From: Marinobacter sp.
Lineage (GTDB): Bacteria; Pseudomonadota; Gammaproteobacteria; Pseudomonadales; Oleiphilaceae
Direction of reading: 5' to 3'
Length of the DNA stretch: 64,000 nt
Assembly (NCBI GenBank): GCA_022565395.1
Contig: JAIUMV010000010.1
Span: forward strand, 1 to 64,000
The translations under genes were made by a program, and so were the position numbers. A model generated the notes under the pieces. That model worked only from the letters and a program-made list of their open reading frames with translations. It ran no database searches and was not told where the DNA came from. Positions 1 to 64,000 of the stretch are shown piece by piece (position 1 is the stretch's first letter; each line of letters opens with the position of its first letter).

Positions 1-570
1 AGCCTGAGCTGGTTCATGAAATGCCTGAATGAATCCATCGCCCGGGATGCTAATCGAGAAGACGCCTGTACGGGCCACTTCTGGGAGTCGAGATTTAAAT
101 CCCAAGCCTTACTGACGGAGCAGGCTTTATTGAGCTGTATGGCCTATGTGGATCTCAACCCCGTGCGCGCCGCCATGGCCGAGACACCGGAAACCTCAAA
201 CCACACCAGCATCAAAGAACGCCTGACACCGAGTTTTAACCTTCGGGATGCCATCCAGACCCAAAGCCAGCAAGGCTTTCTCCATCAGTTCAACCTGCCT
301 CTCAAACCCCTGCTGCACTTTGAGGGCAACGAAACCAATGCGCCTCAGCAGGGTGTGCTGTTCAGCCTGATGGATTACCTAAGCTTGTTGGACTACACCG
401 GCCGCTGTATCCGCCCCGGCAAACGCGGTCACATCCCCGACACACAACCGCCCATCCTGAACCGCCTGGGCATCACCACCAGCGACTGGCTTACCCAGGC
501 CACCGAGTTTGAAGTCCGTTACGGCGAGATCACCCGAGGCCACCGGGACCATCGGCGAAAAGCCGTATAA
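1..570 (+). CDS. RAYT-type (Y1_Tnp family) transposase, 3' part, runs off the left edge
   Basis: The reading frame is open from base 1 to a TAA at 568-570, and its start lies outside the window. The residues match the C-terminal half of REP-associated tyrosine transposases: WFMKCLNE, an ANREDACTGHFWESRFKSQ-type block, and CMAYVDLNPVRAAMAETPE. These single-strand transposases relate to IS200/IS605 enzymes and act on short hairpin repeats. The HUH and tyrosine-bearing N-terminal region cannot be seen here, so I cannot say whether this copy is intact. A fragment of the same gene (838-1041) and a longer 5'-truncated copy (1312-2046) follow in the same orientation, each with the same 3' flank. The family call is firm; activity is unknown. 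Confidence 0.75.
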   Translation, partial: SLSWFMKCLNESIARDANREDACTGHFWESRFKSQALLTEQALLSCMAYVDLNPVRAAMAETPETSNHTSIKERLTPSFNLRDAIQTQSQQGFLHQFNLPLKPLLHFEGNETNAPQQGVLFSLMDYLSLLDYTGRCIRPGKRGHIPDTQPPILNRLGITTSDWLTQATEFEVRYGEITRGHRDHRRKAV

Positions 571-743
571 CCATCTCCCATCGACACGACCGACCAATAC
601 GTCACTGCAGGCCGGGCCTACCCATGCCTGAAAACCACGAAATCCGGCCAATACGCACCCCATTGCCGAACCTCACGCACTAACGCGCACGTTCAGCCGA
701 CCAGAAACGCCAGCCCCAGCGCTGTATGGGCGATTTTTTCTTA
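571..743 (+). repeat. RAYT 3'-flank repeat, copy 1
   Basis: About 170 bases follow the transposase stop and recur almost unchanged at 1042-1214 and 2047-2219. Shared landmarks are CGACACGACCGACC, GAAAACCACGAAATCCGGCC, GCCGACCAGAAACGC and GCTGTATGGGCGATT. The copy leads straight into the short repeat core at 744. No coding potential is evident. It is probably the 3' end of the mobile unit. Confidence 0.75.
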
Positions 744-830
744 GGCGTGCCTGTCCCTGTTATTACCTTGTTCCAGCGCTTAGGCGTGCCTGTCCCTGTT
801 GTCCTCCTTCTTAGGCGTGCCTGTCCCTGT
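744..830 (+). repeat. Three short RAYT-associated repeats
   Basis: The core GGCGTGCCTGTCCCTGT occurs at 744-760, 783-799 and 814-830, usually preceded by TTA. AGGC-GT-GCCT inside the unit is a small hairpin, the kind of substrate RAYT enzymes recognise. Spacing is irregular (39 and 31 bases), so this is not a CRISPR array. Confidence 0.8.
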
Positions 831-837
831 TGTCTTC

Positions 838-1041
838 CTGTTCAGCCTGATGGATTACCTGAGTTTGGTGGACTACACCGGCCGCTGTATCCGCCCCGGC
901 AAACGCGGTCACATCCCCGACACACAACCGCCCATCCTGAACCGCCTGGGCATCACCGCCAGCGACTGGCTTACCCAGGCCACCGAGTTTGAAGCCCGTT
1001 ACGGCGAGATCATCCGAGACCATCGGCGAAAAGCCGCTTAG
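838..1041 (+). pseudogene. RAYT transposase fragment (C-terminal third)
   Basis: The sequence matches bases 358-570 and 1839-2046 from CTGTTCAGCCTGATGG to the stop codon, giving FSLMDYLSLVDYTGRC through the HRRKAA end. It joins abruptly on its left to the short repeat at 814-830. Only about 67 codons of the transposase remain, with no catalytic region and no start of its own. Its 3' flank is also duplicated. It looks like the product of a deletion or recombination between short repeats. Confidence 0.8.
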
Positions 1042-1214
1042 CAACCTACCTTCGACACGACCGACCGATACGACACTACAGGCTGGGCCCACTCACGCCT
1101 GAAAACCACGAAATCCGGCCAATACGCACCCCATTGCCGAACTTCATGCACTAAGGCGCACGTTCAGCCGACCAGAAACGCCAGCCCCAGCGCTGTATGG
1201 GCGATTCTTTCTTA
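1042..1214 (+). repeat. RAYT 3'-flank repeat, copy 2
   Basis: This is the same flank as at 571-743 with scattered substitutions. It keeps CGACACGACCGACC, GAAAACCACGAAATCCGGCC and GCTGTATGGGCGATT, and ends at the repeat core at 1215. Confidence 0.75.
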
Positions 1215-1312
1215 GGCGTGCCTGTCCCTGTTATTCGGTCCCTGTTATTCGGGCAACCGGAGGGTTCTTAGGCGTGCCTGTCCCTGTCCCTGCCAGGCGT
1301 GCCTGTCCCTGT
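1215..1312 (+). repeat. Three short RAYT-associated repeats
   Basis: Cores GGCGTGCCTGTCCCTGT lie at 1215-1231, 1271-1287 and 1296-1312. Partial units (GTCCCTGTTATTCGG) fall between them. The last core abuts the 5' break of the next transposase copy. Confidence 0.8.
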
Positions 1313-2046
1313 TGTTATGCCCGGAACAGGCGGAGGATTGGGGCCGGGATGAGATACTGGAACGCTGGTGCAGCTTGTTCAAAGGCTCACGACTCGTGCA
1401 GCGCTATCTAGCGGGAGAAAGGCTGGGAGAAGCCGAGGACAATGCAGTAGAAGACGCCGTACAGGTATACCGCAAGCGCCTGTGCAGCCTGAGCTGGTTT
1501 ATGAAATGCCTGAACGAATCCATTGCCCGGGACGCCAACCGGGAAGATGCCTGCACCGGCCACTTCTGGGAGTCGAGATTTAAATCTCAGGCACTACTCA
1601 CCGAACAAGCCCTGTTAAGCTGCATGGCCTACGTAGATCTTAACCCCGTGCGCGCCGCCATGGCCGAGACACCGGAAACCTCAGACCACACCAGCATCAA
1701 AGAACGCCTGACGCCTAGCCTCAATCTTCGGGATGCCATCCAGACCCAAAGCCAGCAAGGCTTTCTCCATCAGTTCAATCTGCCCCTCAAACCCCTGCTG
1801 CACTTTGAGGGCAACGAAACCAATGCGCCTCAGCAGGGTGTGCTGTTCAGCCTGATGGATTACCTGAGCTTGGTGGACTACACCGGCCGCTGTATCCACC
1901 CCGGCAAACGCGGTCACATCCCCGAGACACAACCGCCCATCCTGAACCGCCTGGGCATCACCGCCAGCGACTGGCTTACCCAGGCCACCGAGTTTGAAGC
2001 CCGTTACGGCGAGATCATCCGAGACCATCGGCGAAAAGCCGCATAA
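1312..2046 (+). pseudogene. RAYT-type transposase, 5'-truncated
   Basis: This is the longest copy here, about 244 codons from LCPEQAEDWGRDEILERW to HRRKAA. Related full-length proteins carry about 60-80 more N-terminal residues with an HxH motif of the SNHYHVV type. Here the frame begins at a short repeat (1296-1312) just after the point where that motif should end. The only possible start is a TTG made at the junction, without a Shine-Dalgarno sequence. The rest of the frame is intact and nearly identical to the copy at 1-570, so the break is recent or the copies are homogenised. I read it as an inactive remnant. Confidence 0.75.
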
Positions 2047-2219
2047 CCATCTCCCATCGACACGACCGACCAATACGGCACTGCAGGCCGGGCCTACCCA
2101 TGCATGAAAACCACGAAATCCGGCCAATATGCACCCCATTGCCGAACTTCACGCACTAACGCGCACATTCAGCCGACCAGAAACGCAGGCCTCAGCGCTG
2201 TATGGACGATTTTTTCTTA
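2047..2219 (+). repeat. RAYT 3'-flank repeat, copy 3
   Basis: Third copy of the flank at 571-743, with changes such as GCTGTATGGACGATT. It runs into the repeat core at 2220-2236, which breaks into an integron cassette gene read on the other strand. Confidence 0.75.
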
Positions 2220-2381
2220 GGCGTGCCTGTCCCTGTTGTTTTCCTGTTGTTTTCTTGCCTTCATTTCGGCAGGCGCAGGAAAGTATTCAGTAGAATTCTC
2301 AGGCACCATGTTGGCTGTTTCTTGTAGCGCTCCCATCGCGATTTTGATGGTCTTTGACTCGAATGAACTGAAAAGTCCCAT
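2217..2381 (-). CDS. Small orphan cassette gene, 3' end replaced by repeat
   Basis: The 54-codon frame starts at an ATG (2381) with GGAG ten bases upstream. It begins MGLFSSFESKTIKIAMG and continues through VPENSTEYFPAPAEMKARKQ. The last residues (NNRDRHA) are encoded by the RAYT-type repeat at 2220-2236, so the native C-terminus is lost or was never longer. It sits just after a truncated attC (2414-2456) and so reads as the first gene of an integron cassette. I do not recognise the product. The good ribosome binding site supports a real gene, now probably broken. Confidence 0.5.
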   Translation of the reverse strand: MGLFSSFESKTIKIAMGALQETANMVPENSTEYFPAPAEMKARKQQENNRDRHA

Positions 2382-2413
2382 CTTTTACTCCTTGCTCGAA
2401 TTCTACATGTGCA

Positions 2414-2456
2414 ATTTAACGTCGCAATCACGCGCTTGTCGCGTGCATTGCCTTGT
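2414..2456 (-). repeat. Truncated attC-like site fused to a RAYT repeat
   Basis: ATTTAACGTCGCAAT, then a CGCGCTTGTCGCG hairpin, then GCATTGCCTTGT closely follow the attC at 4062-4109 (TTTGAACGTCGCATT, hairpin, GCAATGCTTTGTTAG). The expected TTGTTAG core is cut after TTGT and continues as ATGGGCGATTCTTTCTTAGG, the leader of the RAYT-type repeat. It therefore looks like an attC that lost one recombination core. Confidence 0.6.
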
Positions 2457-2541
2457 ATGGGCGATTCTTTCTTAGGCGTGCCTGTCCCTGTGATTGTGTG
2501 ATTTGTCCCTGTGATTGTGTGATTGGCGTGCCTGTCCCTGT
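2454..2541 (+). repeat. Two RAYT-type repeats plus partial units at the end of the TIR gene
   Basis: Cores GGCGTGCCTGTCCCTGT lie at 2475-2491 and 2525-2541. Between them is a tandem GTCCCTGTGATTGTGTGATT. The leader TGTATGGGCGATTCTTTCTTA at 2455-2475 equals the leader after the transposase flanks. These repeats occupy the space between the TIR gene and its attC. Confidence 0.8.
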
Positions 2542-2870
2542 GATTGTGTTTTTTCATAAACACCGATTATGGGCTTCCCAAGTTGATGGGCGGCTTTTAT
2601 TTCCCAGTTAACCCAGTCTCTTTGGTGAGTTTCTTTACCAATAATCACTATTACCTGACTTGCCCAACGCATTTTCATTCGAAGTAACCGAGCTATCGTT
2701 TTGTCACTAATCTGCTTTTTGTCTATGCGCTTCTGATTTTCCGGTTTCACTCTGATAGAACTATTTCTAAGTTGATATCCTTTCCCAGAAACCATGGATG
2801 TCAGACCATCAACGCTCGCATCATCCTTGTGGTGATGACTCAAAAACACATTTTTAATTATATCAGTCAT
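2472..2870 (-). CDS. TIR-domain protein, C-terminus replaced by repeat
   Basis: The 132-residue frame begins MTDIIKNVFLSHHHKDD, typical of the first strand and loop of bacterial TIR or TIR-like (DUF1863/ThsB-type) domains. SQVIVIIGKETHQRDW and WVNWEIKAA (Glu90) match the strand and the region of the NAD-processing glutamate. From residue 108 the sequence is translated repeat (QSHNHRDKSHNHRDRHA), so the native end is lost or the domain simply stops early. Bacterial TIR proteins usually work in antiphage systems such as Thoeris, making or using NAD-derived signals; no partner gene is present. The gene lies alone in an integron cassette with its own 120-base leader. The fold call is good; function is unproven. 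Confidence 0.65.
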   Translation of the reverse strand: MTDIIKNVFLSHHHKDDASVDGLTSMVSGKGYQLRNSSIRVKPENQKRIDKKQISDKTIARLLRMKMRWASQVIVIIGKETHQRDWVNWEIKAAHQLGKPIIGVYEKTQSQGQARQSHNHRDKSHNHRDRHA

Positions 2871-2986
2871 TCGGTTCTCTCTCTGCTTTCTGCTTCAACA
2901 ACGTGTTTCGTGTGAGTAAGTAGCATCATTGTTAGGTAATCACGCAATGTCCGCTAAGTGTCGAAAGTGGACTTGCTAGCCCCACC

Positions 2987-3070
2987 GTATAACGCCTGCA
3001 GCATGCGCGCCCATGAAATGGAGCCGAAGGCTCAATGTATTGGGCGTCGCCGTGCCTGCATTGGTTATGT
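2987..3070 (-). repeat. attC site (integron)
   Basis: On the minus strand it runs ACATAAC ... GTTATAC over 84 bases with complementary arms (CATAACCAATGCAGGC against GCTGCAGGCGTTATAC) and an internal GAGCCTTCGGCTC hairpin. This is the expected attC layout. The stop codon of the Imm32-like gene overlaps its first core. Confidence 0.75.
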
Positions 3071-3343
3071 TTTTGAATACGGCTTGCCACCGTCCACCGT
3101 AGGCCAACCATATACTTTGACATGATTTATAAGCCTGCCTTTTTCCGACTGCTGTTCGGATGACAACTCGTTGCCACCCCACTCGTTGGTGAAATAGTGC
3201 TCATGGGGAAAATCCCCAGTTTTCGCTTTTCCAGCAATCTCGAGAAGCTGCTTTGCAAAATACTCTAGGCCCGCTGGATCTCCATGAACAAAGACCTGCT
3301 CACCTTCCTCGTCAGTTTCGAATGTCAGTAGGTAATCGTCCAT
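3065..3343 (-). CDS. Imm32-like immunity protein (cassette gene)
   Basis: This 92-residue acidic protein has the pattern VFVHGDPAGLEYFAKQLLEIA, then a charged loop with HEHYFTNEWGGNELS. I recognise it as resembling the Imm32 family: small proteins that protect against polymorphic toxins and often sit alone in integrons. The start lies about 14 bases inside the attC at 3357-3440 and the stop overlaps the attC at 2987-3070, so the cassette holds this one gene. No toxin is beside it, which would suit an orphan immunity gene. The family call rests on pattern memory only. Confidence 0.55.
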   Translation of the reverse strand: MDDYLLTFETDEEGEQVFVHGDPAGLEYFAKQLLEIAGKAKTGDFPHEHYFTNEWGGNELSSEQQSEKGRLINHVKVYGWPTVDGGKPYSKT

Positions 3344-3356
3344 ACTTCCTCAGAAA

Positions 3357-3440
3357 ACATAACGCAAAGCTAAGCGGCGCCCTGACAAGGGCGTCCGGTG
3401 GAGGCCAAAGGCAGGAACGAACTTGAGCGCCTGGTTAGGT
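3357..3440 (-). repeat. attC site (integron)
   Basis: On the minus strand ACCTAAC (3440-3434) and GTTATGT (3363-3357) bound 84 bases with complementary outer arms (AGGCGCTC/GCTTTGCG region) and a CGCCCTTGTCAGGGCG inner hairpin. It lies between two small same-strand genes, as attC sites should. Confidence 0.75.
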
Positions 3441-3447
3441 GTGGCTA

Positions 3448-3711
3448 CTACGACCATTTACCTTCAACTCCAACACCTGCTGTTTCATCAATATAGAATT
3501 TTGCCTTATTTTTCTTGCACCATTCTTCGAGTTCTTGTTTTAACTCGACATATTGATTTCGTGCCCATTCAGGGGATTTAGCTTCCCAAGCTGACTCCGT
3601 TGGCAAATAAGCAGAAAGCACACCCATTGGAAGCTCAAGTATGAATTGACCGCCATCCCCCGTAACGACAAGCTCTTCTTTCCATCGAGGCTGAAACTGA
3701 AACTTGCTCAT
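3448..3711 (-). CDS. Small orphan cassette protein
   Basis: I do not recognise this 87-residue protein, which begins MSKFQFQPRWKEELVV and ends GVGVEGKWS. It is hydrophilic and Trp/Glu/Lys-rich, with no signal peptide or membrane segment. I chose the ATG at 3711; a GTG three codons upstream touches the attC. The gene fills the space between attC sites at 3719-3786 and 3357-3440. Single small unknown genes of this kind are usual in chromosomal integrons. Confidence 0.6.
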   Translation of the reverse strand: MSKFQFQPRWKEELVVTGDGGQFILELPMGVLSAYLPTESAWEAKSPEWARNQYVELKQELEEWCKKNKAKFYIDETAGVGVEGKWS

Positions 3712-3718
3712 TACTGAC

Positions 3719-3786
3719 ACCTAACGCCAAGCACAGCGGAGGACTTTCGCAACGCGAAAGTCTTCCGCTGCTGCGCCTTGTTCAAA
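3719..3786 (-). repeat. attC site (integron)
   Basis: On the minus strand TTTGAAC ... GTTAGGT bound 68 bases. The centre is a near-perfect hairpin, AGCGGAAGACTTTCGC against GCGAAAGTCCTCCGCT, flanked by short arms (GGCGCAG/CTTGGCG). This is the cleanest attC of the cluster. Confidence 0.8.
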
Positions 3787-3787
3787 T

Positions 3788-4033
3788 TTATTTTTGCTTT
3801 AACTCAACACTTACCTCAAGGAGGCAGTCACTTCCATGAAAAGTTGCTTTTTCCCACCCTTCTTTTTTTGCCTGATCTACATACCACTTCTTTACAGAGT
3901 CTACGACCCTCTCCTTTTTCTCGTTTTTATTGTGCGCGTTGTAGTAACCCAAAACCTGAGTGCCGCTGGCAATACAAGATGGTGAGTTTACAGATCGGTC
4001 TTTTGGATCAGGCATTGAATGTGGCTTTGCCAT
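3788..4033 (-). CDS. Small orphan cassette protein
   Basis: This 81-residue Lys-rich protein starts MAKPHSMPDPKDRSVNSP at an ATG with AAGGAG seven bases upstream. It contains GYYNAHNKNEKKERVVDSVKKW and ends LLEVSVELKQK just before its attC. It has two cysteines and no membrane segment. I cannot assign a family. The strong ribosome binding site and the attC sites on both sides support a real cassette gene. Confidence 0.6.
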   Translation of the reverse strand: MAKPHSMPDPKDRSVNSPSCIASGTQVLGYYNAHNKNEKKERVVDSVKKWYVDQAKKEGWEKATFHGSDCLLEVSVELKQK

Positions 4034-4061
4034 AAATTAACTCCTTACTTTGGTTTATGAA

Positions 4062-4109
4062 TTTGAACGTCGCATTCAGCGGCTTGTCCGCTGCAATGCT
4101 TTGTTAGTG
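4062..4109 (-). repeat. attC site (integron), short form
   Basis: On the minus strand CACTAAC ... TTTGAAC's partner GTTCAAA bound 48 bases, with GCATTGCAGCGGACAAGCC pairing to GGCTTGTCCGCTG-type arms. The stop of the four-helix membrane gene overlaps the first core. The truncated site at 2414-2456 is its close relative. Confidence 0.7.
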
Positions 4110-4628
4110 CTTTTTTCTTCCAGGCCTCATTCTCTCAAGCATCTCTTCCCGAGATCTTATATCGTCAAGATCATCCTTTATTGTGTCGCCAGGAACGAGA
4201 GTCAATATTATTGACCAAAACTGAAGAAGGGTTAGAGATGCAATAGCTCCAAAGCTTGCTGCACGAAAAATTTCTTTGTATGGATGCAAATAGGAGATTT
4301 GCTTCGCCATAGGCACAGCAAATGAAACGCCAATGACGACCATTAGAATAATGGTGGAGTAAATCATAGGACGAAACAACCTATTAATTTGCTCAATGTC
4401 ATCAGCTTTCTCTTTATATGGCTTTTTCCCAAAAGCCTGAGATAGCTTTCCAGGATAAAGCAAGGCAATCCATGCACCCATTACCGCAAAGATAATAGCC
4501 GAAGTGTTTCTCAAGCCATCATAAATTGGCATCTGCTCATTAAAAGTAACTTTTCCGCCAAGAACCACGGAAGATATTATGATTCCTGCCGCTGCGGCAA
4601 TAAATAACAGCCTTATATAATTGTTCAT
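4104..4628 (-). CDS. Four-helix membrane protein, second gene of a two-gene cassette
   Basis: This 174-residue protein has four predicted membrane helices at roughly residues 5-25, 44-62, 91-110 and 125-148. Between helices 2 and 3 is a charged cytosolic loop (GKKPYKEKADDIEQINRL), and the tail is basic (SREEMLERMRPGRKKH). I do not recognise a family. It starts 11 bases after the stop of the 341-residue gene with GAGG upstream, and the next cassette boundary is the attC at 4062-4109, so the two genes share one cassette and probably one function. A cytosolic sensor paired with a small membrane effector is common in abortive-infection systems; applying that here is inference. Confidence 0.65.
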   Translation of the reverse strand: MNNYIRLLFIAAAAGIIISSVVLGGKVTFNEQMPIYDGLRNTSAIIFAVMGAWIALLYPGKLSQAFGKKPYKEKADDIEQINRLFRPMIYSTIILMVVIGVSFAVPMAKQISYLHPYKEIFRAASFGAIASLTLLQFWSIILTLVPGDTIKDDLDDIRSREEMLERMRPGRKKH

Positions 4629-4639
4629 TTAGGCCTCAT

Positions 4640-5665
4640 TTAGTTGAGCAGACCCAGAATTAAATCTCTTTTGTCAGTAAGCTTCTCCAAGAGACTTCTA
4701 GCATCTACGATTTCTTCATCAACTCTCTTCACGTCTAGTTCAAACTGATCTCTAGCCAAGGAATTACTCAGCCACCTAGGGACTTGCTCGCCTTTAAGCG
4801 TAAAACCAATATCGTCCCATTTAGAATCATGGTTTTTTTCCCATTCGGCAATCATTTCCTTAAGCTCAGGCTCTGATGGTTTAAATGAAAACTCATATGA
4901 GAAATTTACTTCTGAATTCATATTTCTTTGTTTCTTAAGACCCAAATTCAACAAGGCTTTTTGCCAAAATTCCTGACACTCAGCAATCTTTGGCGACAGT
5001 CTGTTATGCCTAGTTATTTTCCTGATCTGGTTCTTTTGTTCGAGAATATAGTCTATCTGACCAGGCTTCCTAACTATTGATGTCTTGAATTGCGAATGAA
5101 GATTAATTGGTTCATCACCATCCTTCTCCGAGTAACCAGCAACATTGAAATCAGCTTCACCGTTGTCATCTAGTACTACATAATCCGAAAATTTTGAAAT
5201 GAACTCTTTCAAGTATTTATCTAGATTTTTCTTTCCATTCAACCTGTGCTGGAATCGTATCGTCGCAAAAACATTTTTTGATGGTATAAACCAAAAATAA
5301 GTGGCATACCCAGGAATGCTATCTTTGGGAAGCTTTGTGAATTCGACTTTGGCACTACCGACCTTTGACTTTGCTTGAACCGCCGCCACCCTTCCTTCGT
5401 AGGAAGGCGTTTCATTCCAAGTCGTTAGCAAAAAATCACCTGTCATCCCATTAGCTATTAGGTCATAGCAAAAAGTTCGATCAACATCCTCACTTTCTTC
5501 TATTGCGTAGGTACAGGTTTCATCTAAAGGCTTGTCATTTTTATTAACCCAATCTTTAAGCTGATTAAGAAAATCAGTCACATTTCCAAGCTTTGGAACG
5601 TCTGCTCCATACTCGTATAGACCGCACTTCTCTATCTTGTAAAAAGTGACTTTTGCTTCTTCCAT
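4640..5665 (-). CDS. Large unknown cytosolic protein, first gene of a two-gene cassette
   Basis: This 341-residue protein is long for a cassette gene. It starts MEEAKVTFYKIEKCGLYEYG. The first ~180 residues are mixed alpha/beta, with CTYAIEESEDVDRTFCYDL, a FLLTTWNETPSYEGRVAAV stretch and YATYFWFIPSKNVFATIRF. The middle holds basic helices (QKNQIRKITRHNRLSPK). The last ~40 residues (ELDVKRVDEEIVDARSLLEKL) look like a coiled coil. There is no signal peptide, membrane helix or nucleotide-binding motif I can name. Base use is AT-rich compared with the operons after 6150, fitting transfer. It is followed after 11 bases by a four-helix membrane protein. Function unknown; a defence role is my inference from context. 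Confidence 0.7.
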   Translation of the reverse strand: MEEAKVTFYKIEKCGLYEYGADVPKLGNVTDFLNQLKDWVNKNDKPLDETCTYAIEESEDVDRTFCYDLIANGMTGDFLLTTWNETPSYEGRVAAVQAKSKVGSAKVEFTKLPKDSIPGYATYFWFIPSKNVFATIRFQHRLNGKKNLDKYLKEFISKFSDYVVLDDNGEADFNVAGYSEKDGDEPINLHSQFKTSIVRKPGQIDYILEQKNQIRKITRHNRLSPKIAECQEFWQKALLNLGLKKQRNMNSEVNFSYEFSFKPSEPELKEMIAEWEKNHDSKWDDIGFTLKGEQVPRWLSNSLARDQFELDVKRVDEEIVDARSLLEKLTDKRDLILGLLN

Positions 5666-5708
5666 CTTTCAGCCTTTTATTGGAGTTGATTCGAAGTGCC
5701 ATACGGCA

Positions 5709-5723
5709 CTAACAGCTTGTTAG
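5709..5723. repeat. Collapsed attC-like inverted repeat
   Basis: CTAACA-GCT-TGTTAG is a perfect palindrome of the attC core arms with only three bases between them, as if the central hairpin of an attC had been deleted. It lies 44 bases upstream of the 341-residue gene, where the attC of a preceding cassette would be expected. A single further core-like ACCTAAC lies at 5814-5820. Confidence 0.4.
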
Positions 5724-6149
5724 ATAGCACGCTCCACGAACGCACAAATTTGACTGCGCCACTATTACAAAACGACGCCCAAACAAAAACCAAAAACTCA
5801 TTCTAGAACAACCACCTAACGCCACGCCTGCAAACACCCCACGTATTCCCAACGCACGCTAACCAACCCCGCCCAATCATACTGTACAAATCCTCAGGCA
5901 ACAGCATTCAGCGCCGGGCCAAGGCCCAACCATGCCGCCAAAAGGGTTCTAAAGAGGGGATAACACCGGCAAAAACACGCTACCGCCCCGCCGGTTACCT
6001 GACACCCAATCCCTGGCTAAGACCTGCACAGCCCACTGAATCGTCAGTACTCAGGCTGTTGACTGTGTTTCAATCTAATACCTTACATACACCTTCGCAA
6101 GCCACAGAGGTCATTTTGAAAGTGCAGGTTGGGCCAGGGTTAGATCCAG
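5724..6149. other. Intergenic stretch, no gene found
   Basis: These 426 bases separate the cassette cluster from the leucine operon. No integrase gene or remnant is visible on either strand. There is one attC/attI-type core word (ACCTAAC, 5814-5820) and a C-rich stretch, but no convincing hairpin-plus-T terminator after the operon that ends at 6150. Confidence 0.5.
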
Positions 6150-8132
6150 CTACTCTTTAAGCTCCGCCAGCCCCCTAAACAACTCCAACGCCTCAGGATT
6201 AGCCAACGCATCCTTATTCTTAACTGGCTCCCCATGAACCACATTCCGTACCGCCAGCTCCACAATCTTGCCACTGATGGTGCGGGGAATATCCGCCACC
6301 TGCACGATGCGGGCAGGTACGTGGCGAGGGGTGGTGTTGGCCCGGATGGTCTGGCGAATACGGTCCTGAAGAGCCGTATCCAGCGTCAATTCATCCCGCA
6401 GGCGCACAAACAGCACCACTCGCACATCGTCCTGCCATTGCTGGCCAATGGCGAGGGCTTCCAGTACTTCTTCGATTTTTTCAACCTGGCGGTAGATTTC
6501 CGCCGTGCCGATGCGTACGCCACCGGGGTTGAGGGTGGCGTCGGAGCGGCCGTGAATCATTACGCCGGTCTGCGCGGGGTGGTCGTTGCTGGCGGGGTGA
6601 GGGCAGAGTTCGCCGTAGTCACCGTGGGCCCAGTGGCCGGGGAAGCGGCTGAAGTAGGCGTCGCGGAACTTCTCGTGCTGTGGGTCGTTCCAGAAACCCA
6701 CCGGCATGGACGGGAAGGCGTTGCGGCAGACCAGTTCGCCCTTGCCGCTGGCCAGGGGCTGGCCCTGCTCGTCGGTAAACACCACATCCATGCCCAGGCC
6801 GATACATTGCAGCTCACCCCGATACACTGGCAGGCAGGGGTTGCCCAGGGCGAAGCAGGAGACTATATCCGTACCACCGGAAATACTGGCCAGGTTCAGG
6901 TCCGCTTTGACCTCCCGGTAAAGGTAGTCAAAGCTTTCATGGGCCAGCGGGCTGCCGGTGGAAAACAGGGTATCCAGAGCCGCCAGGTCATGATCCCGGC
7001 CCGGTGTCAGGCCGGCTTTTTCGCAGGCGGCATAGTATTTGGCGCTGGCGCCAAACAGCCTGACGCCTTCGGTCGCGGCGATGTCCCACAACACCGGTTG
7101 GCGGGGTGCGAAAGGCGAGCCGTCAAACAGCACCACGGTGCCACCCAGCGCGAGGCTGCTGGTTAGCCAGTTCCACATCATCCAGCCACAGGTGGTGTAG
7201 TAGAAGATCCGGTCACCGGCTTTGAGGTCACTGTGCAGGCCGAGTTCCTTGAGATGCTGGAGCAGAGTGCCTCCAACACCGTGCACAATACATTTGGGCA
7301 CGCCGGTGGTACCGGACGAGTAGAGGATATACAGCGGTGCGTTGAAGGGCATGGCGCAGTAGGCAGTCTCTGGCGCACGGCTTAACGCTGCTTGCCAGGG
7401 CGTTGCCGTGGGCAGCGCTGGCCAGGGCAGGGGGTTGTCTGCCAGCTGGTTATCGACGGTGATCAGCGCCTTGAGGCCCGGCAGGCGCTCCACAATGGCC
7501 TGTACCCGTTCGCGGGTATCTACCGGTTTGCCGTTATAGTGATAGCCGTTAATGGCGATGAGCACCTTGGGCTCAATCTGGCCGAAGCGGTCGATGACCC
7601 CCTGCAGGCCAAAGTCCGGCGAGCAGGAGGACCACACGCCCCCCAGTTGTGCGGTGGCGAGCATGCCCACCACGGCTTCAATACCGTTGCTGACAAAGCC
7701 TGCCACCCGGTCACCGGGTTCAACACCCTGGGCCTTGAGAAAGCCGGCCAACTGCTGACTTTGCGCCCGTAGCTGTGCGAAGGTCAGTTCCCGGCGGCGG
7801 CCGTCTTCCCGGTGCTCGATCAGCGCAATCTGATCCGGGCTGCCCTTGGCCAACAGATTCTCAGCAAAGTTCAGCCAGGCATCGGGAAAAAAACGCTCGC
7901 CCTGGGGCAATTCCGCAATGCTCTCACGGGACCGGGCACCGCGCTCGCCGACCACCTGAAAGTAGTCCCAGACAGCGCTCCAGAAGGCATCACTGTTGGC
8001 GATGCTCCAGGCGTGCAGAGACTGATAGTCTGTCGCCACCCCCGGGTGGCGTGTAGCGAGAAAACCGCTGAAATCCGTCAGGCGGCTGGCGGCGATCCGC
8101 TGCGGTGAGGGTGTCCAGAGTGGCTGGCTCAT
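6150..8132 (-). CDS. Acetoacetyl-CoA synthetase
   Basis: This 660-residue ANL-family ligase activates acetoacetate with ATP and CoA. It has the N-terminal acetyl-CoA-synthetase-like cap (PDAWLNFAENLLA), the phosphate loop YSSGTTGVPK at residues 271-280, and the C-terminal catalytic lysine in TISGKIVE (Lys622). Length matches the family (650-670). It is the last gene of the liu operon, 23 bases after HMG-CoA lyase, which releases acetoacetate and acetyl-CoA. The position fits: it recovers acetoacetate as acetoacetyl-CoA for thiolysis. The start is ATG at 8132 with AAGGAAT upstream. An acetyl-CoA synthetase is less likely given the neighbours. Confidence 0.9.
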   Translation of the reverse strand: MSQPLWTPSPQRIAASRLTDFSGFLATRHPGVATDYQSLHAWSIANSDAFWSAVWDYFQVVGERGARSRESIAELPQGERFFPDAWLNFAENLLAKGSPDQIALIEHREDGRRRELTFAQLRAQSQQLAGFLKAQGVEPGDRVAGFVSNGIEAVVGMLATAQLGGVWSSCSPDFGLQGVIDRFGQIEPKVLIAINGYHYNGKPVDTRERVQAIVERLPGLKALITVDNQLADNPLPWPALPTATPWQAALSRAPETAYCAMPFNAPLYILYSSGTTGVPKCIVHGVGGTLLQHLKELGLHSDLKAGDRIFYYTTCGWMMWNWLTSSLALGGTVVLFDGSPFAPRQPVLWDIAATEGVRLFGASAKYYAACEKAGLTPGRDHDLAALDTLFSTGSPLAHESFDYLYREVKADLNLASISGGTDIVSCFALGNPCLPVYRGELQCIGLGMDVVFTDEQGQPLASGKGELVCRNAFPSMPVGFWNDPQHEKFRDAYFSRFPGHWAHGDYGELCPHPASNDHPAQTGVMIHGRSDATLNPGGVRIGTAEIYRQVEKIEEVLEALAIGQQWQDDVRVVLFVRLRDELTLDTALQDRIRQTIRANTTPRHVPARIVQVADIPRTISGKIVELAVRNVVHGEPVKNKDALANPEALELFRGLAELKE

Positions 8133-8155
8133 GCTGTGATTCCTTGTTCCCGGTG

Positions 8156-9058
8156 TCAGTCCGCGTGTCGGGCCGCCAGGGCACGACCTGCCCCTGACGG
8201 GTTACTGCGCCCCAGTGCCTGGCAGATGTCTTCACCCACCCGGGCCACGGCGGCCAGATCAATGCCGGTGCTGAAGCCTTCACCTTCCAGCAGGTAGAGC
8301 ACGTCTTCGGTTGCTACGTTGCCGGTTGCGCCCTTGGCGTAGGGGCAGCCACCGAGGCCTGCCACGGCGCTGTCAAAGATGCGGATGTCCCGTTGCAGTC
8401 CCGCCATGATGTTGGCGATGGCTTGCCCCCAGGTGTCGTGGCAGTGCAGGGCGAGCTTGCTGGCAGGCAGTAGCGGCAACACGGCATCCAGTAACTGATG
8501 AATCTCCCGCGGGCGGGCAACGCCGATGGTGTCGCCGAGGGAGATTTCGTCACTGCCCAGCTCCAGCAGGGCTTCCACCACCCGCGCCACCTGACCCGGG
8601 CTTACCTTGCCTTCATAGGGGCAGCCCACCACGCAGGACACATAACCCCGTACCCGGCGGCCGTCCGCCTTGGCCTTTGCGGCGACGGTGCGGAAACGGG
8701 CGATGCTCTCATCAATGCTGCAATTGATATTGCGCTGATTGAAGGTTTCGGAGGCGGCCGTAAAGATGGCGAATACCTCGGCATCGGTCTTCAGCGCCGC
8801 CTCCAGGCCTTTTTCGTTCGGTACCAGCACCTCAGCGGTGACCCCCGCAGGGCGCTGGATGTTGGCCATCACCACATCAGTATCCGCCATTTGTGGCACC
8901 CACTTGGGGGACACGAAACTGCCGGCTTCGAGGCGCTGTACACCTGCCGCCACCAGGGCGTTAAACCAGCCCGCCCGTTGCTGGGCGGTGAGGGGCGTTT
9001 TTTCGTTTTGCAGGCCGTCCCGCAGGCCCACTTCAACCAGGGTTACCTTGTCCATCAC
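8156..9058 (-). CDS. liuE: Hydroxymethylglutaryl-CoA lyase
   Basis: This 300-residue TIM-barrel enzyme cleaves HMG-CoA to acetyl-CoA and acetoacetate, the last step of leucine breakdown. The start VTLVEVGLRDGLQNEK is the DRE-TIM metal and substrate loop, and SAVAGLGGCPYAKGATGN near residues 230-248 carries the signature active-site cysteine. LALHCHDTWGQA supplies the metal-binding histidines. Its ATG (9058) overlaps the end of liuD by four bases, so the two are translationally coupled. Also called mvaB in some genomes. Confidence 0.95.
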   Translation of the reverse strand: MMDKVTLVEVGLRDGLQNEKTPLTAQQRAGWFNALVAAGVQRLEAGSFVSPKWVPQMADTDVVMANIQRPAGVTAEVLVPNEKGLEAALKTDAEVFAIFTAASETFNQRNINCSIDESIARFRTVAAKAKADGRRVRGYVSCVVGCPYEGKVSPGQVARVVEALLELGSDEISLGDTIGVARPREIHQLLDAVLPLLPASKLALHCHDTWGQAIANIMAGLQRDIRIFDSAVAGLGGCPYAKGATGNVATEDVLYLLEGEGFSTGIDLAAVARVGEDICQALGRSNPSGAGRALAARHAD

Positions 9059-11061
9059 GTTGTTGTTCCGTCGTTTGGCTCCAGTTCGATGACTACCTGG
9101 CCGGCAGCCACAGAGGCATTCACTTCACAGTGTACCGCCTTGACCCTCGCGTCCGCACCGGCACGCAGGGTGTGCTCCATTTTCATGGCTTCCATCACCA
9201 GCAATGGCTGGCCAGCGGTGACCAGATCGCCCGGCTGGCAGTGCAGGGCGGTGACACGGCCGTGCATGGGGGCGGTCAGTTCGGTGTCGTCAGTAACGGC
9301 GCCCGCCTGCAACTCGGGGTGGTTGACCCAGGCATGCCATTGGCTGGCATCGGCGAACACCGCCAGCCGGGCGCCCCGCAGGGCCCAGTCAAGGCGCACC
9401 TGATGGTGGCGGGGGCCTTTCAGCTCCACCGTCACCGCGCCGTCGGTTGTAGCGGCCCAGCTCAGTTGCAGGCTGTCGTCCCCCAGTTGGAGGTGAGCGG
9501 ATCGCTGGTCAGCGGCCAGGGTGTAACGGCCACTGAGGGCGCTGTCTGCCAGCCGTACTTCGCAGGGCTGGGGCTCTCGCTGGCCGTTTAGCCGAAAGCC
9601 GTCAGCCATGCCCCAGGGGTCGTCATCCCCGGTCAGCGCTGTTTCCAGATACCAGGCCAGCCAGCTCAGGGCTTTGCGCTCCAGAGGCGTAAAGGCTGCC
9701 GCCCTGAGGTCAGCAGCGTAGTTGTCTACAAAGCCGGTTGTCAGTTCTGCGGCGGCAAAGGCGGGGTGGCCAAGCACGTCGTGCACGTAGCCTGTGTTCA
9801 GGGTAACGCCGTCTGCATGATAGCGGCGCAGGGCTTCCATGAGTCGCAGCCGTGATTGCTCGCGGTTTTCGCCCCAACTGATGACCTTGGCCAGCATGGG
9901 GTCATACCAGGGGGTGATCTCCTGGCCTTCGGTGACACCGGTGTCTACCCGCACCTGGGGCAGGGTGTTAGGCTCCCGGAGGGTGTGGAGCACGCCGGTC
10001 TGGGGCAGAAAATCCTGCGCCGGGTCTTCGGCGTAGATGCGGGCTTCCATGGCATGGCCACGGCAGGTCAGTTCAGACTGCTGCCAGGGCAAGGGGGTAC
10101 CTTCAGCCACTTTAATCTGCCATTCAACCAGGTCCAGCCCGGTTACCAGCTCAGTGACGGGATGTTCCACCTGCAGCCGGGTGTTCATTTCCATGAAGAA
10201 AAAGTCTTCGGTTGCCGGGTCATACAGAAACTCGACCGTGCCTGCGCCAACATAGCCAATGGCTTCACCACTGCGCACCGCCGCTTCACCCATGGCTTGG
10301 CGGGTACTGTCTCTGAGCCCGGGTGCCGGTGCTTCTTCGATGATTTTCTGGTGGCGGCGCTGTACGGAGCAGTCCCGGTCAAACAGGTAACGGCCTGCGC
10401 CGTGCCGGTCAAACAGGATTTGCACTTCAACGTGGCGGGGGGCTTCCAGGTAACGCTCCATCAGCAGGTGGTCATCACCAAAGGAGGACAGGCCTTCCCG
10501 TTGTGCGCCGGCGATGGCTTCGTCCAGTTCGCTGAGCTGTCGTACCACGCGCATGCCTTTACCACCACCACCGGCACTGGCCTTGATCAGCAACGGAAAG
10601 CCAATGCGGGGTGCCTCGGCCTGAAAACGCTCAAGGCGCTGATCATCGCCGTGATAGCCCGGTACCAGCGGAATGCCGGCCTGTTCCATCAGGGCCTTGG
10701 CGGCGCTTTTTGACCCCATGGCAGCAATGGCGCTGGCGGGTGGGCCGATAAACCGTATATCAGCCTGTTCACAGGCCTCAGCAAAGCGGGTGTTTTCGGA
10801 CAGAAAACCGTAACCCGGGTGCACCGCATCAACCTGCTGCTGCCGGGCGACAGACAGTATCCGCTCTACATTCAGGTAACTTTCACTCGGCGCGGCAGGG
10901 CCGATGGCAATGGCGGTATCCGCTGCAGCCACGAAGGGCGCCTTGGCGTCCGCCTCCGAGTAGACCGCGACACAGTGAATACCCATGGCCTGGGCGGTTT
11001 TCATGATACGCAGGGCGATTTCGCCCCGGTTTGCCACCAACAGTCGTTGTATCTTGCTCAT
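9055..11061 (-). CDS. liuD: Methylcrotonyl-CoA carboxylase, alpha (biotin carboxylase) subunit
   Basis: This 668-residue subunit carboxylates biotin for methylcrotonyl-CoA carboxylase. It has the biotin carboxylase N-lobe (LLVANRGEIALRIM), an ATP-grasp glycine loop (KASAGGGGKGMRVV), MEMNTRLQVEHPVTE, and the biotinyl lysine in MEAMKMEH (about Lys627). I start it at ATG 11061, with AAGGA upstream and four bases after the liuC stop, rather than at an in-frame codon 90 bases earlier that overlaps liuC and adds an unrelated Arg/Pro-rich stretch. It works with LiuB. Confidence 0.93.
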   Translation of the reverse strand: MSKIQRLLVANRGEIALRIMKTAQAMGIHCVAVYSEADAKAPFVAAADTAIAIGPAAPSESYLNVERILSVARQQQVDAVHPGYGFLSENTRFAEACEQADIRFIGPPASAIAAMGSKSAAKALMEQAGIPLVPGYHGDDQRLERFQAEAPRIGFPLLIKASAGGGGKGMRVVRQLSELDEAIAGAQREGLSSFGDDHLLMERYLEAPRHVEVQILFDRHGAGRYLFDRDCSVQRRHQKIIEEAPAPGLRDSTRQAMGEAAVRSGEAIGYVGAGTVEFLYDPATEDFFFMEMNTRLQVEHPVTELVTGLDLVEWQIKVAEGTPLPWQQSELTCRGHAMEARIYAEDPAQDFLPQTGVLHTLREPNTLPQVRVDTGVTEGQEITPWYDPMLAKVISWGENREQSRLRLMEALRRYHADGVTLNTGYVHDVLGHPAFAAAELTTGFVDNYAADLRAAAFTPLERKALSWLAWYLETALTGDDDPWGMADGFRLNGQREPQPCEVRLADSALSGRYTLAADQRSAHLQLGDDSLQLSWAATTDGAVTVELKGPRHHQVRLDWALRGARLAVFADASQWHAWVNHPELQAGAVTDDTELTAPMHGRVTALHCQPGDLVTAGQPLLVMEAMKMEHTLRAGADARVKAVHCEVNASVAAGQVVIELEPNDGTTT

Positions 11062-11065
11062 GGTG

Positions 11066-11854
11066 CTAGTCCTTGGCCCAGGCGGGGCGGCGCTTGTCGA
11101 AGAATGCCTGCAAGCCCTCCTGGCCTTCTTCACTGGTGCGCAGGCCTGCAATAACCTCCGCGGTGTAGTCCGTCAGGGCGTCGTCCGGCTGGTTATTACC
11201 CGTGCGGGCTATCAGCGCTTTGGTGGCGGCCATACCCTGGGGGCCATTGCCTAGCAGGCGGGTGGTCAGGCTGTCTATCCAGCTGTCCAGTTCTGACTCG
11301 GGCACAACCTCATGCACCAGGCCCAGGGCCAGGGCACGCTCGGCACTGATTTCTTCTGCGGTTTGCATGTACCGACGGGCCTGGCGCTGGCCGATGGCCT
11401 TGATCACAAATGGCCCGATGGCCGCAGGGGCAATCCCGAGGCGTACCTCACTGAGGCAGAAGCGGGCGGTATCCGCGGCGATGGCCACATCACAGGCGCA
11501 GATCAGCCCCAGTGCGCCCCCGTAGGCGGCGCCCTGGATGCGAACCAGTGTTGGTTTAGGAAGGGTGTCCAGGGTCCGCATCAGTTTTGCGAGCCGCAGG
11601 GCATCCTCTTTATTGGCAGCAGGTGACAGTTTGGCAGTACCTTTCATCCAGTTGAGGTCAGCGCCAGCTGAGAAGTGCTTGCCGGCACCGGACAGGATGA
11701 CCACACGGCATTCCGGGTCACGGGCGGCGGCTTCGAAGGCGGCCGTAAGCTCCAGGATGACCTGGTCGTCAAAGGCATTGCGGACATCCGGGCGGTCCAG
11801 TGTGATGCGGGTAATGCCCCGGTGGTCCGTCTGATAGGTAACAGGTGCAGTCAT
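11066..11854 (-). CDS. liuC: Methylglutaconyl-CoA hydratase (enoyl-CoA hydratase family)
   Basis: This 262-residue crotonase-fold enzyme has the oxyanion-hole segments GKHFSAGADLNWMKG and GAAYGGALGLICACD. In this operon it should hydrate 3-methylglutaconyl-CoA to HMG-CoA, between the carboxylase (LiuB/LiuD) and the lyase (LiuE). It lies nine bases after liuB and four before liuD. Sequence alone says crotonase family; the substrate follows from the operon. Confidence 0.92.
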   Translation of the reverse strand: MTAPVTYQTDHRGITRITLDRPDVRNAFDDQVILELTAAFEAAARDPECRVVILSGAGKHFSAGADLNWMKGTAKLSPAANKEDALRLAKLMRTLDTLPKPTLVRIQGAAYGGALGLICACDVAIAADTARFCLSEVRLGIAPAAIGPFVIKAIGQRQARRYMQTAEEISAERALALGLVHEVVPESELDSWIDSLTTRLLGNGPQGMAATKALIARTGNNQPDDALTDYTAEVIAGLRTSEEGQEGLQAFFDKRRPAWAKD

Positions 11855-11863
11855 GGGGCTCTC

Positions 11864-13471
11864 CTACATGCGGAATATGCCGAAGCGGGTGTCTTCCGCC
11901 GGGGCGTTAAGGGAGGCAGACAACGCCAGACCCAGTACCCGACGGGTGTCAGCCGGGTCGATGATGCCGTCATCCCACAGCCGGGCGGTGGCATACCAGG
12001 GGCTGGACTGGGCTTCAAACTGGTCTATCACCGGTTGTTTGAAAGCCTGCTCCTGCTCCGCTGTCCACTCGACGCCCTTGCGGGCGAGGCCGGTGCGTTT
12101 GACCTCGGCCAGCACACCAGCGGCCTGCTCGCCGCCCATGACAGCGATGCGGGCATTGGGCCACATCCAGAGAAAACGGGGCTTGTAGGCTCGGCCGCAC
12201 ATGCCATAGTTACCGGCCCCGAAACTGCCCCCGATAATGACAGTAAACTTGGGCACGCGGGCACAGGCCACAGCCATCACCATCTTGGCGCCGTGCTTGG
12301 CGATGCCTTCATGCTCGGCCTGTTTTCCCACCATAAATCCGGTGATGTTCTGCAGGAATATCAGTGGGATACCGCGCTGACTGCAGAGCTCTATGAAGTG
12401 CGCGCCTTTCATGGCGGACTCTGAAAACAGGATGCCGTTGTTGGCCACAATACCCACTGGCACACCGTAGAGGTGCGCGAAACCGCATACCAGGGTAGTG
12501 CCGTAGTTGGCCTTGAATTCATCGAATTCGGAACCATCCACCAGCCGTGCAATGACTTCCCGCACATCGAAGGGCGTGCGCAAATCGGCCGGAATAAGCC
12601 CATAGAGTTCTTCCGCCGGGTACAGGGGCTCTCTGATCGCCCGCTGGGAGATATCGGCGGGCTTGTAATGGTTGAGGTTGGCGACACAGCGGCGGGCCCG
12701 CTCCAGGGCTTCCTCTTCCGTATGAGTGAGGTGATCCGCCACGCCGGAAATGCCGCAATGCACGTCTGCGCCCCCCAGCTCTTCCGCTGTTACCGTTTCC
12801 CCGGTGGCGGCTTTAACCAGAGGCGGCCCGGCGAGGAAAATGGAGCTCTGGCCTCGCACCATGATGCTTTCGTCGGCCATGGCAGGCACATAGGCACCGC
12901 CCGCCGTGCACAAACCCAGCACCACGGCGATCTGGGGTATGCCCTTGGCGGACATATTGGCCTGGCGATAGAAGATATGGCCGAAGTGTTCGGCATCCGG
13001 AAACACTTCGTCCTGCTGGGGCAGATTGGCGCCGCCGGAGTCCACCAGATAAATGCAGGGCAGGTGGTTTTCTTCGGCGATGGTCTGGGCCCGAATGTGC
13101 TTTTTGACGGTCAGCGGGTAGTAGGTGCCGCCTTTGACGGTGGAGTCATTGGCGACGATCAGGCATTCGGTGCCACACACCCGGCCAATACCGGCGATCA
13201 CCCCTGCAGCAGGAACGTGATCGTCATAGACGTCCTCGGCGGCCAGCGGCGCAATCTCCAGAAACGGCGAGCCGGGGTCCAGTACGCGGTTGATCCGCTC
13301 CCGGGGCAGCAGTTTGCCGCGGGCTTTATGGCGTGCCTGGGTCTCGGCACCGCCGCCGTCTGCGGCGCGCGCCAGACGCTCCCGCAGCGCCGCTACCAGC
13401 GCCGTCATATGGGCATGGCGAGCCTGGTAATCCGGCGAATGCGGCTGTACTTGGGTTGATAGAATTGCCAT
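11864..13471 (-). CDS. liuB: Methylcrotonyl-CoA carboxylase, beta (carboxyltransferase) subunit
   Basis: This 535-residue carboxyltransferase moves the carboxyl group from biotin to 3-methylcrotonyl-CoA. It shows the acyl-CoA carboxylase beta pattern: [42 protein letters not shown], and [16 protein letters not shown]. The ATG at 13471 with GAGG upstream is preferred over a codon 39 bases earlier inside liuA. liuA ends seven bases upstream. It forms the carboxylase with LiuD. Confidence 0.94.
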
Positions 13472-13478
13472 GGCAGCC

Positions 13479-14648
13479 TCAGCGGGTTTCCCGGAACAGT
13501 TCGCGACCAATCAGCATGCGGCGGATTTCCTGAGTGCCGGCGCCGATTTCATAGAGCTTGGCGTCTCGCAGCAGACGGCCGGTAGGGTAGTCGTTGATGT
13601 AGCCGTTGCCGCCAAGAATCTGGATGGCCTCAAGCGCCATTTTGGTGGCTCGCTCTGAGGTGTAGAGAATGGCACCGGCGGCATCCTTGCGGGTTGTCTC
13701 GCCACGGTCACAGGCCTGTGCCACGGCGTAGAGGTAAGCGCGGGAAGCGGCCAGTTCGGTATACATATCCGCCAGTTTGCCCTGAATCAGCTGGAACTCG
13801 CCGATGGGCTGATCGAACTGCTTACGCTCATGGACATAGGGCACGACTACATCCATGCACGCCTGCATCAGCCCGATGGGGCCGCCAGACAGCACCACGC
13901 GCTCATAGTCGAGGCCAGACATGAGCACCCGCACACCCTGATTTTCACCCCCGAGCACGTTTTCAAGCGGGACTTCGACGTTCTCGAAAATAAGCTCACA
14001 GGTGTTTGAGCCCCGCATGCCCAGCTTGTCCAGCTTGGGGCCGCGGCTGAAACCGGCCCAGTCCCGTTCGACGATAAATGCGGTGATACCTTTGGGGCCG
14101 GCATTCACATCTGTTTTGGCGTAGATCACATAAGTGTTGGCATCCGGGCCATTGGTGATCCACATTTTGCTGCCGTTGAGCAGGTAGTGATCACCTTTCT
14201 TTTCCGCCCGCAGTTTCATGCTGACCACGTCGGAGCCCGCATTGGGCTCACTCATGGCTAGGGCGCCAATGTGTTCACCACTCACCAGTTTGGGCAGGTA
14301 CTTTGCTCGCTGTTCCGGGGTGCCGTTCTTGAAGATCTGGTTCACACAGAGGTTGGAGTGGGCACCGTAGCTGAGGCCGATACTGGCAGAGGCGCGGCTG
14401 ATCTCCTCCATGGCCACCACGTGGGCCAGATAGCCCATGTCGCTGCCGCCAAACTCCTCGCTCACGGTCATGCCCAACAGGCCGAGATTGCCAAATTCCC
14501 GCCAGAGTTCGTTGGGGAAGGCGTTGGTGCGGTCCACTTCTGCGGCAATGGGCGCTATGCGGTCACGGGCAAAGCGGCCAACCTGGTCCCGCAGGGCATC
14601 CACGGTTTCGCCCAGATTGAAGTTGAGTTGGGGGTAGCTGATAGTCAT
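13479..14648 (-). CDS. liuA: Isovaleryl-CoA dehydrogenase
   Basis: This 389-residue acyl-CoA dehydrogenase oxidises isovaleryl-CoA to 3-methylcrotonyl-CoA with FAD, passing electrons to [22 protein letters not shown] and [19 protein letters not shown] are the flavin-contacting strands. [19 protein letters not shown] holds the glutamate at the position characteristic of isovaleryl-CoA dehydrogenases. The C-terminus ([18 protein letters not shown]) is the FAD/CoA signature. It is the first structural gene, 50 bases after liuR. Confidence 0.94.
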
Positions 14649-14698
14649 GGGGTAATCCTCTTGTTCTTGTTCAAGTCATGGTGCAATGGATATTGCGC

Positions 14699-15097
14699 TC
14701 AGTGATCGGTGGCGGGCTGGGTCAGGTTCAGGGCATCCCGGCAGCGTTCTTCCGCGGCATCAAGCTCGGCCTGCATCAGGTGTATGTCTTCCAGTTGCCG
14801 CTCCAGCTGTTCACGTCGTGCCTGAATTTTCGACAGTAACGCATTGAGCTGCCTGGTATTGTCAGAGTTAGGGTCATACATATCGATCAATTCACGGGAT
14901 TCAGCAAGGCTGAACCCCAGGCGCTTGCCCCGCAGAATCAGTTTGAGTTTCACCCGATCCTCGTCTGTGTAGATGCGGGTCTGGCCGTTACGTTCCGGCA
15001 GCAGCAGCCCGGCCTCTTCGTAAAAACGAATGGTTCGGGTGGTGATATCAAATTCCTGGGCCAGATCGCTGATGGAGTAGTGCGGTTTGGTGCTCAT
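14699..15097 (-). CDS. liuR: MerR-family regulator of leucine catabolism (LiuR)
   Basis: This 132-residue MerR-family regulator starts with a winged helix: YSISDLAQEFDITTRTIRFY, then EEAGLLLPERNGQTRIYTDED. A long dimerisation coiled coil follows (QARREQLERQLEDIHLMQAE). It has no metal-binding cysteine cluster, so it should sense an acyl-CoA-type ligand, as LiuR proteins are thought to do. It leads the liu operon, and a perfect palindrome 22 bases upstream is the likely binding site. Confidence 0.9.
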   Translation of the reverse strand: MSTKPHYSISDLAQEFDITTRTIRFYEEAGLLLPERNGQTRIYTDEDRVKLKLILRGKRLGFSLAESRELIDMYDPNSDNTRQLNALLSKIQARREQLERQLEDIHLMQAELDAAEERCRDALNLTQPATDH

Positions 15098-15118
15098 GGT
15101 GATCTTTCTTGTAAGACG

Positions 15119-15134
15119 TTTACGTTAACGTAAA
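15119..15134. promoter_or_regulatory. Probable LiuR operator
   Basis: TTTACGTTAACGTAAA is a perfect 16-bp palindrome ending 22 bases before the liuR start. Its size and position suit a MerR-family operator between promoter elements. It matches my memory of LiuR sites in other gammaproteobacteria (TTACG...CGTAA), but I could not compare them directly. Confidence 0.7.
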
Positions 15135-15187
15135 GCAGGTGATCCATGGCTGTCAATGCTGATGACAGGCATCAAGGTGTCGGCGGG

Positions 15188-15859
15188 CTATCGCAGGGTA
15201 TCTACCAGGCGCTCGTTCAGGTCCATCCAGCGACTGAGCCGTGTGGGATCACCCACCAGTCGGGACTGACCATCCATACGGTTGAGCCAAAGGCCCTCGC
15301 CGTTAAAGCTGTAGACCGGCTCAAGGTCCGGGCGCCGGGAGGCAGGGCGGATGTCATTGATCAGGTTATCGAGAATCAGCGGTTCGCTATCGGGGGTTTC
15401 GTACCAGGCCAGCACCATATGGGCCTGGTTGAGTTCCAGCGCTTTGACATAGGTGATACGCAGCTGGTCGTCCGGCACGCCCATGGCCCGCAAAGTGACG
15501 TACTTGGCGATGGAATAGTCCTCGCAATCACCGCCATTGGTTACCAGCAGCTCAACGGGTGTTGCCCAGTAGTCCTCCTGACCCCAATGCTCCAGGTCGC
15601 TGACGAAGGGGATGCGGTTGAAGAAGGAGTTCACCAGCTGCAGCTTGCGGTCGATGGGCGCATGACGGGCCATACGGGTGAGCTGTTCCCACTGCTCCAG
15701 CCGGGTGCGGGCGTCATTGCCGTACCTTTCCTGAACGTAGCTGAGCAGCCGAGAGCTGAGCTCGAGTGCGGTCACAGTGCTGATAGTGGTTATCAGGCAC
15801 ACAAGCAGCAGCATGCACCAGGCAGGCCTGGCGGTACTGGCTTGCAGGCAGTAGCCCAT
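15188..15859 (-). CDS. lapG: LapG-like periplasmic cysteine protease (BTLCP family)
   Basis: This 223-residue protein has an N-terminal signal or anchor helix (residues ~14-32) and a transglutaminase-like cysteine protease domain. Cys112 in NGGDCEDYSIAKY, His147 in NQAHMVLAWY and Asp164 in LILDNLIND form the catalytic triad. LapG proteins cleave the N-terminus of LapA-type adhesins in the periplasm and release biofilm cells when LapD lets go at low cyclic-di-GMP. No lapD or adhesin gene is nearby. Instead it follows gspC by eight bases on the same strand, so the two are probably co-transcribed. Confidence 0.85.
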   Translation of the reverse strand: MGYCLQASTARPAWCMLLLVCLITTISTVTALELSSRLLSYVQERYGNDARTRLEQWEQLTRMARHAPIDRKLQLVNSFFNRIPFVSDLEHWGQEDYWATPVELLVTNGGDCEDYSIAKYVTLRAMGVPDDQLRITYVKALELNQAHMVLAWYETPDSEPLILDNLINDIRPASRRPDLEPVYSFNGEGLWLNRMDGQSRLVGDPTRLSRWMDLNERLVDTLR

Positions 15860-15867
15860 GGTTCAGC

Positions 15868-16542
15868 TCAGTTGGTGTTGGCCCTGAGACGCTGGCGCAG
15901 CTCTTCAAGGCGTTGGCGAATTTCCTCGCGACGCTCATCGGAAACCTGACCGCCGGGACCTACCGCTGGCTGGCTTTGCATGCCGGAGGCTGCTGTTGGC
16001 TGTACTGGTTGTGTTTGTGGCATACCCATGTCCTGGTCCGGTGTATGGGCCGCGAACTCCAGCCCTGAAGAATCATCCAGTTCTGGGAAGTATAGATTCT
16101 CCAGCCGACCTCCGCGCTCAAGAATCACCCGGTTTGGATGAACTGAACGCAGGCGTGCATTACCCGGCAGTTCGTCGCCCACCAGGTAAGCCTCAGTTTG
16201 ACCGTTGCCGCCTTCGATCAATGCACTGGCAGGGAAGTCGCCGGTTGCAGCCAGCACACCCCGCAGGAACAGGCGCAGGTTGGTGGTTGGCAGGTTTTCA
16301 GTAACAGGGGGCGGAGCCGCATCCTCAACAACGCGACCAAACAGGGACACCTCCGCCAGGTTGATCTCGGGGCGGGTCTGTTGTTGGGGTTCGGTACGCA
16401 CAGTAGCGGTGGCCTGACTGGCGTCCGCCCGCTGTTGCTCAGCCTGCAGGAAAGCATAGCCCTGCCATGCCAGTGAGGCGGACATCACCAGGCCGAGTCC
16501 TATGGCGGATACCAACGGCAGTTTCTGTAAAATGGCTGTCAT
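15868..16542 (-). CDS. gspC: Type II secretion system inner-membrane protein GspC
   Basis: This 224-residue protein has a short cytosolic start, one membrane helix (about residues 9-30) and a periplasmic HR domain (VSLFGRVVEDAAPP through RLENLYFPELDD). The tail (DERREEIRQRLEELRQRLR) predicts a coiled coil in place of a PDZ domain, as in XcpP-type proteins. GspC links the inner-membrane platform to the GspD secretin. It diverges from gspE across 267 bases, and gspD, its usual partner, is not in the window. Confidence 0.85.
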   Translation of the reverse strand: MTAILQKLPLVSAIGLGLVMSASLAWQGYAFLQAEQQRADASQATATVRTEPQQQTRPEINLAEVSLFGRVVEDAAPPPVTENLPTTNLRLFLRGVLAATGDFPASALIEGGNGQTEAYLVGDELPGNARLRSVHPNRVILERGGRLENLYFPELDDSSGLEFAAHTPDQDMGMPQTQPVQPTAASGMQSQPAVGPGGQVSDERREEIRQRLEELRQRLRANTN

Positions 16543-16809
16543 TATTGTCCTTAAAATAGTGTTCCCGCACTTAGGACCACTGCCGAGGCCGGGCGGTTCC
16601 GGTTATCAGGAAAATCGCCGGGCTATAAGGTCCGATGCAATGAGTATAGTGTCACCACCTTGGGCGGGGAACTCAAGTGATGCATTTCGCTTTTCGCGCA
16701 ATGAAAGTGGGGCCATAATGGTTTGATATTGCTTTTTTTATCAAGGGCTATGGTAGGCTTGCTATCGTAAAAGCCACTGAAGGCACGTTAATAAAAAACG
16801 GGGATTATC
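16543..16809. promoter_or_regulatory. Divergent gspC / gspE promoter region
   Basis: These 267 bases separate the gspC-lapG and gspE-M operons and must hold both promoters. TTGATA (16723-16728) and TATCAA (16739-16744) form an inverted repeat around a T-run and could be an operator or -35 element. I cannot assign -10 boxes with confidence. Confidence 0.4.
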
Positions 16810-18315
16810 TTGAGTACAGAAACCGAGCAACATCCTCAACTGGCACCCATGGCGCGCTTGCCCTTTACCTTTGCCAAACGCAATGGCGTTATCCTGACAC
16901 GGGATGATGAGCAGCACCCTGTGATTCTGGTGCGCCCGGGCGCCGACCACGCGGCTTTGGCAGAGGCCAACAGAATCTGTGGTGGCCAGGCACGTTTTGC
17001 CTCTATTTCACCCGATGAGTTTGATGAGGCCCTCAATAACGCCTACCAGAGTGATTCTGCCGAAGCGATGCAGATGGTTGAGGGCATCGGTGATGACATG
17101 GATCTGGCGTCCCTGGCAGATTCAGTGCCGGAGACTGAAGACCTGCTGGAGCAAGAGGATGATGCCCCCATCATTCGCCTGATTAACGCCATCCTTACCG
17201 AGGCGGTAAAAACAGCGGCCTCCGACGTACACATAGAAACCTATGAAAAGCAGCTGGTGGTGCGCTTCCGCATTGACGGCGTACTGCGGGAGGTGGTGCA
17301 ACCGAAACGGGCACTGGCCCCTTTGCTGGTCTCCCGCATCAAGGTTATGGCAAAACTGGATATAGCCGAGAAGCGCGTGCCCCAGGATGGCCGTATTTCC
17401 CTCCGGGTCGCCGGCCGGGAAGTGGATATCCGGGTGTCCACCATGCCATCGTCCAACGGCGAACGTATCGTGCTGCGTCTGCTGGACAAGCAGGCCGGGC
17501 GGATCAGGCTGAGTTCGCTGGGTATGAGCGAGGGGGACCTGAAAACCCTGCGCAAGCTGATCCACCGGCCTTACGGCATCATGCTGGTGACCGGCCCCAC
17601 GGGTTCGGGTAAGTCAACCACCCTCTATTCAGCCTTGCAGGAAATCAACGACCGCACCCGTAACATTCTCACCGTTGAAGATCCTATTGAGTACAACCTG
17701 CCCGGCATCGGGCAGACCCAGGTGAACACCAAGGTTGACATGACCTTTGCCCGCGGATTGCGGGCCATTCTGCGTCAGGACCCTGACGTGGTGATGATCG
17801 GGGAGATCCGTGACCTGGAAACCGCCGAGATCGCCGTTCAGGCCAGTTTGACGGGTCACCTGGTGCTGTCCACCCTGCACACCAACACTGCGGTCGGTGC
17901 CATTACCCGCCTGATGGATATGGGCATAGAACCCTTTCTCATCTCGTCCAGTCTTGTAGGCCTGGTGGCCCAGCGCCTGGTGCGGGTGCTGTGTGAGAAC
18001 TGCAAAGAGCCTTATACACCCAGCGAAGAGCAATGTGCCTTCCTGCAACAGGACCCTGCCAACCCGCCCACCATCTACCGGGCCAAAGGCTGCAGTGAGT
18101 GCAAGCAGCTGGGTTACCGGGGGCGTATGGGTATTTATGAGGTAGTGGAAGTCACAGAAGCACTCAGCACCCTCATTCACAAGCGCGCGGGTGAGCTGGA
18201 GCTGGAGCAGGAGGCTCGCAAGTACAGTCCCAGCATTCATGCGGACGGTGTTGCCAAGATTCTGTCCGGAGCCACGACTATTGAGGAAGTATTACGCGTG
18301 ACGCACCGGAGCTGA
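16810..18315 (+). CDS. gspE: Type II secretion ATPase GspE
   Basis: This 501-residue cytosolic ATPase powers pseudopilus assembly. It has Walker A GPTGSGKSTTLYSA, an Asp box (RTILTVEDPIEY-type, here RNILTVEDPIEYN), Walker B LRQDPDVVMIGEIRD, a His box (STLHTNTAVGAITRL), and the four-cysteine zinc motif (CENC ... CSEC). I take the TTG at 16810 as start, with GGGGA upstream; the next ATG is 39 bases in and would trim the N-terminus. It begins the gspE-M operon, followed by gspF after three bases. Confidence 0.93.
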   Translation: MSTETEQHPQLAPMARLPFTFAKRNGVILTRDDEQHPVILVRPGADHAALAEANRICGGQARFASISPDEFDEALNNAYQSDSAEAMQMVEGIGDDMDLASLADSVPETEDLLEQEDDAPIIRLINAILTEAVKTAASDVHIETYEKQLVVRFRIDGVLREVVQPKRALAPLLVSRIKVMAKLDIAEKRVPQDGRISLRVAGREVDIRVSTMPSSNGERIVLRLLDKQAGRIRLSSLGMSEGDLKTLRKLIHRPYGIMLVTGPTGSGKSTTLYSALQEINDRTRNILTVEDPIEYNLPGIGQTQVNTKVDMTFARGLRAILRQDPDVVMIGEIRDLETAEIAVQASLTGHLVLSTLHTNTAVGAITRLMDMGIEPFLISSSLVGLVAQRLVRVLCENCKEPYTPSEEQCAFLQQDPANPPTIYRAKGCSECKQLGYRGRMGIYEVVEVTEALSTLIHKRAGELELEQEARKYSPSIHADGVAKILSGATTIEEVLRVTHRS

Positions 18316-18318
18316 TCC

Positions 18319-19536
18319 ATGGCAGCATTTGAATACAAGGCACTGGACGCCCGGGGCAAGCAAAAGCAGGGGGTTCTTGAGGCTGACAGCGCGCGGGCTG
18401 TGCGTCAGCAGCTGCGGGAAAAAGGTATGGCGCCCCTGGCGGTGGAGCCCGCCAGCGAGAGACAGCCCCGTGGCAGCAGCTTTACCCTGGGTAACCGGGG
18501 CTCGCTGAGCGCGCCGGACCTGGCGTTGATCACCCGCCAGATTGCCACCCTGATTCAGTCTGGCATTCCGGTGGAGCAATGCCTGTCCGCTGCGGCCCAG
18601 CAGTCCAGCAAGCCGCGCATTAAAAGTATGCTGATTGCTATCCGCGCCAAGGTCATGGAAGGCTATTCCCTCGCGGACAGCCTGGGGGAATATCCCAGAG
18701 CCTTTCCACGACTTTATAGGTCAACGGTGGCGGCGGGCGAACACGCCGGGCACCTTGATCTGGTTCTGAACCGTCTCGCCGACTACACCGAGCGGCGTCA
18801 GGAAGCGCGTCAGAAGATTCAGCTGGCGGCCATTTACCCCATTATCCTCACGGTAGTGGCCATCTCCATCGTGGTCTTCCTGCTCACTTATGTAGTGCCG
18901 GATATTATTGAAGTCTTTGTCAGGCAGGGGCAAGAGTTGCCCGGGCTCACCCAGGCCATGCTGTCTGCCTCAGATTTTCTCGGGAACTACGGCTTTTACC
19001 TGTTGGTCCTAGTCGCAGTGGCGGGCTTCGTTTTTAAGCTTTCGCTGCGCAAAGAGGCGAACCGCCTGAGATTTCACCGGGCCTTGCTGCACCTGCCGTT
19101 CGTGTCTGGCATGACCCGTGGCGTCAATACGTCACGTTACGCCAGTACCCTGAGTATTCTGACATCGTCCGGGGTGCCGCTGGTGGAGGCGATGAAAATT
19201 GCCGGCGAAGTGTTATCCAACGACTTTCTGCGCAAGAAGCTGCGTGAGGCGGCACAGATGGTCAGTGAGGGGTCGAGCCTGAACCGCTCTCTGGACCAGA
19301 CGGGCTACTTCCCGCCTATGATGTTGCACATGATTGCCAGTGGCGAGGCCAGCGGTGAGCTGGACGATATGCTGGAGCGTACCGCCCGCATGCAGGAAAA
19401 TGCACTGCAGGCCAAGATAGCAACGGTGGTTGGGCTGTTCGAGCCGCTGATGCTGCTGGTTATGGGTGGGGTGGTGCTGATCATTGTATTGGCCATCATG
19501 CTGCCAATACTGAATATGAGTAACCTGGTGGGCTGA
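18319..19536 (+). CDS. gspF: Type II secretion inner-membrane platform protein GspF
   Basis: This 405-residue polytopic protein has two T2SSF domains (about residues 70-195 and 275-395). Three membrane helices lie near residues 170-195, 220-245 and 375-398. The N-terminus (FEYKALDARGKQKQGVLEA) is typical. It couples the GspE ATPase to the pseudopilus. It sits between gspE and gspG and matches the family length of about 400. Confidence 0.94.
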   Translation: MAAFEYKALDARGKQKQGVLEADSARAVRQQLREKGMAPLAVEPASERQPRGSSFTLGNRGSLSAPDLALITRQIATLIQSGIPVEQCLSAAAQQSSKPRIKSMLIAIRAKVMEGYSLADSLGEYPRAFPRLYRSTVAAGEHAGHLDLVLNRLADYTERRQEARQKIQLAAIYPIILTVVAISIVVFLLTYVVPDIIEVFVRQGQELPGLTQAMLSASDFLGNYGFYLLVLVAVAGFVFKLSLRKEANRLRFHRALLHLPFVSGMTRGVNTSRYASTLSILTSSGVPLVEAMKIAGEVLSNDFLRKKLREAAQMVSEGSSLNRSLDQTGYFPPMMLHMIASGEASGELDDMLERTARMQENALQAKIATVVGLFEPLMLLVMGGVVLIIVLAIMLPILNMSNLVG

Positions 19537-19582
19537 GCCAGCCAGTTCACAGACGTGATCACATAAAAACGGGAAAGCGACG

Positions 19583-20017
19583 ATGAAACAATCCATTCAA
19601 AAAGGTTTCACCCTCATAGAGATTATGGTGGTGATGGTTATCCTGGGGCTGTTGGTGGCCATCGTGGCACCTAACATTATGGGCCGGGGTGACCAGGCCA
19701 AGGTTACCGTGGCCAAGACCCAGATGAGCAATATTGCCAATGCCCTTGACCTCTATCGTTTGGACAATGGCCATTACCCGTCAACCCAGCAAGGCTTGCA
19801 GGCGTTGGTCACGCGCCCCAGTGGCTCCCCCGAGCCCCGTAACTGGAACGCTGATGGCTACCTCAAGAGCGTGCCGATTGACCCATGGGGCAATGAGTAC
19901 CAGTACATCAGCCCTGGCATCGAAGGCCCCTATGACCTGTTCTCCTACGGCTCTGACGGCCGTGAGGGCGGTGAGGGTGATGCCGCTGATATCAGTGTCT
20001 GGGACGTTAACCGGTAA
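19583..20017 (+). CDS. gspG: Major pseudopilin GspG
   Basis: This 144-residue pseudopilin has the prepilin peptidase site KG|FTLIEIMVVMVILG. The helix is followed by the GspG C-terminal domain with LYRLDNGHYPSTQQGLQAL and the calcium-loop region ending DPWGNEYQYISPG. It forms the pseudopilus shaft in the periplasm. The gene is preceded by 46 bases, longer than the other gaps in the operon, and by a GGAAAGCGACG ribosome site. Confidence 0.95.
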   Translation: MKQSIQKGFTLIEIMVVMVILGLLVAIVAPNIMGRGDQAKVTVAKTQMSNIANALDLYRLDNGHYPSTQQGLQALVTRPSGSPEPRNWNADGYLKSVPIDPWGNEYQYISPGIEGPYDLFSYGSDGREGGEGDAADISVWDVNR

Positions 20018-20025
20018 TACGTTTC

Positions 20026-20559
20026 ATGGCTCCACAACCCTCCCAGTCCGGCTTCACCTTCATTGAGATCCTGGTGGTGATCATTGTGGTAGGCCTGTTG
20101 GCGGCCTTGATGGTCGGTAATATGGGAGGGAGCACGCAGCAGCGGGAACTGGAGAACACCGCCAGGGAGCTGTTTCTTCTGATGCAGACCGCATCTGATC
20201 AAGCCGTGCTGAACAACGCTGAACTGGGCCTGATTTTGGACGATGATGGCTATCGCTTCGTTCAGTTTGATGACGAGCAGGGTGCCTGGGTGCGGGAGAG
20301 GGAGCGCCTGTTTGCACCCCGGCAATGGTTTGAGTGGCTGCAACTGCGCCCGGACATCGAAGACAACCTGCCACGGCTCACCAGCGCCGAAGATACCTTG
20401 AAACCGGACATCGTCTTCTACTCCAGTGGCGAGACCACCGCTTTTGAACTGGCCATGACCATCGGCAATCAACCGGCGCCGCGTCACCGCCTGCGCTCAG
20501 ACGGTGTCAGTGGCATTGTCTGGCTGCAGCCCGGGCAGGAAGAGGATGACCTGCGATGA
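20026..20559 (+). CDS. gspH: Minor pseudopilin GspH
   Basis: This 177-residue pseudopilin has the cleavage site QSG|FTFIEILVVIIVVG. Its globular part has VLNNAELGLILDDDGYRF and a C-terminal DGVSGIVWLQPGQEE, the usual GspH ending. It starts eight bases after gspG, and gspI overlaps its end by four bases. It belongs to the pseudopilus tip region. Confidence 0.9.
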   Translation: MAPQPSQSGFTFIEILVVIIVVGLLAALMVGNMGGSTQQRELENTARELFLLMQTASDQAVLNNAELGLILDDDGYRFVQFDDEQGAWVRERERLFAPRQWFEWLQLRPDIEDNLPRLTSAEDTLKPDIVFYSSGETTAFELAMTIGNQPAPRHRLRSDGVSGIVWLQPGQEEDDLR

Positions 20560-20942
20560 TCAGCCTCCATCGCCAGGCCAGGGGATTCACGCTGGTGGAA
20601 GTGCTTGTGGCACTGCTGGTATTCGCACTGGTAGCCACCGCTGCTGCCGAAGTGGGAAGCCAGAATATGGCGACCTTCGAGCGGGTCAGGGAGCGTACCC
20701 TTGCGCAGTGGGTTGCCGACAACAAGCTCAATGAACTTCGTCTGGAAGAATCCCTGCCCAGCCTCTCCGAGAATCGCCAGGATGTTGAGTTTGCCAACCG
20801 TCGCTGGCAGGTTCATACCCGGGTGAGCGGCACGGAAGAGCCCTCCATCCGCCGGGTTGATGTCACCGTGCTCAAGTATTCCCAGACCCAGCGCGATCCC
20901 CAGCAGGTTCATGTGCTGTCCGGTTTCCTGGGAGCCAACTGA
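20556..20942 (+). CDS. gspI: Minor pseudopilin GspI
   Basis: This 128-residue pseudopilin has the cleavage site ARG|FTLVEVLVALLVFA. It contains the characteristic WVADNKLNELRLEE and a short C-terminal domain. Its ATG overlaps the gspH stop (ATGA) and its stop overlaps the gspJ start, so H-I-J are coupled. It forms the tip complex with GspJ and GspK. Confidence 0.92.
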   Translation: MISLHRQARGFTLVEVLVALLVFALVATAAAEVGSQNMATFERVRERTLAQWVADNKLNELRLEESLPSLSENRQDVEFANRRWQVHTRVSGTEEPSIRRVDVTVLKYSQTQRDPQQVHVLSGFLGAN

Positions 20943-21667
20943 TGAGCACTCCGTTACCCCGCAGCCAGCGCGGATTCACCTTGATGGAGGTGCTGATCGC
21001 GGTCACCGTGACGGCGGTCATTGGCCTGGGGGTATGGCAAGTGGTGGGCAATATCGCCTTGTCCCGTGACCGGGTGCAGTCGGCAGCGCTGGAATTTGAC
21101 GGTGTACAACGCACTATGCTGTTACTTGAGCGAGATTTCAGCCAGCTGATCAATCGCCCGGTACGGGATATTTACGGCGATCCACAACCCGCGCTGACAA
21201 CCCGGGATGATGACTTCATGGTGACCTTTACGCGTCAGGGCTGGCGCAATCCGACCGCGGCACGCAGGAGTGAGTTGCAACGGGTCGCTTATGAATACAC
21301 GGGGGACCAGCTGCGGCGACGTTACTGGGTCACCCTGGATCAGGGGCCGGAAGACAACAGTCGTGACCAGCTCTTGCTGTCAGATGTAACGGCCTTTTCC
21401 ATTCGCTTTGTTGATCATGAAGGCAACTGGCAGGAAACCTGGCCGCCCGATGCGGTCCTGCAGCAGGTGCCTGACCAGCTCACCCAGCTTGGCCTGCCAA
21501 AAGCAGCAGAGATTACCATCGAGCATGACCGCTATGGGCAGCTAAGGCGCCTGTTCCTGCTGCCGGATTTTGATTTCAGCGCCGTACAGCAGGCGTTCAG
21601 TGGCACTGGTGATCAGCCGGGCGGGGAGGGCGACGGTACGCCGCCGGAAGAGGGGGGCGCGCCATGA
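20942..21667 (+). CDS. gspJ: Minor pseudopilin GspJ
   Basis: This 241-residue pseudopilin has the site QRG|FTLMEVLIAVTVTA. LLLERDFSQLINRPVRD is the family's conserved patch. The C-terminus is a Gly/Glu/Pro-rich tail (GGEGDGTPPEEGGAP) that looks disordered and is longer than usual. It overlaps gspI by one base and gspK by four. Confidence 0.93.
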   Translation: MSTPLPRSQRGFTLMEVLIAVTVTAVIGLGVWQVVGNIALSRDRVQSAALEFDGVQRTMLLLERDFSQLINRPVRDIYGDPQPALTTRDDDFMVTFTRQGWRNPTAARRSELQRVAYEYTGDQLRRRYWVTLDQGPEDNSRDQLLLSDVTAFSIRFVDHEGNWQETWPPDAVLQQVPDQLTQLGLPKAAEITIEHDRYGQLRRLFLLPDFDFSAVQQAFSGTGDQPGGEGDGTPPEEGGAP

Positions 21668-22674
21668 AGCAAAGCGCTGCACCCTGTTTGCCAGGCCATC
21701 AGGCCGGCCTTGCACTTATTATGGTGCTGCTGGCCCTTGCGCTGGTGGTCTCCCTGGCGGCTGGCATTGCCCAACAGCAAAATTTAAGGGTGTTTAAGGC
21801 CGGGCATTATCTGGGCCAAAGCCAGGGCCAGAGTGTCGCCCTGGGTGCGGAAGCGCTGGCCCGTCAGATACTGTTCCGCGACTTTGAGGATGACCGGGAA
21901 AAGGGGCTGATGATCGATAGTCCTGATGAAGTCTGGGCACAGTATTCCGCGATCTTGCCCATTGATAGCGATGGTGTGGTCGAAGTACAGATCAATGATC
22001 TGGGCGGTCGCATCAACCTTAATGACCTGATCCTGGCCAGCGGGCAGGTTAATGAGGTGACACGGGCGCGGGTAAAGCGACTGCTGGAAATCCTTGATAT
22101 TCGTGAGGTCCACGCTGACGCCCTGATTGACTGGATTGATCGTGATGAGCAGACAATCAGCGCCTACGGCGCCGAGGATGGCCAGTATCTCCTGATGGAG
22201 CCGCCGTACCGTGCGGCCAACCAACCCATGGCAAGCATTACTGAGCTACGCTTGCTGGAGGGAATGACCGAGGAATACTATCAACGGCTGCTGCCTCATG
22301 TGGTGGCGGTGCCGGTATTTGGTATGCCGATCAATGTTAATATGGCATCCATGGAGGTTCTGCAGTCGCTGCACCCGGAACTGACCCAGGTACAGGCTGA
22401 GGCCATAGTCAGCCGCCGCGATGAAGACCGCTTTGAAGATATGCAGGCTTTTCTTGCGCTGCCCGAGTTTGCGGGCCTGGGTCTTAAAGCGGACGGTTTG
22501 GCACTGCGCACGTTTTTCTTTGATGTTGCTTCACGGATTACCTTTGATAATCGGGTATATCATCTGGTGAGTCGTATTTACCGGAGTCCGGATGGCGAGT
22601 TTTCCGTGCTGCACCGAGACGCAGGCCAACGCAACGTGATAACCAAACAGCCATTTGCAGTTACTGAAGGCTGA
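21664..22674 (+). CDS. gspK: Tip pseudopilin GspK
   Basis: This 336-residue protein has the site HQAG|LALIMVLLALAL. Like other GspK proteins it lacks the glutamate at position +5. The large soluble domain carries LGGRINLNDL and ALIDWIDRDEQ, which helps place the calcium and saposin-like regions, and NVNMASMEVLQSL near residue 225. It caps the pseudopilus with GspI and GspJ. Confidence 0.93.
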   Translation: MKQSAAPCLPGHQAGLALIMVLLALALVVSLAAGIAQQQNLRVFKAGHYLGQSQGQSVALGAEALARQILFRDFEDDREKGLMIDSPDEVWAQYSAILPIDSDGVVEVQINDLGGRINLNDLILASGQVNEVTRARVKRLLEILDIREVHADALIDWIDRDEQTISAYGAEDGQYLLMEPPYRAANQPMASITELRLLEGMTEEYYQRLLPHVVAVPVFGMPINVNMASMEVLQSLHPELTQVQAEAIVSRRDEDRFEDMQAFLALPEFAGLGLKADGLALRTFFFDVASRITFDNRVYHLVSRIYRSPDGEFSVLHRDAGQRNVITKQPFAVTEG

Positions 22675-22697
22675 TCTGACAATAAAGGATCACACGC

Positions 22698-24002
22698 ATG
22701 TCATACCGACTTTACCTACGCCCCCAGCCGCCCTTTCTGGAGGGTGCAACGGCTCTGGATGAGCAGGTATTCAGTTGGGTGCTTCTTGATGCAAGCGGCG
22801 ATATCAAGGCCCACGGCCAGGACAATCGCCGCGAACAGATTGAACATACGTTGCAACAGAACGATCTTGAAAAGGTCCGCCTCATTGGCCTCGTGCCGGG
22901 TGATCAGGCGTTGTTTTGTGTAGCGGACATCCCAGCCAAACAAACGCGTTATGTACAACAGGCGCTGCCCTTCGCGGTGGAAGAACAGATAGCCCAGGAC
23001 ATTGATACGGTTCACCTGGCGCTGGGGCCACGTCAGGAAAAAGGTTTTCGGGTTGCCGCCATCGACCGGGCACGCATGGCCTATTGGTATGACATGTTCA
23101 GCGACTGGCAGGGCATGCAACTTGAAGGGCTGTTTGCTGACTCAAGCCTGTTGCCCATCCGGGATACCGACTGGGCACTGTGCCTGGATGGTGAGCATGC
23201 CCTGATGGCCAGCCGCGACGGCGAATGGTTCCGGGTGCGGGCAGAAAATCTGTCTATCTTCTTCCAGAGTATTGCCGCACCGCCTACCGAGGAGGTGAGC
23301 GCTGAGCTGACTGTCACCCTTTACGGTAGCGCTTCAGAGCTGGAAGTCCATCAGCTGGTGGTCGACGACATCAAACAGCAGTCACGGATCGCCGCCACGG
23401 TGGAAACCCTGGACATCATGCCCATTGAATTGATTGCACTGAGCCATCACAAGGGCCTGTCGTCACCCATCAACCTTTGCCAGGGGATCTTCATGCCCCG
23501 TGGACAAGGCAAAAGTCCGTTGAAGGCGTGGCGGGCAGCCGCTGTTATTGCCGGTGTCTGGTTCGTGTTGCAGCTGGGTGTGGAAACAGGCCTCGGCATC
23601 TATCATGGCCAGAAAGCAGCAGAAGCGGAGGCTCAGGCCATGGCCGTCTACCGGCAGTACTTCCCGCAGGACCGTCGTGCAACCAGTAATAATGTGCGTC
23701 GTATTCTCGAAGGTCAGTTGCGAGCGGCTGGCACTCAGACTCAGGACGCTGACTTCCTGACCCTGATGAAGCATACCGGCCAACAATATGCGAGGCTGCC
23801 CGGCCGAGATCAGGTTCACTTCAATAACATCAGCTACAGCCGCCAACGTGGTGAACTGATCGTGGATGTTCGTGCCGACAGCTTCGATAAGCTCAATGCC
23901 TTGCGAACCGGGCTCGGCAATAGCGGGCTGGAGGCTCGCATTGGCTCGGTGGTGAATGAGCCCAGCGGTGCACGCGGGCGGCTTACGGTAACAGGAGGCT
24001 AA
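22698..24002 (+). CDS. gspL: Type II secretion platform protein GspL
   Basis: This 434-residue protein has a cytosolic actin-like region (FCVADIPAKQTRYVQQALPF and EEQIAQDIDTVHLALG), which binds GspE. One membrane helix lies near residue 275 (WRAAAVIAGVWFVLQLG), followed by a periplasmic ferredoxin-like domain with RGELIVDVRADSFDKLN. It pairs with GspM, whose gene begins three bases downstream. Confidence 0.92.
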   Translation: MSYRLYLRPQPPFLEGATALDEQVFSWVLLDASGDIKAHGQDNRREQIEHTLQQNDLEKVRLIGLVPGDQALFCVADIPAKQTRYVQQALPFAVEEQIAQDIDTVHLALGPRQEKGFRVAAIDRARMAYWYDMFSDWQGMQLEGLFADSSLLPIRDTDWALCLDGEHALMASRDGEWFRVRAENLSIFFQSIAAPPTEEVSAELTVTLYGSASELEVHQLVVDDIKQQSRIAATVETLDIMPIELIALSHHKGLSSPINLCQGIFMPRGQGKSPLKAWRAAAVIAGVWFVLQLGVETGLGIYHGQKAAEAEAQAMAVYRQYFPQDRRATSNNVRRILEGQLRAAGTQTQDADFLTLMKHTGQQYARLPGRDQVHFNNISYSRQRGELIVDVRADSFDKLNALRTGLGNSGLEARIGSVVNEPSGARGRLTVTGG

Positions 24003-24005
24003 GCC

Positions 24006-24530
24006 ATGATGGACCAACTTCGTAAACTGCCTGCGGTGCAGAAACTGATTGCCCAGTACGACCAGTTGCCTTCTCGCGACCAGAAAGCATTACAGGTACT
24101 TGCTGTGGCCATGGCCATCGTCCTGCTGTTCTTGTTGGTGTGGCGGCCCGTCACCGGCTTCCATCAAAGTGCGGTTGCCGATCGGGAGCACGCGGAAAAT
24201 CTGCTGGCCTGGATGGAGAGCAATCGTCCGCGACTACAAGGTTTGGCGGCGGCGGGGCAACCCGGCACCACCAGTTCCAGCATCACTGACAGCCGTATGC
24301 TCATGTCCACAGTTACCCGCAGCGCGGGCGAGGCCGGGCTGTCTTTGCAGCGGTTTGAGCCCAGTGGCGAGCAGGCCATTCGTGTCTGGATGGAAAGGGT
24401 GCCATTCAATGCCGTTGCGGCCTGGCTGGAGCAACTGAACAGCCAGCACGGCATTGTCATTGACCAGGTGGCGATGGACCGGTCCGACACGCCAGGCATC
24501 GTTTCTGTCCGTTTGACCCTGCAGATATAA
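24006..24530 (+). CDS. gspM: Type II secretion platform protein GspM
   Basis: This 174-residue protein has one N-terminal helix (VLAVAMAIVLLFLLVWRP, about residues 31-48) and a small periplasmic domain. LPSRDQKALQVLAVA just before the helix is the family's typical lead. It stabilises GspL in the inner membrane. It is the last gsp gene; no gspN or gspO follows. Confidence 0.9.
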   Translation: MMDQLRKLPAVQKLIAQYDQLPSRDQKALQVLAVAMAIVLLFLLVWRPVTGFHQSAVADREHAENLLAWMESNRPRLQGLAAAGQPGTTSSSITDSRMLMSTVTRSAGEAGLSLQRFEPSGEQAIRVWMERVPFNAVAAWLEQLNSQHGIVIDQVAMDRSDTPGIVSVRLTLQI

Positions 24531-24593
24531 GCAGGCAATGGCGCGGCGTTTCTATGCTATGGTTGATATTGGTCAATCAAATGAGATCAAGGT

Positions 24594-25253
24594 ATGAGCA
24601 CCGCCGTAGCACACAACAACAAAAACAGTGCCGAGCCCGTCATTGTGCGGCTGGATGAGACCGCTGCCAGTGAGGCCAAGTCCATTCTGTTTCAGGCCTA
24701 TCGCCACGAACCGACATTCCAGTACCTTTTCGACCACCGCAAGCCGGGATATGAACAGCGTGTTCGCGCCACCCTACGCGAGCTGGTGAAGCTGTATTTT
24801 GAATTGAACCAGGATGTTATCGGCGTGATGCTGGACGAAACCCTGGTTGCCGTAGGGTTCGTCGGCGAGCCTGATCTGCGTCTGGACCTTGCCAGTCAAT
24901 TCAACTGGCGATTGCGCATGATACTGACGGCGGGCTTCTCATCCACCAACCGCTATCTTGATTACCATCGCCAGATCATGGCGGCCTTGCCAGAGCAAAG
25001 TATTCATTCGCTGCCGCTGCTGGGGGTGCATCCCAAGTACCAGAACCGGGGTTTTGGCCGGCTGTTGCTGGAAACCATAGAGCGCCTGTGCCGGGACAAC
25101 CCGCGCAGTGCCGGGCTGGTGCTGGATGTGGGTAACACCCGCTACCTCAACTTCTATGAGTCCATGGGCTTTACCGTTATCGGCGAAGTGCAGCTGGGTT
25201 CTGTCCGTGAAATGATCCTGTTTCGGCCACTGCGCGCAGGGGATGACGCCTAG
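24594..25253 (+). CDS. GNAT-family N-acetyltransferase
   Basis: This 219-residue protein has the GNAT acetyl-CoA loop near residues 145-165 (LPLLGVHPKYQNRGFGRLLL) and the C-terminal strand RYLNFYESMGFTVIGEVQ. The acceptor cannot be told from sequence. It stands alone 63 bases after gspM with its own AAGG ribosome site, and is followed by a 130-bp inverted-repeat element. Confidence 0.8.
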   Translation: MSTAVAHNNKNSAEPVIVRLDETAASEAKSILFQAYRHEPTFQYLFDHRKPGYEQRVRATLRELVKLYFELNQDVIGVMLDETLVAVGFVGEPDLRLDLASQFNWRLRMILTAGFSSTNRYLDYHRQIMAALPEQSIHSLPLLGVHPKYQNRGFGRLLLETIERLCRDNPRSAGLVLDVGNTRYLNFYESMGFTVIGEVQLGSVREMILFRPLRAGDDA

Positions 25254-25257
25254 GGAA

Positions 25258-25387
25258 CCTCTGAAAACCCAGCCGAGGCCGGCGCAGCAAGGTAAAAACA
25301 GGCGTAAGAGCGCGTTTACGTGGTGTAAGTGAGCATTTTGAACCTGTTTTTAACACCACTGCGGCAACGCAGGCAGTTTTTCAGAGG
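25258..25387. mobile_element. MITE-like inverted-repeat element, 130 bp
   Basis: Ends are CCTCTGAAAAC (25258) and, as reverse complement, CCTCTGAAAAACTG (to 25387). Inside, GGTAAAAACAGG (25291-) pairs with CCTGTTTTTAACACC (25352-), so the whole could fold into one long hairpin. It has no coding capacity. It may also end transcription of the GNAT gene. A related half-end occurs at 52779. Confidence 0.6.
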
Positions 25388-25433
25388 CGCCCAAGAAGGC
25401 ACGTGGTTTTATACGCTTATATAAGGGGGAAGG

Positions 25434-26798
25434 GTGACGCAGCAATTTGACTATGACCTGGTGGTGATCGGTGCCGGCTCGGGTGGTGTGCGCCTGTCCC
25501 GTATGTCGGCCGGGCGGGGCGCCCGGGTAGCGGTGGTAGAAAACCGTTATTTGGGAGGCACTTGTGTCAATGTAGGCTGCGTCCCCAAGAAGCTGTTTGT
25601 TTACGGCGCCCATATCCATGATGAACTGGAAGACGCTGCCGGCTATGGATGGCGGCTAAGCACTGACCATGGCCAGTTTGACTGGCCAACCCTGGTGGCC
25701 AACAAAAACACCGAGATTGAGCGTCTCAATGGTATCTACCGCCGTCTGCTTGAAGGGGCCGGCGTTGAGATTATTGAAGGTACTGCCAGACTGACCGATA
25801 GCCATACCTTGGTGGTTGGTGATCGCGTGGTAACCGCTGAGCGGATCGCCATTGCAACGGGCGGCTGGCCCTTTTTGCCCAATATCCCAGGCAAGGAATA
25901 CCTGCTCACCTCCAATGAAATGTTCTACCTGCCCCAACTACCCGGCGAAGCAGTGGTGTGGGGTGGCGGATATATTGCTGTCGAGTTTGCCGGCATTCTG
26001 GCCGGCCTCGGCGTCAGAACGACGTTGATCTATCGCGGCGATCTGTTCCTGCGTGGCTTTGACGACGACGTGCGCCAGTTTGTCGCAACTGAAATGCGCA
26101 AGAAGGGTGTGGACCTGCGCTTCAATGTGAATATTGAGTCTGTCGCACCGGGGGAGCGGGGCTACCATCTATTGTTGTCCGACGGTTCAACCTTGGACAC
26201 CGGTCTGGTGATGGCCGCCACCGGTCGTCGCCCGCTGACAGACGGCCTGGGGCTTGACGCGCTGGGGGTGGCGATGGATAAGCAAGGTTACATTCAGGTC
26301 AATGATGATTTTCAGACCAGCATGCCGTCCGTCTATGCACTGGGGGACGTCATTGGCACGCCGCAATTAACGCCTGTTGCCCTGGCCCAGGCCATGGTCC
26401 TCAGCCGCCGCCTGTACGGTGATGGACAAGGCAGTATGGACTACAAAATGATTCCTACGGCGGTGTTCTGTCAGCCGCCCATTGGCACCGTCGGCCTGAC
26501 GGAAGCTGAAGCCCGTGAACGCACAGACAACATCAAGGTGTTCAGAACCGAGTTTCGCCCGATGAAATACACCATGAGCGGACGGGATGAGCGCTGCCTG
26601 ATGAAGCTGGTGGTAGACGGTGACAGTGACAAAGTACTGGGCGCCCACATGGTGGGGGCCGATGCTGGTGAGATTATTCAGGGGCTGGCCGTTGCCATTA
26701 AAGCCGGAGCGACCAAGGCAGACTTCGACGGAACCCTGGGCATTCACCCCACCTCCGCAGAAGAGTTTGTCACCATGCGTGAGCCGGTGGCGCCCTGA
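25434..26798 (+). CDS. gor: Glutathione-disulfide reductase
   Basis: This 454-residue FAD enzyme reduces GSSG with NADPH. The FAD site is VVIGAGSGGVRLSRM, the redox pair Cys44/Cys49 lies in GGTCVNVGCVPKK, the NADPH site is VVWGGGYIAVEFAGILAG, and the C-terminal HPTSAEEFVTM brings the active-site histidine. It starts at GTG 25434 behind GGGGGAAGG. It stands alone between the MITE-like element and a convergent kinase gene. Confidence 0.93.
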   Translation: MTQQFDYDLVVIGAGSGGVRLSRMSAGRGARVAVVENRYLGGTCVNVGCVPKKLFVYGAHIHDELEDAAGYGWRLSTDHGQFDWPTLVANKNTEIERLNGIYRRLLEGAGVEIIEGTARLTDSHTLVVGDRVVTAERIAIATGGWPFLPNIPGKEYLLTSNEMFYLPQLPGEAVVWGGGYIAVEFAGILAGLGVRTTLIYRGDLFLRGFDDDVRQFVATEMRKKGVDLRFNVNIESVAPGERGYHLLLSDGSTLDTGLVMAATGRRPLTDGLGLDALGVAMDKQGYIQVNDDFQTSMPSVYALGDVIGTPQLTPVALAQAMVLSRRLYGDGQGSMDYKMIPTAVFCQPPIGTVGLTEAEARERTDNIKVFRTEFRPMKYTMSGRDERCLMKLVVDGDSDKVLGAHMVGADAGEIIQGLAVAIKAGATKADFDGTLGIHPTSAEEFVTMREPVAP

Positions 26799-26816
26799 GG
26801 CGCCGCCCCGGCTTCC

Positions 26817-28760
26817 TCAGGTCTGCTTCTGTAACCAGCGGCTGACGGTGCTTTTCAGGCGATCTTTGCTGACCGGTTTGGACAGGTAATCATTCATGCC
26901 CGCTTTTTCACAGGCGGTCTCCGCTTCCAGAGAGGCATCTGCGGTAAGGGCAATAATGACAACAGGCTCCCGCTGACTTAGCGCCTCCCAGTCACGAATG
27001 CACCGGGTTGCCTCATAGCCATCCATCACCGGCATCTGGCAGTCCATTAGAATAAGGTCATACATGCCATTGCGCGCGGTCACCAGACCCACGGCGCGTT
27101 GGCCATCTTCCGCAGTATCCACGTTGAAACCCATACGGCTCAGCAGTGTTCGCGCCACCTGTTGATTGACAGGGTTGTCTTCCACAACCAGGGCGTGCAA
27201 GCCCGCAGCATTCTCCTCCGTCAACTCCGGAACAGACTGCTGAGGCGTGGCTACCAGCCTGAAAGGAATCTCGAACCTGAAGGTTGACCCCATGCCCGCT
27301 TCGGACTCGACATGTACATGTCCGCCCATCAACTCCACCAGATTCTGTACCAGTGACAGCCCAATACCAGCACCACCAAACTGGCGGGTATTGGACATAT
27401 CACCCTGAGAGAAGGGCCGGAACAAGGAGCCCACCTGATTGCCTGGTATGCCGCGTCCGGAATCACTGACTTCAATAGCCAGTGAGAGGGTATGCTCATC
27501 CAGCTGGCGTGTGGCAGCTTTTACCGTGATTTGCCCTTCATGAGTGAACTTGATGGCGTTGTCGATCAGACTGGCCATCACCTGCCGCAACCTGGCCCCA
27601 TCCCCTTCAACGGTGTCATTGTTGCTCCAGGATGGTTCGAGATTGAGGCTTAGCGTAAGGCCGGCTTCCTCGCTTTCATGGCGGAAGGAGGAGACACAGT
27701 TCTCGATCACATCCCGCAGGCAAAACTGCTGCGTGTCGAGCTTGAGCTTGCCACGGTCCAGGCGTGATACATCCAGAATGTCGCTGATGACCGTGATCAG
27801 GTCACTGGCGGACTGTCGCGCTGTTTGCAGGTAATCCTTTTGGCGACTGGTCAGTGGCTCTTCCTGCAGTAACTCAAGCATGGCAGAAATGCCATTCAAG
27901 GGCGTGCGCAGCTCATGGCTCATTACTGCGAGGAATTCCGACTTGGCAACACTGGCTTCCTGCGCCCGTTTACGGGCGTCGTCAGCAGCCGTAAGGTTAG
28001 CCTCTCTCTGTTTACGGACATCGGCCAGATGCACTGCGAGCTTTTCCAGATGCTCCCCGAGGGCCCGGATTTCCTCTGGGGCGCCGCCTTCAAGTGCCCG
28101 CAGTTCACTGCGATCATTAATCAGCTGGCTGATATTGCCCGAAATCACTGAAATTGGGCGCAGGATGCGGTCCGCCAGCTGACGAATAATCAGCAGCGAA
28201 ACCAATAGCAGTGACAAGCCTACAATGGTGGACGTCCACACAATCTCCCGACGCTTTGCCTGCAACAGGCGTTCTGACACAGCAACCTGCACCTCGCCCA
28301 GACGATAGGCACTGGGCACTGCGGTGAAATCCGGCTCAAACCAGCCGAACCCTTCTCCCGAGGGCATATGTAAAGGCTGCTGAAGAATATCCGCGGTAAA
28401 CAACTGGAAAGTCTCAGTACCACCATTCCAGGCCAGCCCCGGCCGCTTGGCGAGACCGAGCTCGCGGCCGGTGGTATTGGCAATCCGAATATACTCAGCG
28501 TGGCTACGTTGCAACGCGTCTTCCAGCAATCGCTCCAGGTTGCGGGTGTTACCGGACACCACCGCATACTCAACAGCAGGCGCCAGATTATCTGCCAGGC
28601 TCTGGGAGCTTTGATAAAGGTCGTTCCTGGCGTCGTCAAGCCTGAGTGTGGTAAAGAAAACCAGCAGTACCAGAAACATAACGGCGGCGGGGAGCCCGCC
28701 CAACCATAGTAACTGCTGGTTCAGTGAGCGCTGCCGCTTTGTACGGCGGTTACTCTTCAT
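26817..28760 (-). CDS. Hybrid sensor histidine kinase with receiver domain
   Basis: This protein of about 647 residues has two membrane helices (near residues 20-40 and 172-193) bounding a periplasmic sensor domain. A HAMP-like linker, HisKA (His282 in AVMSHELRTPLNG), HATPase_c (DNAIKFTHEG; DSGRGIPGNQVG; GAGIGLSLVQNLV) and a receiver domain (Asp573 in LILMDCQMPVMDG) follow. The ATG at 28760 has AAGGG upstream and overlaps the end of the substrate-binding gene; a GTG nine bases earlier is possible. No separate output protein is adjacent. It ends a three-gene operon with a TonB receptor and an ABC_sub_bind protein, suggesting it senses a ligand they handle. Confidence 0.88.
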   Translation of the reverse strand: MKSNRRTKRQRSLNQQLLWLGGLPAAVMFLVLLVFFTTLRLDDARNDLYQSSQSLADNLAPAVEYAVVSGNTRNLERLLEDALQRSHAEYIRIANTTGRELGLAKRPGLAWNGGTETFQLFTADILQQPLHMPSGEGFGWFEPDFTAVPSAYRLGEVQVAVSERLLQAKRREIVWTSTIVGLSLLLVSLLIIRQLADRILRPISVISGNISQLINDRSELRALEGGAPEEIRALGEHLEKLAVHLADVRKQREANLTAADDARKRAQEASVAKSEFLAVMSHELRTPLNGISAMLELLQEEPLTSRQKDYLQTARQSASDLITVISDILDVSRLDRGKLKLDTQQFCLRDVIENCVSSFRHESEEAGLTLSLNLEPSWSNNDTVEGDGARLRQVMASLIDNAIKFTHEGQITVKAATRQLDEHTLSLAIEVSDSGRGIPGNQVGSLFRPFSQGDMSNTRQFGGAGIGLSLVQNLVELMGGHVHVESEAGMGSTFRFEIPFRLVATPQQSVPELTEENAAGLHALVVEDNPVNQQVARTLLSRMGFNVDTAEDGQRAVGLVTARNGMYDLILMDCQMPVMDGYEATRCIRDWEALSQREPVVIIALTADASLEAETACEKAGMNDYLSKPVSKDRLKSTVSRWLQKQT

Positions 28761-29748
28761 CGCGTTCACCCTTGTTTTCGTGCATAAGACGCCGCAGGCG
28801 GGTCTCTAGCTGTTCGTTGGGAGGCACAGGTACATTCAGCGACTGCGCAACCTGGCGGTTTACATCAATGGCAAAGCGCTCTGGCCAGCCGGGGGCTGGG
28901 AAGGCGCCATGATCCTGGTAGTGACTCAGATAGCGAAGGGTTTCATCAAACGTTACCGATAATGGGGTATAGCTTGAGGCCAGCGCACCCGCACTGACAA
29001 ACGGCCGGCTGGGACCGACAACAATACGATTGCGGCGATAGGCCGTCAGCAATATGTGCTTGATGGTTCGCGGGTTGTAGATCTCATCGTCTGGTGTACC
29101 GAGAATGAAGTCGCCGAAAAGCAGGGCTCTGGACAACCCGGAGATCAGATTACCGGGACCATCCACCACAAAGAGCCGGGTCTCAAACCCTTTTTCTGCG
29201 AGCTGAGCAACGGTTGACTGGTAGCGGGGCTCATGCCCAGGCTGCACCAGCAGAGCCACCCGTGACGCTTGGGGCAGTATGAGCCGCCCAAGCAGTGCCT
29301 GCTGAAGCAAAGGTGGATCATGAAAGATGGCGGAGCGGTAGGGAACGTCCAGATTCACATCATAAAGCTGATCGCTGGTGGCCATCAGAGCCAGCAGATG
29401 GGCGTCCGGATTTTCGGCAAGTGCGCTTGCCACGGCTTGCCTGCCAAGCGCGATAACCACAACGTGTACATCAGCTTTTCGTGCCGCCAGGGCAGGGGAC
29501 CACAAAGCAACTTCAATTTTGGGTCCTGCCCGGCGGCGTAGCTCGTCAATAAAGTGAAGATTGAAAGCAGTATTTTCTGAGCCAACAACCAGCACCTGCA
29601 TGGCAAAGGCTGGCGTAAAGTCATTGCGACTGTCGGCGGACCCCATGGCAGGTGACGACAGCAGGCACAAGAGTAAAGGAAGCATGAGCAGCCAGCTTGC
29701 CGCCTGCTTAGGCCCCCTTTGACTTTGTGTTCGCCAGTTCGCCGTCAT
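28750..29748 (-). CDS. Periplasmic ABC_sub_bind-type protein
   Basis: This 332-residue protein has a Sec signal peptide (LLMLPLLLCLLSSPAMGSA, cut near residue 36). Its type I periplasmic-binding-like fold resembles the ABC_sub_bind/TrpX family: VVIALGRQAVASALAENPD and HLLALMATSDQLYDVNLD are typical. No permease or ATPase gene is near. Placed between a TonB receptor and a hybrid kinase, with its stop overlapping the kinase start, it may hand ligand to the kinase sensor domain. That role is inference. Confidence 0.72.
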   Translation of the reverse strand: MTANWRTQSQRGPKQAASWLLMLPLLLCLLSSPAMGSADSRNDFTPAFAMQVLVVGSENTAFNLHFIDELRRRAGPKIEVALWSPALAARKADVHVVVIALGRQAVASALAENPDAHLLALMATSDQLYDVNLDVPYRSAIFHDPPLLQQALLGRLILPQASRVALLVQPGHEPRYQSTVAQLAEKGFETRLFVVDGPGNLISGLSRALLFGDFILGTPDDEIYNPRTIKHILLTAYRRNRIVVGPSRPFVSAGALASSYTPLSVTFDETLRYLSHYQDHGAFPAPGWPERFAIDVNRQVAQSLNVPVPPNEQLETRLRRLMHENKGERDEE

Positions 29749-29791
29749 GCCAACCCTGGTTCTGTCGTTTCCATTCGATTTAACAGAAGTG

Positions 29792-31885
29792 CTAAAACCG
29801 CACTCCCAACTGTGCGTACAGTTGATTCCTGCTGTCTAGGTTGTTACTGGCACTCAGTAACGGGTTGTCATTGCGATAGTGTTGAAGAACGAAAGCCACA
29901 TCATAACTGAAACGCGGCATATGAAACCCTTTTGCCACTCTGAAGTCCCAACGGTTGAAGGAGCCCTCTTTGAACTCCTCCACGAAGTAGTAAGCTGCAG
30001 AGGTCGTCACATCGCCCGGATAGCGCTGTATCCACGCGAGGCTACCCATATGGCGTGCGGTCAGCCGAGTTTCAAAGCTGATAAATTTCTCTTCCTCGCT
30101 GGGGTCACCTATGGGTGTGCCGGTGTAATCACCCCGTTGATCCATATAGCCGTAGTTAACCCGCAATTCAGTCTGGTTGACATGCAATGAGGTTTCAAGC
30201 TCCACGCCCTGTTGATCAAGCGCCACGTTATTCTCCAGATCCCAGCGGTCAACATTCAGGCGCCCACTGATCAAATCCCTGACGTGATCATAGAAATAGC
30301 GAACCTCCGTTGATAGCACTGCGCGACCAAGATGAAACTGACCAAAATAGCTGACTTCCCGTGACCGAAGCGTTTCCACCCCATAACCGCCAGGAGACTG
30401 GAACTCAATCAAACGCTGACCTTCAAGAAAGCCATAGGCATCCGGTTGAACACCTTCTGCACGATATCCCCAGTCGGCAAACTGCTCCAGGGCATCCGGT
30501 GTGCGTACCGCTTTGGAGTAGACAAAGCGCAGGGTCTGGTTGGGCGTCAGGTGGAAGTTGCTGGCGACCCGCGGTGAGAAGAAAGTGCGATCCAATGCTG
30601 CTGTGCGTTCCCAGTTTGCTCCCACGTTCAGCGTTACCCAGTACCAGGGCGTGTATTCAAGGTTGGCAAAGACCCGGGACTGGTAATTGTTTTGCTCACC
30701 ATTAAAGTAGGTGTCCGATTCAACACTGTCCTCCCGGTAGCCCAGGCCTGATACCAGCCTTACATCGGGGGTGAAGCTAACGGTATGCTGGAGTTCGAAG
30801 TCCAGTTTTTGTTCATCGAAGCTCTGATTGGCGAACGAGCAAAAACCCGGTAACACGGGTATATCCGGGCAACCGAACCAACGTTGCTCCCGGTCAAAAC
30901 GCTGGTAGCTGCTCTGCAAGTGGACAAAGTGATCATCACTGAAGCGGTAGTTCCACCGTAGCATGGCATAGTAATCCTCGCCCTCTACATCCGGCTGGGT
31001 TACCGCACCAAAGCCCTCACCAAAACGGAAGCTGTCTTCCTCATCAAGCACATCGGTGTAGCCCGCCCGCAGCTCCAGGGATTGCCTGTCATTAAATGCC
31101 AGGTTACTGCTCAGGTTGATGTTTTTGAATACATAGCCATTATGGAAATCCGCTTCTTCACGCCCGCTGCTGAGAAAGCGAACCTGGTAATCAAAGCCAT
31201 CCGCTTCGCGGCGGTTATAGGACAGCCGCCAGCTGCTGCTGTCGTATACATTACCGACGGAGGCGTAGTAATCCTTGTGCCCCCGTGACCCTGACGTCAC
31301 CCTCGCACTCACACCGGCGGTGTCCTCGGGGGCCTTGGTTATGATGTTGATGGTGCCGAGAAAGGCGTTAATGCCATAGGCGGCGGAATTTGGCCCACGA
31401 CTGACTTCAATGCGTTCAATTTCCTCAAGAGGCACCGGCATGGCATTCCAGTCCACATCCGACAGGCTGGAACGCACGGCTGAACGGCCATCTATCAGCA
31501 CCTGGAGCCGGCGCTGATAATAGGCCACCGTACCGTGGTAGCTGGTAACCGGCTGGTTGCTGCCCACGTAGGCCACCGTCATGCCGGGAACCAGGCGGAA
31601 GGTTTCCACCAGAGTCAGTATCCCCAGCTCACGAATGGTGTCACCGGTAATAACCGTGGTAGTACCAGGCACGCGGGACTTGGGCTGACGCAGTCGGGCA
31701 GTGGATAATACCTCGGGCATGGGCGTATCGAACGACAACGCGAATGCCGGGTCAAAGTCTTCAATCCCTGAAGCCAGACCGGGGGCAGCAATCAATGCTG
31801 CCGACAGGGTGAGGGAACGCGAGCACCTTAAAAGCGGCGCAAATGAACAACCGGTAAGCCTATATACAGCGCTAATCACAGGCAT
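29792..31885 (-). CDS. TonB-dependent outer-membrane receptor
   Basis: This 697-residue protein has a signal peptide, a plug domain (VPGTTTVITGDTIRELGI; VLIDGRSAVRSSLSD; EIERIEVSRGPNSAAYG) and a beta-barrel ending in an aromatic (YAQLGVRF). Plug features resemble vitamin B12/colicin-type receptors, but the substrate is not evident and no cobalamin riboswitch was seen upstream. It leads an operon with a periplasmic binding protein and a hybrid kinase. The start at ATG 31885 lacks a clear Shine-Dalgarno sequence. Confidence 0.9.
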   Translation of the reverse strand: MPVISAVYRLTGCSFAPLLRCSRSLTLSAALIAAPGLASGIEDFDPAFALSFDTPMPEVLSTARLRQPKSRVPGTTTVITGDTIRELGILTLVETFRLVPGMTVAYVGSNQPVTSYHGTVAYYQRRLQVLIDGRSAVRSSLSDVDWNAMPVPLEEIERIEVSRGPNSAAYGINAFLGTINIITKAPEDTAGVSARVTSGSRGHKDYYASVGNVYDSSSWRLSYNRREADGFDYQVRFLSSGREEADFHNGYVFKNINLSSNLAFNDRQSLELRAGYTDVLDEEDSFRFGEGFGAVTQPDVEGEDYYAMLRWNYRFSDDHFVHLQSSYQRFDREQRWFGCPDIPVLPGFCSFANQSFDEQKLDFELQHTVSFTPDVRLVSGLGYREDSVESDTYFNGEQNNYQSRVFANLEYTPWYWVTLNVGANWERTAALDRTFFSPRVASNFHLTPNQTLRFVYSKAVRTPDALEQFADWGYRAEGVQPDAYGFLEGQRLIEFQSPGGYGVETLRSREVSYFGQFHLGRAVLSTEVRYFYDHVRDLISGRLNVDRWDLENNVALDQQGVELETSLHVNQTELRVNYGYMDQRGDYTGTPIGDPSEEEKFISFETRLTARHMGSLAWIQRYPGDVTTSAAYYFVEEFKEGSFNRWDFRVAKGFHMPRFSYDVAFVLQHYRNDNPLLSASNNLDSRNQLYAQLGVRF

Positions 31886-32005
31886 AAGAGACGCTATTTG
31901 TTTTAGAATGACACTATTAGGTATGTTTAGGGCCTATCATAGGCGAGCGATCAAGGTTTGTCTCGTTTTGTTAACGGGACAGCAAGGTGTTTTGAGGAGT
32001 GGTGG

Positions 32006-32689
32006 ATGAGCTGTTGGACGATTCTCGGTATTGAGCCGACGAAGAACCTGAAGTTAATTGAGCAAGCATATGAGCAGCAAAGAAAGTTCATCGCTGATAC
32101 CGACGTGCAGCAACTGCACGAGGCCTATCATGAAGCCCTTGCCCATGCGGGTTACGGTGACCGGATTGCCACTGCCCCTGTGCAAGCGGAGGTCACGGAA
32201 CGTCAGGACACCCGGGATGCGGCCGTTGACGAAAATCCTGCGGCGGTGAACCGGGAGTTAACCGCCAATGAACAGCAGATCGTACGGGAAACGGTGATTC
32301 AGATCCGTGCCCTGTTAAACGATAACAGCCGGGTCGGTGACCCTCAGGTTTGGCACGCCATTGTTTCCGAGCCCCCCGTAGACGACCCTGCTTTGCGCGC
32401 AAGCCTGGGTGAAGCGCTGGCGTCTGATGTCAGGCCCATGGCGGAGAATGGTAGCTTGCAGCCGGATGTCGTGGCCTTCCTCGGTAACTGGTTCGACTGG
32501 CAAAGTGTCAGGCCGGCACCTGAGCCCGAACCGCAGCCGTTTGCCCAGGACCAGCGCGACCTGACGCCCGAGGAACTCAGAGATCGGGAGGCGCTGCAAA
32601 CCAGTGTGCAGAAGTCGTTCTGGCCAGCCATTATTGGCTGGAGCGTGGTATTGATTGTACTGACCAGTTTCTTCAGCCGCATGGGCTAA
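32006..32689 (+). CDS. J-domain-like membrane-anchored protein
   Basis: This 227-residue protein begins MSCWTILGIEPTKNLKLIEQAY, the start of a DnaJ-like fold, but has no HPD motif where one should be, so DnaK stimulation is doubtful. A Glu/Pro-rich middle leads to one C-terminal membrane helix (FWPAIIGWSVVLIVLTSFF). I chose ATG 32006, seven bases after GAGGAG, over an in-frame codon 48 bases earlier. It is divergent from the TonB receptor and convergent with metE. Function unknown. Confidence 0.7.
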   Translation: MSCWTILGIEPTKNLKLIEQAYEQQRKFIADTDVQQLHEAYHEALAHAGYGDRIATAPVQAEVTERQDTRDAAVDENPAAVNRELTANEQQIVRETVIQIRALLNDNSRVGDPQVWHAIVSEPPVDDPALRASLGEALASDVRPMAENGSLQPDVVAFLGNWFDWQSVRPAPEPEPQPFAQDQRDLTPEELRDREALQTSVQKSFWPAIIGWSVVLIVLTSFFSRMG

Positions 32690-32737
32690 ATGGGATAGTG
32701 CCCGCCCCGGATACTCAGAGGCGGGAACAGCACTGAC

Positions 32738-35020
32738 TTAACTGATGGCAGTTTCCCGCAAGGTTTTTGCGGCCGCGACCATGTTGTTCAGCGCCGGTAG
32801 CACTTCCGGCCACTGACGGGTTTTCAGGCCACAATCCGGATTGACCCACAATCGCTCTGCCGGAATGCGCTCCGCCGCTTTTGCCATCAGCTTGACGATC
32901 TGCTCCTGGCTGGGGATGTTTGGGGAATGGATATCGTACACGCCCGGACCAATTTCATTGGGATAGGCAAACTCCTCAAACACGTCCAGCAGTTCCATGT
33001 CAGACCGTGATGTCTCGATAGTGATGACATCGGCGTCCATATGGGCAATGGCCTCGATAATGTCGTTAAACTCCGAGTAGCACATGTGAGTGTGGATCTG
33101 GGTTTCATCCTTCACACCGTTGGCGGTAATGCGGAAGGACTCCACCGCCCAGTCCAGATACCCTTGCCACTCTGACCGGCGCAGGGGTAGGCCCTCACGC
33201 AAGGCAGCCTCATCAATCTGGATAATATTCACCCCCGCAGCCTCAAGATCCAGCACCTCATTGCGGATGGCCAGCGCCAATTGCAGGCAGGTATCCCGGC
33301 GTGGCTGATCATCCCTGACAAAGGACCAGTTCAGAATGGTGACAGGGCCGGTCAACATGCCTTTCATGGGCTTGTCGGTGAGAGACTGAGCGTACTTGAT
33401 CCAATCCACTGTCATCGCTTTTGGACGGCTGATATCACCAAACAGGATGGGGGGCTTGACGCAGCGGGAGCCATAGGACTGTACCCAGCCGAACTGGCTG
33501 AACGCATAGCCATCCAGCTGCTCACCGAAGTATTCCACCATGTCATTTCGCTCAGCCTCGCCGTGCACCAGTACATCAAGACCCAGGGCTTCCTGTTCGC
33601 GCACGGAGCTTTCGATTTCCGCCTTCATGCAGGCATCGTACTCCGCTGCTGTTATCTCCTGTTTCCGGAAGCCCAGCCGTGCCTTGCGGATATCTGCTGT
33701 CTGGGGGAAGGAACCGATCGTGGTGGTCGGGTACAGGGGCAGGTTCAACTGCGACCGCTGCTTGAGGGCCCGCGCTGTATAATGGCTCTTGCGTTGGCCC
33801 AGTTCCGGAGCAAGCGTACTCACGGCATTTTTTACCGCAGGGTTGTGTACCCGTGCAGATTCTTTACGGAGCTTGATGGCCACCCGGTTGGCGGTCAGTT
33901 CCGCCGCCACGGCGGCACGCCCCAGATTCAGAGCTGTGCCAAGCACCTGTAGCTCAATCAGCTTTTGCTTTGCAAATGCCAGCCAATTGACAATTTCACG
34001 GTCCAGCGCAAGCTCACTTTCCAGGTCCACCGGCACATGCAGCAACGAGCAGGACGGTGCGACCCACAGCCGTTCCCCCAGTTTGGCAGCGACAGGCTCC
34101 AGCCAGTCCAGCGTCGTGTTCAGGTCCGTCTTCCAGATGTTGCGGCCGTCAATCGCACCCACTGACAACACCTTATGGGCTGGCAGCCAGTCAACCACCT
34201 TGCCCACTTCTTCGCGACCGCGAACGGCGTCAATATGCAGGCCGGCAACAGGAAGGTTACAGGCCAGTTGCAGGTTGTCTTGCAGGGTTCCGAAGTAGGT
34301 CGCCAGCAGCAGGCGAGGGCGGTTGGCCTTTAAGGTGTGGTAGGCCACTTCAAAAGCGTGCTTCCAGCTGGCGTCGAGATCCGTTACCAATGCGGGCTCA
34401 TCGATCTGCACCCACTCAGCACCCGCATCCGCCAGTTGCTCCAGCAGCGCGCTGTAGAGGGGCAGCAGTTTGTCCAGCAGGTCGAGACGGTTGGAATTGT
34501 CCTTTTCCTTACAAAGCCACAGATAGGTGACCGGGCCTATAATGACGGGCTTGGCATGAACTCCCTGTTGGCGGGCTTCTGCAAACTGGCTCAGCAGGCG
34601 CTCAGGGTTGAGGCTGAACGCTGTCTCTGCCGTCACCTCGGGCACAATATAGTGGTAATTGGTGTCGAACCATTTGGTCATCTCACCAGCGTGAATGCAG
34701 TTGCAAGCTGAATCGTTAGCTGAGCGACCACGGGCCAGGCGGAAGTAATTGTCCAGCTCACTGCCTGCCAGCCCGGCAACCCGCTTGGGCAGGTTGCCCA
34801 GGGTGAAGCTCATGTCCAGCACCTGGTCATACAGAGAGAAGTCACCCACCGGTACCAGATCAAGAGCCTGCTGCAGTTGCCAGTTCCCGCTGCGAATGTC
34901 TGCGGCCGTTGCCAGCAGTTGATCTGCGCTTGCGTCGCCTTTCCAGAAAGCTTCCTGGGCAAATTTCAGCTCCCGCTTTGCGCCAATGCGGGGAAAACCC
35001 AGGTTATGAATCAGTGCCAT
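32738..35020 (-). CDS. metE: Cobalamin-independent methionine synthase
   Basis: This 760-residue enzyme methylates homocysteine from 5-methyltetrahydropteroyltriglutamate without B12. The N-terminal barrel starts [20 protein letters not shown]. The C-terminal barrel has zinc ligands in [10 protein letters not shown] (His and Cys), a Glu nearby, and the last Cys in [11 protein letters not shown]. Length fits (E. coli MetE 753). It diverges from metR across 147 bases, the classical MetR-controlled layout. Confidence 0.96.
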
Positions 35021-35167
35021 GTCATTATTCCTTTAGTCAAAATAGAGCCCGAAGGTGGTCGCTCGACCGATCTGCTTGCTACGTTGAGGTACAGCATAGG
35101 GAAGGTGACTCATGATGAATAATGGTTTAATCTCATCTATCCATTACTTCTGCTCATGGATTGACTA
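35021..35167. promoter_or_regulatory. metE / metR divergent control region
   Basis: This 147-base region should hold the MetR sites and both promoters. GATGA (35114-35118) and TCATC (35133-35137) form an inverted repeat around TAATGGTTTAA that loosely resembles TGAA-N5-TTCA. No exact MetR box stands out. The region is called from gene layout. Confidence 0.5.
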
Positions 35168-36049
35168 ATGATCGAACGCGCCCACCTACGGATCCTGCGG
35201 GAGATTGACCGTAAAGGCTCCCTGACCGAAGCCGCCAAAGCCCTGCATCTGACCCAATCCGCACTGAGCCATACCATTCGCAAGCTGGAGGATGTGCTGG
35301 GAACAGCACTGTGGGTGAAAGAAGGCCGCAACCTCAAGCTGACCCAGGCGGGTGAGTACCTGTTACGGGAAGCTAAAAGGCTGCTGCCGCAACTGGAACG
35401 GGTGGATGAGGTGCTTGGGCAGTATGCGCGGGGGGAGAAGGGCGCCATACATATCGGGATGGAATGCCACCCCTGTTATCAATGGCTATTGCGGGTGGTC
35501 AGCCCGTTTCTGGAACAGCACCCCGGCGTGGATGTGGACGTCAAACAGCAGTTCCAGTTCGGGGGCGTCGCCGCCCTGTTCAACCATGAGATTGACATTC
35601 TGGTCACGCCAGACCCTGTCGTTCGGCCGGGCATCCTGTTCGAGCCTGTGTTTCCCTATGAACAGGTACTTGTGGTCAGTACCCGGAACCCGCTGGCAGA
35701 ACAGGCTCATGTCCTGCCAGAAGACCTGCTGAATCAGATACTTTACACCTACCCGGTGCCCATTGACCGGCTGGACATCTATCAGCAGTTCCTGCTGCCG
35801 GCCCATTGCCAGCCGAAAAAGCACAAGGCTCTGGAGGCCACGGAAATGATGCTGCAGATGGTAGCGGCAAATCGTGGCGTGGCTACGTTGCCCCAATGGT
35901 TGGTGGAGGACTACGCCAAAACGTTTCCTATCGTGCCGGTGAAGTTGGGGCCAGACGGTCTGCATAAGCATATCCACCTGGGTACCCGTGTGGCTGACGC
36001 TGAGGACCCGCACTTGCGAGCCCTCATTAGCGTTGCCCGTGGTAGGTAA
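35168..36049 (+). CDS. metR: LysR-type regulator MetR
   Basis: This 293-residue LysR-type regulator starts MIERAHLRILREIDRKGSL, then the helix-turn-helix TEAAKALHLTQSALSHTIRK. The effector domain has MECHPCYQWLLRVVSPFLEQ, a hallmark of MetR. Homocysteine is the known co-effector of MetR; it activates metE. Start ATG 35168 faces metE. Confidence 0.93.
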   Translation: MIERAHLRILREIDRKGSLTEAAKALHLTQSALSHTIRKLEDVLGTALWVKEGRNLKLTQAGEYLLREAKRLLPQLERVDEVLGQYARGEKGAIHIGMECHPCYQWLLRVVSPFLEQHPGVDVDVKQQFQFGGVAALFNHEIDILVTPDPVVRPGILFEPVFPYEQVLVVSTRNPLAEQAHVLPEDLLNQILYTYPVPIDRLDIYQQFLLPAHCQPKKHKALEATEMMLQMVAANRGVATLPQWLVEDYAKTFPIVPVKLGPDGLHKHIHLGTRVADAEDPHLRALISVARGR

Positions 36050-36055
36050 TGCGCC

Positions 36056-36514
36056 TTAGAACACCAGCGCCATGCTGAGGGTAGGCTGAAATACAGGCGA
36101 TTCCAGACCAGTGAGGGACTCGTCCACGCCCGCAATCATCTTGACGGAACCCCCAACGGCAAAATGCTTGGCGAGTTTACGCTCGTAGCCGATGGCGCCC
36201 ACAAAACCAAGATCATCGTCCTGATCTGTTTCGTAGTAACCAATGCCGCCCTGGAAGTAGACGCCATTGAGTCGCCCACCGGCATAGTGTTTATAGCCAG
36301 CATCCAATACGGTGAGGTTGTCGCCGCTGGCATACCCCAGCATGATGGCGCCCCCACCACGGGTCGGGAACTGGACCCAAAGGTTAAACATACCATCATC
36401 CTGATTGCGGTCGACTAGGCGAACGAGGTCTATACCCAACGCGTAGTCAGCAGCCTTTACCACTGGCGCTTGAAACATCAAGATTGACGTAACGACAAGA
36501 ACAACCCACTTCAT
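36056..36514 (-). CDS. Small secreted beta-barrel-like protein
   Basis: This 152-residue protein has a signal peptide (KWVVLVVTSILMFQAPVVKA, cut near residue 21). Alternating-residue strands follow (MFNLWVQFPTRGGGAIMLGY; GVYFQGGIGYYETD), and the last residues TLSMALVF end in phenylalanine like an outer-membrane barrel. I do not recognise a named family. It is convergent with metR with six bases between. Confidence 0.6.
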   Translation of the reverse strand: MKWVVLVVTSILMFQAPVVKAADYALGIDLVRLVDRNQDDGMFNLWVQFPTRGGGAIMLGYASGDNLTVLDAGYKHYAGGRLNGVYFQGGIGYYETDQDDDLGFVGAIGYERKLAKHFAVGGSVKMIAGVDESLTGLESPVFQPTLSMALVF

Positions 36515-36865
36515 GCATTGTGCTCCTACAAGTCATTTGGCGCCGACAGCCTCGCAAAAACAACGAGGCTTAACAAGCCCCATAATCCGGCACAAAAGGC
36601 GCATGAACGCGTTATTGGCTGTCCGCACCGTAACCTCGCGCCTTTCAGACCACCCCGAACAAAGTGTGCCCGCGTTGTGGACGGAGATTGTTCGCCGTGC
36701 GTCTGATGCTTGATGTAATTGGAGCCGGGCATACTTGATACAGTAGCCGACCAGGCACTGCCTAGCGCAGGGGGAATTGCCCGAAAGAGCTGACTCGAAT
36801 GTTTGAGAATCGGATACTCCCTGACGCCTGGGCGCCCGAAACTCTGTCTTTGCAAGAAAAAATGA
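36515..36865. other. Intergenic stretch, no gene found
   Basis: These 351 bases lie upstream of the small barrel gene and downstream of the rhodanese. Frames on both strands lack ribosome sites and protein-like composition. GCTTAAC ... GCGTTATT near 36567-36617 recalls an attC but its second core does not fit. No clear terminator. Confidence 0.5.
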
Positions 36866-37246
36866 TCAATCGAAGTCAGGGAGTTCTCGCTTCACTATTG
36901 GCTTGCCTGCCTCCTGCCATGCCTCAATGCCTCCAGCGATAGACTGTACATGGATATACCCCATTTCTTTCATCGCCTTGGCCGAGAGTGCAGAGCGTCC
37001 GCTGTTTTTGCAGTAGATGACGATGTTCAGTCCACGATTCTCGAGTGCCGGATCATTAGTGAGTTTAAATTCCAGAATACCCCTGGGAATATTCACTGCG
37101 CCGGGAATGTGGCCTTCCTGGAATTCGTCGGCCTCTCGAACATCGATTAACAGGTCCGCTTCCCTGATGGCTTTTCCCGACTGATCCATAGGCACTTCGC
37201 GGATATCGGCTTTAGCAGCTTCAACCATGTCATGGACGGTTTTCAT
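36866..37246 (-). CDS. Single-domain rhodanese
   Basis: This 126-residue rhodanese domain has DVREADEFQEGHIPGAVNIP and the six-residue active loop starting at Cys79 (CKNSGR). Such proteins carry sulfane sulfur as a persulfide. I start it at ATG 37246 behind GAGG; an ATG five codons earlier overlaps that ribosome site. It follows a peroxiredoxin on the same strand but a strong terminator lies between. Confidence 0.88.
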   Translation of the reverse strand: MKTVHDMVEAAKADIREVPMDQSGKAIREADLLIDVREADEFQEGHIPGAVNIPRGILEFKLTNDPALENRGLNIVIYCKNSGRSALSAKAMKEMGYIHVQSIAGGIEAWQEAGKPIVKRELPDFD

Positions 37247-37270
37247 CTTGAACGACCTCATTTAGCAAGC

Positions 37271-37303
37271 AAAAAGCCCGCTACCGAACAGGCCGGTAGC
37301 GGC
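37271..37303 (-). terminator. Rho-independent terminator after the peroxiredoxin
   Basis: On the minus strand GCCGCTACCGG-CCTGTT-CGGTAGCGGGC forms a stable hairpin followed by TTTTT (37275-37271). It ends the peroxiredoxin transcript 38 bases past its stop and 25 bases before the rhodanese start. Confidence 0.85.
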
Positions 37304-37340
37304 TCATAAGGCGACAAGAGAGTCGCCGTATTTCAGTCAG

Positions 37341-37994
37341 TTACAGCGATTTAGTGCAAAAGTAGAAGTCTTTGCATTCATAGTCGCCAGAATTGATCCG
37401 GGCATTTGCGCCCTCTGAAGTCTTCGCAGGCGGAACAATGACCTTCTCACCTTTTTTCCAACCTTCCGGAGTGGCTACGCCGTGCTCGTCACTCGTTTGA
37501 AGGGCTTCCAGCAGACGGAGAAACTCCGGAATCGACCGGCCATTGCTCATAGGGTAATACACCATGGCCCGCATGATACCGTTGGGATCGATAATGAAGG
37601 TGGCGCGTACCGCAGACGTGTCGCCGGCGCCCGGATGAATCATGCCGTAAGCTCGGGCCACGTCCATCTTCAGGTCCTCAATGATGGGGAATGGAATCTC
37701 AACTCCCCAGTTCTGCTTGATATTACGTATCCACGCTATGTGAGAATGGATGCTGTCAATGGACAGACCAAGCAGCTCACAGTTCATCTTGCTGAACTCC
37801 GGAGCGGCCTTCGCGAAAGCCATGAACTCCGTAGTGCAGACTGGGGTAAAGTCCGCCGGATGTGAGAACAGGACAAGCCACTTGCCCTTGTAATCGCTAA
37901 GGGACTTCACGCCGTCAGTCGTAAGCGCGGTGAAATCCGGAGCCGGCTCGTTAATGCGCGGAAGGCCCGCGATAGTTGTTACTTGAGTTTCCAT
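37341..37994 (-). CDS. Peroxiredoxin (Prx6-like)
   Basis: This 217-residue peroxidase has peroxidatic Cys53 in DFTPVCTTEF and the long C-terminal arm of the Prx6/AhpC-TSA class (GRSIPEFLRLLEALQ). Two more cysteines near the end (Cys207 and Cys213 in ECKDFYFCTKSL) may serve as resolving residues. It removes peroxides in the cytosol. The start is ATG 37994 with AGAGG upstream; an inverted repeat 80 bases further up could bind a regulator. Confidence 0.92.
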   Translation of the reverse strand: METQVTTIAGLPRINEPAPDFTALTTDGVKSLSDYKGKWLVLFSHPADFTPVCTTEFMAFAKAAPEFSKMNCELLGLSIDSIHSHIAWIRNIKQNWGVEIPFPIIEDLKMDVARAYGMIHPGAGDTSAVRATFIIDPNGIMRAMVYYPMSNGRSIPEFLRLLEALQTSDEHGVATPEGWKKGEKVIVPPAKTSEGANARINSGDYECKDFYFCTKSL

Positions 37995-38329
37995 AGGGGT
38001 GTCCTCTTTAGGTTCGATCGTCAGTTGACGTTATCAAGGTATATTCACCGCCTAATTCCAGCAAGGAATAACTATATATCGAAGTGATATAAGATCTCTA
38101 TCGTTACCCCTGACTAAGAGGAGAGTGCCGACCGGGCGCTCTAAGATCTGCAAGCCGCCAGCGTCAGACCCAGCATTGGATAAGCGAGACTATCATTTGC
38201 GTTTGGCCAGGCATCCACGTATCCGTGCTGGAGCCCTGGTGGCTAGAAAGGACCCATTTGTTAAGTCCGTAGGTAATTTGGTGCCGATTGTCTATGTGAG
38301 GCTCAATTGGCAGCCCAAGGACTGTCCGC
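37995..38329. other. Intergenic stretch upstream of the peroxiredoxin
   Basis: These 335 bases contain the peroxiredoxin promoter. TATATC-GAAGT-GATATA (38075-38091) is a perfect inverted repeat. A plus-strand frame from 38125 runs into the ABM gene and shows no ribosome site or known motif, so I do not call it. Confidence 0.5.
38075..38091. promoter_or_regulatory. Inverted repeat upstream of the peroxiredoxin
   Basis: TATATC and GATATA are perfectly complementary arms separated by GAAGT, 81 bases upstream of the peroxiredoxin start. It could be an operator. It does not match the OxyR consensus well, so the regulator is unknown. Confidence 0.35.
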
Positions 38330-38914
38330 TCATCGAAACAGCCAACCAGAGACAGTGCGGACGACCCGCGGCATGATCAGGTACACCACCAGCGCTACAA
38401 CGGTGGCTGCAATCAAGCCATGACGAATGCCCCAGGTTGCCAACGGCGGTACCAGGTTAAACAGTGGCTGATAGAGCGCTGGCACGACCATCGTCAGTGG
38501 CCATATAACAGCTGTCGTGATTAGCCATTGTTTCCAGCGATTGGGCTGCTTGGCTTTTGACGCTGGCGGCGAGAACCAGTAGTCAATACCAGAGCGGATC
38601 TCGATCTGCTCAGTGGTTGCCAGCGCCGGCGCGATATCTTCCACCAGCTCCCGCCGTACATCGGATGCGAGCCAGCCTTCTGCCTCATGGGCGCCGGAAA
38701 AACGTACCGTTATCTCGAACGTGTCCTCGCCTTCTGGCGGCCGCATAATATGGACGCCCTGATGACCAGGAAAAAGCGCCGCTGCAGCGATAATCTGTCT
38801 TAACCAGGTTTCATAACGGTCTCTCTGATTTCGCGCCACCTGATGGCGGATGACAATGGAACGCGCCGGGCTATCGCCCTCCTGCCGGGAAGCTTGCTCA
38901 ATCCCGTTAGCCAT
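38330..38914 (-). CDS. ABM-domain protein with membrane tail
   Basis: This 194-residue protein has an N-terminal antibiotic-biosynthesis-monooxygenase-like domain (about residues 20-95: RDRYETWLRQIIAAAALFPG, FEITVRFSGAHEAEGWLAS). Two or three C-terminal membrane helices follow (WLITTAVIWPLTMVVPALY; LIAATVVALVVYLIM). Proteins of this build are often annotated as ABM proteins of unknown role. I use ATG 38914; an earlier in-frame codon adds an unlikely stretch. It follows an isochorismatase-family gene. Confidence 0.8.
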   Translation of the reverse strand: MANGIEQASRQEGDSPARSIVIRHQVARNQRDRYETWLRQIIAAAALFPGHQGVHIMRPPEGEDTFEITVRFSGAHEAEGWLASDVRRELVEDIAPALATTEQIEIRSGIDYWFSPPASKAKQPNRWKQWLITTAVIWPLTMVVPALYQPLFNLVPPLATWGIRHGLIAATVVALVVYLIMPRVVRTVSGWLFR

Positions 38915-38985
38915 AACTACGACTCCGAATCGGATACAAAGGATAGGGCCCACGCTCCTTGTGGGCCAGGCTGTCAATGGACCAT

Positions 38986-39606
38986 TCAGCCTTTTTGCGC
39001 GGTATAGCTCTGAATCAGGTTGGCGTAATGGGGCAGGTGGCCAGCCAGTATGCCACCAAAGCCTTCGATGTCGTTGCGCCAGTCTCGGTGCAGCTCACAG
39101 CCTACGCTGAACCAGTTCATTAGCTGCGCGCCAGCGGCTTCCATACGGCTCCAGGCTGCGTCGCGGGTGGTCTGATTGAAGGTACCTGAGGCGTCGGTCA
39201 CCACGAACACTTCGTAGCCTTCCTCCAGCGCAGAGAGGGTAGGGAACGCTACGCATACGTCCGTTACCACGCCCGCGATTATGAGCTGCTTCTTGCCGGT
39301 CGCCTTGACTGCTTTGACGAAGTCCTCGTTATCCCAGCAGTTGATCTGGCCAGGGCGGGCGAAATAGGGCGCATCCGGGAACATGTTCTTCAGTTCCGGT
39401 ACCATCGGGCCGTTGGGGCCATCCTCAAAACTGGTGGTGAGGATGGTCGGCAAGTTGAAGAACTTGGCGATGTCTGCGAGTGCCAGCACGTTGTTCTTGA
39501 AATCATCCGGCGAGAAATCCCGCACCAGCGACAGTAGACCCGCCTGATGGTCTACCAGCAGAACGGCTGCGTTATCTTTATCCAGGCGGTGGTACTTAAA
39601 AGCCAT
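38986..39606 (-). CDS. YcaC-like isochorismatase-family hydrolase
   Basis: This 206-residue cysteine hydrolase has Asp19 in VLLVDHQAGLL and Cys118 in AGVVTDVCVAFPTLSA, the core catalytic positions. RPGQINCWDNEDF and ALEEGYEVFVVTDASGTF closely follow E. coli YcaC, whose substrate is unknown. It lies between pirin and the ABM gene on one strand and may be controlled by the divergent LysR protein. Confidence 0.88.
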   Translation of the reverse strand: MAFKYHRLDKDNAAVLLVDHQAGLLSLVRDFSPDDFKNNVLALADIAKFFNLPTILTTSFEDGPNGPMVPELKNMFPDAPYFARPGQINCWDNEDFVKAVKATGKKQLIIAGVVTDVCVAFPTLSALEEGYEVFVVTDASGTFNQTTRDAAWSRMEAAGAQLMNWFSVGCELHRDWRNDIEGFGGILAGHLPHYANLIQSYTAQKG

Positions 39607-39684
39607 GTCTATCTCTCCTCATTTCTGTTTTAAAGCGGGCTTAAACTGCGGCCAGCTTGACTAGAGAACGCGTTAACCTGCGTT

Positions 39685-40554
39685 CTACGGGTTGAGCACG
39701 CCGAACTTTCCATCCCGAAAGTCCATGATGGCCTGCTGAATCTCTTCCTGGGTGTTCATTACAAAAGGACCCTGGCCGGCAACCGGTTCGTTGATGGGCT
39801 CGCCGCTCAGCAGCAGCAAATGGGCGCGGTTGTTGGTCTCAATGGTGATGTCCTTGCCTTCACGTGCCAGACGCGCCAACTCAGCATCACGAAGCACTTC
39901 GGACCCATTGAGATGGACCGTGCCCATCAGTACAACCAGCAATGCGGTGTGCCCTGCAGGTATCGGCAGATCCAGTTTGGCGCCGGGCTCCAGGTACAGG
40001 TCCCACACATTGATTGCCGTGAAGGTCCGGGCCGGACCCACAACCCCCAGATAATCACCCGCCACAACCCGGAGATAGCCATCACTATCACCCAGAGTGA
40101 CGGTGGGGATGTTGTTCCGTAGCAGGGTCTGATAGGCCGCTGGCGTGCCCTTGTCCCGGGCCGGCAGGTTGATCCATAGCTGGACCATCTCCAGCGGGCC
40201 GCCCCGCTCCGCAAAACGACGGGAGTGGAATTCCTCGTGAACAATGCCTGCGCCCGCTGTCATCCATTGCACATCGCCTTCGCCAATCAGGCCGCCAGCG
40301 CCGGACGTGTCACGGTGCTCGAGTTCGCCCTGATAAACGAGGGTTACTGTCTCAAAGCCTCGGTGTGGGTGCTGGCCAACGCCCCGAATCGGGGATGACG
40401 GTGGGAACACAGCCGGCCCGGCATAGTCGAGCAGCAGAAAAGGCGATACGTTGGCGGCGCCCATTCGGCTATAGGACAACAGCGTACGCACCGGGAACCC
40501 ATCACCAACCCAGTGACCGTGGGGTGGGCTGTAAGTTGTCAGGATCTGCTTCAT
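39685..40554 (-). CDS. Pirin-family protein
   Basis: This 289-residue bicupin has the pirin N-terminal metal site IRGVGQHPHRGFETVTLV with a further His in GELEHRD, and the C-terminal cupin near residues 170-270. Bacterial pirins are metal-dependent; some act as quercetin dioxygenases. It starts 121 bases from the divergent LysR gene. Confidence 0.9.
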   Translation of the reverse strand: MKQILTTYSPPHGHWVGDGFPVRTLLSYSRMGAANVSPFLLLDYAGPAVFPPSSPIRGVGQHPHRGFETVTLVYQGELEHRDTSGAGGLIGEGDVQWMTAGAGIVHEEFHSRRFAERGGPLEMVQLWINLPARDKGTPAAYQTLLRNNIPTVTLGDSDGYLRVVAGDYLGVVGPARTFTAINVWDLYLEPGAKLDLPIPAGHTALLVVLMGTVHLNGSEVLRDAELARLAREGKDITIETNNRAHLLLLSGEPINEPVAGQGPFVMNTQEEIQQAIMDFRDGKFGVLNP

Positions 40555-40675
40555 GTGTTGCCTCCAATGCAGGTGGTGCTGTGCTCACCTGTCTTGGGTC
40601 ACAATAGGGCAGTAGAAATAGTTTGAGTAGGCACTTAAAGTTATACTCAGTGTTCTGCTGATAGGACGGTGATAT

Positions 40676-41605
40676 ATGCAAGATCTAAATGACCTCTATT
40701 ACTTCGTGAAGGTGGTGGAACATGGCGGGTTTGCACCTGCGGGCCGCGCGCTGGGGCTGCCCAAGTCAAAATTGAGCCGCCGGGTCGCAGAGCTTGAGCA
40801 CCGGCTTGATACACGGCTGATTAATCGCTCCACCCGGGTGTTTGCGGTTACCGAGCTGGGCAAGGAGTATTACCGGCACTGTCTGGCCATGCTGGTGGAG
40901 GCCGAATCTGCACAAGCCGTCATCGATAACGCGCGGGCAGAACCGAAAGGTTGTGTGCGGTTGAGCTGCCCGCCGGGGTTGATCTATTTCCTGGTGGCGC
41001 CCTTAGTGGTTCGGTTTATGCAGAAGTATCCAGAGGTCAAAATCGAACTCCTGGCTACCAGCCGACGCGTGGACGTCATCAAGGAAGGCGTTGATGTGGC
41101 GTTACGTGTACGTTTCCCGCCGCTTGAAGACAGTGGTCTGACCATGAAGGTGTTATCCAAGAGCCCTCAGTGTCTTATGGCGTCGCCGACATTTTTCCAG
41201 GACCACCCGCGCCCGGCATCGCCGGACGACCTCACACAGTTGCCAAGCATCGATTTTGAGCAATGGGATGGCCAGCATATCTGGTGCCTTGATGGCCCGG
41301 ACGGCGCCTCGGTTCAGGTGCATCATCAGCCAAGACTGGTGACGGATGACGTGTTTACGCTGCGTGAGGCCGCCATGGGTGGCTTAGGGGTGGTCAGAAT
41401 GCCTCTTATTGTGGCTGGCAGAGACCTGATCGAGGGGCGCCTGGTGAGTGTGCTGCCTGACTGGCGCCCACGGGGCGGGATTTTTCACGCAGTCTTTCCC
41501 TCACGGCGGGGCTTGCTGCCCGCCGTAAGGGCGCTACTCGATTTCCTCGCGGACTCACTGGATGAAGTGGACTTTGAGATTCCGGAGGAGCTGAACCACC
41601 CGTAA
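40676..41605 (+). CDS. LysR-type regulator next to the pirin cluster
   Basis: This 309-residue LysR regulator has the helix-turn-helix in FAPAGRALGLPKSKLSRRVA and an effector domain with LEDSGLTMKVLSKSPQCLMA and MGGLGVVRMPLIVAGRDL. It is typical of the AaeR/DsdC-like group that controls divergent oxidoreductase or pirin genes. It probably regulates the pirin-isochorismatase-ABM genes; the inducer is unknown. Confidence 0.88.
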   Translation: MQDLNDLYYFVKVVEHGGFAPAGRALGLPKSKLSRRVAELEHRLDTRLINRSTRVFAVTELGKEYYRHCLAMLVEAESAQAVIDNARAEPKGCVRLSCPPGLIYFLVAPLVVRFMQKYPEVKIELLATSRRVDVIKEGVDVALRVRFPPLEDSGLTMKVLSKSPQCLMASPTFFQDHPRPASPDDLTQLPSIDFEQWDGQHIWCLDGPDGASVQVHHQPRLVTDDVFTLREAAMGGLGVVRMPLIVAGRDLIEGRLVSVLPDWRPRGGIFHAVFPSRRGLLPAVRALLDFLADSLDEVDFEIPEELNHP

Positions 41606-41607
41606 CC

Positions 41608-42063
41608 CTATGACAGCAGTTGATTGCGAATTATCCTGATGGTATCAATGTCCGCCGCAATATAAGCCTGCTGAACAAAAAGATCATAGGGTAAACCATC
41701 ACCTATACGCTCAAGGTAGCGGGCGCAATAGGTGAAGCGAACGAAGAGGGCGCCGGGCTCGGGTTCCTCGATTTTCATGGTGAGGCTGCCACCCGCTATC
41801 GACGGTGTTGGCGTTATCTCATAGTGAACAACGTCATGGTCATGCAGGGTAACCTCATCCTCAACCCTCACGCCCGGCAATGCCAAAGAGCGTTTCAGGC
41901 GTCGCTCACCCAGCCATTCCAGTGAAAAATCCTCCAGCCCGATCACAAACAGGTCAGGTGAGGTCGCTCGCAAAACCAGTCCCTGCCAAAGCTGCTGACG
42001 TGACATTCTGGCGATTGCAGGGTTGTCCGGATCATTGACCTGTACAATATGCTCAAACTCCAT
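41608..42063 (-). CDS. AtaL-like (DUF1857) SRPBCC protein
   Basis: This 151-residue protein begins MEFEHIVQVNDPDNPAIARM and continues with TLHDHDVVHYEITPTP and a C-terminal helix, matching the AtaL/DUF1857 branch of the START-like fold. Its ATG lies within the last codons of the upstream LtrA-like gene (11-base overlap), so translation is probably coupled. It is convergent with the LysR gene. Biochemical role unknown. Confidence 0.78.
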   Translation of the reverse strand: MEFEHIVQVNDPDNPAIARMSRQQLWQGLVLRATSPDLFVIGLEDFSLEWLGERRLKRSLALPGVRVEDEVTLHDHDVVHYEITPTPSIAGGSLTMKIEEPEPGALFVRFTYCARYLERIGDGLPYDLFVQQAYIAADIDTIRIIRNQLLS

Positions 42064-43234
42064 GGTTCTTCCTCTCTGTGGTCGCTGGCGAACTGGCCTG
42101 CTGGTTACGGACCCAAATGCCCAGCACCAATGCCAGGGCAATACCTTCCAACGGCATGAAAGCGGGCGTGGCAGATACCGCCAGTGCGGTAAAGAGCAAG
42201 GTATGCCTGCCAGTGCCTGACAGCACGAAGCGATCCCGCACCCACCACAAACCGAACAGGTAGGCGCCGACGGGCAGGGCGACCGCGTATAGCTCCCAGC
42301 CTGCAGCCAATGCCGTATCCATTGACGCCGAACCAATAACGACTGCTAGCCCGGCACCCACTGCCGCCCCCGCCATGTAGATAAGCAAGTGGCCGTAACC
42401 CCAAACCAGCGCCAGGGACAGACGTTTGCGTGCGATGGACTCCTCTTTGGAAAAGTAGACCCACCACAAGGCAAAGACAATCACCAGCGAGGCGCCGGCA
42501 ATGCGCAGAATCCCCTGAGAATCCTCAGTCGCTGGAAGACGCTGGAGCGCCAAAGCGCCTGCCAACAAGGATTCTCCCAACACAATAATGTTCAACAACC
42601 CGTAGCGTTCAATGAGATGGCGCCGATGCCAGGGTGTAACTCGTGCGCTTTCAGCAAACACGGGCACCGATAGCTCCAGCAAGGCACCGGTGGCGAACAG
42701 CCAGTAAAGGGTTTCAACAGGCCAAGGCTGAGCCTGCATCACTGATACCCAATACACCTGAACCAGGCAAATGCCTGCTGCGTAGCGCAAGGCGGTTTGC
42801 CGGCGCTCCGTATCGGCGAGGGCAGCCCGCAACCAAAACAGAACCATGGCAAACCGCATCACCACAAAGCCCACCACAATCATATCGATACTGGCGGTAG
42901 CGAAAAAAGACGGGATGCCGGCCGCCATAATCAGTGAGCCGGCCATGATCGAGAGGGTGAGCAGCCGGTGAAGACTGTCGTTATTGTCATAGGCGGATGC
43001 GTACCAGGTGTAGTTCATCCACGCCCACCAGATAGCAAAGAAGGCACAGCAGAACTTAAGTAAACCGCCAGCGACGTCGCCTAAGGTCAGTGACTGGTAC
43101 AAACCTGCGGCTGCCGCTGAAACAGCGATGACCGTGACCAGATCGAACAGCAATTCCAGTGTTGTGGACACACGATTGGGCTGATCCGTGTCCCGGGGCA
43201 ATAATGGCAGCACACCGAACCGGGTGAAACTCAA
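42053..43234 (-). CDS. LtrA-like membrane protein
   Basis: This 393-residue polytopic protein starts with the low-temperature-requirement A pattern (STTLELLFDLVTVIAVSAA and FAIWWAWMNYTWYASAYDN). HLIERYGLLNIIVLGESLL is the family's hallmark. About ten membrane helices are expected. The function of LtrA proteins is unknown. It is co-transcribed with the AtaL-like gene. Confidence 0.88.
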   Translation of the reverse strand: MSFTRFGVLPLLPRDTDQPNRVSTTLELLFDLVTVIAVSAAAAGLYQSLTLGDVAGGLLKFCCAFFAIWWAWMNYTWYASAYDNNDSLHRLLTLSIMAGSLIMAAGIPSFFATASIDMIVVGFVVMRFAMVLFWLRAALADTERRQTALRYAAGICLVQVYWVSVMQAQPWPVETLYWLFATGALLELSVPVFAESARVTPWHRRHLIERYGLLNIIVLGESLLAGALALQRLPATEDSQGILRIAGASLVIVFALWWVYFSKEESIARKRLSLALVWGYGHLLIYMAGAAVGAGLAVVIGSASMDTALAAGWELYAVALPVGAYLFGLWWVRDRFVLSGTGRHTLLFTALAVSATPAFMPLEGIALALVLGIWVRNQQASSPATTERKNHGV

Positions 43235-43646
43235 TGGTGACGGCCTCCGCGAAGCTCAAAAACCCAACGGTATGCGACCTTTGCTGGCAGGAGTAGTCGG
43301 TAGATCAAGGATGATCTGTTCTACAAATAGGACGATGATCAGCATGATCCGTCAAATTCAGGGCCAAGGGCTCTGGCAAGCCGCAACACAGAATTGCCTA
43401 TAATGTATATTATGTTAAATCGGTATTTACCTGCGGCAGGTGGCCCTCCTGTGGAAACGGAGGCTTAATGCCTGCACGATACACGCTCATAGTGAGCACT
43501 GCCCAGATTCTGTGGCCGCCATACTCGTAGATAGCACAACCTGCCGGATTTTGATTTGACCAGAAGAATGCCGGGTTGAAAACTGGTACTAACGTGATAT
43601 GCTCGTTGGCAATTTAGGGACGAACGATAAGTAAAAGGAGTTTACC
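43235..43646. other. Intergenic stretch before the Tse2-like pair
   Basis: These 412 bases hold no gene I can support. ATAATGTATATTAT (43400-43413) has 5-bp complementary arms around GTAT and lies in an AT-rich spot that could be a promoter. The stretch marks the left edge of an AT-richer insert that reaches about 44400. Confidence 0.5.
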
Positions 43647-44066
43647 TTGAGACTAAAGGACGATGTTTATACGGCTGTGACGCCGGAAAATCTGTGGAAA
43701 GAGTATGCCCTTCATAACGGCCTCTACCGATGCGGAAGACCCTCACACCCAGGCCTGAACAAACTAAGGCTCGGAAAAGATCTCCATTTCGCAAGTGATC
43801 CGTTCATTGAGAACGAACTGATTTTGCCGCACCCTAGGATGGGCATATCATTTGCTGATTCGATAGCGACGCTTCGTCGACAACCCGTCAAAGGCGTAGC
43901 GTGGATTTTGCGCAGAAATCAGATGTTGCCGGAAGGACTTGTGTTTAACTACAAAGATAAATACCACCCTCTCTTAAACGTTTCTCGTCCAACTCCTGCA
44001 CCCAAATTGCTTGAACTCCTGAATGAGCTTTCATCGTTAATGCAGAGCACTGAGATAAGGGTATGA
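43647..44066 (+). CDS. Putative Tse2-like ADP-ribosyltransferase toxin
   Basis: This 139-residue protein starts at TTG 43647 with AGGAG eight bases upstream. RLKDDVYTAVTPEN and LYRCGRPS open it. GISFADSIATLRRQPVKGVAW, then LPEGLVFNYKDK and a C-terminal helix, follow the layout I associate with the Tse2 ADPRT toxin family (a GxSxFD-like turn, a Trp strand, an LPxGL turn). It has no signal peptide. The next gene overlaps it by four bases (ATGA), as a neutraliser would. Base use is AT-richer than the flanks. The family match is by eye; a plain orphan pair is possible. Confidence 0.5.
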   Translation: MRLKDDVYTAVTPENLWKEYALHNGLYRCGRPSHPGLNKLRLGKDLHFASDPFIENELILPHPRMGISFADSIATLRRQPVKGVAWILRRNQMLPEGLVFNYKDKYHPLLNVSRPTPAPKLLELLNELSSLMQSTEIRV

Positions 44067-44377
44067 CCATGAGCAAAAGCTACTTTTTACCAGCTCCGTT
44101 CTTTGATGAAATCAAAGCCTTTGCCGAAAAGGAAGGTTTTCCGGAAGTGCTCAAAGTTGTCTCCAAGCACCAAGACGGCGATATCATTCTTGAATCTTGG
44201 GAAGTGGGTCTGTTACTGAACGTTGCCACCATCTGGCGGTGCGAAGCTGAGTTGAAGTTTCCGTTTTGGGACCCAAACAACCCAAACTACGACCCAGAGC
44301 ATGAAGAAGGTTTCTTCGACGCACAAGAAGATCATTTTGGGAAAATACTGGCCACGTTTTCAGATCTAGGCGAATAG
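44063..44377 (+). CDS. Putative neutraliser of the Tse2-like protein
   Basis: This 104-residue protein is strongly acidic (NYDPEHEEGFFDAQEDHFG) with a helix-rich first half (FFDEIKAFAEKEGFPEVLKV). I do not recognise a family. Its ATG overlaps the stop of the putative toxin gene, and acidic partner proteins often block basic toxins. MSKSY at 44069 is an alternative start. Role inferred from position only. Confidence 0.5.
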   Translation: MTMSKSYFLPAPFFDEIKAFAEKEGFPEVLKVVSKHQDGDIILESWEVGLLLNVATIWRCEAELKFPFWDPNNPNYDPEHEEGFFDAQEDHFGKILATFSDLGE

Positions 44378-44464
44378 TAGATCATCGAAACATGCTTTTA
44401 TTTCACGGGCCTTAGACGTCGATCCGAAACAGATATCGGTGGTTTCGCAGTAGAGTTCCCCCGC

Positions 44465-44794
44465 TCACCGTCGTATTGACCGGCGACCAAGCTCTGAGCG
44501 GTCGCCCTCAAAAACACACTCCAAAATACCCGGATTGTCCGTTTCAACGGCGCCCAGAAACTGGGTGTGGTGCATTCCAGGGTTGGCACTCTGTTCGGGG
44601 ATGTCCATGTGAACAGTGTCAGGTATGGGCATCCACCCTGCGATAGTCACCCCTTCAGGTATGTTGAACCAGGTGCCGTTATAGGCGTAAGCATCGGTGA
44701 TTCCGCCGTTTCCGCGTCGCGGCCAATGGCCCAGATACAATGCAATGACGACCACCAAGTCCTTTGGCATCCGATCCCTGCAATCAATCCACAT
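44465..44794 (-). CDS. DUF551-like small protein
   Basis: This 109-residue protein starts MWIDCRDRMPKDLVVVIAL and includes EGVTIAGWMPIPD, which resembles the WI..RxP ... HWMPLP framing of DUF551 proteins found in phages and mobile DNA. AGGAG lies 11 bases before its ATG. It has no neighbours of known partnership and faces the Tse2-like pair. Function unknown. Confidence 0.6.
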   Translation of the reverse strand: MWIDCRDRMPKDLVVVIALYLGHWPRRGNGGITDAYAYNGTWFNIPEGVTIAGWMPIPDTVHMDIPEQSANPGMHHTQFLGAVETDNPGILECVFEGDRSELGRRSIRR

Positions 44795-44882
44795 GCTTGT
44801 CGCACTCCTTTGATCGTTCTTCGTTGCTGCAGACGTAACAACGGGGTCTGTTCAGACCCCGTTTTCTGACCGGTGGCTTTCA

Positions 44883-45338
44883 CTATGCCCTGGCATTAAC
44901 CCGCTGCGCCACCCAGCGGTCTACCGACACAGCGCCACCTCCCCGGATGGCCAGCGCCACACTGATAGCCAGCAGCGACAGGCCGAATTCGTAGCCGTTG
45001 TTGCTCATAAACAGGCCGTTACCGATATGCACCGCAAGAATGGCAACCACCATGGTAATAGCCAGTACCGCCGCCGCAGGCCGTGTCAGCACACCTAACA
45101 GCAAGGCAAGACCACCAAAGAACTCCGCGGTGCCGGCTGCCAGCGCCATCAGGAAGCCCGGTTCCAGGCCGATTGAGCTCATCCACTGGCCAGTTGCTTC
45201 CAGGCCATGGCCCCCGAAGCTGCCAAACAGCTTTTGCGCACCGTGGGCGGCGAAGATAATGCCTGCTGGAATACGCAGGGCCAGGCCCGCCAGGCTGTCG
45301 TCAGTACCGATAATGCGATTGATCAGTGTGTTGTTCAT
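44883..45338 (-). CDS. DoxX-family membrane protein
   Basis: This 151-residue protein has four membrane helices and the DoxX pattern LALRIPAGIIFAAHGAQKLF, GTAEFFGGLALLLGVLTRPA. DoxX-like proteins are small inner-membrane proteins linked to redox or sulfur stress; the exact role is not known. It stands alone downstream of the SMC operon on the same strand, 124 bases away. Confidence 0.85.
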   Translation of the reverse strand: MNNTLINRIIGTDDSLAGLALRIPAGIIFAAHGAQKLFGSFGGHGLEATGQWMSSIGLEPGFLMALAAGTAEFFGGLALLLGVLTRPAAAVLAITMVVAILAVHIGNGLFMSNNGYEFGLSLLAISVALAIRGGGAVSVDRWVAQRVNARA

Positions 45339-45462
45339 TTTAAGCTCCTCGAAACCAATTTGTTCAGTTGAGTTGTTCGATGGAGCTACTTTATAAAAGG
45401 CTGTTTAGACTTGATAACGGAATAAAAAGGATATAATCATCAAATTAACTGAACAAGGTGCC

Positions 45463-46065
45463 TTAGCGCTGCTCATAAGCAGTAACCAGCTCCTGCAAGA
45501 AATGCATACCCGCTGAACTCAGGAAGTAGCGGCCTGCGCCAGTTTTGAAAATCAGGTTGCGCTTATCAAGATAATCCAGGGCGTCCGGCAAGCCCTTTTC
45601 GAAACGGGCGGCCCGCAGGATATCGCGGTACTCATCGTCAGCGGCCAGAGCCGCCAGGTCCTCATCATTGAGCCCGGCATCCGGACGCCCCAGATACTCC
45701 AGGTCACGGCCAGTACGGGCGAAGTAGCGGCCAATCAGCAGCAACACCACCTGCACCCGAAAGGCGTTTTCGTCGTGCTCTTCGTTCTCATCGTCACTGC
45801 TTTCTTTCAGGTAGAAGAACGCGCCCTGCTCGTTAAAGCTGAGCTCGCTGCCAAGGTGCTCATAGAAGGTCCGGAAATGACTGAGGTGGTTGTACAGCAG
45901 GTTGTATAGCGGGTTGGCGACCAGCGCACTGCGGTTGCTGTCCCAGGTATCACGCACGACCACCCTGCCCGCCTGAAACTCCCGGTAAATGGCCGCACTC
46001 TGGCTCGGTAGAATCTGGGCAAAGGTGTCTGCGGTTTGCTGCTCTGGGGTATGAGTATCAAGCAT
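45463..46065 (-). CDS. jetB: Wadjet JetB / MksE-like subunit
   Basis: This 200-residue protein has the winged-helix layout of MukE/MksE subunits: NPLYNLLYNHLSHFRTFYEH, FFYLKESSDDENEE, and a C-terminal RYFLSSAGMHFLQELV. It would bind the kleisin JetA in an SMC complex. Its ATG overlaps the jetA stop by eight bases (ATGCTTGA). An earlier in-frame codon adds an Arg/Pro-rich stretch inside jetA. It is last in the operon, an unusual place. Confidence 0.8.
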   Translation of the reverse strand: MLDTHTPEQQTADTFAQILPSQSAAIYREFQAGRVVVRDTWDSNRSALVANPLYNLLYNHLSHFRTFYEHLGSELSFNEQGAFFYLKESSDDENEEHDENAFRVQVVLLLIGRYFARTGRDLEYLGRPDAGLNDEDLAALAADDEYRDILRAARFEKGLPDALDYLDKRNLIFKTGAGRYFLSSAGMHFLQELVTAYEQR

Positions 46066-47491
46066 GCGTTTTCTCTTCTGCGGTAGCCTGGGTGGTAGTC
46101 GCCGCCAGGCGACGCTTGCGGTAGACAAATTGTTGCTGTGGGTCCTGGCCGGTGCTCAGGGTGCGGAAGCGGTTGCTGGTAATCACCTGAAAGCCCGCCG
46201 GCGGGCTGTTGACCAGTCGGTTCAGGGCCGCCAACAAGTCAGGTGCCCGGTAGCCATCGATAAAGCCATCAAGGCGCCCGTGCAGCTCCTGCACCAGATC
46301 TTCAGTTGGGCGCAGCGGTAAGGTTTCCAGCCATTGATAGAGCTTCTGAATACGCTCCACGTCCACCCGGGAGTCTCGGCTGGCGGCGCTCAGGGATGCC
46401 AGCTGTGGCACTTCGGCAGCGCGCTTCAGGTCAGCGAGGCGCAGGGATAGTTCGCTGAACAGCAATTGGTAATAGCTGGTGGAAGCACCAAACGCATAAT
46501 GCTTGGGCCGCTGTTGCGCCCGCAGGCCGATCAGGAACCCGGTGCCCCTGGCAAAATCAGCGCCTTCCAGCCATTTACGGCGCAAGCTGAGGGTTTCGGT
46601 TTCGTCTTTCAGGGTACGCAGCTGGCCGTAAAAATGCTCCATGGCGTTGTATTGCACCATGCCCTGGCGGGTTTTGCGGAGGAAATGCTCCACTTCCTGG
46701 GCAATGGTCTGGATGGGTTTGTACAGCGCGTTCAGGCTGATGGCAGAGCGAAACAGCTGGTCGGCCAGCTCGTGGTGATCGTTGCGCTCAAGTTGCTGCA
46801 CCATGCCATTCAGCGTCTCGAACAGGTTGCTGCCATCCGGCAGGCGGCTGTCCGGGTTCAGAAACACCAGGGTCGGTTTGATATGCCGGTCATACAAGGT
46901 CACGATCTGTTCGAACAGATTCTGCCGAAACTCCAGAAAGCGCTCCGGGGCCCGGCTGGCATCGCCGGACAGGTCCGCCAGTTGAGCGCTGACGGTCTGC
47001 ATGCGCAGCACGTTCTGGCGCAGTAAGCCGATCAGTTGGCTTACCCGCTCATTCAGGTCATCCCGCAGTTCGGTGAAGTCCGGGTCGGCATTATTGAAGC
47101 TGCTGACCTCAAGACGGTTGCGCACATCCCGCAGAGTGACCAGGTGCCCCCGCAGTCTAGCGTCCGTCAACTCCTGATAGAGGGAGGCATTGCAGGCCCG
47201 CATCAGGTTGATAAGGGCATCCTGAAACACCAGCCGCCGTTCACCCTCCGCCTTGACGATGTCGATGACCAGCCCGCTGCGGAACAGGTTGTCCGTATTC
47301 AGTGCCAGCCGCAGCCGGTCCTTGTCGGCTTTGCCAAGGGGTGCGGAATAGCTCAGCACTTCCTGCAACAGGTCGGATTCCAGAATATAGCGGCTTTCGT
47401 GCCGGTCCATCCGCTCAATCAGGCGGAATAGAATCCGTGGATGCTCAAACAGGAGACGTGTGGTATCCAGGGTGCTGAAGCGTTTACTCAT
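46058..47491 (-). CDS. jetA: Wadjet JetA / MksF-like kleisin
   Basis: This 477-residue protein begins MSKRFSTLDTTRLLFEHPRI, then a helical kleisin body (LNERVSQLIGLLRQNVLRMQ; PTLVFLNPDSRLPDGSNLFE), and a C-terminal winged helix, the length and build of MksF. It closes the JetC ring and carries JetB. Start ATG 47491 overlaps the jetC stop by eight bases (ATGAGTAA); the earlier in-frame start lies in jetC. Confidence 0.8.
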   Translation of the reverse strand: MSKRFSTLDTTRLLFEHPRILFRLIERMDRHESRYILESDLLQEVLSYSAPLGKADKDRLRLALNTDNLFRSGLVIDIVKAEGERRLVFQDALINLMRACNASLYQELTDARLRGHLVTLRDVRNRLEVSSFNNADPDFTELRDDLNERVSQLIGLLRQNVLRMQTVSAQLADLSGDASRAPERFLEFRQNLFEQIVTLYDRHIKPTLVFLNPDSRLPDGSNLFETLNGMVQQLERNDHHELADQLFRSAISLNALYKPIQTIAQEVEHFLRKTRQGMVQYNAMEHFYGQLRTLKDETETLSLRRKWLEGADFARGTGFLIGLRAQQRPKHYAFGASTSYYQLLFSELSLRLADLKRAAEVPQLASLSAASRDSRVDVERIQKLYQWLETLPLRPTEDLVQELHGRLDGFIDGYRAPDLLAALNRLVNSPPAGFQVITSNRFRTLSTGQDPQQQFVYRKRRLAATTTQATAEEKTHA

Positions 47492-50426
47492 CCACCGTCT
47501 CCAGCAGGCTGTGCTGGCTCTGGTCCGCCCAATGGGCCAAGGGTTCGCCACCGGTAAAGCCCTCAGCACCGCCCCAGAACACCAGGCTACGCTGGGTGCT
47601 GTAAGGATGCGCGGTACGCATCTGCCCTACTTCCAGATGGCGGCCAACCAGGTAAATCACCTCGGCACTGGCACTGTGGGTGGCGGCAGAGAAGAGTTTG
47701 AAGCCCTGGCTCTGCAGGCGCTGCAACAGCGCAGGTACCTGACTGATATCGACACTGGCCAGCTCATCCAGCACCATGGGGAAGGACAGCCGAATGCCTG
47801 GGTACAGAGCCTCTTTCAGCAAGCGGTACACCAGTTCCAGGTTAATCAGGGCGGTGGTGGAGGTGGACTGGCCCTTCTTGTCCAGGCCAGTGGCGCCATC
47901 CTTGCGGGTACGGTAGGAAATGCCGGTGATCACTTTGTCCATGGTCAGGCGTTTGGTGTCGCCCTGCTCACCAAAGAAATCCGCCACAAACACCCGCAAA
48001 CGGTCATAAAAGGCGTCTGATTGCAGCTGCTTGCCGTAGGGGTCGATATTGATGGCCTCTTCCACCAGGTTGCGGAAGCGTGGGTCGGTATGGATATCTA
48101 CCCGGATTTCCACCAGATCATTAATCCTGACCCCGTCCAACTCCCGGTTCAGGCGGGCTTCGAAACGGGTGATATGCTCATGGTTGGCCTTCAGGGCCTG
48201 GCGGTAACTGGCGACCGTCTCATTGTGTACGGCCACCTGCTCTTCCAGCAATGCCCACTGTTCTGACATACCGGCAAACAGGTCCGCCAGCTGCTTGTAG
48301 GCATCGCGGATGGCACCACTGTCAGGGTTGTCCACTTGCAGGGCCCCTTCCCTGTCCTCGAGCACGCCGAGGTAAACAAACTGCCGCAGGTGATCCAGGT
48401 TTCGGTGGCGCAGGGTTTCCAGCTCATCCAGGTGTGCCTGCAGGCTTTCGAAGGCTGCCGTAGTCACCTGCTCCGCCGGAAGGGGCGTTTCCGCCGTCGC
48501 AGACTTCAGGTGTGGGAAGCGATGCTCCACGGTGGCCAGGCTGCGGGTCAGAGCAATCAGGGCCTTCTCCCGCTCTTCCGTCTGGTCTTTGTCCGCTTTG
48601 GTTCGCGCTGCTTTCTCCTGCACCGCCGTCATTTTCTCGTGTTCAACCCGGGCCTGCTCTTCGATAGCCGCGAGCTGCTCCTGTGCCGCATCACGGTCTG
48701 CCGTGGCATTTCGAAGTGCCGAATTGGCTGCGGGAAAGCTTTGCAAGGTCTCAATATCTTTCTCTAAGCCCTTGATTTCTTTTTCGGTTCGAGTGATCAG
48801 CTGGGGGCGATTCTGGGCCTGTTCCCCTGCCGTGCTCAGCTCTGTCAGCTCTTTCTCCAGACCGTTAACCTCTCCTTGCAGCCGGCGCCGCTGTTCGGCG
48901 AAATCCTCCTGCCGCGCGGCCTGCGTTGGGTATTCCACGTCAAACCAGTCAAAGCCTGCCTCGTTGGCACTGAACAGGCGGGCGAAAGCGGTAATGGCAG
49001 CCTTGCTGTTCTCATCCAGCGGCTGGCCGGGGCTGGCCATCATCAGGCGACTGTCTACAGCCCGCAGCGGTGCGCTGACGGCCTCGTCCAGCTGGTTTTG
49101 CAGCTGCCATTTCTGGCGGCTTTCCCGCTCTGACAACAGCCCAAGCTTACGCTGAATGTCAGCAATCTGCTGGTGAATCCGAGCCTGGCGCAATTCCGCC
49201 TGGGCGGCATTCTGCAGTGCAGCAAGGTAGCCTTTACGGTCTGCCAACTCCTCCTGCAGGATGTCGCCAATCTCCGCCAGGGTCATGTCGCCATAGCCGG
49301 ATACCAGCAACTCCCCTTCCCGCTGGGTTTGCTCGGCCCGCTTCAGGTTGCGTTCGGCAGCCCGTATCTCCCCCTGCAAACCATCTGCCTGTTGCTGTAA
49401 CTGCTTCAGACCTTGTGCCACGTGTTTGAGGGTTTCATTCTGATCGTGCCAGGCGGCAACGGCGACAGACCGCTGCGCCCCGGCGGTCTGGAGCGCTTCC
49501 GTCAGACCGTCTCGGAAGGCGGCGAAATCATGTTGGCGGTGCAGCAGGGTCTGGTATTGCTGGTAATCCCGGTTCAGTTTGTCGAAACGGGGCCGCTCCT
49601 TCTCAATCCGGTTCAGTTGCACCTGCTGCTGTTTCAACTCTTCATGACGGGCAAGGAACTGGTCGATATTGAAGTCAAAGGCATCGTCGGCAAACTTTTT
49701 GTCCGCCTCAATAATACTGGCCACAGCGTTCGCCATAGCCCGGTCATCCGCCTTCATCTCGAACAGCAGTAGTATCAGGGTGCGCAGGGATTGCACCCGA
49801 CGCTCATCCTGCTCTCCCAAGGGCAGCACACTGTATCTTACGGCGTCAGCATTCATCAGTTCGCTGTTGTACAGCATGCTTTTCAGCTTGCCCGGATCGC
49901 TGGTGAACACCGTATCGCGGGACAATTTTTTCAGTGCCTCAGACACCCGTCTAACAGATAGCTCCGGCACCGCCCGACCGATACCATCCTCATCATCACA
50001 GTGCCAGAACAACGGCCGCAGCTGGTCATAGGCGACTGGGACAAATGCTCGGCCGTAACTGAGCTGGCTGCTGTTCTCCCGATAAAGAATCTGACAATGG
50101 GTGCCGGCGACGTTTTCCACCTCCATGATCAGGAAGCTGAACTGGCTGGGGAAATAGTGCTGATAGCTTTCCTCATTGCTGTAAAAGCTGCCGGCACTGG
50201 CGTTGCGGAAGGCGAATTTGACCCGGCTTTTACGGAAGTTGTTTTCCGGCAACAGGAACAGGCGCAGCGAATTCAGCAGGCTGGATTTACCCAGGTTACC
50301 AGGCCCAAGGATCAGGGCATGCTTGTCTACGGGAATCTCCACGTAGCAGAACCCCGCTGAATCCACCAGCACCAGTCGCTTGATACCAAAGGTAAACGGG
50401 CTGTTGCCTGCCGGTTGGTCAGTCAT
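47484..50426 (-). CDS. jetC: Wadjet JetC / MksB-like SMC ATPase
   Basis: This 980-residue SMC protein has Walker A GPGNLGKSSL (Lys47), two long coiled-coil arms with a short hinge near the middle, the signature region KGQSTSTTALINLELV, and Walker B MVLDELASVD. In Wadjet systems the SMC motor extrudes DNA loops, recognises small circular plasmids, and activates JetD to cut. It overlaps jetD by eight bases (ATGACTGA). Length fits MksB. A housekeeping MksB condensin without nuclease is the alternative, but the Toprim gene argues for plasmid defence. Confidence 0.85.
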   Translation of the reverse strand: MTDQPAGNSPFTFGIKRLVLVDSAGFCYVEIPVDKHALILGPGNLGKSSLLNSLRLFLLPENNFRKSRVKFAFRNASAGSFYSNEESYQHYFPSQFSFLIMEVENVAGTHCQILYRENSSQLSYGRAFVPVAYDQLRPLFWHCDDEDGIGRAVPELSVRRVSEALKKLSRDTVFTSDPGKLKSMLYNSELMNADAVRYSVLPLGEQDERRVQSLRTLILLLFEMKADDRAMANAVASIIEADKKFADDAFDFNIDQFLARHEELKQQQVQLNRIEKERPRFDKLNRDYQQYQTLLHRQHDFAAFRDGLTEALQTAGAQRSVAVAAWHDQNETLKHVAQGLKQLQQQADGLQGEIRAAERNLKRAEQTQREGELLVSGYGDMTLAEIGDILQEELADRKGYLAALQNAAQAELRQARIHQQIADIQRKLGLLSERESRQKWQLQNQLDEAVSAPLRAVDSRLMMASPGQPLDENSKAAITAFARLFSANEAGFDWFDVEYPTQAARQEDFAEQRRRLQGEVNGLEKELTELSTAGEQAQNRPQLITRTEKEIKGLEKDIETLQSFPAANSALRNATADRDAAQEQLAAIEEQARVEHEKMTAVQEKAARTKADKDQTEEREKALIALTRSLATVEHRFPHLKSATAETPLPAEQVTTAAFESLQAHLDELETLRHRNLDHLRQFVYLGVLEDREGALQVDNPDSGAIRDAYKQLADLFAGMSEQWALLEEQVAVHNETVASYRQALKANHEHITRFEARLNRELDGVRINDLVEIRVDIHTDPRFRNLVEEAINIDPYGKQLQSDAFYDRLRVFVADFFGEQGDTKRLTMDKVITGISYRTRKDGATGLDKKGQSTSTTALINLELVYRLLKEALYPGIRLSFPMVLDELASVDISQVPALLQRLQSQGFKLFSAATHSASAEVIYLVGRHLEVGQMRTAHPYSTQRSLVFWGGAEGFTGGEPLAHWADQSQHSLLETVDE

Positions 50427-51234
50427 CCAGTATCATCTCCTGTTCCATAAATTTGCCGGTGCTGCTGAACATGGCCGCCAGGGCACCAAACCCTAAATCT
50501 TCCGCCAGGCGCACCGCCTCTGTAAACCTTTCTGTGCTTTTGGGAGCCTTGCGGAACGCTGCGCGCCAGGGCTGCCAATCCTTTGGTTGTACCCAGTGGA
50601 CCTTATCACCCAGTGCTTTAACGAGACTGGCGTAGATGCGCAGCCCACCACCATCGTAATCAAAGGCGGTGTAAACAGCCTGATACCCCGCCAGCCAGCG
50701 CAGGCTGTTCTCGCTGCTGATGCGGGCGCCGCCGCCCAGTACCACGTCGCAGTTGGTCAGGCTGAGGTGGCGCCCTATGCAGTCCGAAGCAAAGGCCAGC
50801 ATGGTTTTATAGTGAAAAAAGTTTTCTTCGTTCTCGATCACCAGAACGGCAGGCTTGGCAGTAAAGCCCTGCTCTGCACCCTGGCGTGAAAGTATCACCA
50901 CATCTGGGCGCAGAGCCTCCTGTTGACGACGATGCTGATGCGTACTATTTCGGTAAACCAGCAGGAAACTGTGGCTGTTGCGCTGCCGATGGGAGTCGCC
51001 CTGGCTGGCCGCCGCCACCCGGTCCGCTGGAGTGATGGCCCGTTGTTCAAGCGTGCGGAATGTCGCCTCATCGAGAATCGCCACCCGCCAGCGTTGGGCG
51101 CTGACTCGGGTGGTCTGGAACAGCTGGCTATGACGCCTGGCAATATCAGCGGGCAGCGCTTTGAGAAAGGCCGCGTAGTTGATGGGCTGGCCAGCGCGTA
51201 TTTTTTGCAAGTAGTCTTTCAAGCGTGGTTCCAA
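50419..51234 (-). CDS. jetD: Wadjet JetD / MksG-like Toprim nuclease, short form
   Basis: This 271-residue protein has a Toprim site: acidic VIENEENF (Glu134) and FDYDGGGLRIYASL (Asp192, Asp194), the metal-binding residues that cut DNA in JetD. Usual JetD proteins are about 380-400 residues with a large N-terminal DNA-binding part; this one is shorter. It starts at TTG 51234 with no Shine-Dalgarno sequence, and a TGA 27 bases upstream rules out an in-frame extension. It is first in the operon rather than last. Function is well supported by its partners. Confidence 0.8.
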   Translation of the reverse strand: MEPRLKDYLQKIRAGQPINYAAFLKALPADIARRHSQLFQTTRVSAQRWRVAILDEATFRTLEQRAITPADRVAAASQGDSHRQRNSHSFLLVYRNSTHQHRRQQEALRPDVVILSRQGAEQGFTAKPAVLVIENEENFFHYKTMLAFASDCIGRHLSLTNCDVVLGGGARISSENSLRWLAGYQAVYTAFDYDGGGLRIYASLVKALGDKVHWVQPKDWQPWRAAFRKAPKSTERFTEAVRLAEDLGFGALAAMFSSTGKFMEQEMILDD

Positions 51235-51316
51235 AACAGGTTGAGGCAGTTGAACCCATCAAAGTCAGGCGCTAGAGTGCCCATCATTAAAGCCATCGCC
51301 TTGTGAGTCGTCCAGC

Positions 51317-51958
51317 ATGAAGTACCAGATTATTCCTGTCACGCCGTTCCAGCAAAATTGCTCACTGCTGTGGTGCGACGTAACCCGTAAAGCGGCGGTG
51401 GTCGATCCGGGCGGTGATCTTGCCCGCGTTCATGACGCCATCAAACAGGCTGCCGTAACGGTGGAAAAGATTCTACTGACCCATGCCCATATCGACCACG
51501 CGGGTGGCACAGCAGAGCTGGCCCGTGACTTGGCGGTGCCCATCATTGGCCCGCACAAGGAAGACAACTTCTGGATTCAGTCCCTGCCCATGCAAAGCCA
51601 GATGTTTGGCTTTCCTGCGGCGGAGATTTTCACCCCGGATCAGTGGCTTGAAGATGGCAACCAGGTGAGCTTCGGTGAGGTGACGCTGGATGTCATCCAC
51701 ACGCCGGGCCATACCCCAGGCCATGTGGTGTTTGTTCACGCGCCCTCACAACTGGCCATTGTGGGTGATGTACTATTTCAGGGCTCCATTGGCCGCACGG
51801 ATTTCCCCAAGGGCGACCATGGCACGCTGATTCGCTCCATCAAGGAAAAGCTCTTTCCCCTTGGTGACGACATTCAGTTCATCCCCGGCCACGGCCCCAT
51901 GTCCAACTTTGGCCAGGAACGCCGTACCAATCCCTTTGTATCTGACCGCTGGGGTTAG
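51317..51958 (+). CDS. MBL-fold hydrolase, glyoxalase II-like (YcbL type)
   Basis: This 213-residue metallo-beta-lactamase-fold enzyme has the metal motif THAHIDHAGG (residues 55-64), HTPGHTPGHVVFVHA, GDVLFQGSIGRTD and IPGHGPMSNFGQERRTNPF. The compact length and ending resemble YcbL-type glyoxalase II. It diverges from the SMC operon across 82 bases. Confidence 0.87.
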   Translation: MKYQIIPVTPFQQNCSLLWCDVTRKAAVVDPGGDLARVHDAIKQAAVTVEKILLTHAHIDHAGGTAELARDLAVPIIGPHKEDNFWIQSLPMQSQMFGFPAAEIFTPDQWLEDGNQVSFGEVTLDVIHTPGHTPGHVVFVHAPSQLAIVGDVLFQGSIGRTDFPKGDHGTLIRSIKEKLFPLGDDIQFIPGHGPMSNFGQERRTNPFVSDRWG

Positions 51959-52012
51959 AACGCCGCCACGCAATTGCGTTTAGTTATTGGCCTTATCCAG
52001 CGCTGCGGGGGC

Positions 52013-52693
52013 TCAGGCTGAACGGGGCTTGTCCAGACATTGCCTGATGAAAGCACCGACTGCCTGCACCTCTTCCAGGCAGACGCTGTGCTCCATGGGC
52101 CAGACTTGATACAGCGGCGAAAAACCCATGGCCTTGAGACTGTTGACCGCTTGCTTACCGAGGAACTCAGGCACCACCGCGTCATAGCTGCCGTGGCCGA
52201 CAAATACCGGCAGCTGCCTGTTGGCCTCGCTCACTTCGATACTGTTAGCCGTGGCGAAGTAGGTGGACAGGCCAATCACTGCGGCCAGGGGTTTGGGGTA
52301 GCTCAAGGCAACCTGGTAGGCCACCGCGCCGCCCTGGGAGAAGCCAGCGATAATAATGCGCTCACTACTCACCCCACGGCTGATTTCACGTTCAATGAGA
52401 TCGCCAATCCGCTCAGCAGAAGCCCGCAACTGGTGCTCATCCAGCGTACGGTCGATATCAATGGCGGTGATGTCGTACCAGGCCGGCATGACAACGCCGC
52501 CGTTGATGGTTACCGGTATGGCGGGTGCGTGGGGAAACACAAAACGAATCGCTGCACCCTGGGGCAGCCCGAGCTCCGGCACCACCGGTTCGAAATCATG
52601 GCCATCGGCGCCCAAGCCATGGAGCCATATCACAGCGGCGTCCGGGTGGGGGGCTGTTTCAATCTCAACGCTGGGCAAGTAGCTCACAGACAC
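52013..52693 (-). CDS. Carboxylesterase / phospholipase-like alpha/beta hydrolase
   Basis: This 226-residue enzyme of the acyl-protein-thioesterase-like family has HGLGADGHDFEPVVPEL, the nucleophile serine in IAGFSQGGAVAYQVAL, an aspartate in GHGSYDAVVPEF and a histidine in PMEHSVCLEE. No signal peptide, so it acts in the cytosol. Substrate not evident. It is convergent with the MBL gene. Confidence 0.9.
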   Translation of the reverse strand: MSVSYLPSVEIETAPHPDAAVIWLHGLGADGHDFEPVVPELGLPQGAAIRFVFPHAPAIPVTINGGVVMPAWYDITAIDIDRTLDEHQLRASAERIGDLIEREISRGVSSERIIIAGFSQGGAVAYQVALSYPKPLAAVIGLSTYFATANSIEVSEANRQLPVFVGHGSYDAVVPEFLGKQAVNSLKAMGFSPLYQVWPMEHSVCLEEVQAVGAFIRQCLDKPRSA

Positions 52694-52778
52694 CTCTTTT
52701 TTGACTGTAGGGGTTGAAATATGGTCGAGTGTACCGCACTACCGGGTCAGGGCTTTAAGCAGTACCATAGACCTATGA

Positions 52779-52793
52779 AACCTCTGAAAAACT
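52779..52793. repeat. Half-end related to the MITE-like element at 25258
   Basis: AACCTCTGAAAAACT matches the terminal repeat of the 130-bp element at 25258-25387. No matching right end is seen before the serine acetyltransferase gene, so this is at most a remnant. Confidence 0.35.
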
Positions 52794-52856
52794 ACGCGTG
52801 ACTGACTTGCCCGGGTTTGCAGAAGTTCCCTAACTATTTGTCGTCAGGAGAAAGCC

Positions 52857-53900
52857 ATGACATCCGCACCGCCCTCGCATCCCAGGGCTGACCAAAGTGT
52901 TTCAGTGGGTCAGGATACCGCATCACCTTCGGCAGTGCGCACCGGCGGATGTCACCGGCCCAACTGGCACCTTGGCCAGGTCATTGAAGGCCTGCGTCAG
53001 GCGCGTCATGACTGGCGTGAACAGCATGGCCGCGAATTGGAGATGGGTAGTCGTGAGCTGCCCTCTCACGATGCCATCCACAGGTTCATGGACACCCTGT
53101 GCGGCGTGTTGTTTCCCATGCGTCTGGGGCCACCCGATCTGAACAAGGAAGGTGAAGATTACTTCGTCGGCCACACTCTCAATAACGCACTGAATATACT
53201 CTACGCCCAGGTTATTCTGGAACTTGAGTACAAAAAGCAGGCTCCGCCCCAGGAACTCGAAGGCCGTGCCCGCGAGGTTGTACGTGCCTTTGCCCATGAG
53301 TTGCCGGGCATCCGTCGGATGCTTGATCAGGACGTAACCGCGGCCTACCGGGGCGACCCCGCAGCCACCTGCGTGGATGAGGTCCTTATCTGCTATCCCG
53401 GTGTGTATGCCATCCTCCACCACCGTATTGCCCATGAATTCTACAAGCTGGGCCTGCGCCTGATTGCGCGCATCATCGCAGAGAAAGCCCATTCCGCGAC
53501 CGGTATCGATATTCATCCCGGCGCCACCATTGGCCGTGAGTTCTTCATCGACCACGGCACCGGTGTCGTCATTGGCGAAACCTGTATCATTGGCGACCGG
53601 GTTCGTCTGTACCAGGCGGTGACACTGGGCGCGGTGAGGTTCCAGGAGGACGAGAGCGGCTCCCTGAAGAAAGGCGAGCCACGACACCCCATTGTTGAGG
53701 ATGACGTAGTGATCTACGCCGGCGCCACCATTCTGGGCCGTATCACCCTGGGCAAGAGCTCCGTCATCGGCGGTAATGTGTGGCTGACTCGCAGCATTCC
53801 GGCTAACAGCCAGATATCCCAGGCCAGTTCCCGCAAATCCATGGACTGCGTGACTGAGGATTGCGTGACGCTGGGTGACAAGGCGCAACAGGGGAGCTGA
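52857..53900 (+). CDS. Serine acetyltransferase (long form)
   Basis: This 347-residue protein has an N-terminal helical region and a C-terminal left-handed beta-helix of hexapeptides. SATGIDIHPGATIGREFFID, then GTGVVIGETCIIGDRVRL, holds the active-site histidines of serine acetyltransferase (CysE/SrpH). It forms O-acetylserine for cysteine synthesis. The N-terminus is longer than CysE (about 270) and resembles the SrpH/EpsC group. ATG 52857 follows AGGAG. Confidence 0.9.
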   Translation: MTSAPPSHPRADQSVSVGQDTASPSAVRTGGCHRPNWHLGQVIEGLRQARHDWREQHGRELEMGSRELPSHDAIHRFMDTLCGVLFPMRLGPPDLNKEGEDYFVGHTLNNALNILYAQVILELEYKKQAPPQELEGRAREVVRAFAHELPGIRRMLDQDVTAAYRGDPAATCVDEVLICYPGVYAILHHRIAHEFYKLGLRLIARIIAEKAHSATGIDIHPGATIGREFFIDHGTGVVIGETCIIGDRVRLYQAVTLGAVRFQEDESGSLKKGEPRHPIVEDDVVIYAGATILGRITLGKSSVIGGNVWLTRSIPANSQISQASSRKSMDCVTEDCVTLGDKAQQGS

Positions 53901-53923
53901 CACGCCCCTTTCAGTTGCCGGCT

Positions 53924-55066
53924 TTACAACCCGCGGGCCTTGAGCCAGTTATCGACAGGGTTAGCGTAGCTTGCCAGCAGAAACGGCTGTTGCGCCGCCG
54001 TGCATTGCGCGAGTCGCTGATCCAGCACCTGCTCAGCCTGCGTCAGTTCTTCCTGGGTATGGTCTGCCAGCATTTCCGGCGTTAGGCTCTTACCGGTTTG
54101 TCTGGCCCAGGCCACCAGGTTGGACGGGAACAGATGGTAGTGGGCATGCATCTCACGGTCTATTGCCTCCGCCAGCGCCTTGGGTGTATCAGGCAGGTCA
54201 TTACCCAGTGGCTTGCCAAAGTACAGGTGTACCCTGCCCTTCGATCCCGTCAGGCCGCGGATAATCTGCTGGGTGTCGTCACCCGGCTGTTTCTGGTAGC
54301 TGCCAGTATCCGCCCGAATGGCCAGTTCCCGGGCCTTGTCCTGATCACAGGGGTCGTATTCATAAGCGATGGAGACAGGCACGATTTTCAGCCCCGCCAA
54401 CGCCTCCGCAAAAGATTCGCCATTTCGCTTGCGGCTCATATACAGCATTTTGATGATGGCGGGGTCGGTCTCGTCCCGCCCGTCTTTCGCCCGTCCTTCC
54501 CGCTGTGCCAGCCAGACACTCTGCCCTTCCTCCCGCACTGAGTGGTGAATGAAGGCGGAAAGGTTCAGGAAGACGTCGCGCATTTCACGTGGGCTGCTGA
54601 TGTTTCTTTTCACCACAAAGCTCTTGTTGAGCCTCATCAACTCGCCAAACAGCCGGTTCTGCAGCAGATTGTCGCCAATGGCAATACGGGTGGTATCCAA
54701 GCCCTGCCGGTGCAGCAGGTAATTGACGCTCATGGGGTCAAAAACAATATCCCGGTGATTGCAGATAAACAGGTAGCTGCCGGATGGTGCCAGCGTATCG
54801 AGGCCGGTGGCAGTCACCTGAGCCGTACGCTGTACCAGATTGTCCACCAGTGGGTAGATCTTTTCCTGCAGGGCGCGGACTGTGCTGAGGGTGCCAAACT
54901 CGCTGCTCAGCCACTGTGAAACCTGAGCCGTGGTCATACCGGCGCCAGTGGCAGAGAACTGCGTAATCAACTGGAGAAAGGACTCATCCCCCAGCAGTCG
55001 ACCAATGACCGGGCCAACTTCGTCATCGTTATAGGGTCGGATATCGTCAAACGAGTGCATGCTCAT
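53924..55066 (-). CDS. Glycerolipid acyltransferase (PlsC-like)
   Basis: This 380-residue protein has the acyltransferase HX4D motif in [18 protein letters not shown] and an arginine-rich block [19 protein letters not shown], which binds glycerol-phosphate in the family. No long membrane region is obvious. It may use 1-acylglycerol-3-phosphate or a related lipid; the exact acceptor is uncertain. It is divergent from recQ. Confidence 0.82.
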
Positions 55067-55217
55067 TTTTCTTTGGTTCCAATACAGTCGCGCTATTGTA
55101 AACAGATTCTGGACGCTGCTTAGTCCGGCACCATATCAGCCAACGCCATCGCTGGCTATTATCTGTTATGCTTGCCGGCCTAATCGACAGGTATCCCCAC
55201 CACCGACAGGTTCATAC

Positions 55218-57101
55218 ATGCTGACGGAAGATCTCGCGCGCACCACGTCTTCAACCCAAACCAGAGCCCGCCCTGCTCCGGAACAGGTGCTGCGTCAGGT
55301 GTTCGGGTATGAGCATTTCCGCGGTCCTCAGCAGGCTATTATCCAAACGGTCGTTGACGGGGGTGATGCCCTGGTCATTATGCCTACCGGTGGCGGTAAA
55401 TCCCTGTGTTATCAGATTCCTGCCCTGGTGCGCCCCGGGGTTGGCATCATCGTGTCGCCCTTGATTGCCCTGATGCAGGATCAGGTGGCCGCCCTGCAGC
55501 AATTAGGCGTACGCGCCGCTTTTCTGAATTCAACCCAGGATTTTCAGGAAGTCCGCGGGATTGAGGAGGCGCTCTATCAGGGTGAGCTGGATCTGCTTTA
55601 CTGCGCCCCCGAGCGCCTGCTGCAATCCCGCACCCTGGATCTGCTGCACCGTTGCCAGCTGGCGCTGTTTGCCATTGATGAGGCGCACTGTGTATCTCAG
55701 TGGGGCCACGACTTCCGCTCAGACTATCTGGGGCTTGGCGCACTCAGCGAGCAGTTTCCCGATGTGCCTCGGATTGCCCTAACCGCCACCGCTGATGACC
55801 GCACCCAACAGGAAATAGCCCAACGCCTGCAGTTGGTAGACGCGCAGCACTTTATCAGTGGCTTTGATCGCCCCAATATCCAGTATCGCATCGGCCAGAA
55901 GAACAACGCCAACAAACAGCTGCTGGCCTTTATTAACGCAGAACATCCGGGTGAAGCAGGCGTGGTCTATTGCCTGTCCCGCAGCAAGGTGGAAGCCACT
56001 GCAAAGATGCTGTGTGACCACGGGTTTAATGCCCTGCCCTACCATGCGGGCCTACCCGCTGACGTTCGGGCCCGTCATCAGGAGCGCTTCCTGCGGGAAG
56101 ATGGCGTGATTATTGTCGCCACCATCGCTTTTGGTATGGGTATCGACAAGCCTGATGTCCGCTTTGTTGCGCACTTGGACCTGCCCAAGAGTATCGAGGC
56201 CTACTACCAGGAAACCGGGCGCGCCGGCCGCGACGGCCAGCCGTCTACCGCATGGATGGTGTATGGCCTGCAGGATGCCATCAAACTTCGCCAGATGCTG
56301 GAGTCCTCCGCCGGTAACGACGAGTTCAAGCGGGTTGAGCGCCAGAAGCTGGATGCCATGCTGGGTTTGTGTGAGGTGACCGCCTGTCGCCGCCAGGTCT
56401 TGCTACGGTATTTTGGCGAGGAAGCACCGGAACCCTGTGGCAACTGCGACACCTGCCTGACCCCGCCAGAGACCTGGGACGCCACCGACGCCGTGCGTAA
56501 GGCACTGTCCTGCGTCTACCGCACCGGGCAGCGCTTTGGCGTCAACTATGTGATTGATGTGCTGCGGGGTGTCAGTAACGAGCGCATCCAACAGTTCGGG
56601 CACCATGCCCTGTCAACCTTTGGCATTGGCGGAGAGTTGAGCACCACGGAATGGCGCTCCGTGTTTCGTCAACTGGTGGCCAACGGGTATCTGCGGGTGG
56701 ATGCGGAAGGATTTGGCGCTCTGGCGCTGACGGAAACCTGCCGGCCGTTGCTGAAGGGTGATGACAGCATCCAGCTCAGGCGTGACCGGAGTGAGCCTAA
56801 ATCTGCCAAACGTTCCAGCGGCAAGTCGGCCCGCGACCGCCTGTCTCAGGATCTGAGCCCGGCAGATCAGCCGCTATGGGAAGCATTACGCGCGCGCAGA
56901 AAAGAACTGGCGGCAGAACAGGGCGTACCGCCCTATGTAATATTCCATGACGCCACCTTGCTGGACATCCTCCATCGCAAGCCACGTTCGCTTGCCGAAC
57001 TGGCGGAAGCTAACGGCGTAGGTCAGGCCAAGCTGGAACGTTATGGCCAGGCCTTCCTCGATGTCCTGATGTCTGTTGTAACAGATTCAAACACAATTTA
57101 A
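55218..57101 (+). CDS. recQ: ATP-dependent DNA helicase RecQ
   Basis: This 627-residue superfamily 2 helicase has Walker [13 protein letters not shown] (residues 55-66), DEAH at 154-157 ([18 protein letters not shown]), motif VI ([14 protein letters not shown]), the RecQ zinc cysteines ([13 protein letters not shown] ... CGNCDTC), a winged helix, and an HRDC domain ([20 protein letters not shown]). ATG 55218 gives the family N-terminus; an in-frame start 159 bases earlier overlaps the acyltransferase promoter. Confidence 0.95.
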
Positions 57102-57170
57102 CCCCCAGGCGCAGGGACAGAGCTGCTTAGCCCGGCTAGACTGTGAGCATTCAATGACCAGGGATGATCG

Positions 57171-58157
57171 ATGGGCGGACTCCTGAAACAACTCCGGCAA
57201 TACTTGGGCACAGGGCTGCTGACGCTGTGTTTGTTGCCAGCTTCTCAGAGTATGGCGGAGGGCGCCGTTGCCTCACCTGTGCCAGTACTGGCACCCCAGT
57301 CTGTTATCCTCTGGCACCGTAACTATGACAGCCCTGCGGTCCGGGCACTACTGACCCTCGCCCTTGAGAAAACCCCTGAATACGGCCCTTACCGCATCGT
57401 GCGGAGCATTGAAATGGGCCAGGGTCGGGCGCTGCTTGAACTTATGCGCAACAACAGCGACCTGGTTACCGTTGCCAACGTTGCCGCCACCCTGGACAGA
57501 GAGGATGATCTGGTTGCCATCCCTATTCCCATCGACAGTGGTCTGCTCGGCTTGCGAGTGTGCCTGGTTACCCCAGCAAACCAGAATCTTTTTGAGGGCG
57601 TGACCTCTGTCGCTGAGCTCAGAAAGCGGGGCTTGCGCATCGGCCAGGGCGTCCATTGGCCTGATACCGGCATACTTCAGGCCAACGATGTTGAGGTTAT
57701 TACCCATCCACAGTTCGACATACTCTTCAGGATGCTGGTAAATGACCGGTTTGAATGCTTCGCACGAGGGGTGAGTGAGGTGCTGTACGATCTGGATCAG
57801 CAGGGTTCTGATGCCTTCATCGTGGAGCCGCACCTGCTGGTTGCCTATCCCTTCCCATCCTATTTTTTCGTCAGCCGTGCAGATCATGAGACGGGTCAGC
57901 GCATTCAGCTGGGCATGGAAAGAGCCATAGAGGATGGCAGTTTTTCTGAGTTTCTGGACGACTTCTATGCGCGTCCGGTGAGAGAACTGGGGCTCGACCA
58001 GCGCCAGGTACTGACACTGGAGAACCCCTTTCTATCGGAAGAGTCGGCCAAAGTGGTAAGCCGTGCCCTGCAGTTTCTGCAACAGTTCATTGAGCGCCAC
58101 GGCAAATCCACGGAACCGCTGAACGGCATGCTGGAACAGCCCGCCGTTACACCTTGA
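57171..58157 (+). CDS. Periplasmic substrate-binding-like protein
   Basis: This 328-residue protein has a signal peptide ([18 protein letters not shown], cut near residue 29). A two-lobed binding-protein fold follows with [40 protein letters not shown] and FLDDFYARP. No transporter genes are beside it. Its 3' end overlaps that of the convergent chemoreceptor by 11 bases. It may deliver a ligand to that receptor or another system; the ligand is unknown. Confidence 0.7.
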
Positions 58158-60036
58158 AGCGGCCCACTTTCTCATTAAGTTGCTGACCTACCTGATCCAC
58201 CTTCTCACTGTAGACATCGTTTTCACTGGCGGCGGAGGCCGCCTCCTGACCTTGCTCGGCAATCCGGGTAATAGACGCATTGAGCTCTTCCGTCACCGAG
58301 GTCTGTTCTTCTGAAGCGGTGGCAATCTGCGAGGTCATGTCGCTGATGGCACCAATAGCCTTGGCCACACGATTCAGCGCATCCATGGCGTCATGAGCCT
58401 TCTCCAGACTTACATTGGAGACAGCCCTTGATTCCTGCATGACCTGCACCGCATCGTGGGCACCTTTCTGGAGGCGGTTAATCATCTCATTGATTTCTTC
58501 GGTGCTGTCGTGGGTGCGCTTGGCCAGATTCCGGACCTCATCAGCAACCACCGCGAAGCCCCTGCCTGCATCACCGGCCCGCGCTGCCTCAATGGCAGCA
58601 TTCAGCGCCAGCAGATTCGTCTGTTCGGCAATACTCTGGATCACTTCCAGTACGCTGGAAATGTCTGTCACATCCTTGCCAAGCTTGTCGATTACCTCTG
58701 CCGCTGCAGACACCTCGGTAGACAACCGCTCTACCGCATTGCTGGAGGCCTCAACGGTTTGCAAAGACTCCCGCGCGCTTTCATCTGCCGCTGTTGCCGC
58801 ATCTGCAGTTTGCTGAGCATTCCCGGCAATCTCGTTGGCAGCCGCAGACATCTCATTGATGGCCGTGGCGATCATATCAATCTCAGATTGCTGCTTCTCG
58901 ACACTGGTACGGCTGACACTGGAGGTTTGTTTCAGTGAGGACACATAGCCGGTAAGCTCACCTGCCCCCTCCTTGACATCGCCTACCACGTTCTGCAGGT
59001 TTTCCACGAACTGGTTAAAGCTGCCTGCCAACTGGCCGAGCTCATCGTTGGAATCCACTCGCAGTCGACGGGTCAGATCAGCATCACCACTGGCAATATC
59101 CGCCAGCGCAGAGTTGAGACTGCGTACCGGCGCCAACAGCACCTTGACGCCAATATTCAGAACGACCAGCGCGATAGCCAGCGCGATTACCGCCACCAGG
59201 GTTCCTGTAGTTCGGGCAGACACCACCGGCCCCATGATCAGGTCATCATTGGCAAAAAGCCCCAGATACCAGTTAACGCCCCGGGCATCACCGATGCGGT
59301 GGAAGCCTACCCGCCAGTCAGTGCCGTTGATGTTGATCAATCTGTTCTGGCCATCCAGCCGTGGGTCTCCGCCAATCAAACGGCGCACATGTTCACCAAC
59401 ACGCTCCTGCTCAGGGTGGAAGAGCACAGTACCCTCGGAGCTGATCAAAATGGCGTAACCGGTTTCCGCCAGATTCACATTGGCCAGCAGGCGCTCAATG
59501 GCACCCAGGGTAATATCGCCACCGACAACACCCGCATAAGCACCCCGCGTTACCGGTGCCAGCGTAGAAATAATGGTGTTGCCACTGCTGGCATCCCGAT
59601 AAGGCTCTGTAAAAGAGGCTCGACCCAGCTGCTTGGCCAATTGGAACCAGGGCCTGGTGCGGGGGTCATAGCCCGCTGGCAGGGCCTGTTGGGATTGATC
59701 ATTTGGCATAAGCATGTAACCGTCATCACGGCCAACATACACATCGTCAAATCCCCCGCCTACGGTAGCCGTCACCAAAATGCGCCGGGCATCCTGGTCA
59801 TTAACGGCAGTTTGCAACGTGCGAGCTGCGGCTTCCGTCAGACTAAGGCGGGTATTCAACCAATCCGCTATCGCCGCGGTGCTCTGAGTTACAGCGTCTG
59901 CCATCATGGCATCCACATAGGTGTCGGTTGTGTTCACAAGGCGTCGGTCGGCCATGACCGCGTATACAGCAATGATAAGTACCAGCAATGCACCAAAAGC
60001 GACCAGCAGCTTCTGTCCAAACGACAAACTTTTCAT
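58147..60036 (-). CDS. Methyl-accepting chemotaxis protein (dCache type)
   Basis: This 629-residue receptor has an N-terminal helix ([20 protein letters not shown]), a periplasmic double-Cache domain ([58 protein letters not shown]), a second helix ([19 protein letters not shown]), HAMP, and a signalling hairpin with the invariant tip [20 protein letters not shown]. It has no C-terminal pentapeptide. Start ATG 60036 with GGAG upstream. Confidence 0.93.
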
Positions 60037-60259
60037 TCTTGTTACTCCGGGCCGGGACAACCTGAAGGGCCGTTATTACAGCCCTGCCAATTCTGTAGAG
60101 TTTGCAATTAAATAATAGTCAACACTCCGGATTTCGGCAGCTAACAGGAACTCTTTACACTTATCTGTTAAAATCCGTCACTAAATCAGTGGTCTGCCCA
60201 GACATATCTGGCTGGATATCGCTCATCATTCAAAGCTAAGGCGTTAAAGGAGTAGTTTG

Positions 60260-61795
60260 ATGGCTCATGAAGAACTTCATCTCAGCCTTCGTAACCTGAC
60301 GCTGGATGACTATGACCAGCTCTACCACCTGATGGAGCTGATCTACGACGATATTGGTGGCGCCTGGCCCCAAGCCACCATCAAGGCCCTGGTGCAACAG
60401 TTCCCTGACGGCCAGATCTGCATTGAGGATCATGGCGAGCTGGTGGCCGTTGCCTTAACGGTGCGCGTCCAGTACGACCGTTTCAGTAACCCTCACACCT
60501 ACGACGATCTCATCCTGCGCAATGACAATATCTGGCATAACCCCAAGGGTGACTCCCTGTACGGGCTAGATGTGTTCATTCACCCTGAATACCGGGGTTA
60601 CCGCCTGGGGCGGCGCCTTTACGAAGCGCGCAAGGAGCTGGCCCGTACCCTGAACCTGAAGGCGATCCTTGCCGGTGGGCGTATCCCCAACTACCACAAG
60701 TACGCGGACCAGCACACACCGCAGGAATACATACGACGGGTTGATCGCAAGGAAATCTATGACCCTATCCTGACCTTCCAGCTGTCCAACAACTTCCAGG
60801 TCAAGCGGCTACTGCACAAGTACCTGCCAGAGGACGAAAAATCGCTCGGCTATGCCACCTTGCTGGAGTGGGCCAACATCATGTACACGCCGCCCACCTC
60901 GGTGATTGGCGCGCGTAAGACTCAGGTACGCATGGGCGCCGTGCAGTGGCAGATGCGGGAATTCACGTCCGTTGAGCAAGTACTCAAACAGGTGGAGTAC
61001 TTTGTGGATGCCCTGTCAGACTACAAGAGCGATATCGCTCTGTTTCCTGAGTTTTTCAACGCCCCCCTGATGGGCCTGACGGATCAGATGGATCAGACCC
61101 GGGCGATCCGTTTCCTTGCGGGATTTACCGAACAGTTCCGTAACGAAATGTCGGAGATGGCGGTCAGCTACAACATCAACATCGTCACGGGCTCAATGCC
61201 ACTGATCGAAAATGACCGGGTGTACAATGTGTCCTACCTTTGTCACCGTGATGGGCGGGTTGATGAGCAGCGCAAGATTCATATCACACCGCACGAGCGC
61301 CGGGACTGGATCATCGAAGGTGGCAACAAGTTTGAGGTCTTTGAAACCGATTCCGGGCGGGTTGCCATCCTCATCTGTTATGACATTGAGTTTCCCGAAC
61401 TTGGACGTATTGCTGCAGACCAGGATGTGGATATCATTTGTGTTCCCTTCTGGACTGACACCAAAAACGGTTACTTGCGGGTGCGTCATTGCGCGCAGGC
61501 ACGGGCCATCGAGAATGAATGCTATGTGATCATCACCGGCAGTGTCGGCAACCTCCCCAAAGTGGAGAACCTTGACGTACAATATGCCCAGTCATCGGTG
61601 TTTTCGCCGTCGGACTTTGCCTTCCCTCACGATGCCGTTATGGCAGAAACCACGCCAAATACCGAGATGATCATGTTCTCAGACCTGGATCTTGAGAAAC
61701 TGATACGGGTGCGAAACGAGGGCTCGGTGACCAACCTGAAAGACCGACGCAAGGACTTATACAAGATAGAAACCCCTTGGGACAGCAAAGACTAG
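60260..61795 (+). CDS. GNAT acetyltransferase fused to a carbon-nitrogen hydrolase
   Basis: This 511-residue fusion has an N-terminal GNAT domain (about residues 8-165; LDVFIHPEYRGYRLGRRLYE is the acetyl-CoA loop). A nitrilase-superfamily domain follows with the Glu-Lys-Cys triad: Glu in ALFPEFFNAPL, Lys in EQRKIHITPHERRDW, and Cys in ILICYDIEFPEL. The two domains lie on one chain, a build known in proteobacteria. The substrate is not established. ATG 60260 follows AAAGGAG. Confidence 0.9.
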   Translation: MAHEELHLSLRNLTLDDYDQLYHLMELIYDDIGGAWPQATIKALVQQFPDGQICIEDHGELVAVALTVRVQYDRFSNPHTYDDLILRNDNIWHNPKGDSLYGLDVFIHPEYRGYRLGRRLYEARKELARTLNLKAILAGGRIPNYHKYADQHTPQEYIRRVDRKEIYDPILTFQLSNNFQVKRLLHKYLPEDEKSLGYATLLEWANIMYTPPTSVIGARKTQVRMGAVQWQMREFTSVEQVLKQVEYFVDALSDYKSDIALFPEFFNAPLMGLTDQMDQTRAIRFLAGFTEQFRNEMSEMAVSYNINIVTGSMPLIENDRVYNVSYLCHRDGRVDEQRKIHITPHERRDWIIEGGNKFEVFETDSGRVAILICYDIEFPELGRIAADQDVDIICVPFWTDTKNGYLRVRHCAQARAIENECYVIITGSVGNLPKVENLDVQYAQSSVFSPSDFAFPHDAVMAETTPNTEMIMFSDLDLEKLIRVRNEGSVTNLKDRRKDLYKIETPWDSKD

Positions 61796-61804
61796 GGCTA
61801 TGTT

Positions 61805-61827
61805 GGCCCGCAAAGAGCAGCGGGGCC
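61805..61827 (+). terminator. Weak terminator-like hairpin after the GNAT-nitrilase gene
   Basis: GGCCCGC-AAAGAGCA-GCGGGGCC forms an imperfect hairpin ten bases past the stop, followed by TCTTG with no long T-run. It could slow or end the transcript. Confidence 0.35.
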
Positions 61828-61953
61828 TCTTGAACCTTTCTATGAGGAGTTTATGGTACTCTGCTGATCATATTGCGAAAATGCACTATAGTGACTATTG
61901 TTTGATCAGCATGGTTGGCTAACAGACTGTAGCCCAGTGGTACCCTCAACATC

Positions 61954-62385
61954 ATGAACAGAAAATTGCCATCAGCAAGCAGTAACTCACAGGGTTTCCG
62001 GGAGCCGTTGCCCGACCTGATCGCACGCTTGCGCATCAGGCACAGCTTCTTTAAGCGGGAAACCGTGGAAGCCCGATTGTTTGAGCTGGATCAGTATGGC
62101 TGCGTCTTCAAGACTGATAAAGTTTTTGAGCCCGGCGATACGGTCGCGTTTGACCTTATTATGGCCATGCCTTTTGATTCCATTCGGGCAAACGCACTGC
62201 AGGGGCTGGTTGTAGAGCGTACAAAGCACTGCAGCAACTTCTTTTATGCCATTGACTTTATTGATAGAAGTCACGGCCAGGGCGCCGATATAAAAGAGAA
62301 GCTTGAGCGTATCCGTGATGTTCTGGAAAAGAAAAAGTCTTTACGTTCACGTCGCACCGGACAGTCGTTCAACTCGCTGGCTTGA
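61954..62385 (+). CDS. PilZ-like domain protein
   Basis: This 143-residue basic protein has a PilZ-like beta-barrel pattern (VEARLFELDQYGCVFKTDK; GDTVAFDLIMAMPFDS; FFYAIDFIDRS). The RxxxR and D/NxSxxG cyclic-di-GMP motifs are degenerate, so nucleotide binding is doubtful. It ends four bases after the upstream TTG of the next frame and may be co-transcribed with the helix-hairpin-helix gene. Confidence 0.55.
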   Translation: MNRKLPSASSNSQGFREPLPDLIARLRIRHSFFKRETVEARLFELDQYGCVFKTDKVFEPGDTVAFDLIMAMPFDSIRANALQGLVVERTKHCSNFFYAIDFIDRSHGQGADIKEKLERIRDVLEKKKSLRSRRTGQSFNSLA

Positions 62386-62435
62386 ACACCCAAGGCACCA
62401 CACCGACCGCACCTGACGAACCAAGGAGATGCCCC

Positions 62436-63095
62436 ATGGCAAAGAAAGATAAGCCCAATCTGGACAACATTGTTCAGCGCGTGAACAAAGAGTTCGAGAA
62501 AACCTCACAGCAGCTGGAAAAGCTGATCAGTGAGGCTTTCAAGCAGTTTGAGTCCCTGCAAAGCCAGATTCAGGAGCCTGTCAAAAAGCTCTTCAAGGAA
62601 ATCGACGAGATGCGGGAGCGGGAAATGAAGCGCTTCAACGAAGAGCTGGAGCGCCGCATGAACGAGTTCCAGGAACTGCAGGACAGCCTGCTGGAAAAAG
62701 TCGGCATGCAGCCACGCAAGAAGTCACCCGCAGCCAAAGCCAAGGCAACAGCATCGGCAGCCGCCGCTGACGCTAAACAGGCCGCAAGCAAGGCAACCAA
62801 AGCTGCCAAGAAAGAAGTGAAGAAAGCAACGACGCAAGCCAAGAAAACCGTTGCAAAAGCGCAGGAAAAAGTCGCCAGCGCGCAGAAAGCCGTAACCCAG
62901 ACAGTGAAAGATACTGATCTGCAAAAAATCAAAGGTGTTGGCCCGGTCACCGTTAAAAAACTGAAAGAGGCGGGCATCACCACCATCAATCAGATTGCCA
63001 ATCCATCAGTGGATGACAAGAAAAAGCTGGCTGCCTTCGAAAAGACCCGGGGCTTTGAGACCTGGGCTGCCGAAGCCAAGAAGCTGCTCAAGTAA
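62436..63095 (+). CDS. Lys/Ala-rich helix-hairpin-helix protein (phasin-like N-terminus)
   Basis: This 219-residue protein starts MAKKDKPNLDNIVQRVNKEF at ATG 62436 behind AAGGAG. Residues ~15-95 are an amphipathic coiled coil (REREMKRFNEELERRMNEFQ). Residues ~100-160 are repeats of Lys/Ala resembling histone H1 or AlgP tails (AKKEVKKATTQAKKTVAKAQ). The end is a helix-hairpin-helix (LQKIKGVGPVTVKKLKEAGI). It may bind DNA or coat a granule. A longer TTG-started frame is less likely. Confidence 0.7.
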   Translation: MAKKDKPNLDNIVQRVNKEFEKTSQQLEKLISEAFKQFESLQSQIQEPVKKLFKEIDEMREREMKRFNEELERRMNEFQELQDSLLEKVGMQPRKKSPAAKAKATASAAAADAKQAASKATKAAKKEVKKATTQAKKTVAKAQEKVASAQKAVTQTVKDTDLQKIKGVGPVTVKKLKEAGITTINQIANPSVDDKKKLAAFEKTRGFETWAAEAKKLLK

Positions 63096-63121
63096 CAACG
63101 GCCAGCTTCATATTCCTGTAC

Positions 63122-63145
63122 AGCCACCGTCCTGTGACGGTGGCT
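63122..63145. terminator. Strong hairpin after the helix-hairpin-helix gene
   Basis: AGCCACCGTC-CTGT-GACGGTGGCT is a perfect 10-bp stem 26 bases past the stop. There is no T-run on either side, so it is terminator-like rather than a textbook intrinsic terminator. Confidence 0.5.
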
Positions 63146-63321
63146 GCGCTCCCAACTCGCCAACACCCCCTTCACCCCCATCATCACAGGATTGCCAAAC
63201 GCTAGGCATCAGGTTCCTGAGGCCGCAGTAAGCCGTTCACTATTTGGAATCTGTATCACAGCAACAATCCGTTACACTTCGTATCATGCCATTACATTGG
63301 AGCATGACTTGAAGGGAAACC

Positions 63322-63918
63322 ATGATTAGCAGTGTTGTTGTCGCTATTGAAATAACGCTGGCCGGACTGTTGATGCTGTTGGCATTCCGCATTATCAACC
63401 TGGCCCGCGAGCAGGAGGCTGCGTTGAGCCCGGAGGGCACCCTTGTAGCGGATGTCCTACCTCAGAGACGAGCCCCTATGAACCTTAGCCCTGCGAGTCT
63501 TGCGCCCTCAGCGACGGGAGCTGGTGTCTCTGAACGTCAGGAACTCACTGCCAACCTCCATATTCTCGCCAGTCTGCAGCTTCGCGACAGCCGTATGCGT
63601 GGCCTTGATATAATCGCCGCGCCCCTGCCTGTTCGGGGCTATACCGCTGCCTGGTTTTATGGCGCCGCCTGCGCCTTACTGTCTGGTCGCGGCTACTCCC
63701 ACGATTCCGTCATTGAACTGATAAGCCCTTTCCTGGCGCGCACGCTGGGCATGGGTGAAATGGCAGTGGGTCAGAGCCTGCATACCGTCACCCACTGCAG
63801 CAGTAAACTGGGCTGCTTTCGGCTGGGTGTTGATGGCGCCAACACCTGGCTGCGCAAGCACTATGTGACGGAAGACCACTCCCTCTATAGCGCTGTCACC
63901 ACCCAGGCTTTTGTGTAA
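63322..63918 (+). CDS. Membrane-anchored protein of unknown function
   Basis: This 198-residue protein has an N-terminal membrane helix (SVVVAIEITLAGLLMLLAFR). A linker and a helical domain follow with LQLRDSRMRGLDIIAAPLPV, and the end includes GEMAVGQSLHTVTHCSSKLG. No family comes to mind. GAAGGG precedes the ATG at 63322. No close partner is in the window. Confidence 0.65.
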   Translation: MISSVVVAIEITLAGLLMLLAFRIINLAREQEAALSPEGTLVADVLPQRRAPMNLSPASLAPSATGAGVSERQELTANLHILASLQLRDSRMRGLDIIAAPLPVRGYTAAWFYGAACALLSGRGYSHDSVIELISPFLARTLGMGEMAVGQSLHTVTHCSSKLGCFRLGVDGANTWLRKHYVTEDHSLYSAVTTQAFV

Positions 63919-64000
63919 GAAACCCCTGACTCACGCCAATGAGTCCGGGAGGCGGTGAGGAATCACAGCGCTTTGCCCGCCGCAGTAAATACAGGTAAAA

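What the first reader, a model, noticed from the sequence alone, without database searches (positions are those of the whole stretch)
45463..51234. Wadjet/MksBEFG-type system in D-C-A-B order with three 8-nt overlaps and a short Toprim subunit
Described Wadjet operons usually run JetA-B-C-D. Here the minus-strand order is jetD, jetC, jetA, jetB; every junction is an 8-base overlap (ATGACTGA, ATGAGTAA, ATGCTTGA); and JetD is 271 residues, starts at TTG without a Shine-Dalgarno sequence and lacks the usual large N-terminal part. It may be a distinct subtype.
Basis: partly seen in the sequence, partly recalled or inferred. Interest (0 to 1): 0.7.

Follow-up and report, generated by a model that had tools for sequence, protein, structure and literature searches.

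The report
Marine Wadjet-like DNA-defence operon clade
The four genes encode a DNA-looping motor (an SMC complex) joined to a DNA-cutting enzyme, of the kind that destroys invading plasmids; they belong to a previously unnamed branch found across marine and halophilic Gammaproteobacteria, in which the cutter has been lost at least ten times in Marinobacter while the motor was kept.

Summary
Four co-directional minus-strand genes run D-C-A-B with three 8-nt overlaps, and D is short. D is a Toprim nuclease of the MksG/JetD fold (AF2 pLDDT 93.7; best solved match C. glutamicum MksG, Z 13.6) with an 85-residue N-terminal part. C is a 980-aa MukB-like SMC ATPase, A a MukF-like kleisin, B an MksE. 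Among 88 distinct relatives no other order occurs (67 DCAB, 16 CAB, 5 partial loci). In a head-domain tree the DCAB proteins form one clade (99/99), sister to Pseudomonas-type MksBEF and apart from Wadjet I and II. PADLOC models barely see it (0 of 38 kleisins). A distinct subtype is therefore supported. No type III sequence could be placed in the tree, and plasmid defence is untested. The overlaps and the TTG start are local Marinobacter traits, not subtype markers. Beyond the finding: in 15 of 54 close relatives D has decayed (at least 10 separate events), yet CAB stays intact under strong purifying selection (dN/dS 0.05-0.13). What remains of D is mostly its last codons, which carry the ribosome-binding site of C. 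This shows a plasmid-defence-type SMC operon repeatedly becoming a nuclease-free SMC complex.

The parts
50419..51234 (-). D (jetD/mksG-like): Toprim nuclease, 271 aa from TTG 51234 or, more likely, 267 aa from the conserved TTG at 51222
   Evidence: JetD_C 21.7 bits, PADLOC JetD1 7.6e-7; AF2 pLDDT 93.7; VIA Z 13.6 to 8b7f CgMksG; start codon comparison
50833..50835 (-). Toprim acidic residue E134 of D, invariant in 108 relatives
50653..50661 (-). Toprim DxD motif of D (D192, D194), invariant in 108 relatives
50437..50445 (-). EQE motif of D (E264-Q265-E266; codons GAA CAG GAG). The same bases hold the Shine-Dalgarno sequence AGGAG of C (50437-50441)
   Evidence: sequence; retained (exact CAGGAG in 14, GAGGAG in one) in all 15 D-less loci
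50419..50426 (-). 8-nt overlap D/C, ATGACTGA
47484..50426 (-). C (jetC/mksB-like): SMC ATPase, 980 aa
50280..50306 (-). Walker A of C, GPGNLGKSS
47748..47777 (-). Walker B of C, MVLDELASVD
47847..47876 (-). ABC signature-like motif of C, KGQSTSTTAL
47484..47491 (-). 8-nt overlap C/A, ATGAGTAA
46058..47491 (-). A (jetA/mksF-like): kleisin, 477 aa
   Evidence: no Pfam or PADLOC family; AF2 model matches MukF 9gm7_C, prob 0.99, E 3.1e-4
46058..46065 (-). 8-nt overlap A/B, ATGCTTGA
45463..46065 (-). B (jetB/mksE-like): KITE subunit, 200 aa
   Evidence: Pfam MksE PF21980, 83.4 bits, cut-off 27

Best explanation
This is an operon of the MukBEF-like/Wadjet (MksBEFG) group and belongs to a separate, so far unnamed clade of it, defined by gene order D-C-A-B, a short nuclease (mostly 260-300 aa) and a short SMC (about 980 aa). 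Likely mechanism: two C dimers, bridged by the kleisin A and carrying B, load on DNA and extrude loops using ATP. On a small circular DNA extrusion runs to completion, the motors stall, and the D dimer is brought onto the held DNA and cuts both strands with its Toprim site (E134, D192/D194, E264/E266). Because D lacks most of the N-terminal part of JetD/MksG, its docking and autoinhibition must differ from Wadjet I. In Marinobacter D is probably made at a low level (conserved TTG start, poor Shine-Dalgarno sequence), while C starts from a strong site lying inside the last codons of D. Shown here: gene identities, fold of D, monophyly of C, conserved catalytic and ATPase motifs, repeated loss of D with retention of CAB. 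Inferred: loop extrusion, circle sensing, plasmid cleavage, and a second role of CAB that does not need D (probably chromosome organisation).
For: D: fold match to CgMksG Z 13.6, topoisomerase VI-A Z 11, PaJetD Z 10.4, model pLDDT 93.7, catalytic residues conserved in 107-108 of 108 sequences. A: MukF is the best fold match. B: MksE. C: Walker A, signature-like and Walker B motifs. Same four genes in 67 of 88 distinct loci. DCAB clade 99/99, sister to MksBEF and away from Wadjet I and II. Published mechanism of the group: PMC10586767, PMC10123090. WYL-domain regulator genes, common beside defence systems (own knowledge), lie next to or near several distant DCAB operons. Only 2 of 72,556 plasmids carry a relative and both are very large (599 and 320 kb), as expected if small circles are cut. 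D is lost in 15 of 54 close loci in at least 10 events while CAB keeps dN/dS 0.05-0.13, which argues for a D-independent use of CAB.
Against: No functional assay exists for this clade. Rarity on plasmids also fits an ordinary chromosomal gene. D lacks the long N-terminal region that in JetD/MksG is thought to grip DNA or keep the enzyme closed, so plasmid cutting may not carry over. Frequent loss of D means that cleavage is often dispensable.
Confidence: 0.72

Rival explanations
1. The operon is mainly a chromosome-organising condensin (MksBEF-like); D is an accessory, decaying nuclease with little role in plasmid defence.
For: D lost at least 10 times with CAB intact and constrained; sister clade includes Pseudomonas-type MksBEF without nuclease; D evolves 2-5 times faster than CAB.
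Against: Most loci keep an intact D with all catalytic residues. Only about half of the family's genomes hold the operon, 76 of 163, while canonical Smc is found in 161 of 163, so CAB is not a core condensin. Orphan D genes occur only in genomes that hold a D-less CAB.
Confidence: 0.2
2. It is simply a Wadjet type I (or II) system with shuffled genes and a truncated JetD.
For: D's best typed PADLOC model is JetD1 (7.6e-7).
Against: C lies outside Wadjet I and II with strong support; no member of the clade in hand shows the ABCD order; D is 259-332 aa in nearly all of 108 relatives; typed controls score 1486-1845 bits while window C scores 20.
Confidence: 0.04
3. It is a type III Wadjet system.
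For: Scattered weak matches to PADLOC JetD3 and JetC3 models (best 1.4e-5 and 5.8e-4).
Against: These scores are no better than those to type I models and far below within-type scores. No type III sequence was available to put in the tree.
Confidence: 0.06
4. An anti-phage rather than anti-plasmid system that uses SMC sensing of circular phage genomes.
For: WYL regulators beside several relatives.
Against: Described Wadjet-group systems restrict plasmids (PMC10586767). No further evidence either way here.
Confidence: 0.08

Closest known systems
Pseudomonas-type MksBEF condensin (NCBIfam NF040857-NF040859)
   Same: Nearest sampled relatives of C together with a short ABCD group; C about 926-950 aa; MksE-family KITE.
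   Different: Order kleisin-KITE-SMC, no nuclease; window proteins reach none of the equivalog cut-offs.
Short ABCD MksBEF+nuclease operons in Marinobacter and kin (L057, L048, L159, L160)
   Same: Short SMC (about 923 aa) and short nuclease (293-332 aa) with the same E / DxD / EQE residues.
   Different: Order A-B-C-D; separate clade (99/98) next to MksBEF.
Wadjet type I (JetABCD; P. aeruginosa PA14, E. coli GF4-3)
   Same: Four components: SMC, kleisin, KITE, Toprim nuclease; D fold (7til Z 10.4).
   Different: Order ABCD; JetC about 1100-1200 aa; JetD about 390 aa with a large N-terminal part; window C has no sequence match in the PDB while a type I control finds JetC at 1e-70.
MksBEFG of Corynebacterium glutamicum
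   Same: D's closest solved fold (8b7f, Z 13.6 over 151 residues) and a matching pattern of acidic catalytic residues.
   Different: mksFEBG order (PMC10123090); MksG has about 130 more N-terminal residues.
Wadjet type II (TIGR02680, L201)
   Same: Four-component SMC-nuclease operon.
   Different: JetC 1392 aa, JetD 447 aa, far branch.
MukBEF
   Same: Kleisin A is closest in fold to MukF.
   Different: MukB 1467 aa (L058), no nuclease.

Membership tests
Wadjet / MksBEFG group | SMC ATPase with Walker A, signature and Walker B motifs and a long central region | tested here: met
   GPGNLGKSS, KGQSTSTTAL and MVLDELASVD in window C, conserved across 111 sequences with variants
Wadjet / MksBEFG group | kleisin subunit | tested here: met
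   AF2 model of A (pLDDT 76, pTM 0.42); top matches are MukF chains, E 3.1e-4, prob 0.99. Sequence families gave nothing.
Wadjet / MksBEFG group | KITE subunit | tested here: met
   Pfam MksE 83.4 bits, cut-off 27
Wadjet / MksBEFG group | Toprim nuclease JetD/MksG with E, DxD and two further conserved glutamates | tested here: met
   VIA Z 13.6 to CgMksG; residues conserved. Pfam JetD_C just below its cut-off (21.7 against 22)
Wadjet / MksBEFG group | cleavage of small circular DNA, plasmid restriction | not testable with these tools
   needs an assay
Wadjet type I | match to typed PADLOC JetA1/B1/C1/D1 models at within-type strength; position inside the type I branch | tested here: not met
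   C 20 bits, D 26.5 bits, B 21 bits, A none; tree; within-type controls 1676-1845 bits
Wadjet type I | A-B-C-D order, JetD about 390 aa | tested here: not met
Wadjet type II | TIGR02680-type JetC of about 1360 aa | tested here: not met
   own genome has no TIGR02680 match; tree
Wadjet type III | match to JetC3/JetD3 models, position with type III | tested here: inconclusive
   only weak model matches in single members; no type III sequence could be fetched
Pseudomonas-type MksBEF | NCBIfam equivalog cut-offs; no nuclease | tested here: not met
   window B 16 bits of 400; no match of C or A; D present

The most novel reading that the evidence does not exclude
A separate Wadjet-group subtype (gene order DCAB, nuclease with minimal N-terminal part) whose SMC core has an additional selected role without the nuclease. 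In Marinobacter the nuclease has been shed at least ten times, usually leaving a D stub that supplies the ribosome-binding site of the SMC gene. This would be the proposed change from plasmid-defence complex to chromosome condensin caught in the act.
Probability: 0.5. Interest if true: 0.8.

Novelty: new variant of a known kind. Interest (0 to 1): 0.6.

Why it matters
MukBEF and MksBEF are thought to descend from Wadjet-like defence complexes by loss of the nuclease (stated for P. aeruginosa MksBEF in PMC10586767), but the known cases are ancient. Here the same loss is recent, repeated and visible in sister species, so what the motor does without the cutter can be tested directly. The clade is also common (about half of the sampled Marinobacter-family genomes) and essentially invisible to the PADLOC models, so surveys that rely on them miss it. 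Its minimal nuclease offers a natural test of what the missing N-terminal part of JetD does.

Tried and rejected
Chance or artefact: rejected (88 distinct loci). Frameshift or truncation of D as the reason for its shortness: rejected, since D is 259-332 aa in all but four of 108 relatives and those four have extra upstream in-frame sequence. The 8-nt overlaps as a subtype mark: rejected (mostly 4, 1 or 14 nt, or gaps, in deeper members). PDB sequence searches with C, D, A and B found no relatives, while a type I control worked. Type III references: the JetD3 model search in the phylum gave only weak hits; the fetched ones checked lie mostly in type I-like ABCD operons, and no type III tree could be made. 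A first TIGR02680 search failed on the server side. Synteny: the neighbouring metallo-beta-lactamase gene is shared with part of Marinobacter, but the operon sits in several places, so a single ancestral site is not supported. Papers naming this clade: none found in the held library. The survey in PMC7617805 probably contains members in its Data S1, which could not be read.

Full report
Observation. D has two in-frame TTG codons near its start. The second (51222) aligns with the start of most close relatives (M-N-D-Y-L), and TTG is also their codon there in most loci, so 267 aa is the likelier length. A weak TTG start for the nuclease is thus a conserved trait of the Marinobacter branch.

What the proteins are. 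B is an MksE (Pfam 83.4 bits). D is just below the Pfam JetD_C cut-off (21.7 against 22) and matches PADLOC JetD1 weakly. Its AlphaFold2 model from 42 aligned sequences is very confident (pLDDT 93.7). The best structural match among solved chains is C. glutamicum MksG (Z 13.6, 151 residues, model 86-271 to 216-376), then topoisomerase VI-A (Z about 11) and P. aeruginosa JetD (Z 10.4). So residues 86-271 are the Toprim nuclease domain, and only about 85 residues stand before it instead of about 215 in CgMksG. E134, D192 and D194 are invariant and E264/E266 nearly so (107 of 108); by spacing they correspond to E236, D279, E349 and E351 discussed for MksG (PMC10123090; this correspondence is inferred, not read from a residue-level structural alignment). 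C has intact Walker A, signature-like and Walker B motifs. A matches no Pfam, NCBIfam or PADLOC family at a meaningful level, but its model is closest to MukF kleisins (prob 0.99, E 3.1e-4; model pLDDT 76, so moderate).

Relatives. Scans found the same operon in Marinobacter and allies, Halomonas, Billgrantia, Thioalkalivibrio, Colwellia, Pseudoalteromonas, Nitrincola, Marinobacterium and Pseudomonas, and on large plasmids of Methylophaga and Photobacterium. Of 88 distinct loci 67 read D-C-A-B, 16 read C-A-B with D missing, and 5 are partial, most of them at contig ends; no other order was seen. D is 259-332 aa in all but four of 108 relatives, those four having extra upstream in-frame sequence. 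In the plasmid collection there are two relatives, both on very large plasmids (599 and 320 kb) and annotated only as hypothetical proteins; in the phage collection none.

Is it a distinct subtype? A head-domain tree of C (40 rows, 429 columns) puts all 22 DCAB rows in one clade (99/99). Its sister is a pair of groups: MksBEF without nuclease (L054 passes the NCBIfam cut-offs for the Mks condensin) and a short A-B-C-D operon with a nuclease of about 300 aa. Wadjet I and II lie on the other side of a supported branch (98/94). The rows for type II and MukB are very long, so the deepest joins are unsure, but the DCAB clade itself does not hang on them. PADLOC type I and II controls score 1486-1845 bits against their own type, whereas window C scores 20 bits and no kleisin of 38 is seen at all. 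No type III sequence could be fetched, and the type III models gave only stray weak matches. The 8-nt overlaps are common in the close clade (D/C 36 of 45, C/A 50 of 54, A/B 45 of 54) but not in deeper members, so they are not a mark of the subtype.

Loss of the nuclease. In 15 of 54 close-clade loci D next to C is gone or reduced to a stub. On the CAB tree this takes 12 changes, at least 10 forced by well-supported branches. Shared loss by sister species occurs in three pairs. CAB has no broken gene in these 15 loci, its ATPase motifs are intact, and dN/dS of CAB is 0.05, 0.06 and 0.13 in D-less sister pairs against 0.04-0.09 in D-bearing pairs. The stub is telling: most of the 15 keep the sequence ATGGA[AG]CAGGAGATGATTC[TC]GG directly before the start of C, and the other two (L088, L095) keep the AGGAG core. 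These bases encode the EQE motif and last residues of D and at the same time are the Shine-Dalgarno region of C. So D decays up to, but not into, the translation start of the SMC gene. The count of changes cannot by itself tell loss from regain, but the stubs show the direction.

Orphan D. Four genomes carry a D away from CAB (three intact, one frameshifted), and all four also hold a D-less CAB. Chance expectation for that, ignoring phylogeny, is 6e-5 over 163 genomes or 0.0015 among genomes with the system. In one case a fused remnant of C/A lies beside the orphan D. The simplest history is two operons that decayed in complementary ways, leaving D to act in trans.

Mechanism. By homology with the characterised members (PMC10586767) the expected action is ATP-driven loop extrusion by C-A-B and cutting of small circular DNA by D. 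That is inference; nothing here measures it. The missing N-terminal region of D means the docking and autoinhibition described for JetD cannot be copied directly. Smc is present in 161 of 163 genomes of the family, so CAB is an additional SMC complex and not the cell's only condensin. Only about half of the genomes have it (76 of 163), and WYL-domain regulator genes lie next to or near several distant members. This patchiness and company speak for defence; the survival of CAB without D speaks for a second role.

Novelty. The parts are known kinds; the clade with this order and minimal nuclease, and its recurrent nuclease loss, were not found described in the held literature. PMC7617805 states that several Wadjet-group members lack MksG and lists operons in a supplement that could not be read, so members of the clade may already sit in that list.

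Noticed in passing
L155 (M. excellens HL-55), L156, L157 (M. oulmenensis), L158: Orphan D genes away from CAB, each in a genome whose CAB has lost its D; in L156 a fused 74-aa C/A remnant lies beside D.
   Followed up: partly
L067/L101, L081/L087, L103/L179, L079/L132: Between sister species D can have much higher (or lower) dS than CAB, as if D were exchanged by recombination independently of CAB.
   Followed up: no
L048, L057, L159, L160: A second unlabelled group: A-B-C-D operons with a short SMC (about 923 aa) and a short MksG-like nuclease (293-332 aa), sister to nuclease-free MksBEF; the SMC of L057 matches no PADLOC Jet model.
   Followed up: partly
L045, L111, L113, L117, L133, L134, L142, L212: WYL-domain regulator genes next to or near distant DCAB operons, in L113 and L117 co-directional and abutting D.
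   Followed up: partly
L211 (Photobacterium damselae plasmid p1_508): Two extra genes, one DUF5406, inserted between C and A.
   Followed up: no
L053 / L129: C-A operon without D in which a 554-aa protein of unknown kind lies directly upstream of C.
   Followed up: no
L099 (Marinobacter similis A3d10): Opposite decay: D intact, C and A broken into several frames (could be sequencing errors).
   Followed up: no
window 43647-44377 +: Two small overlapping genes (139 and 104 aa) downstream of the operon with no Pfam match, laid out like a toxin-immunity or toxin-antitoxin pair.
   Followed up: no
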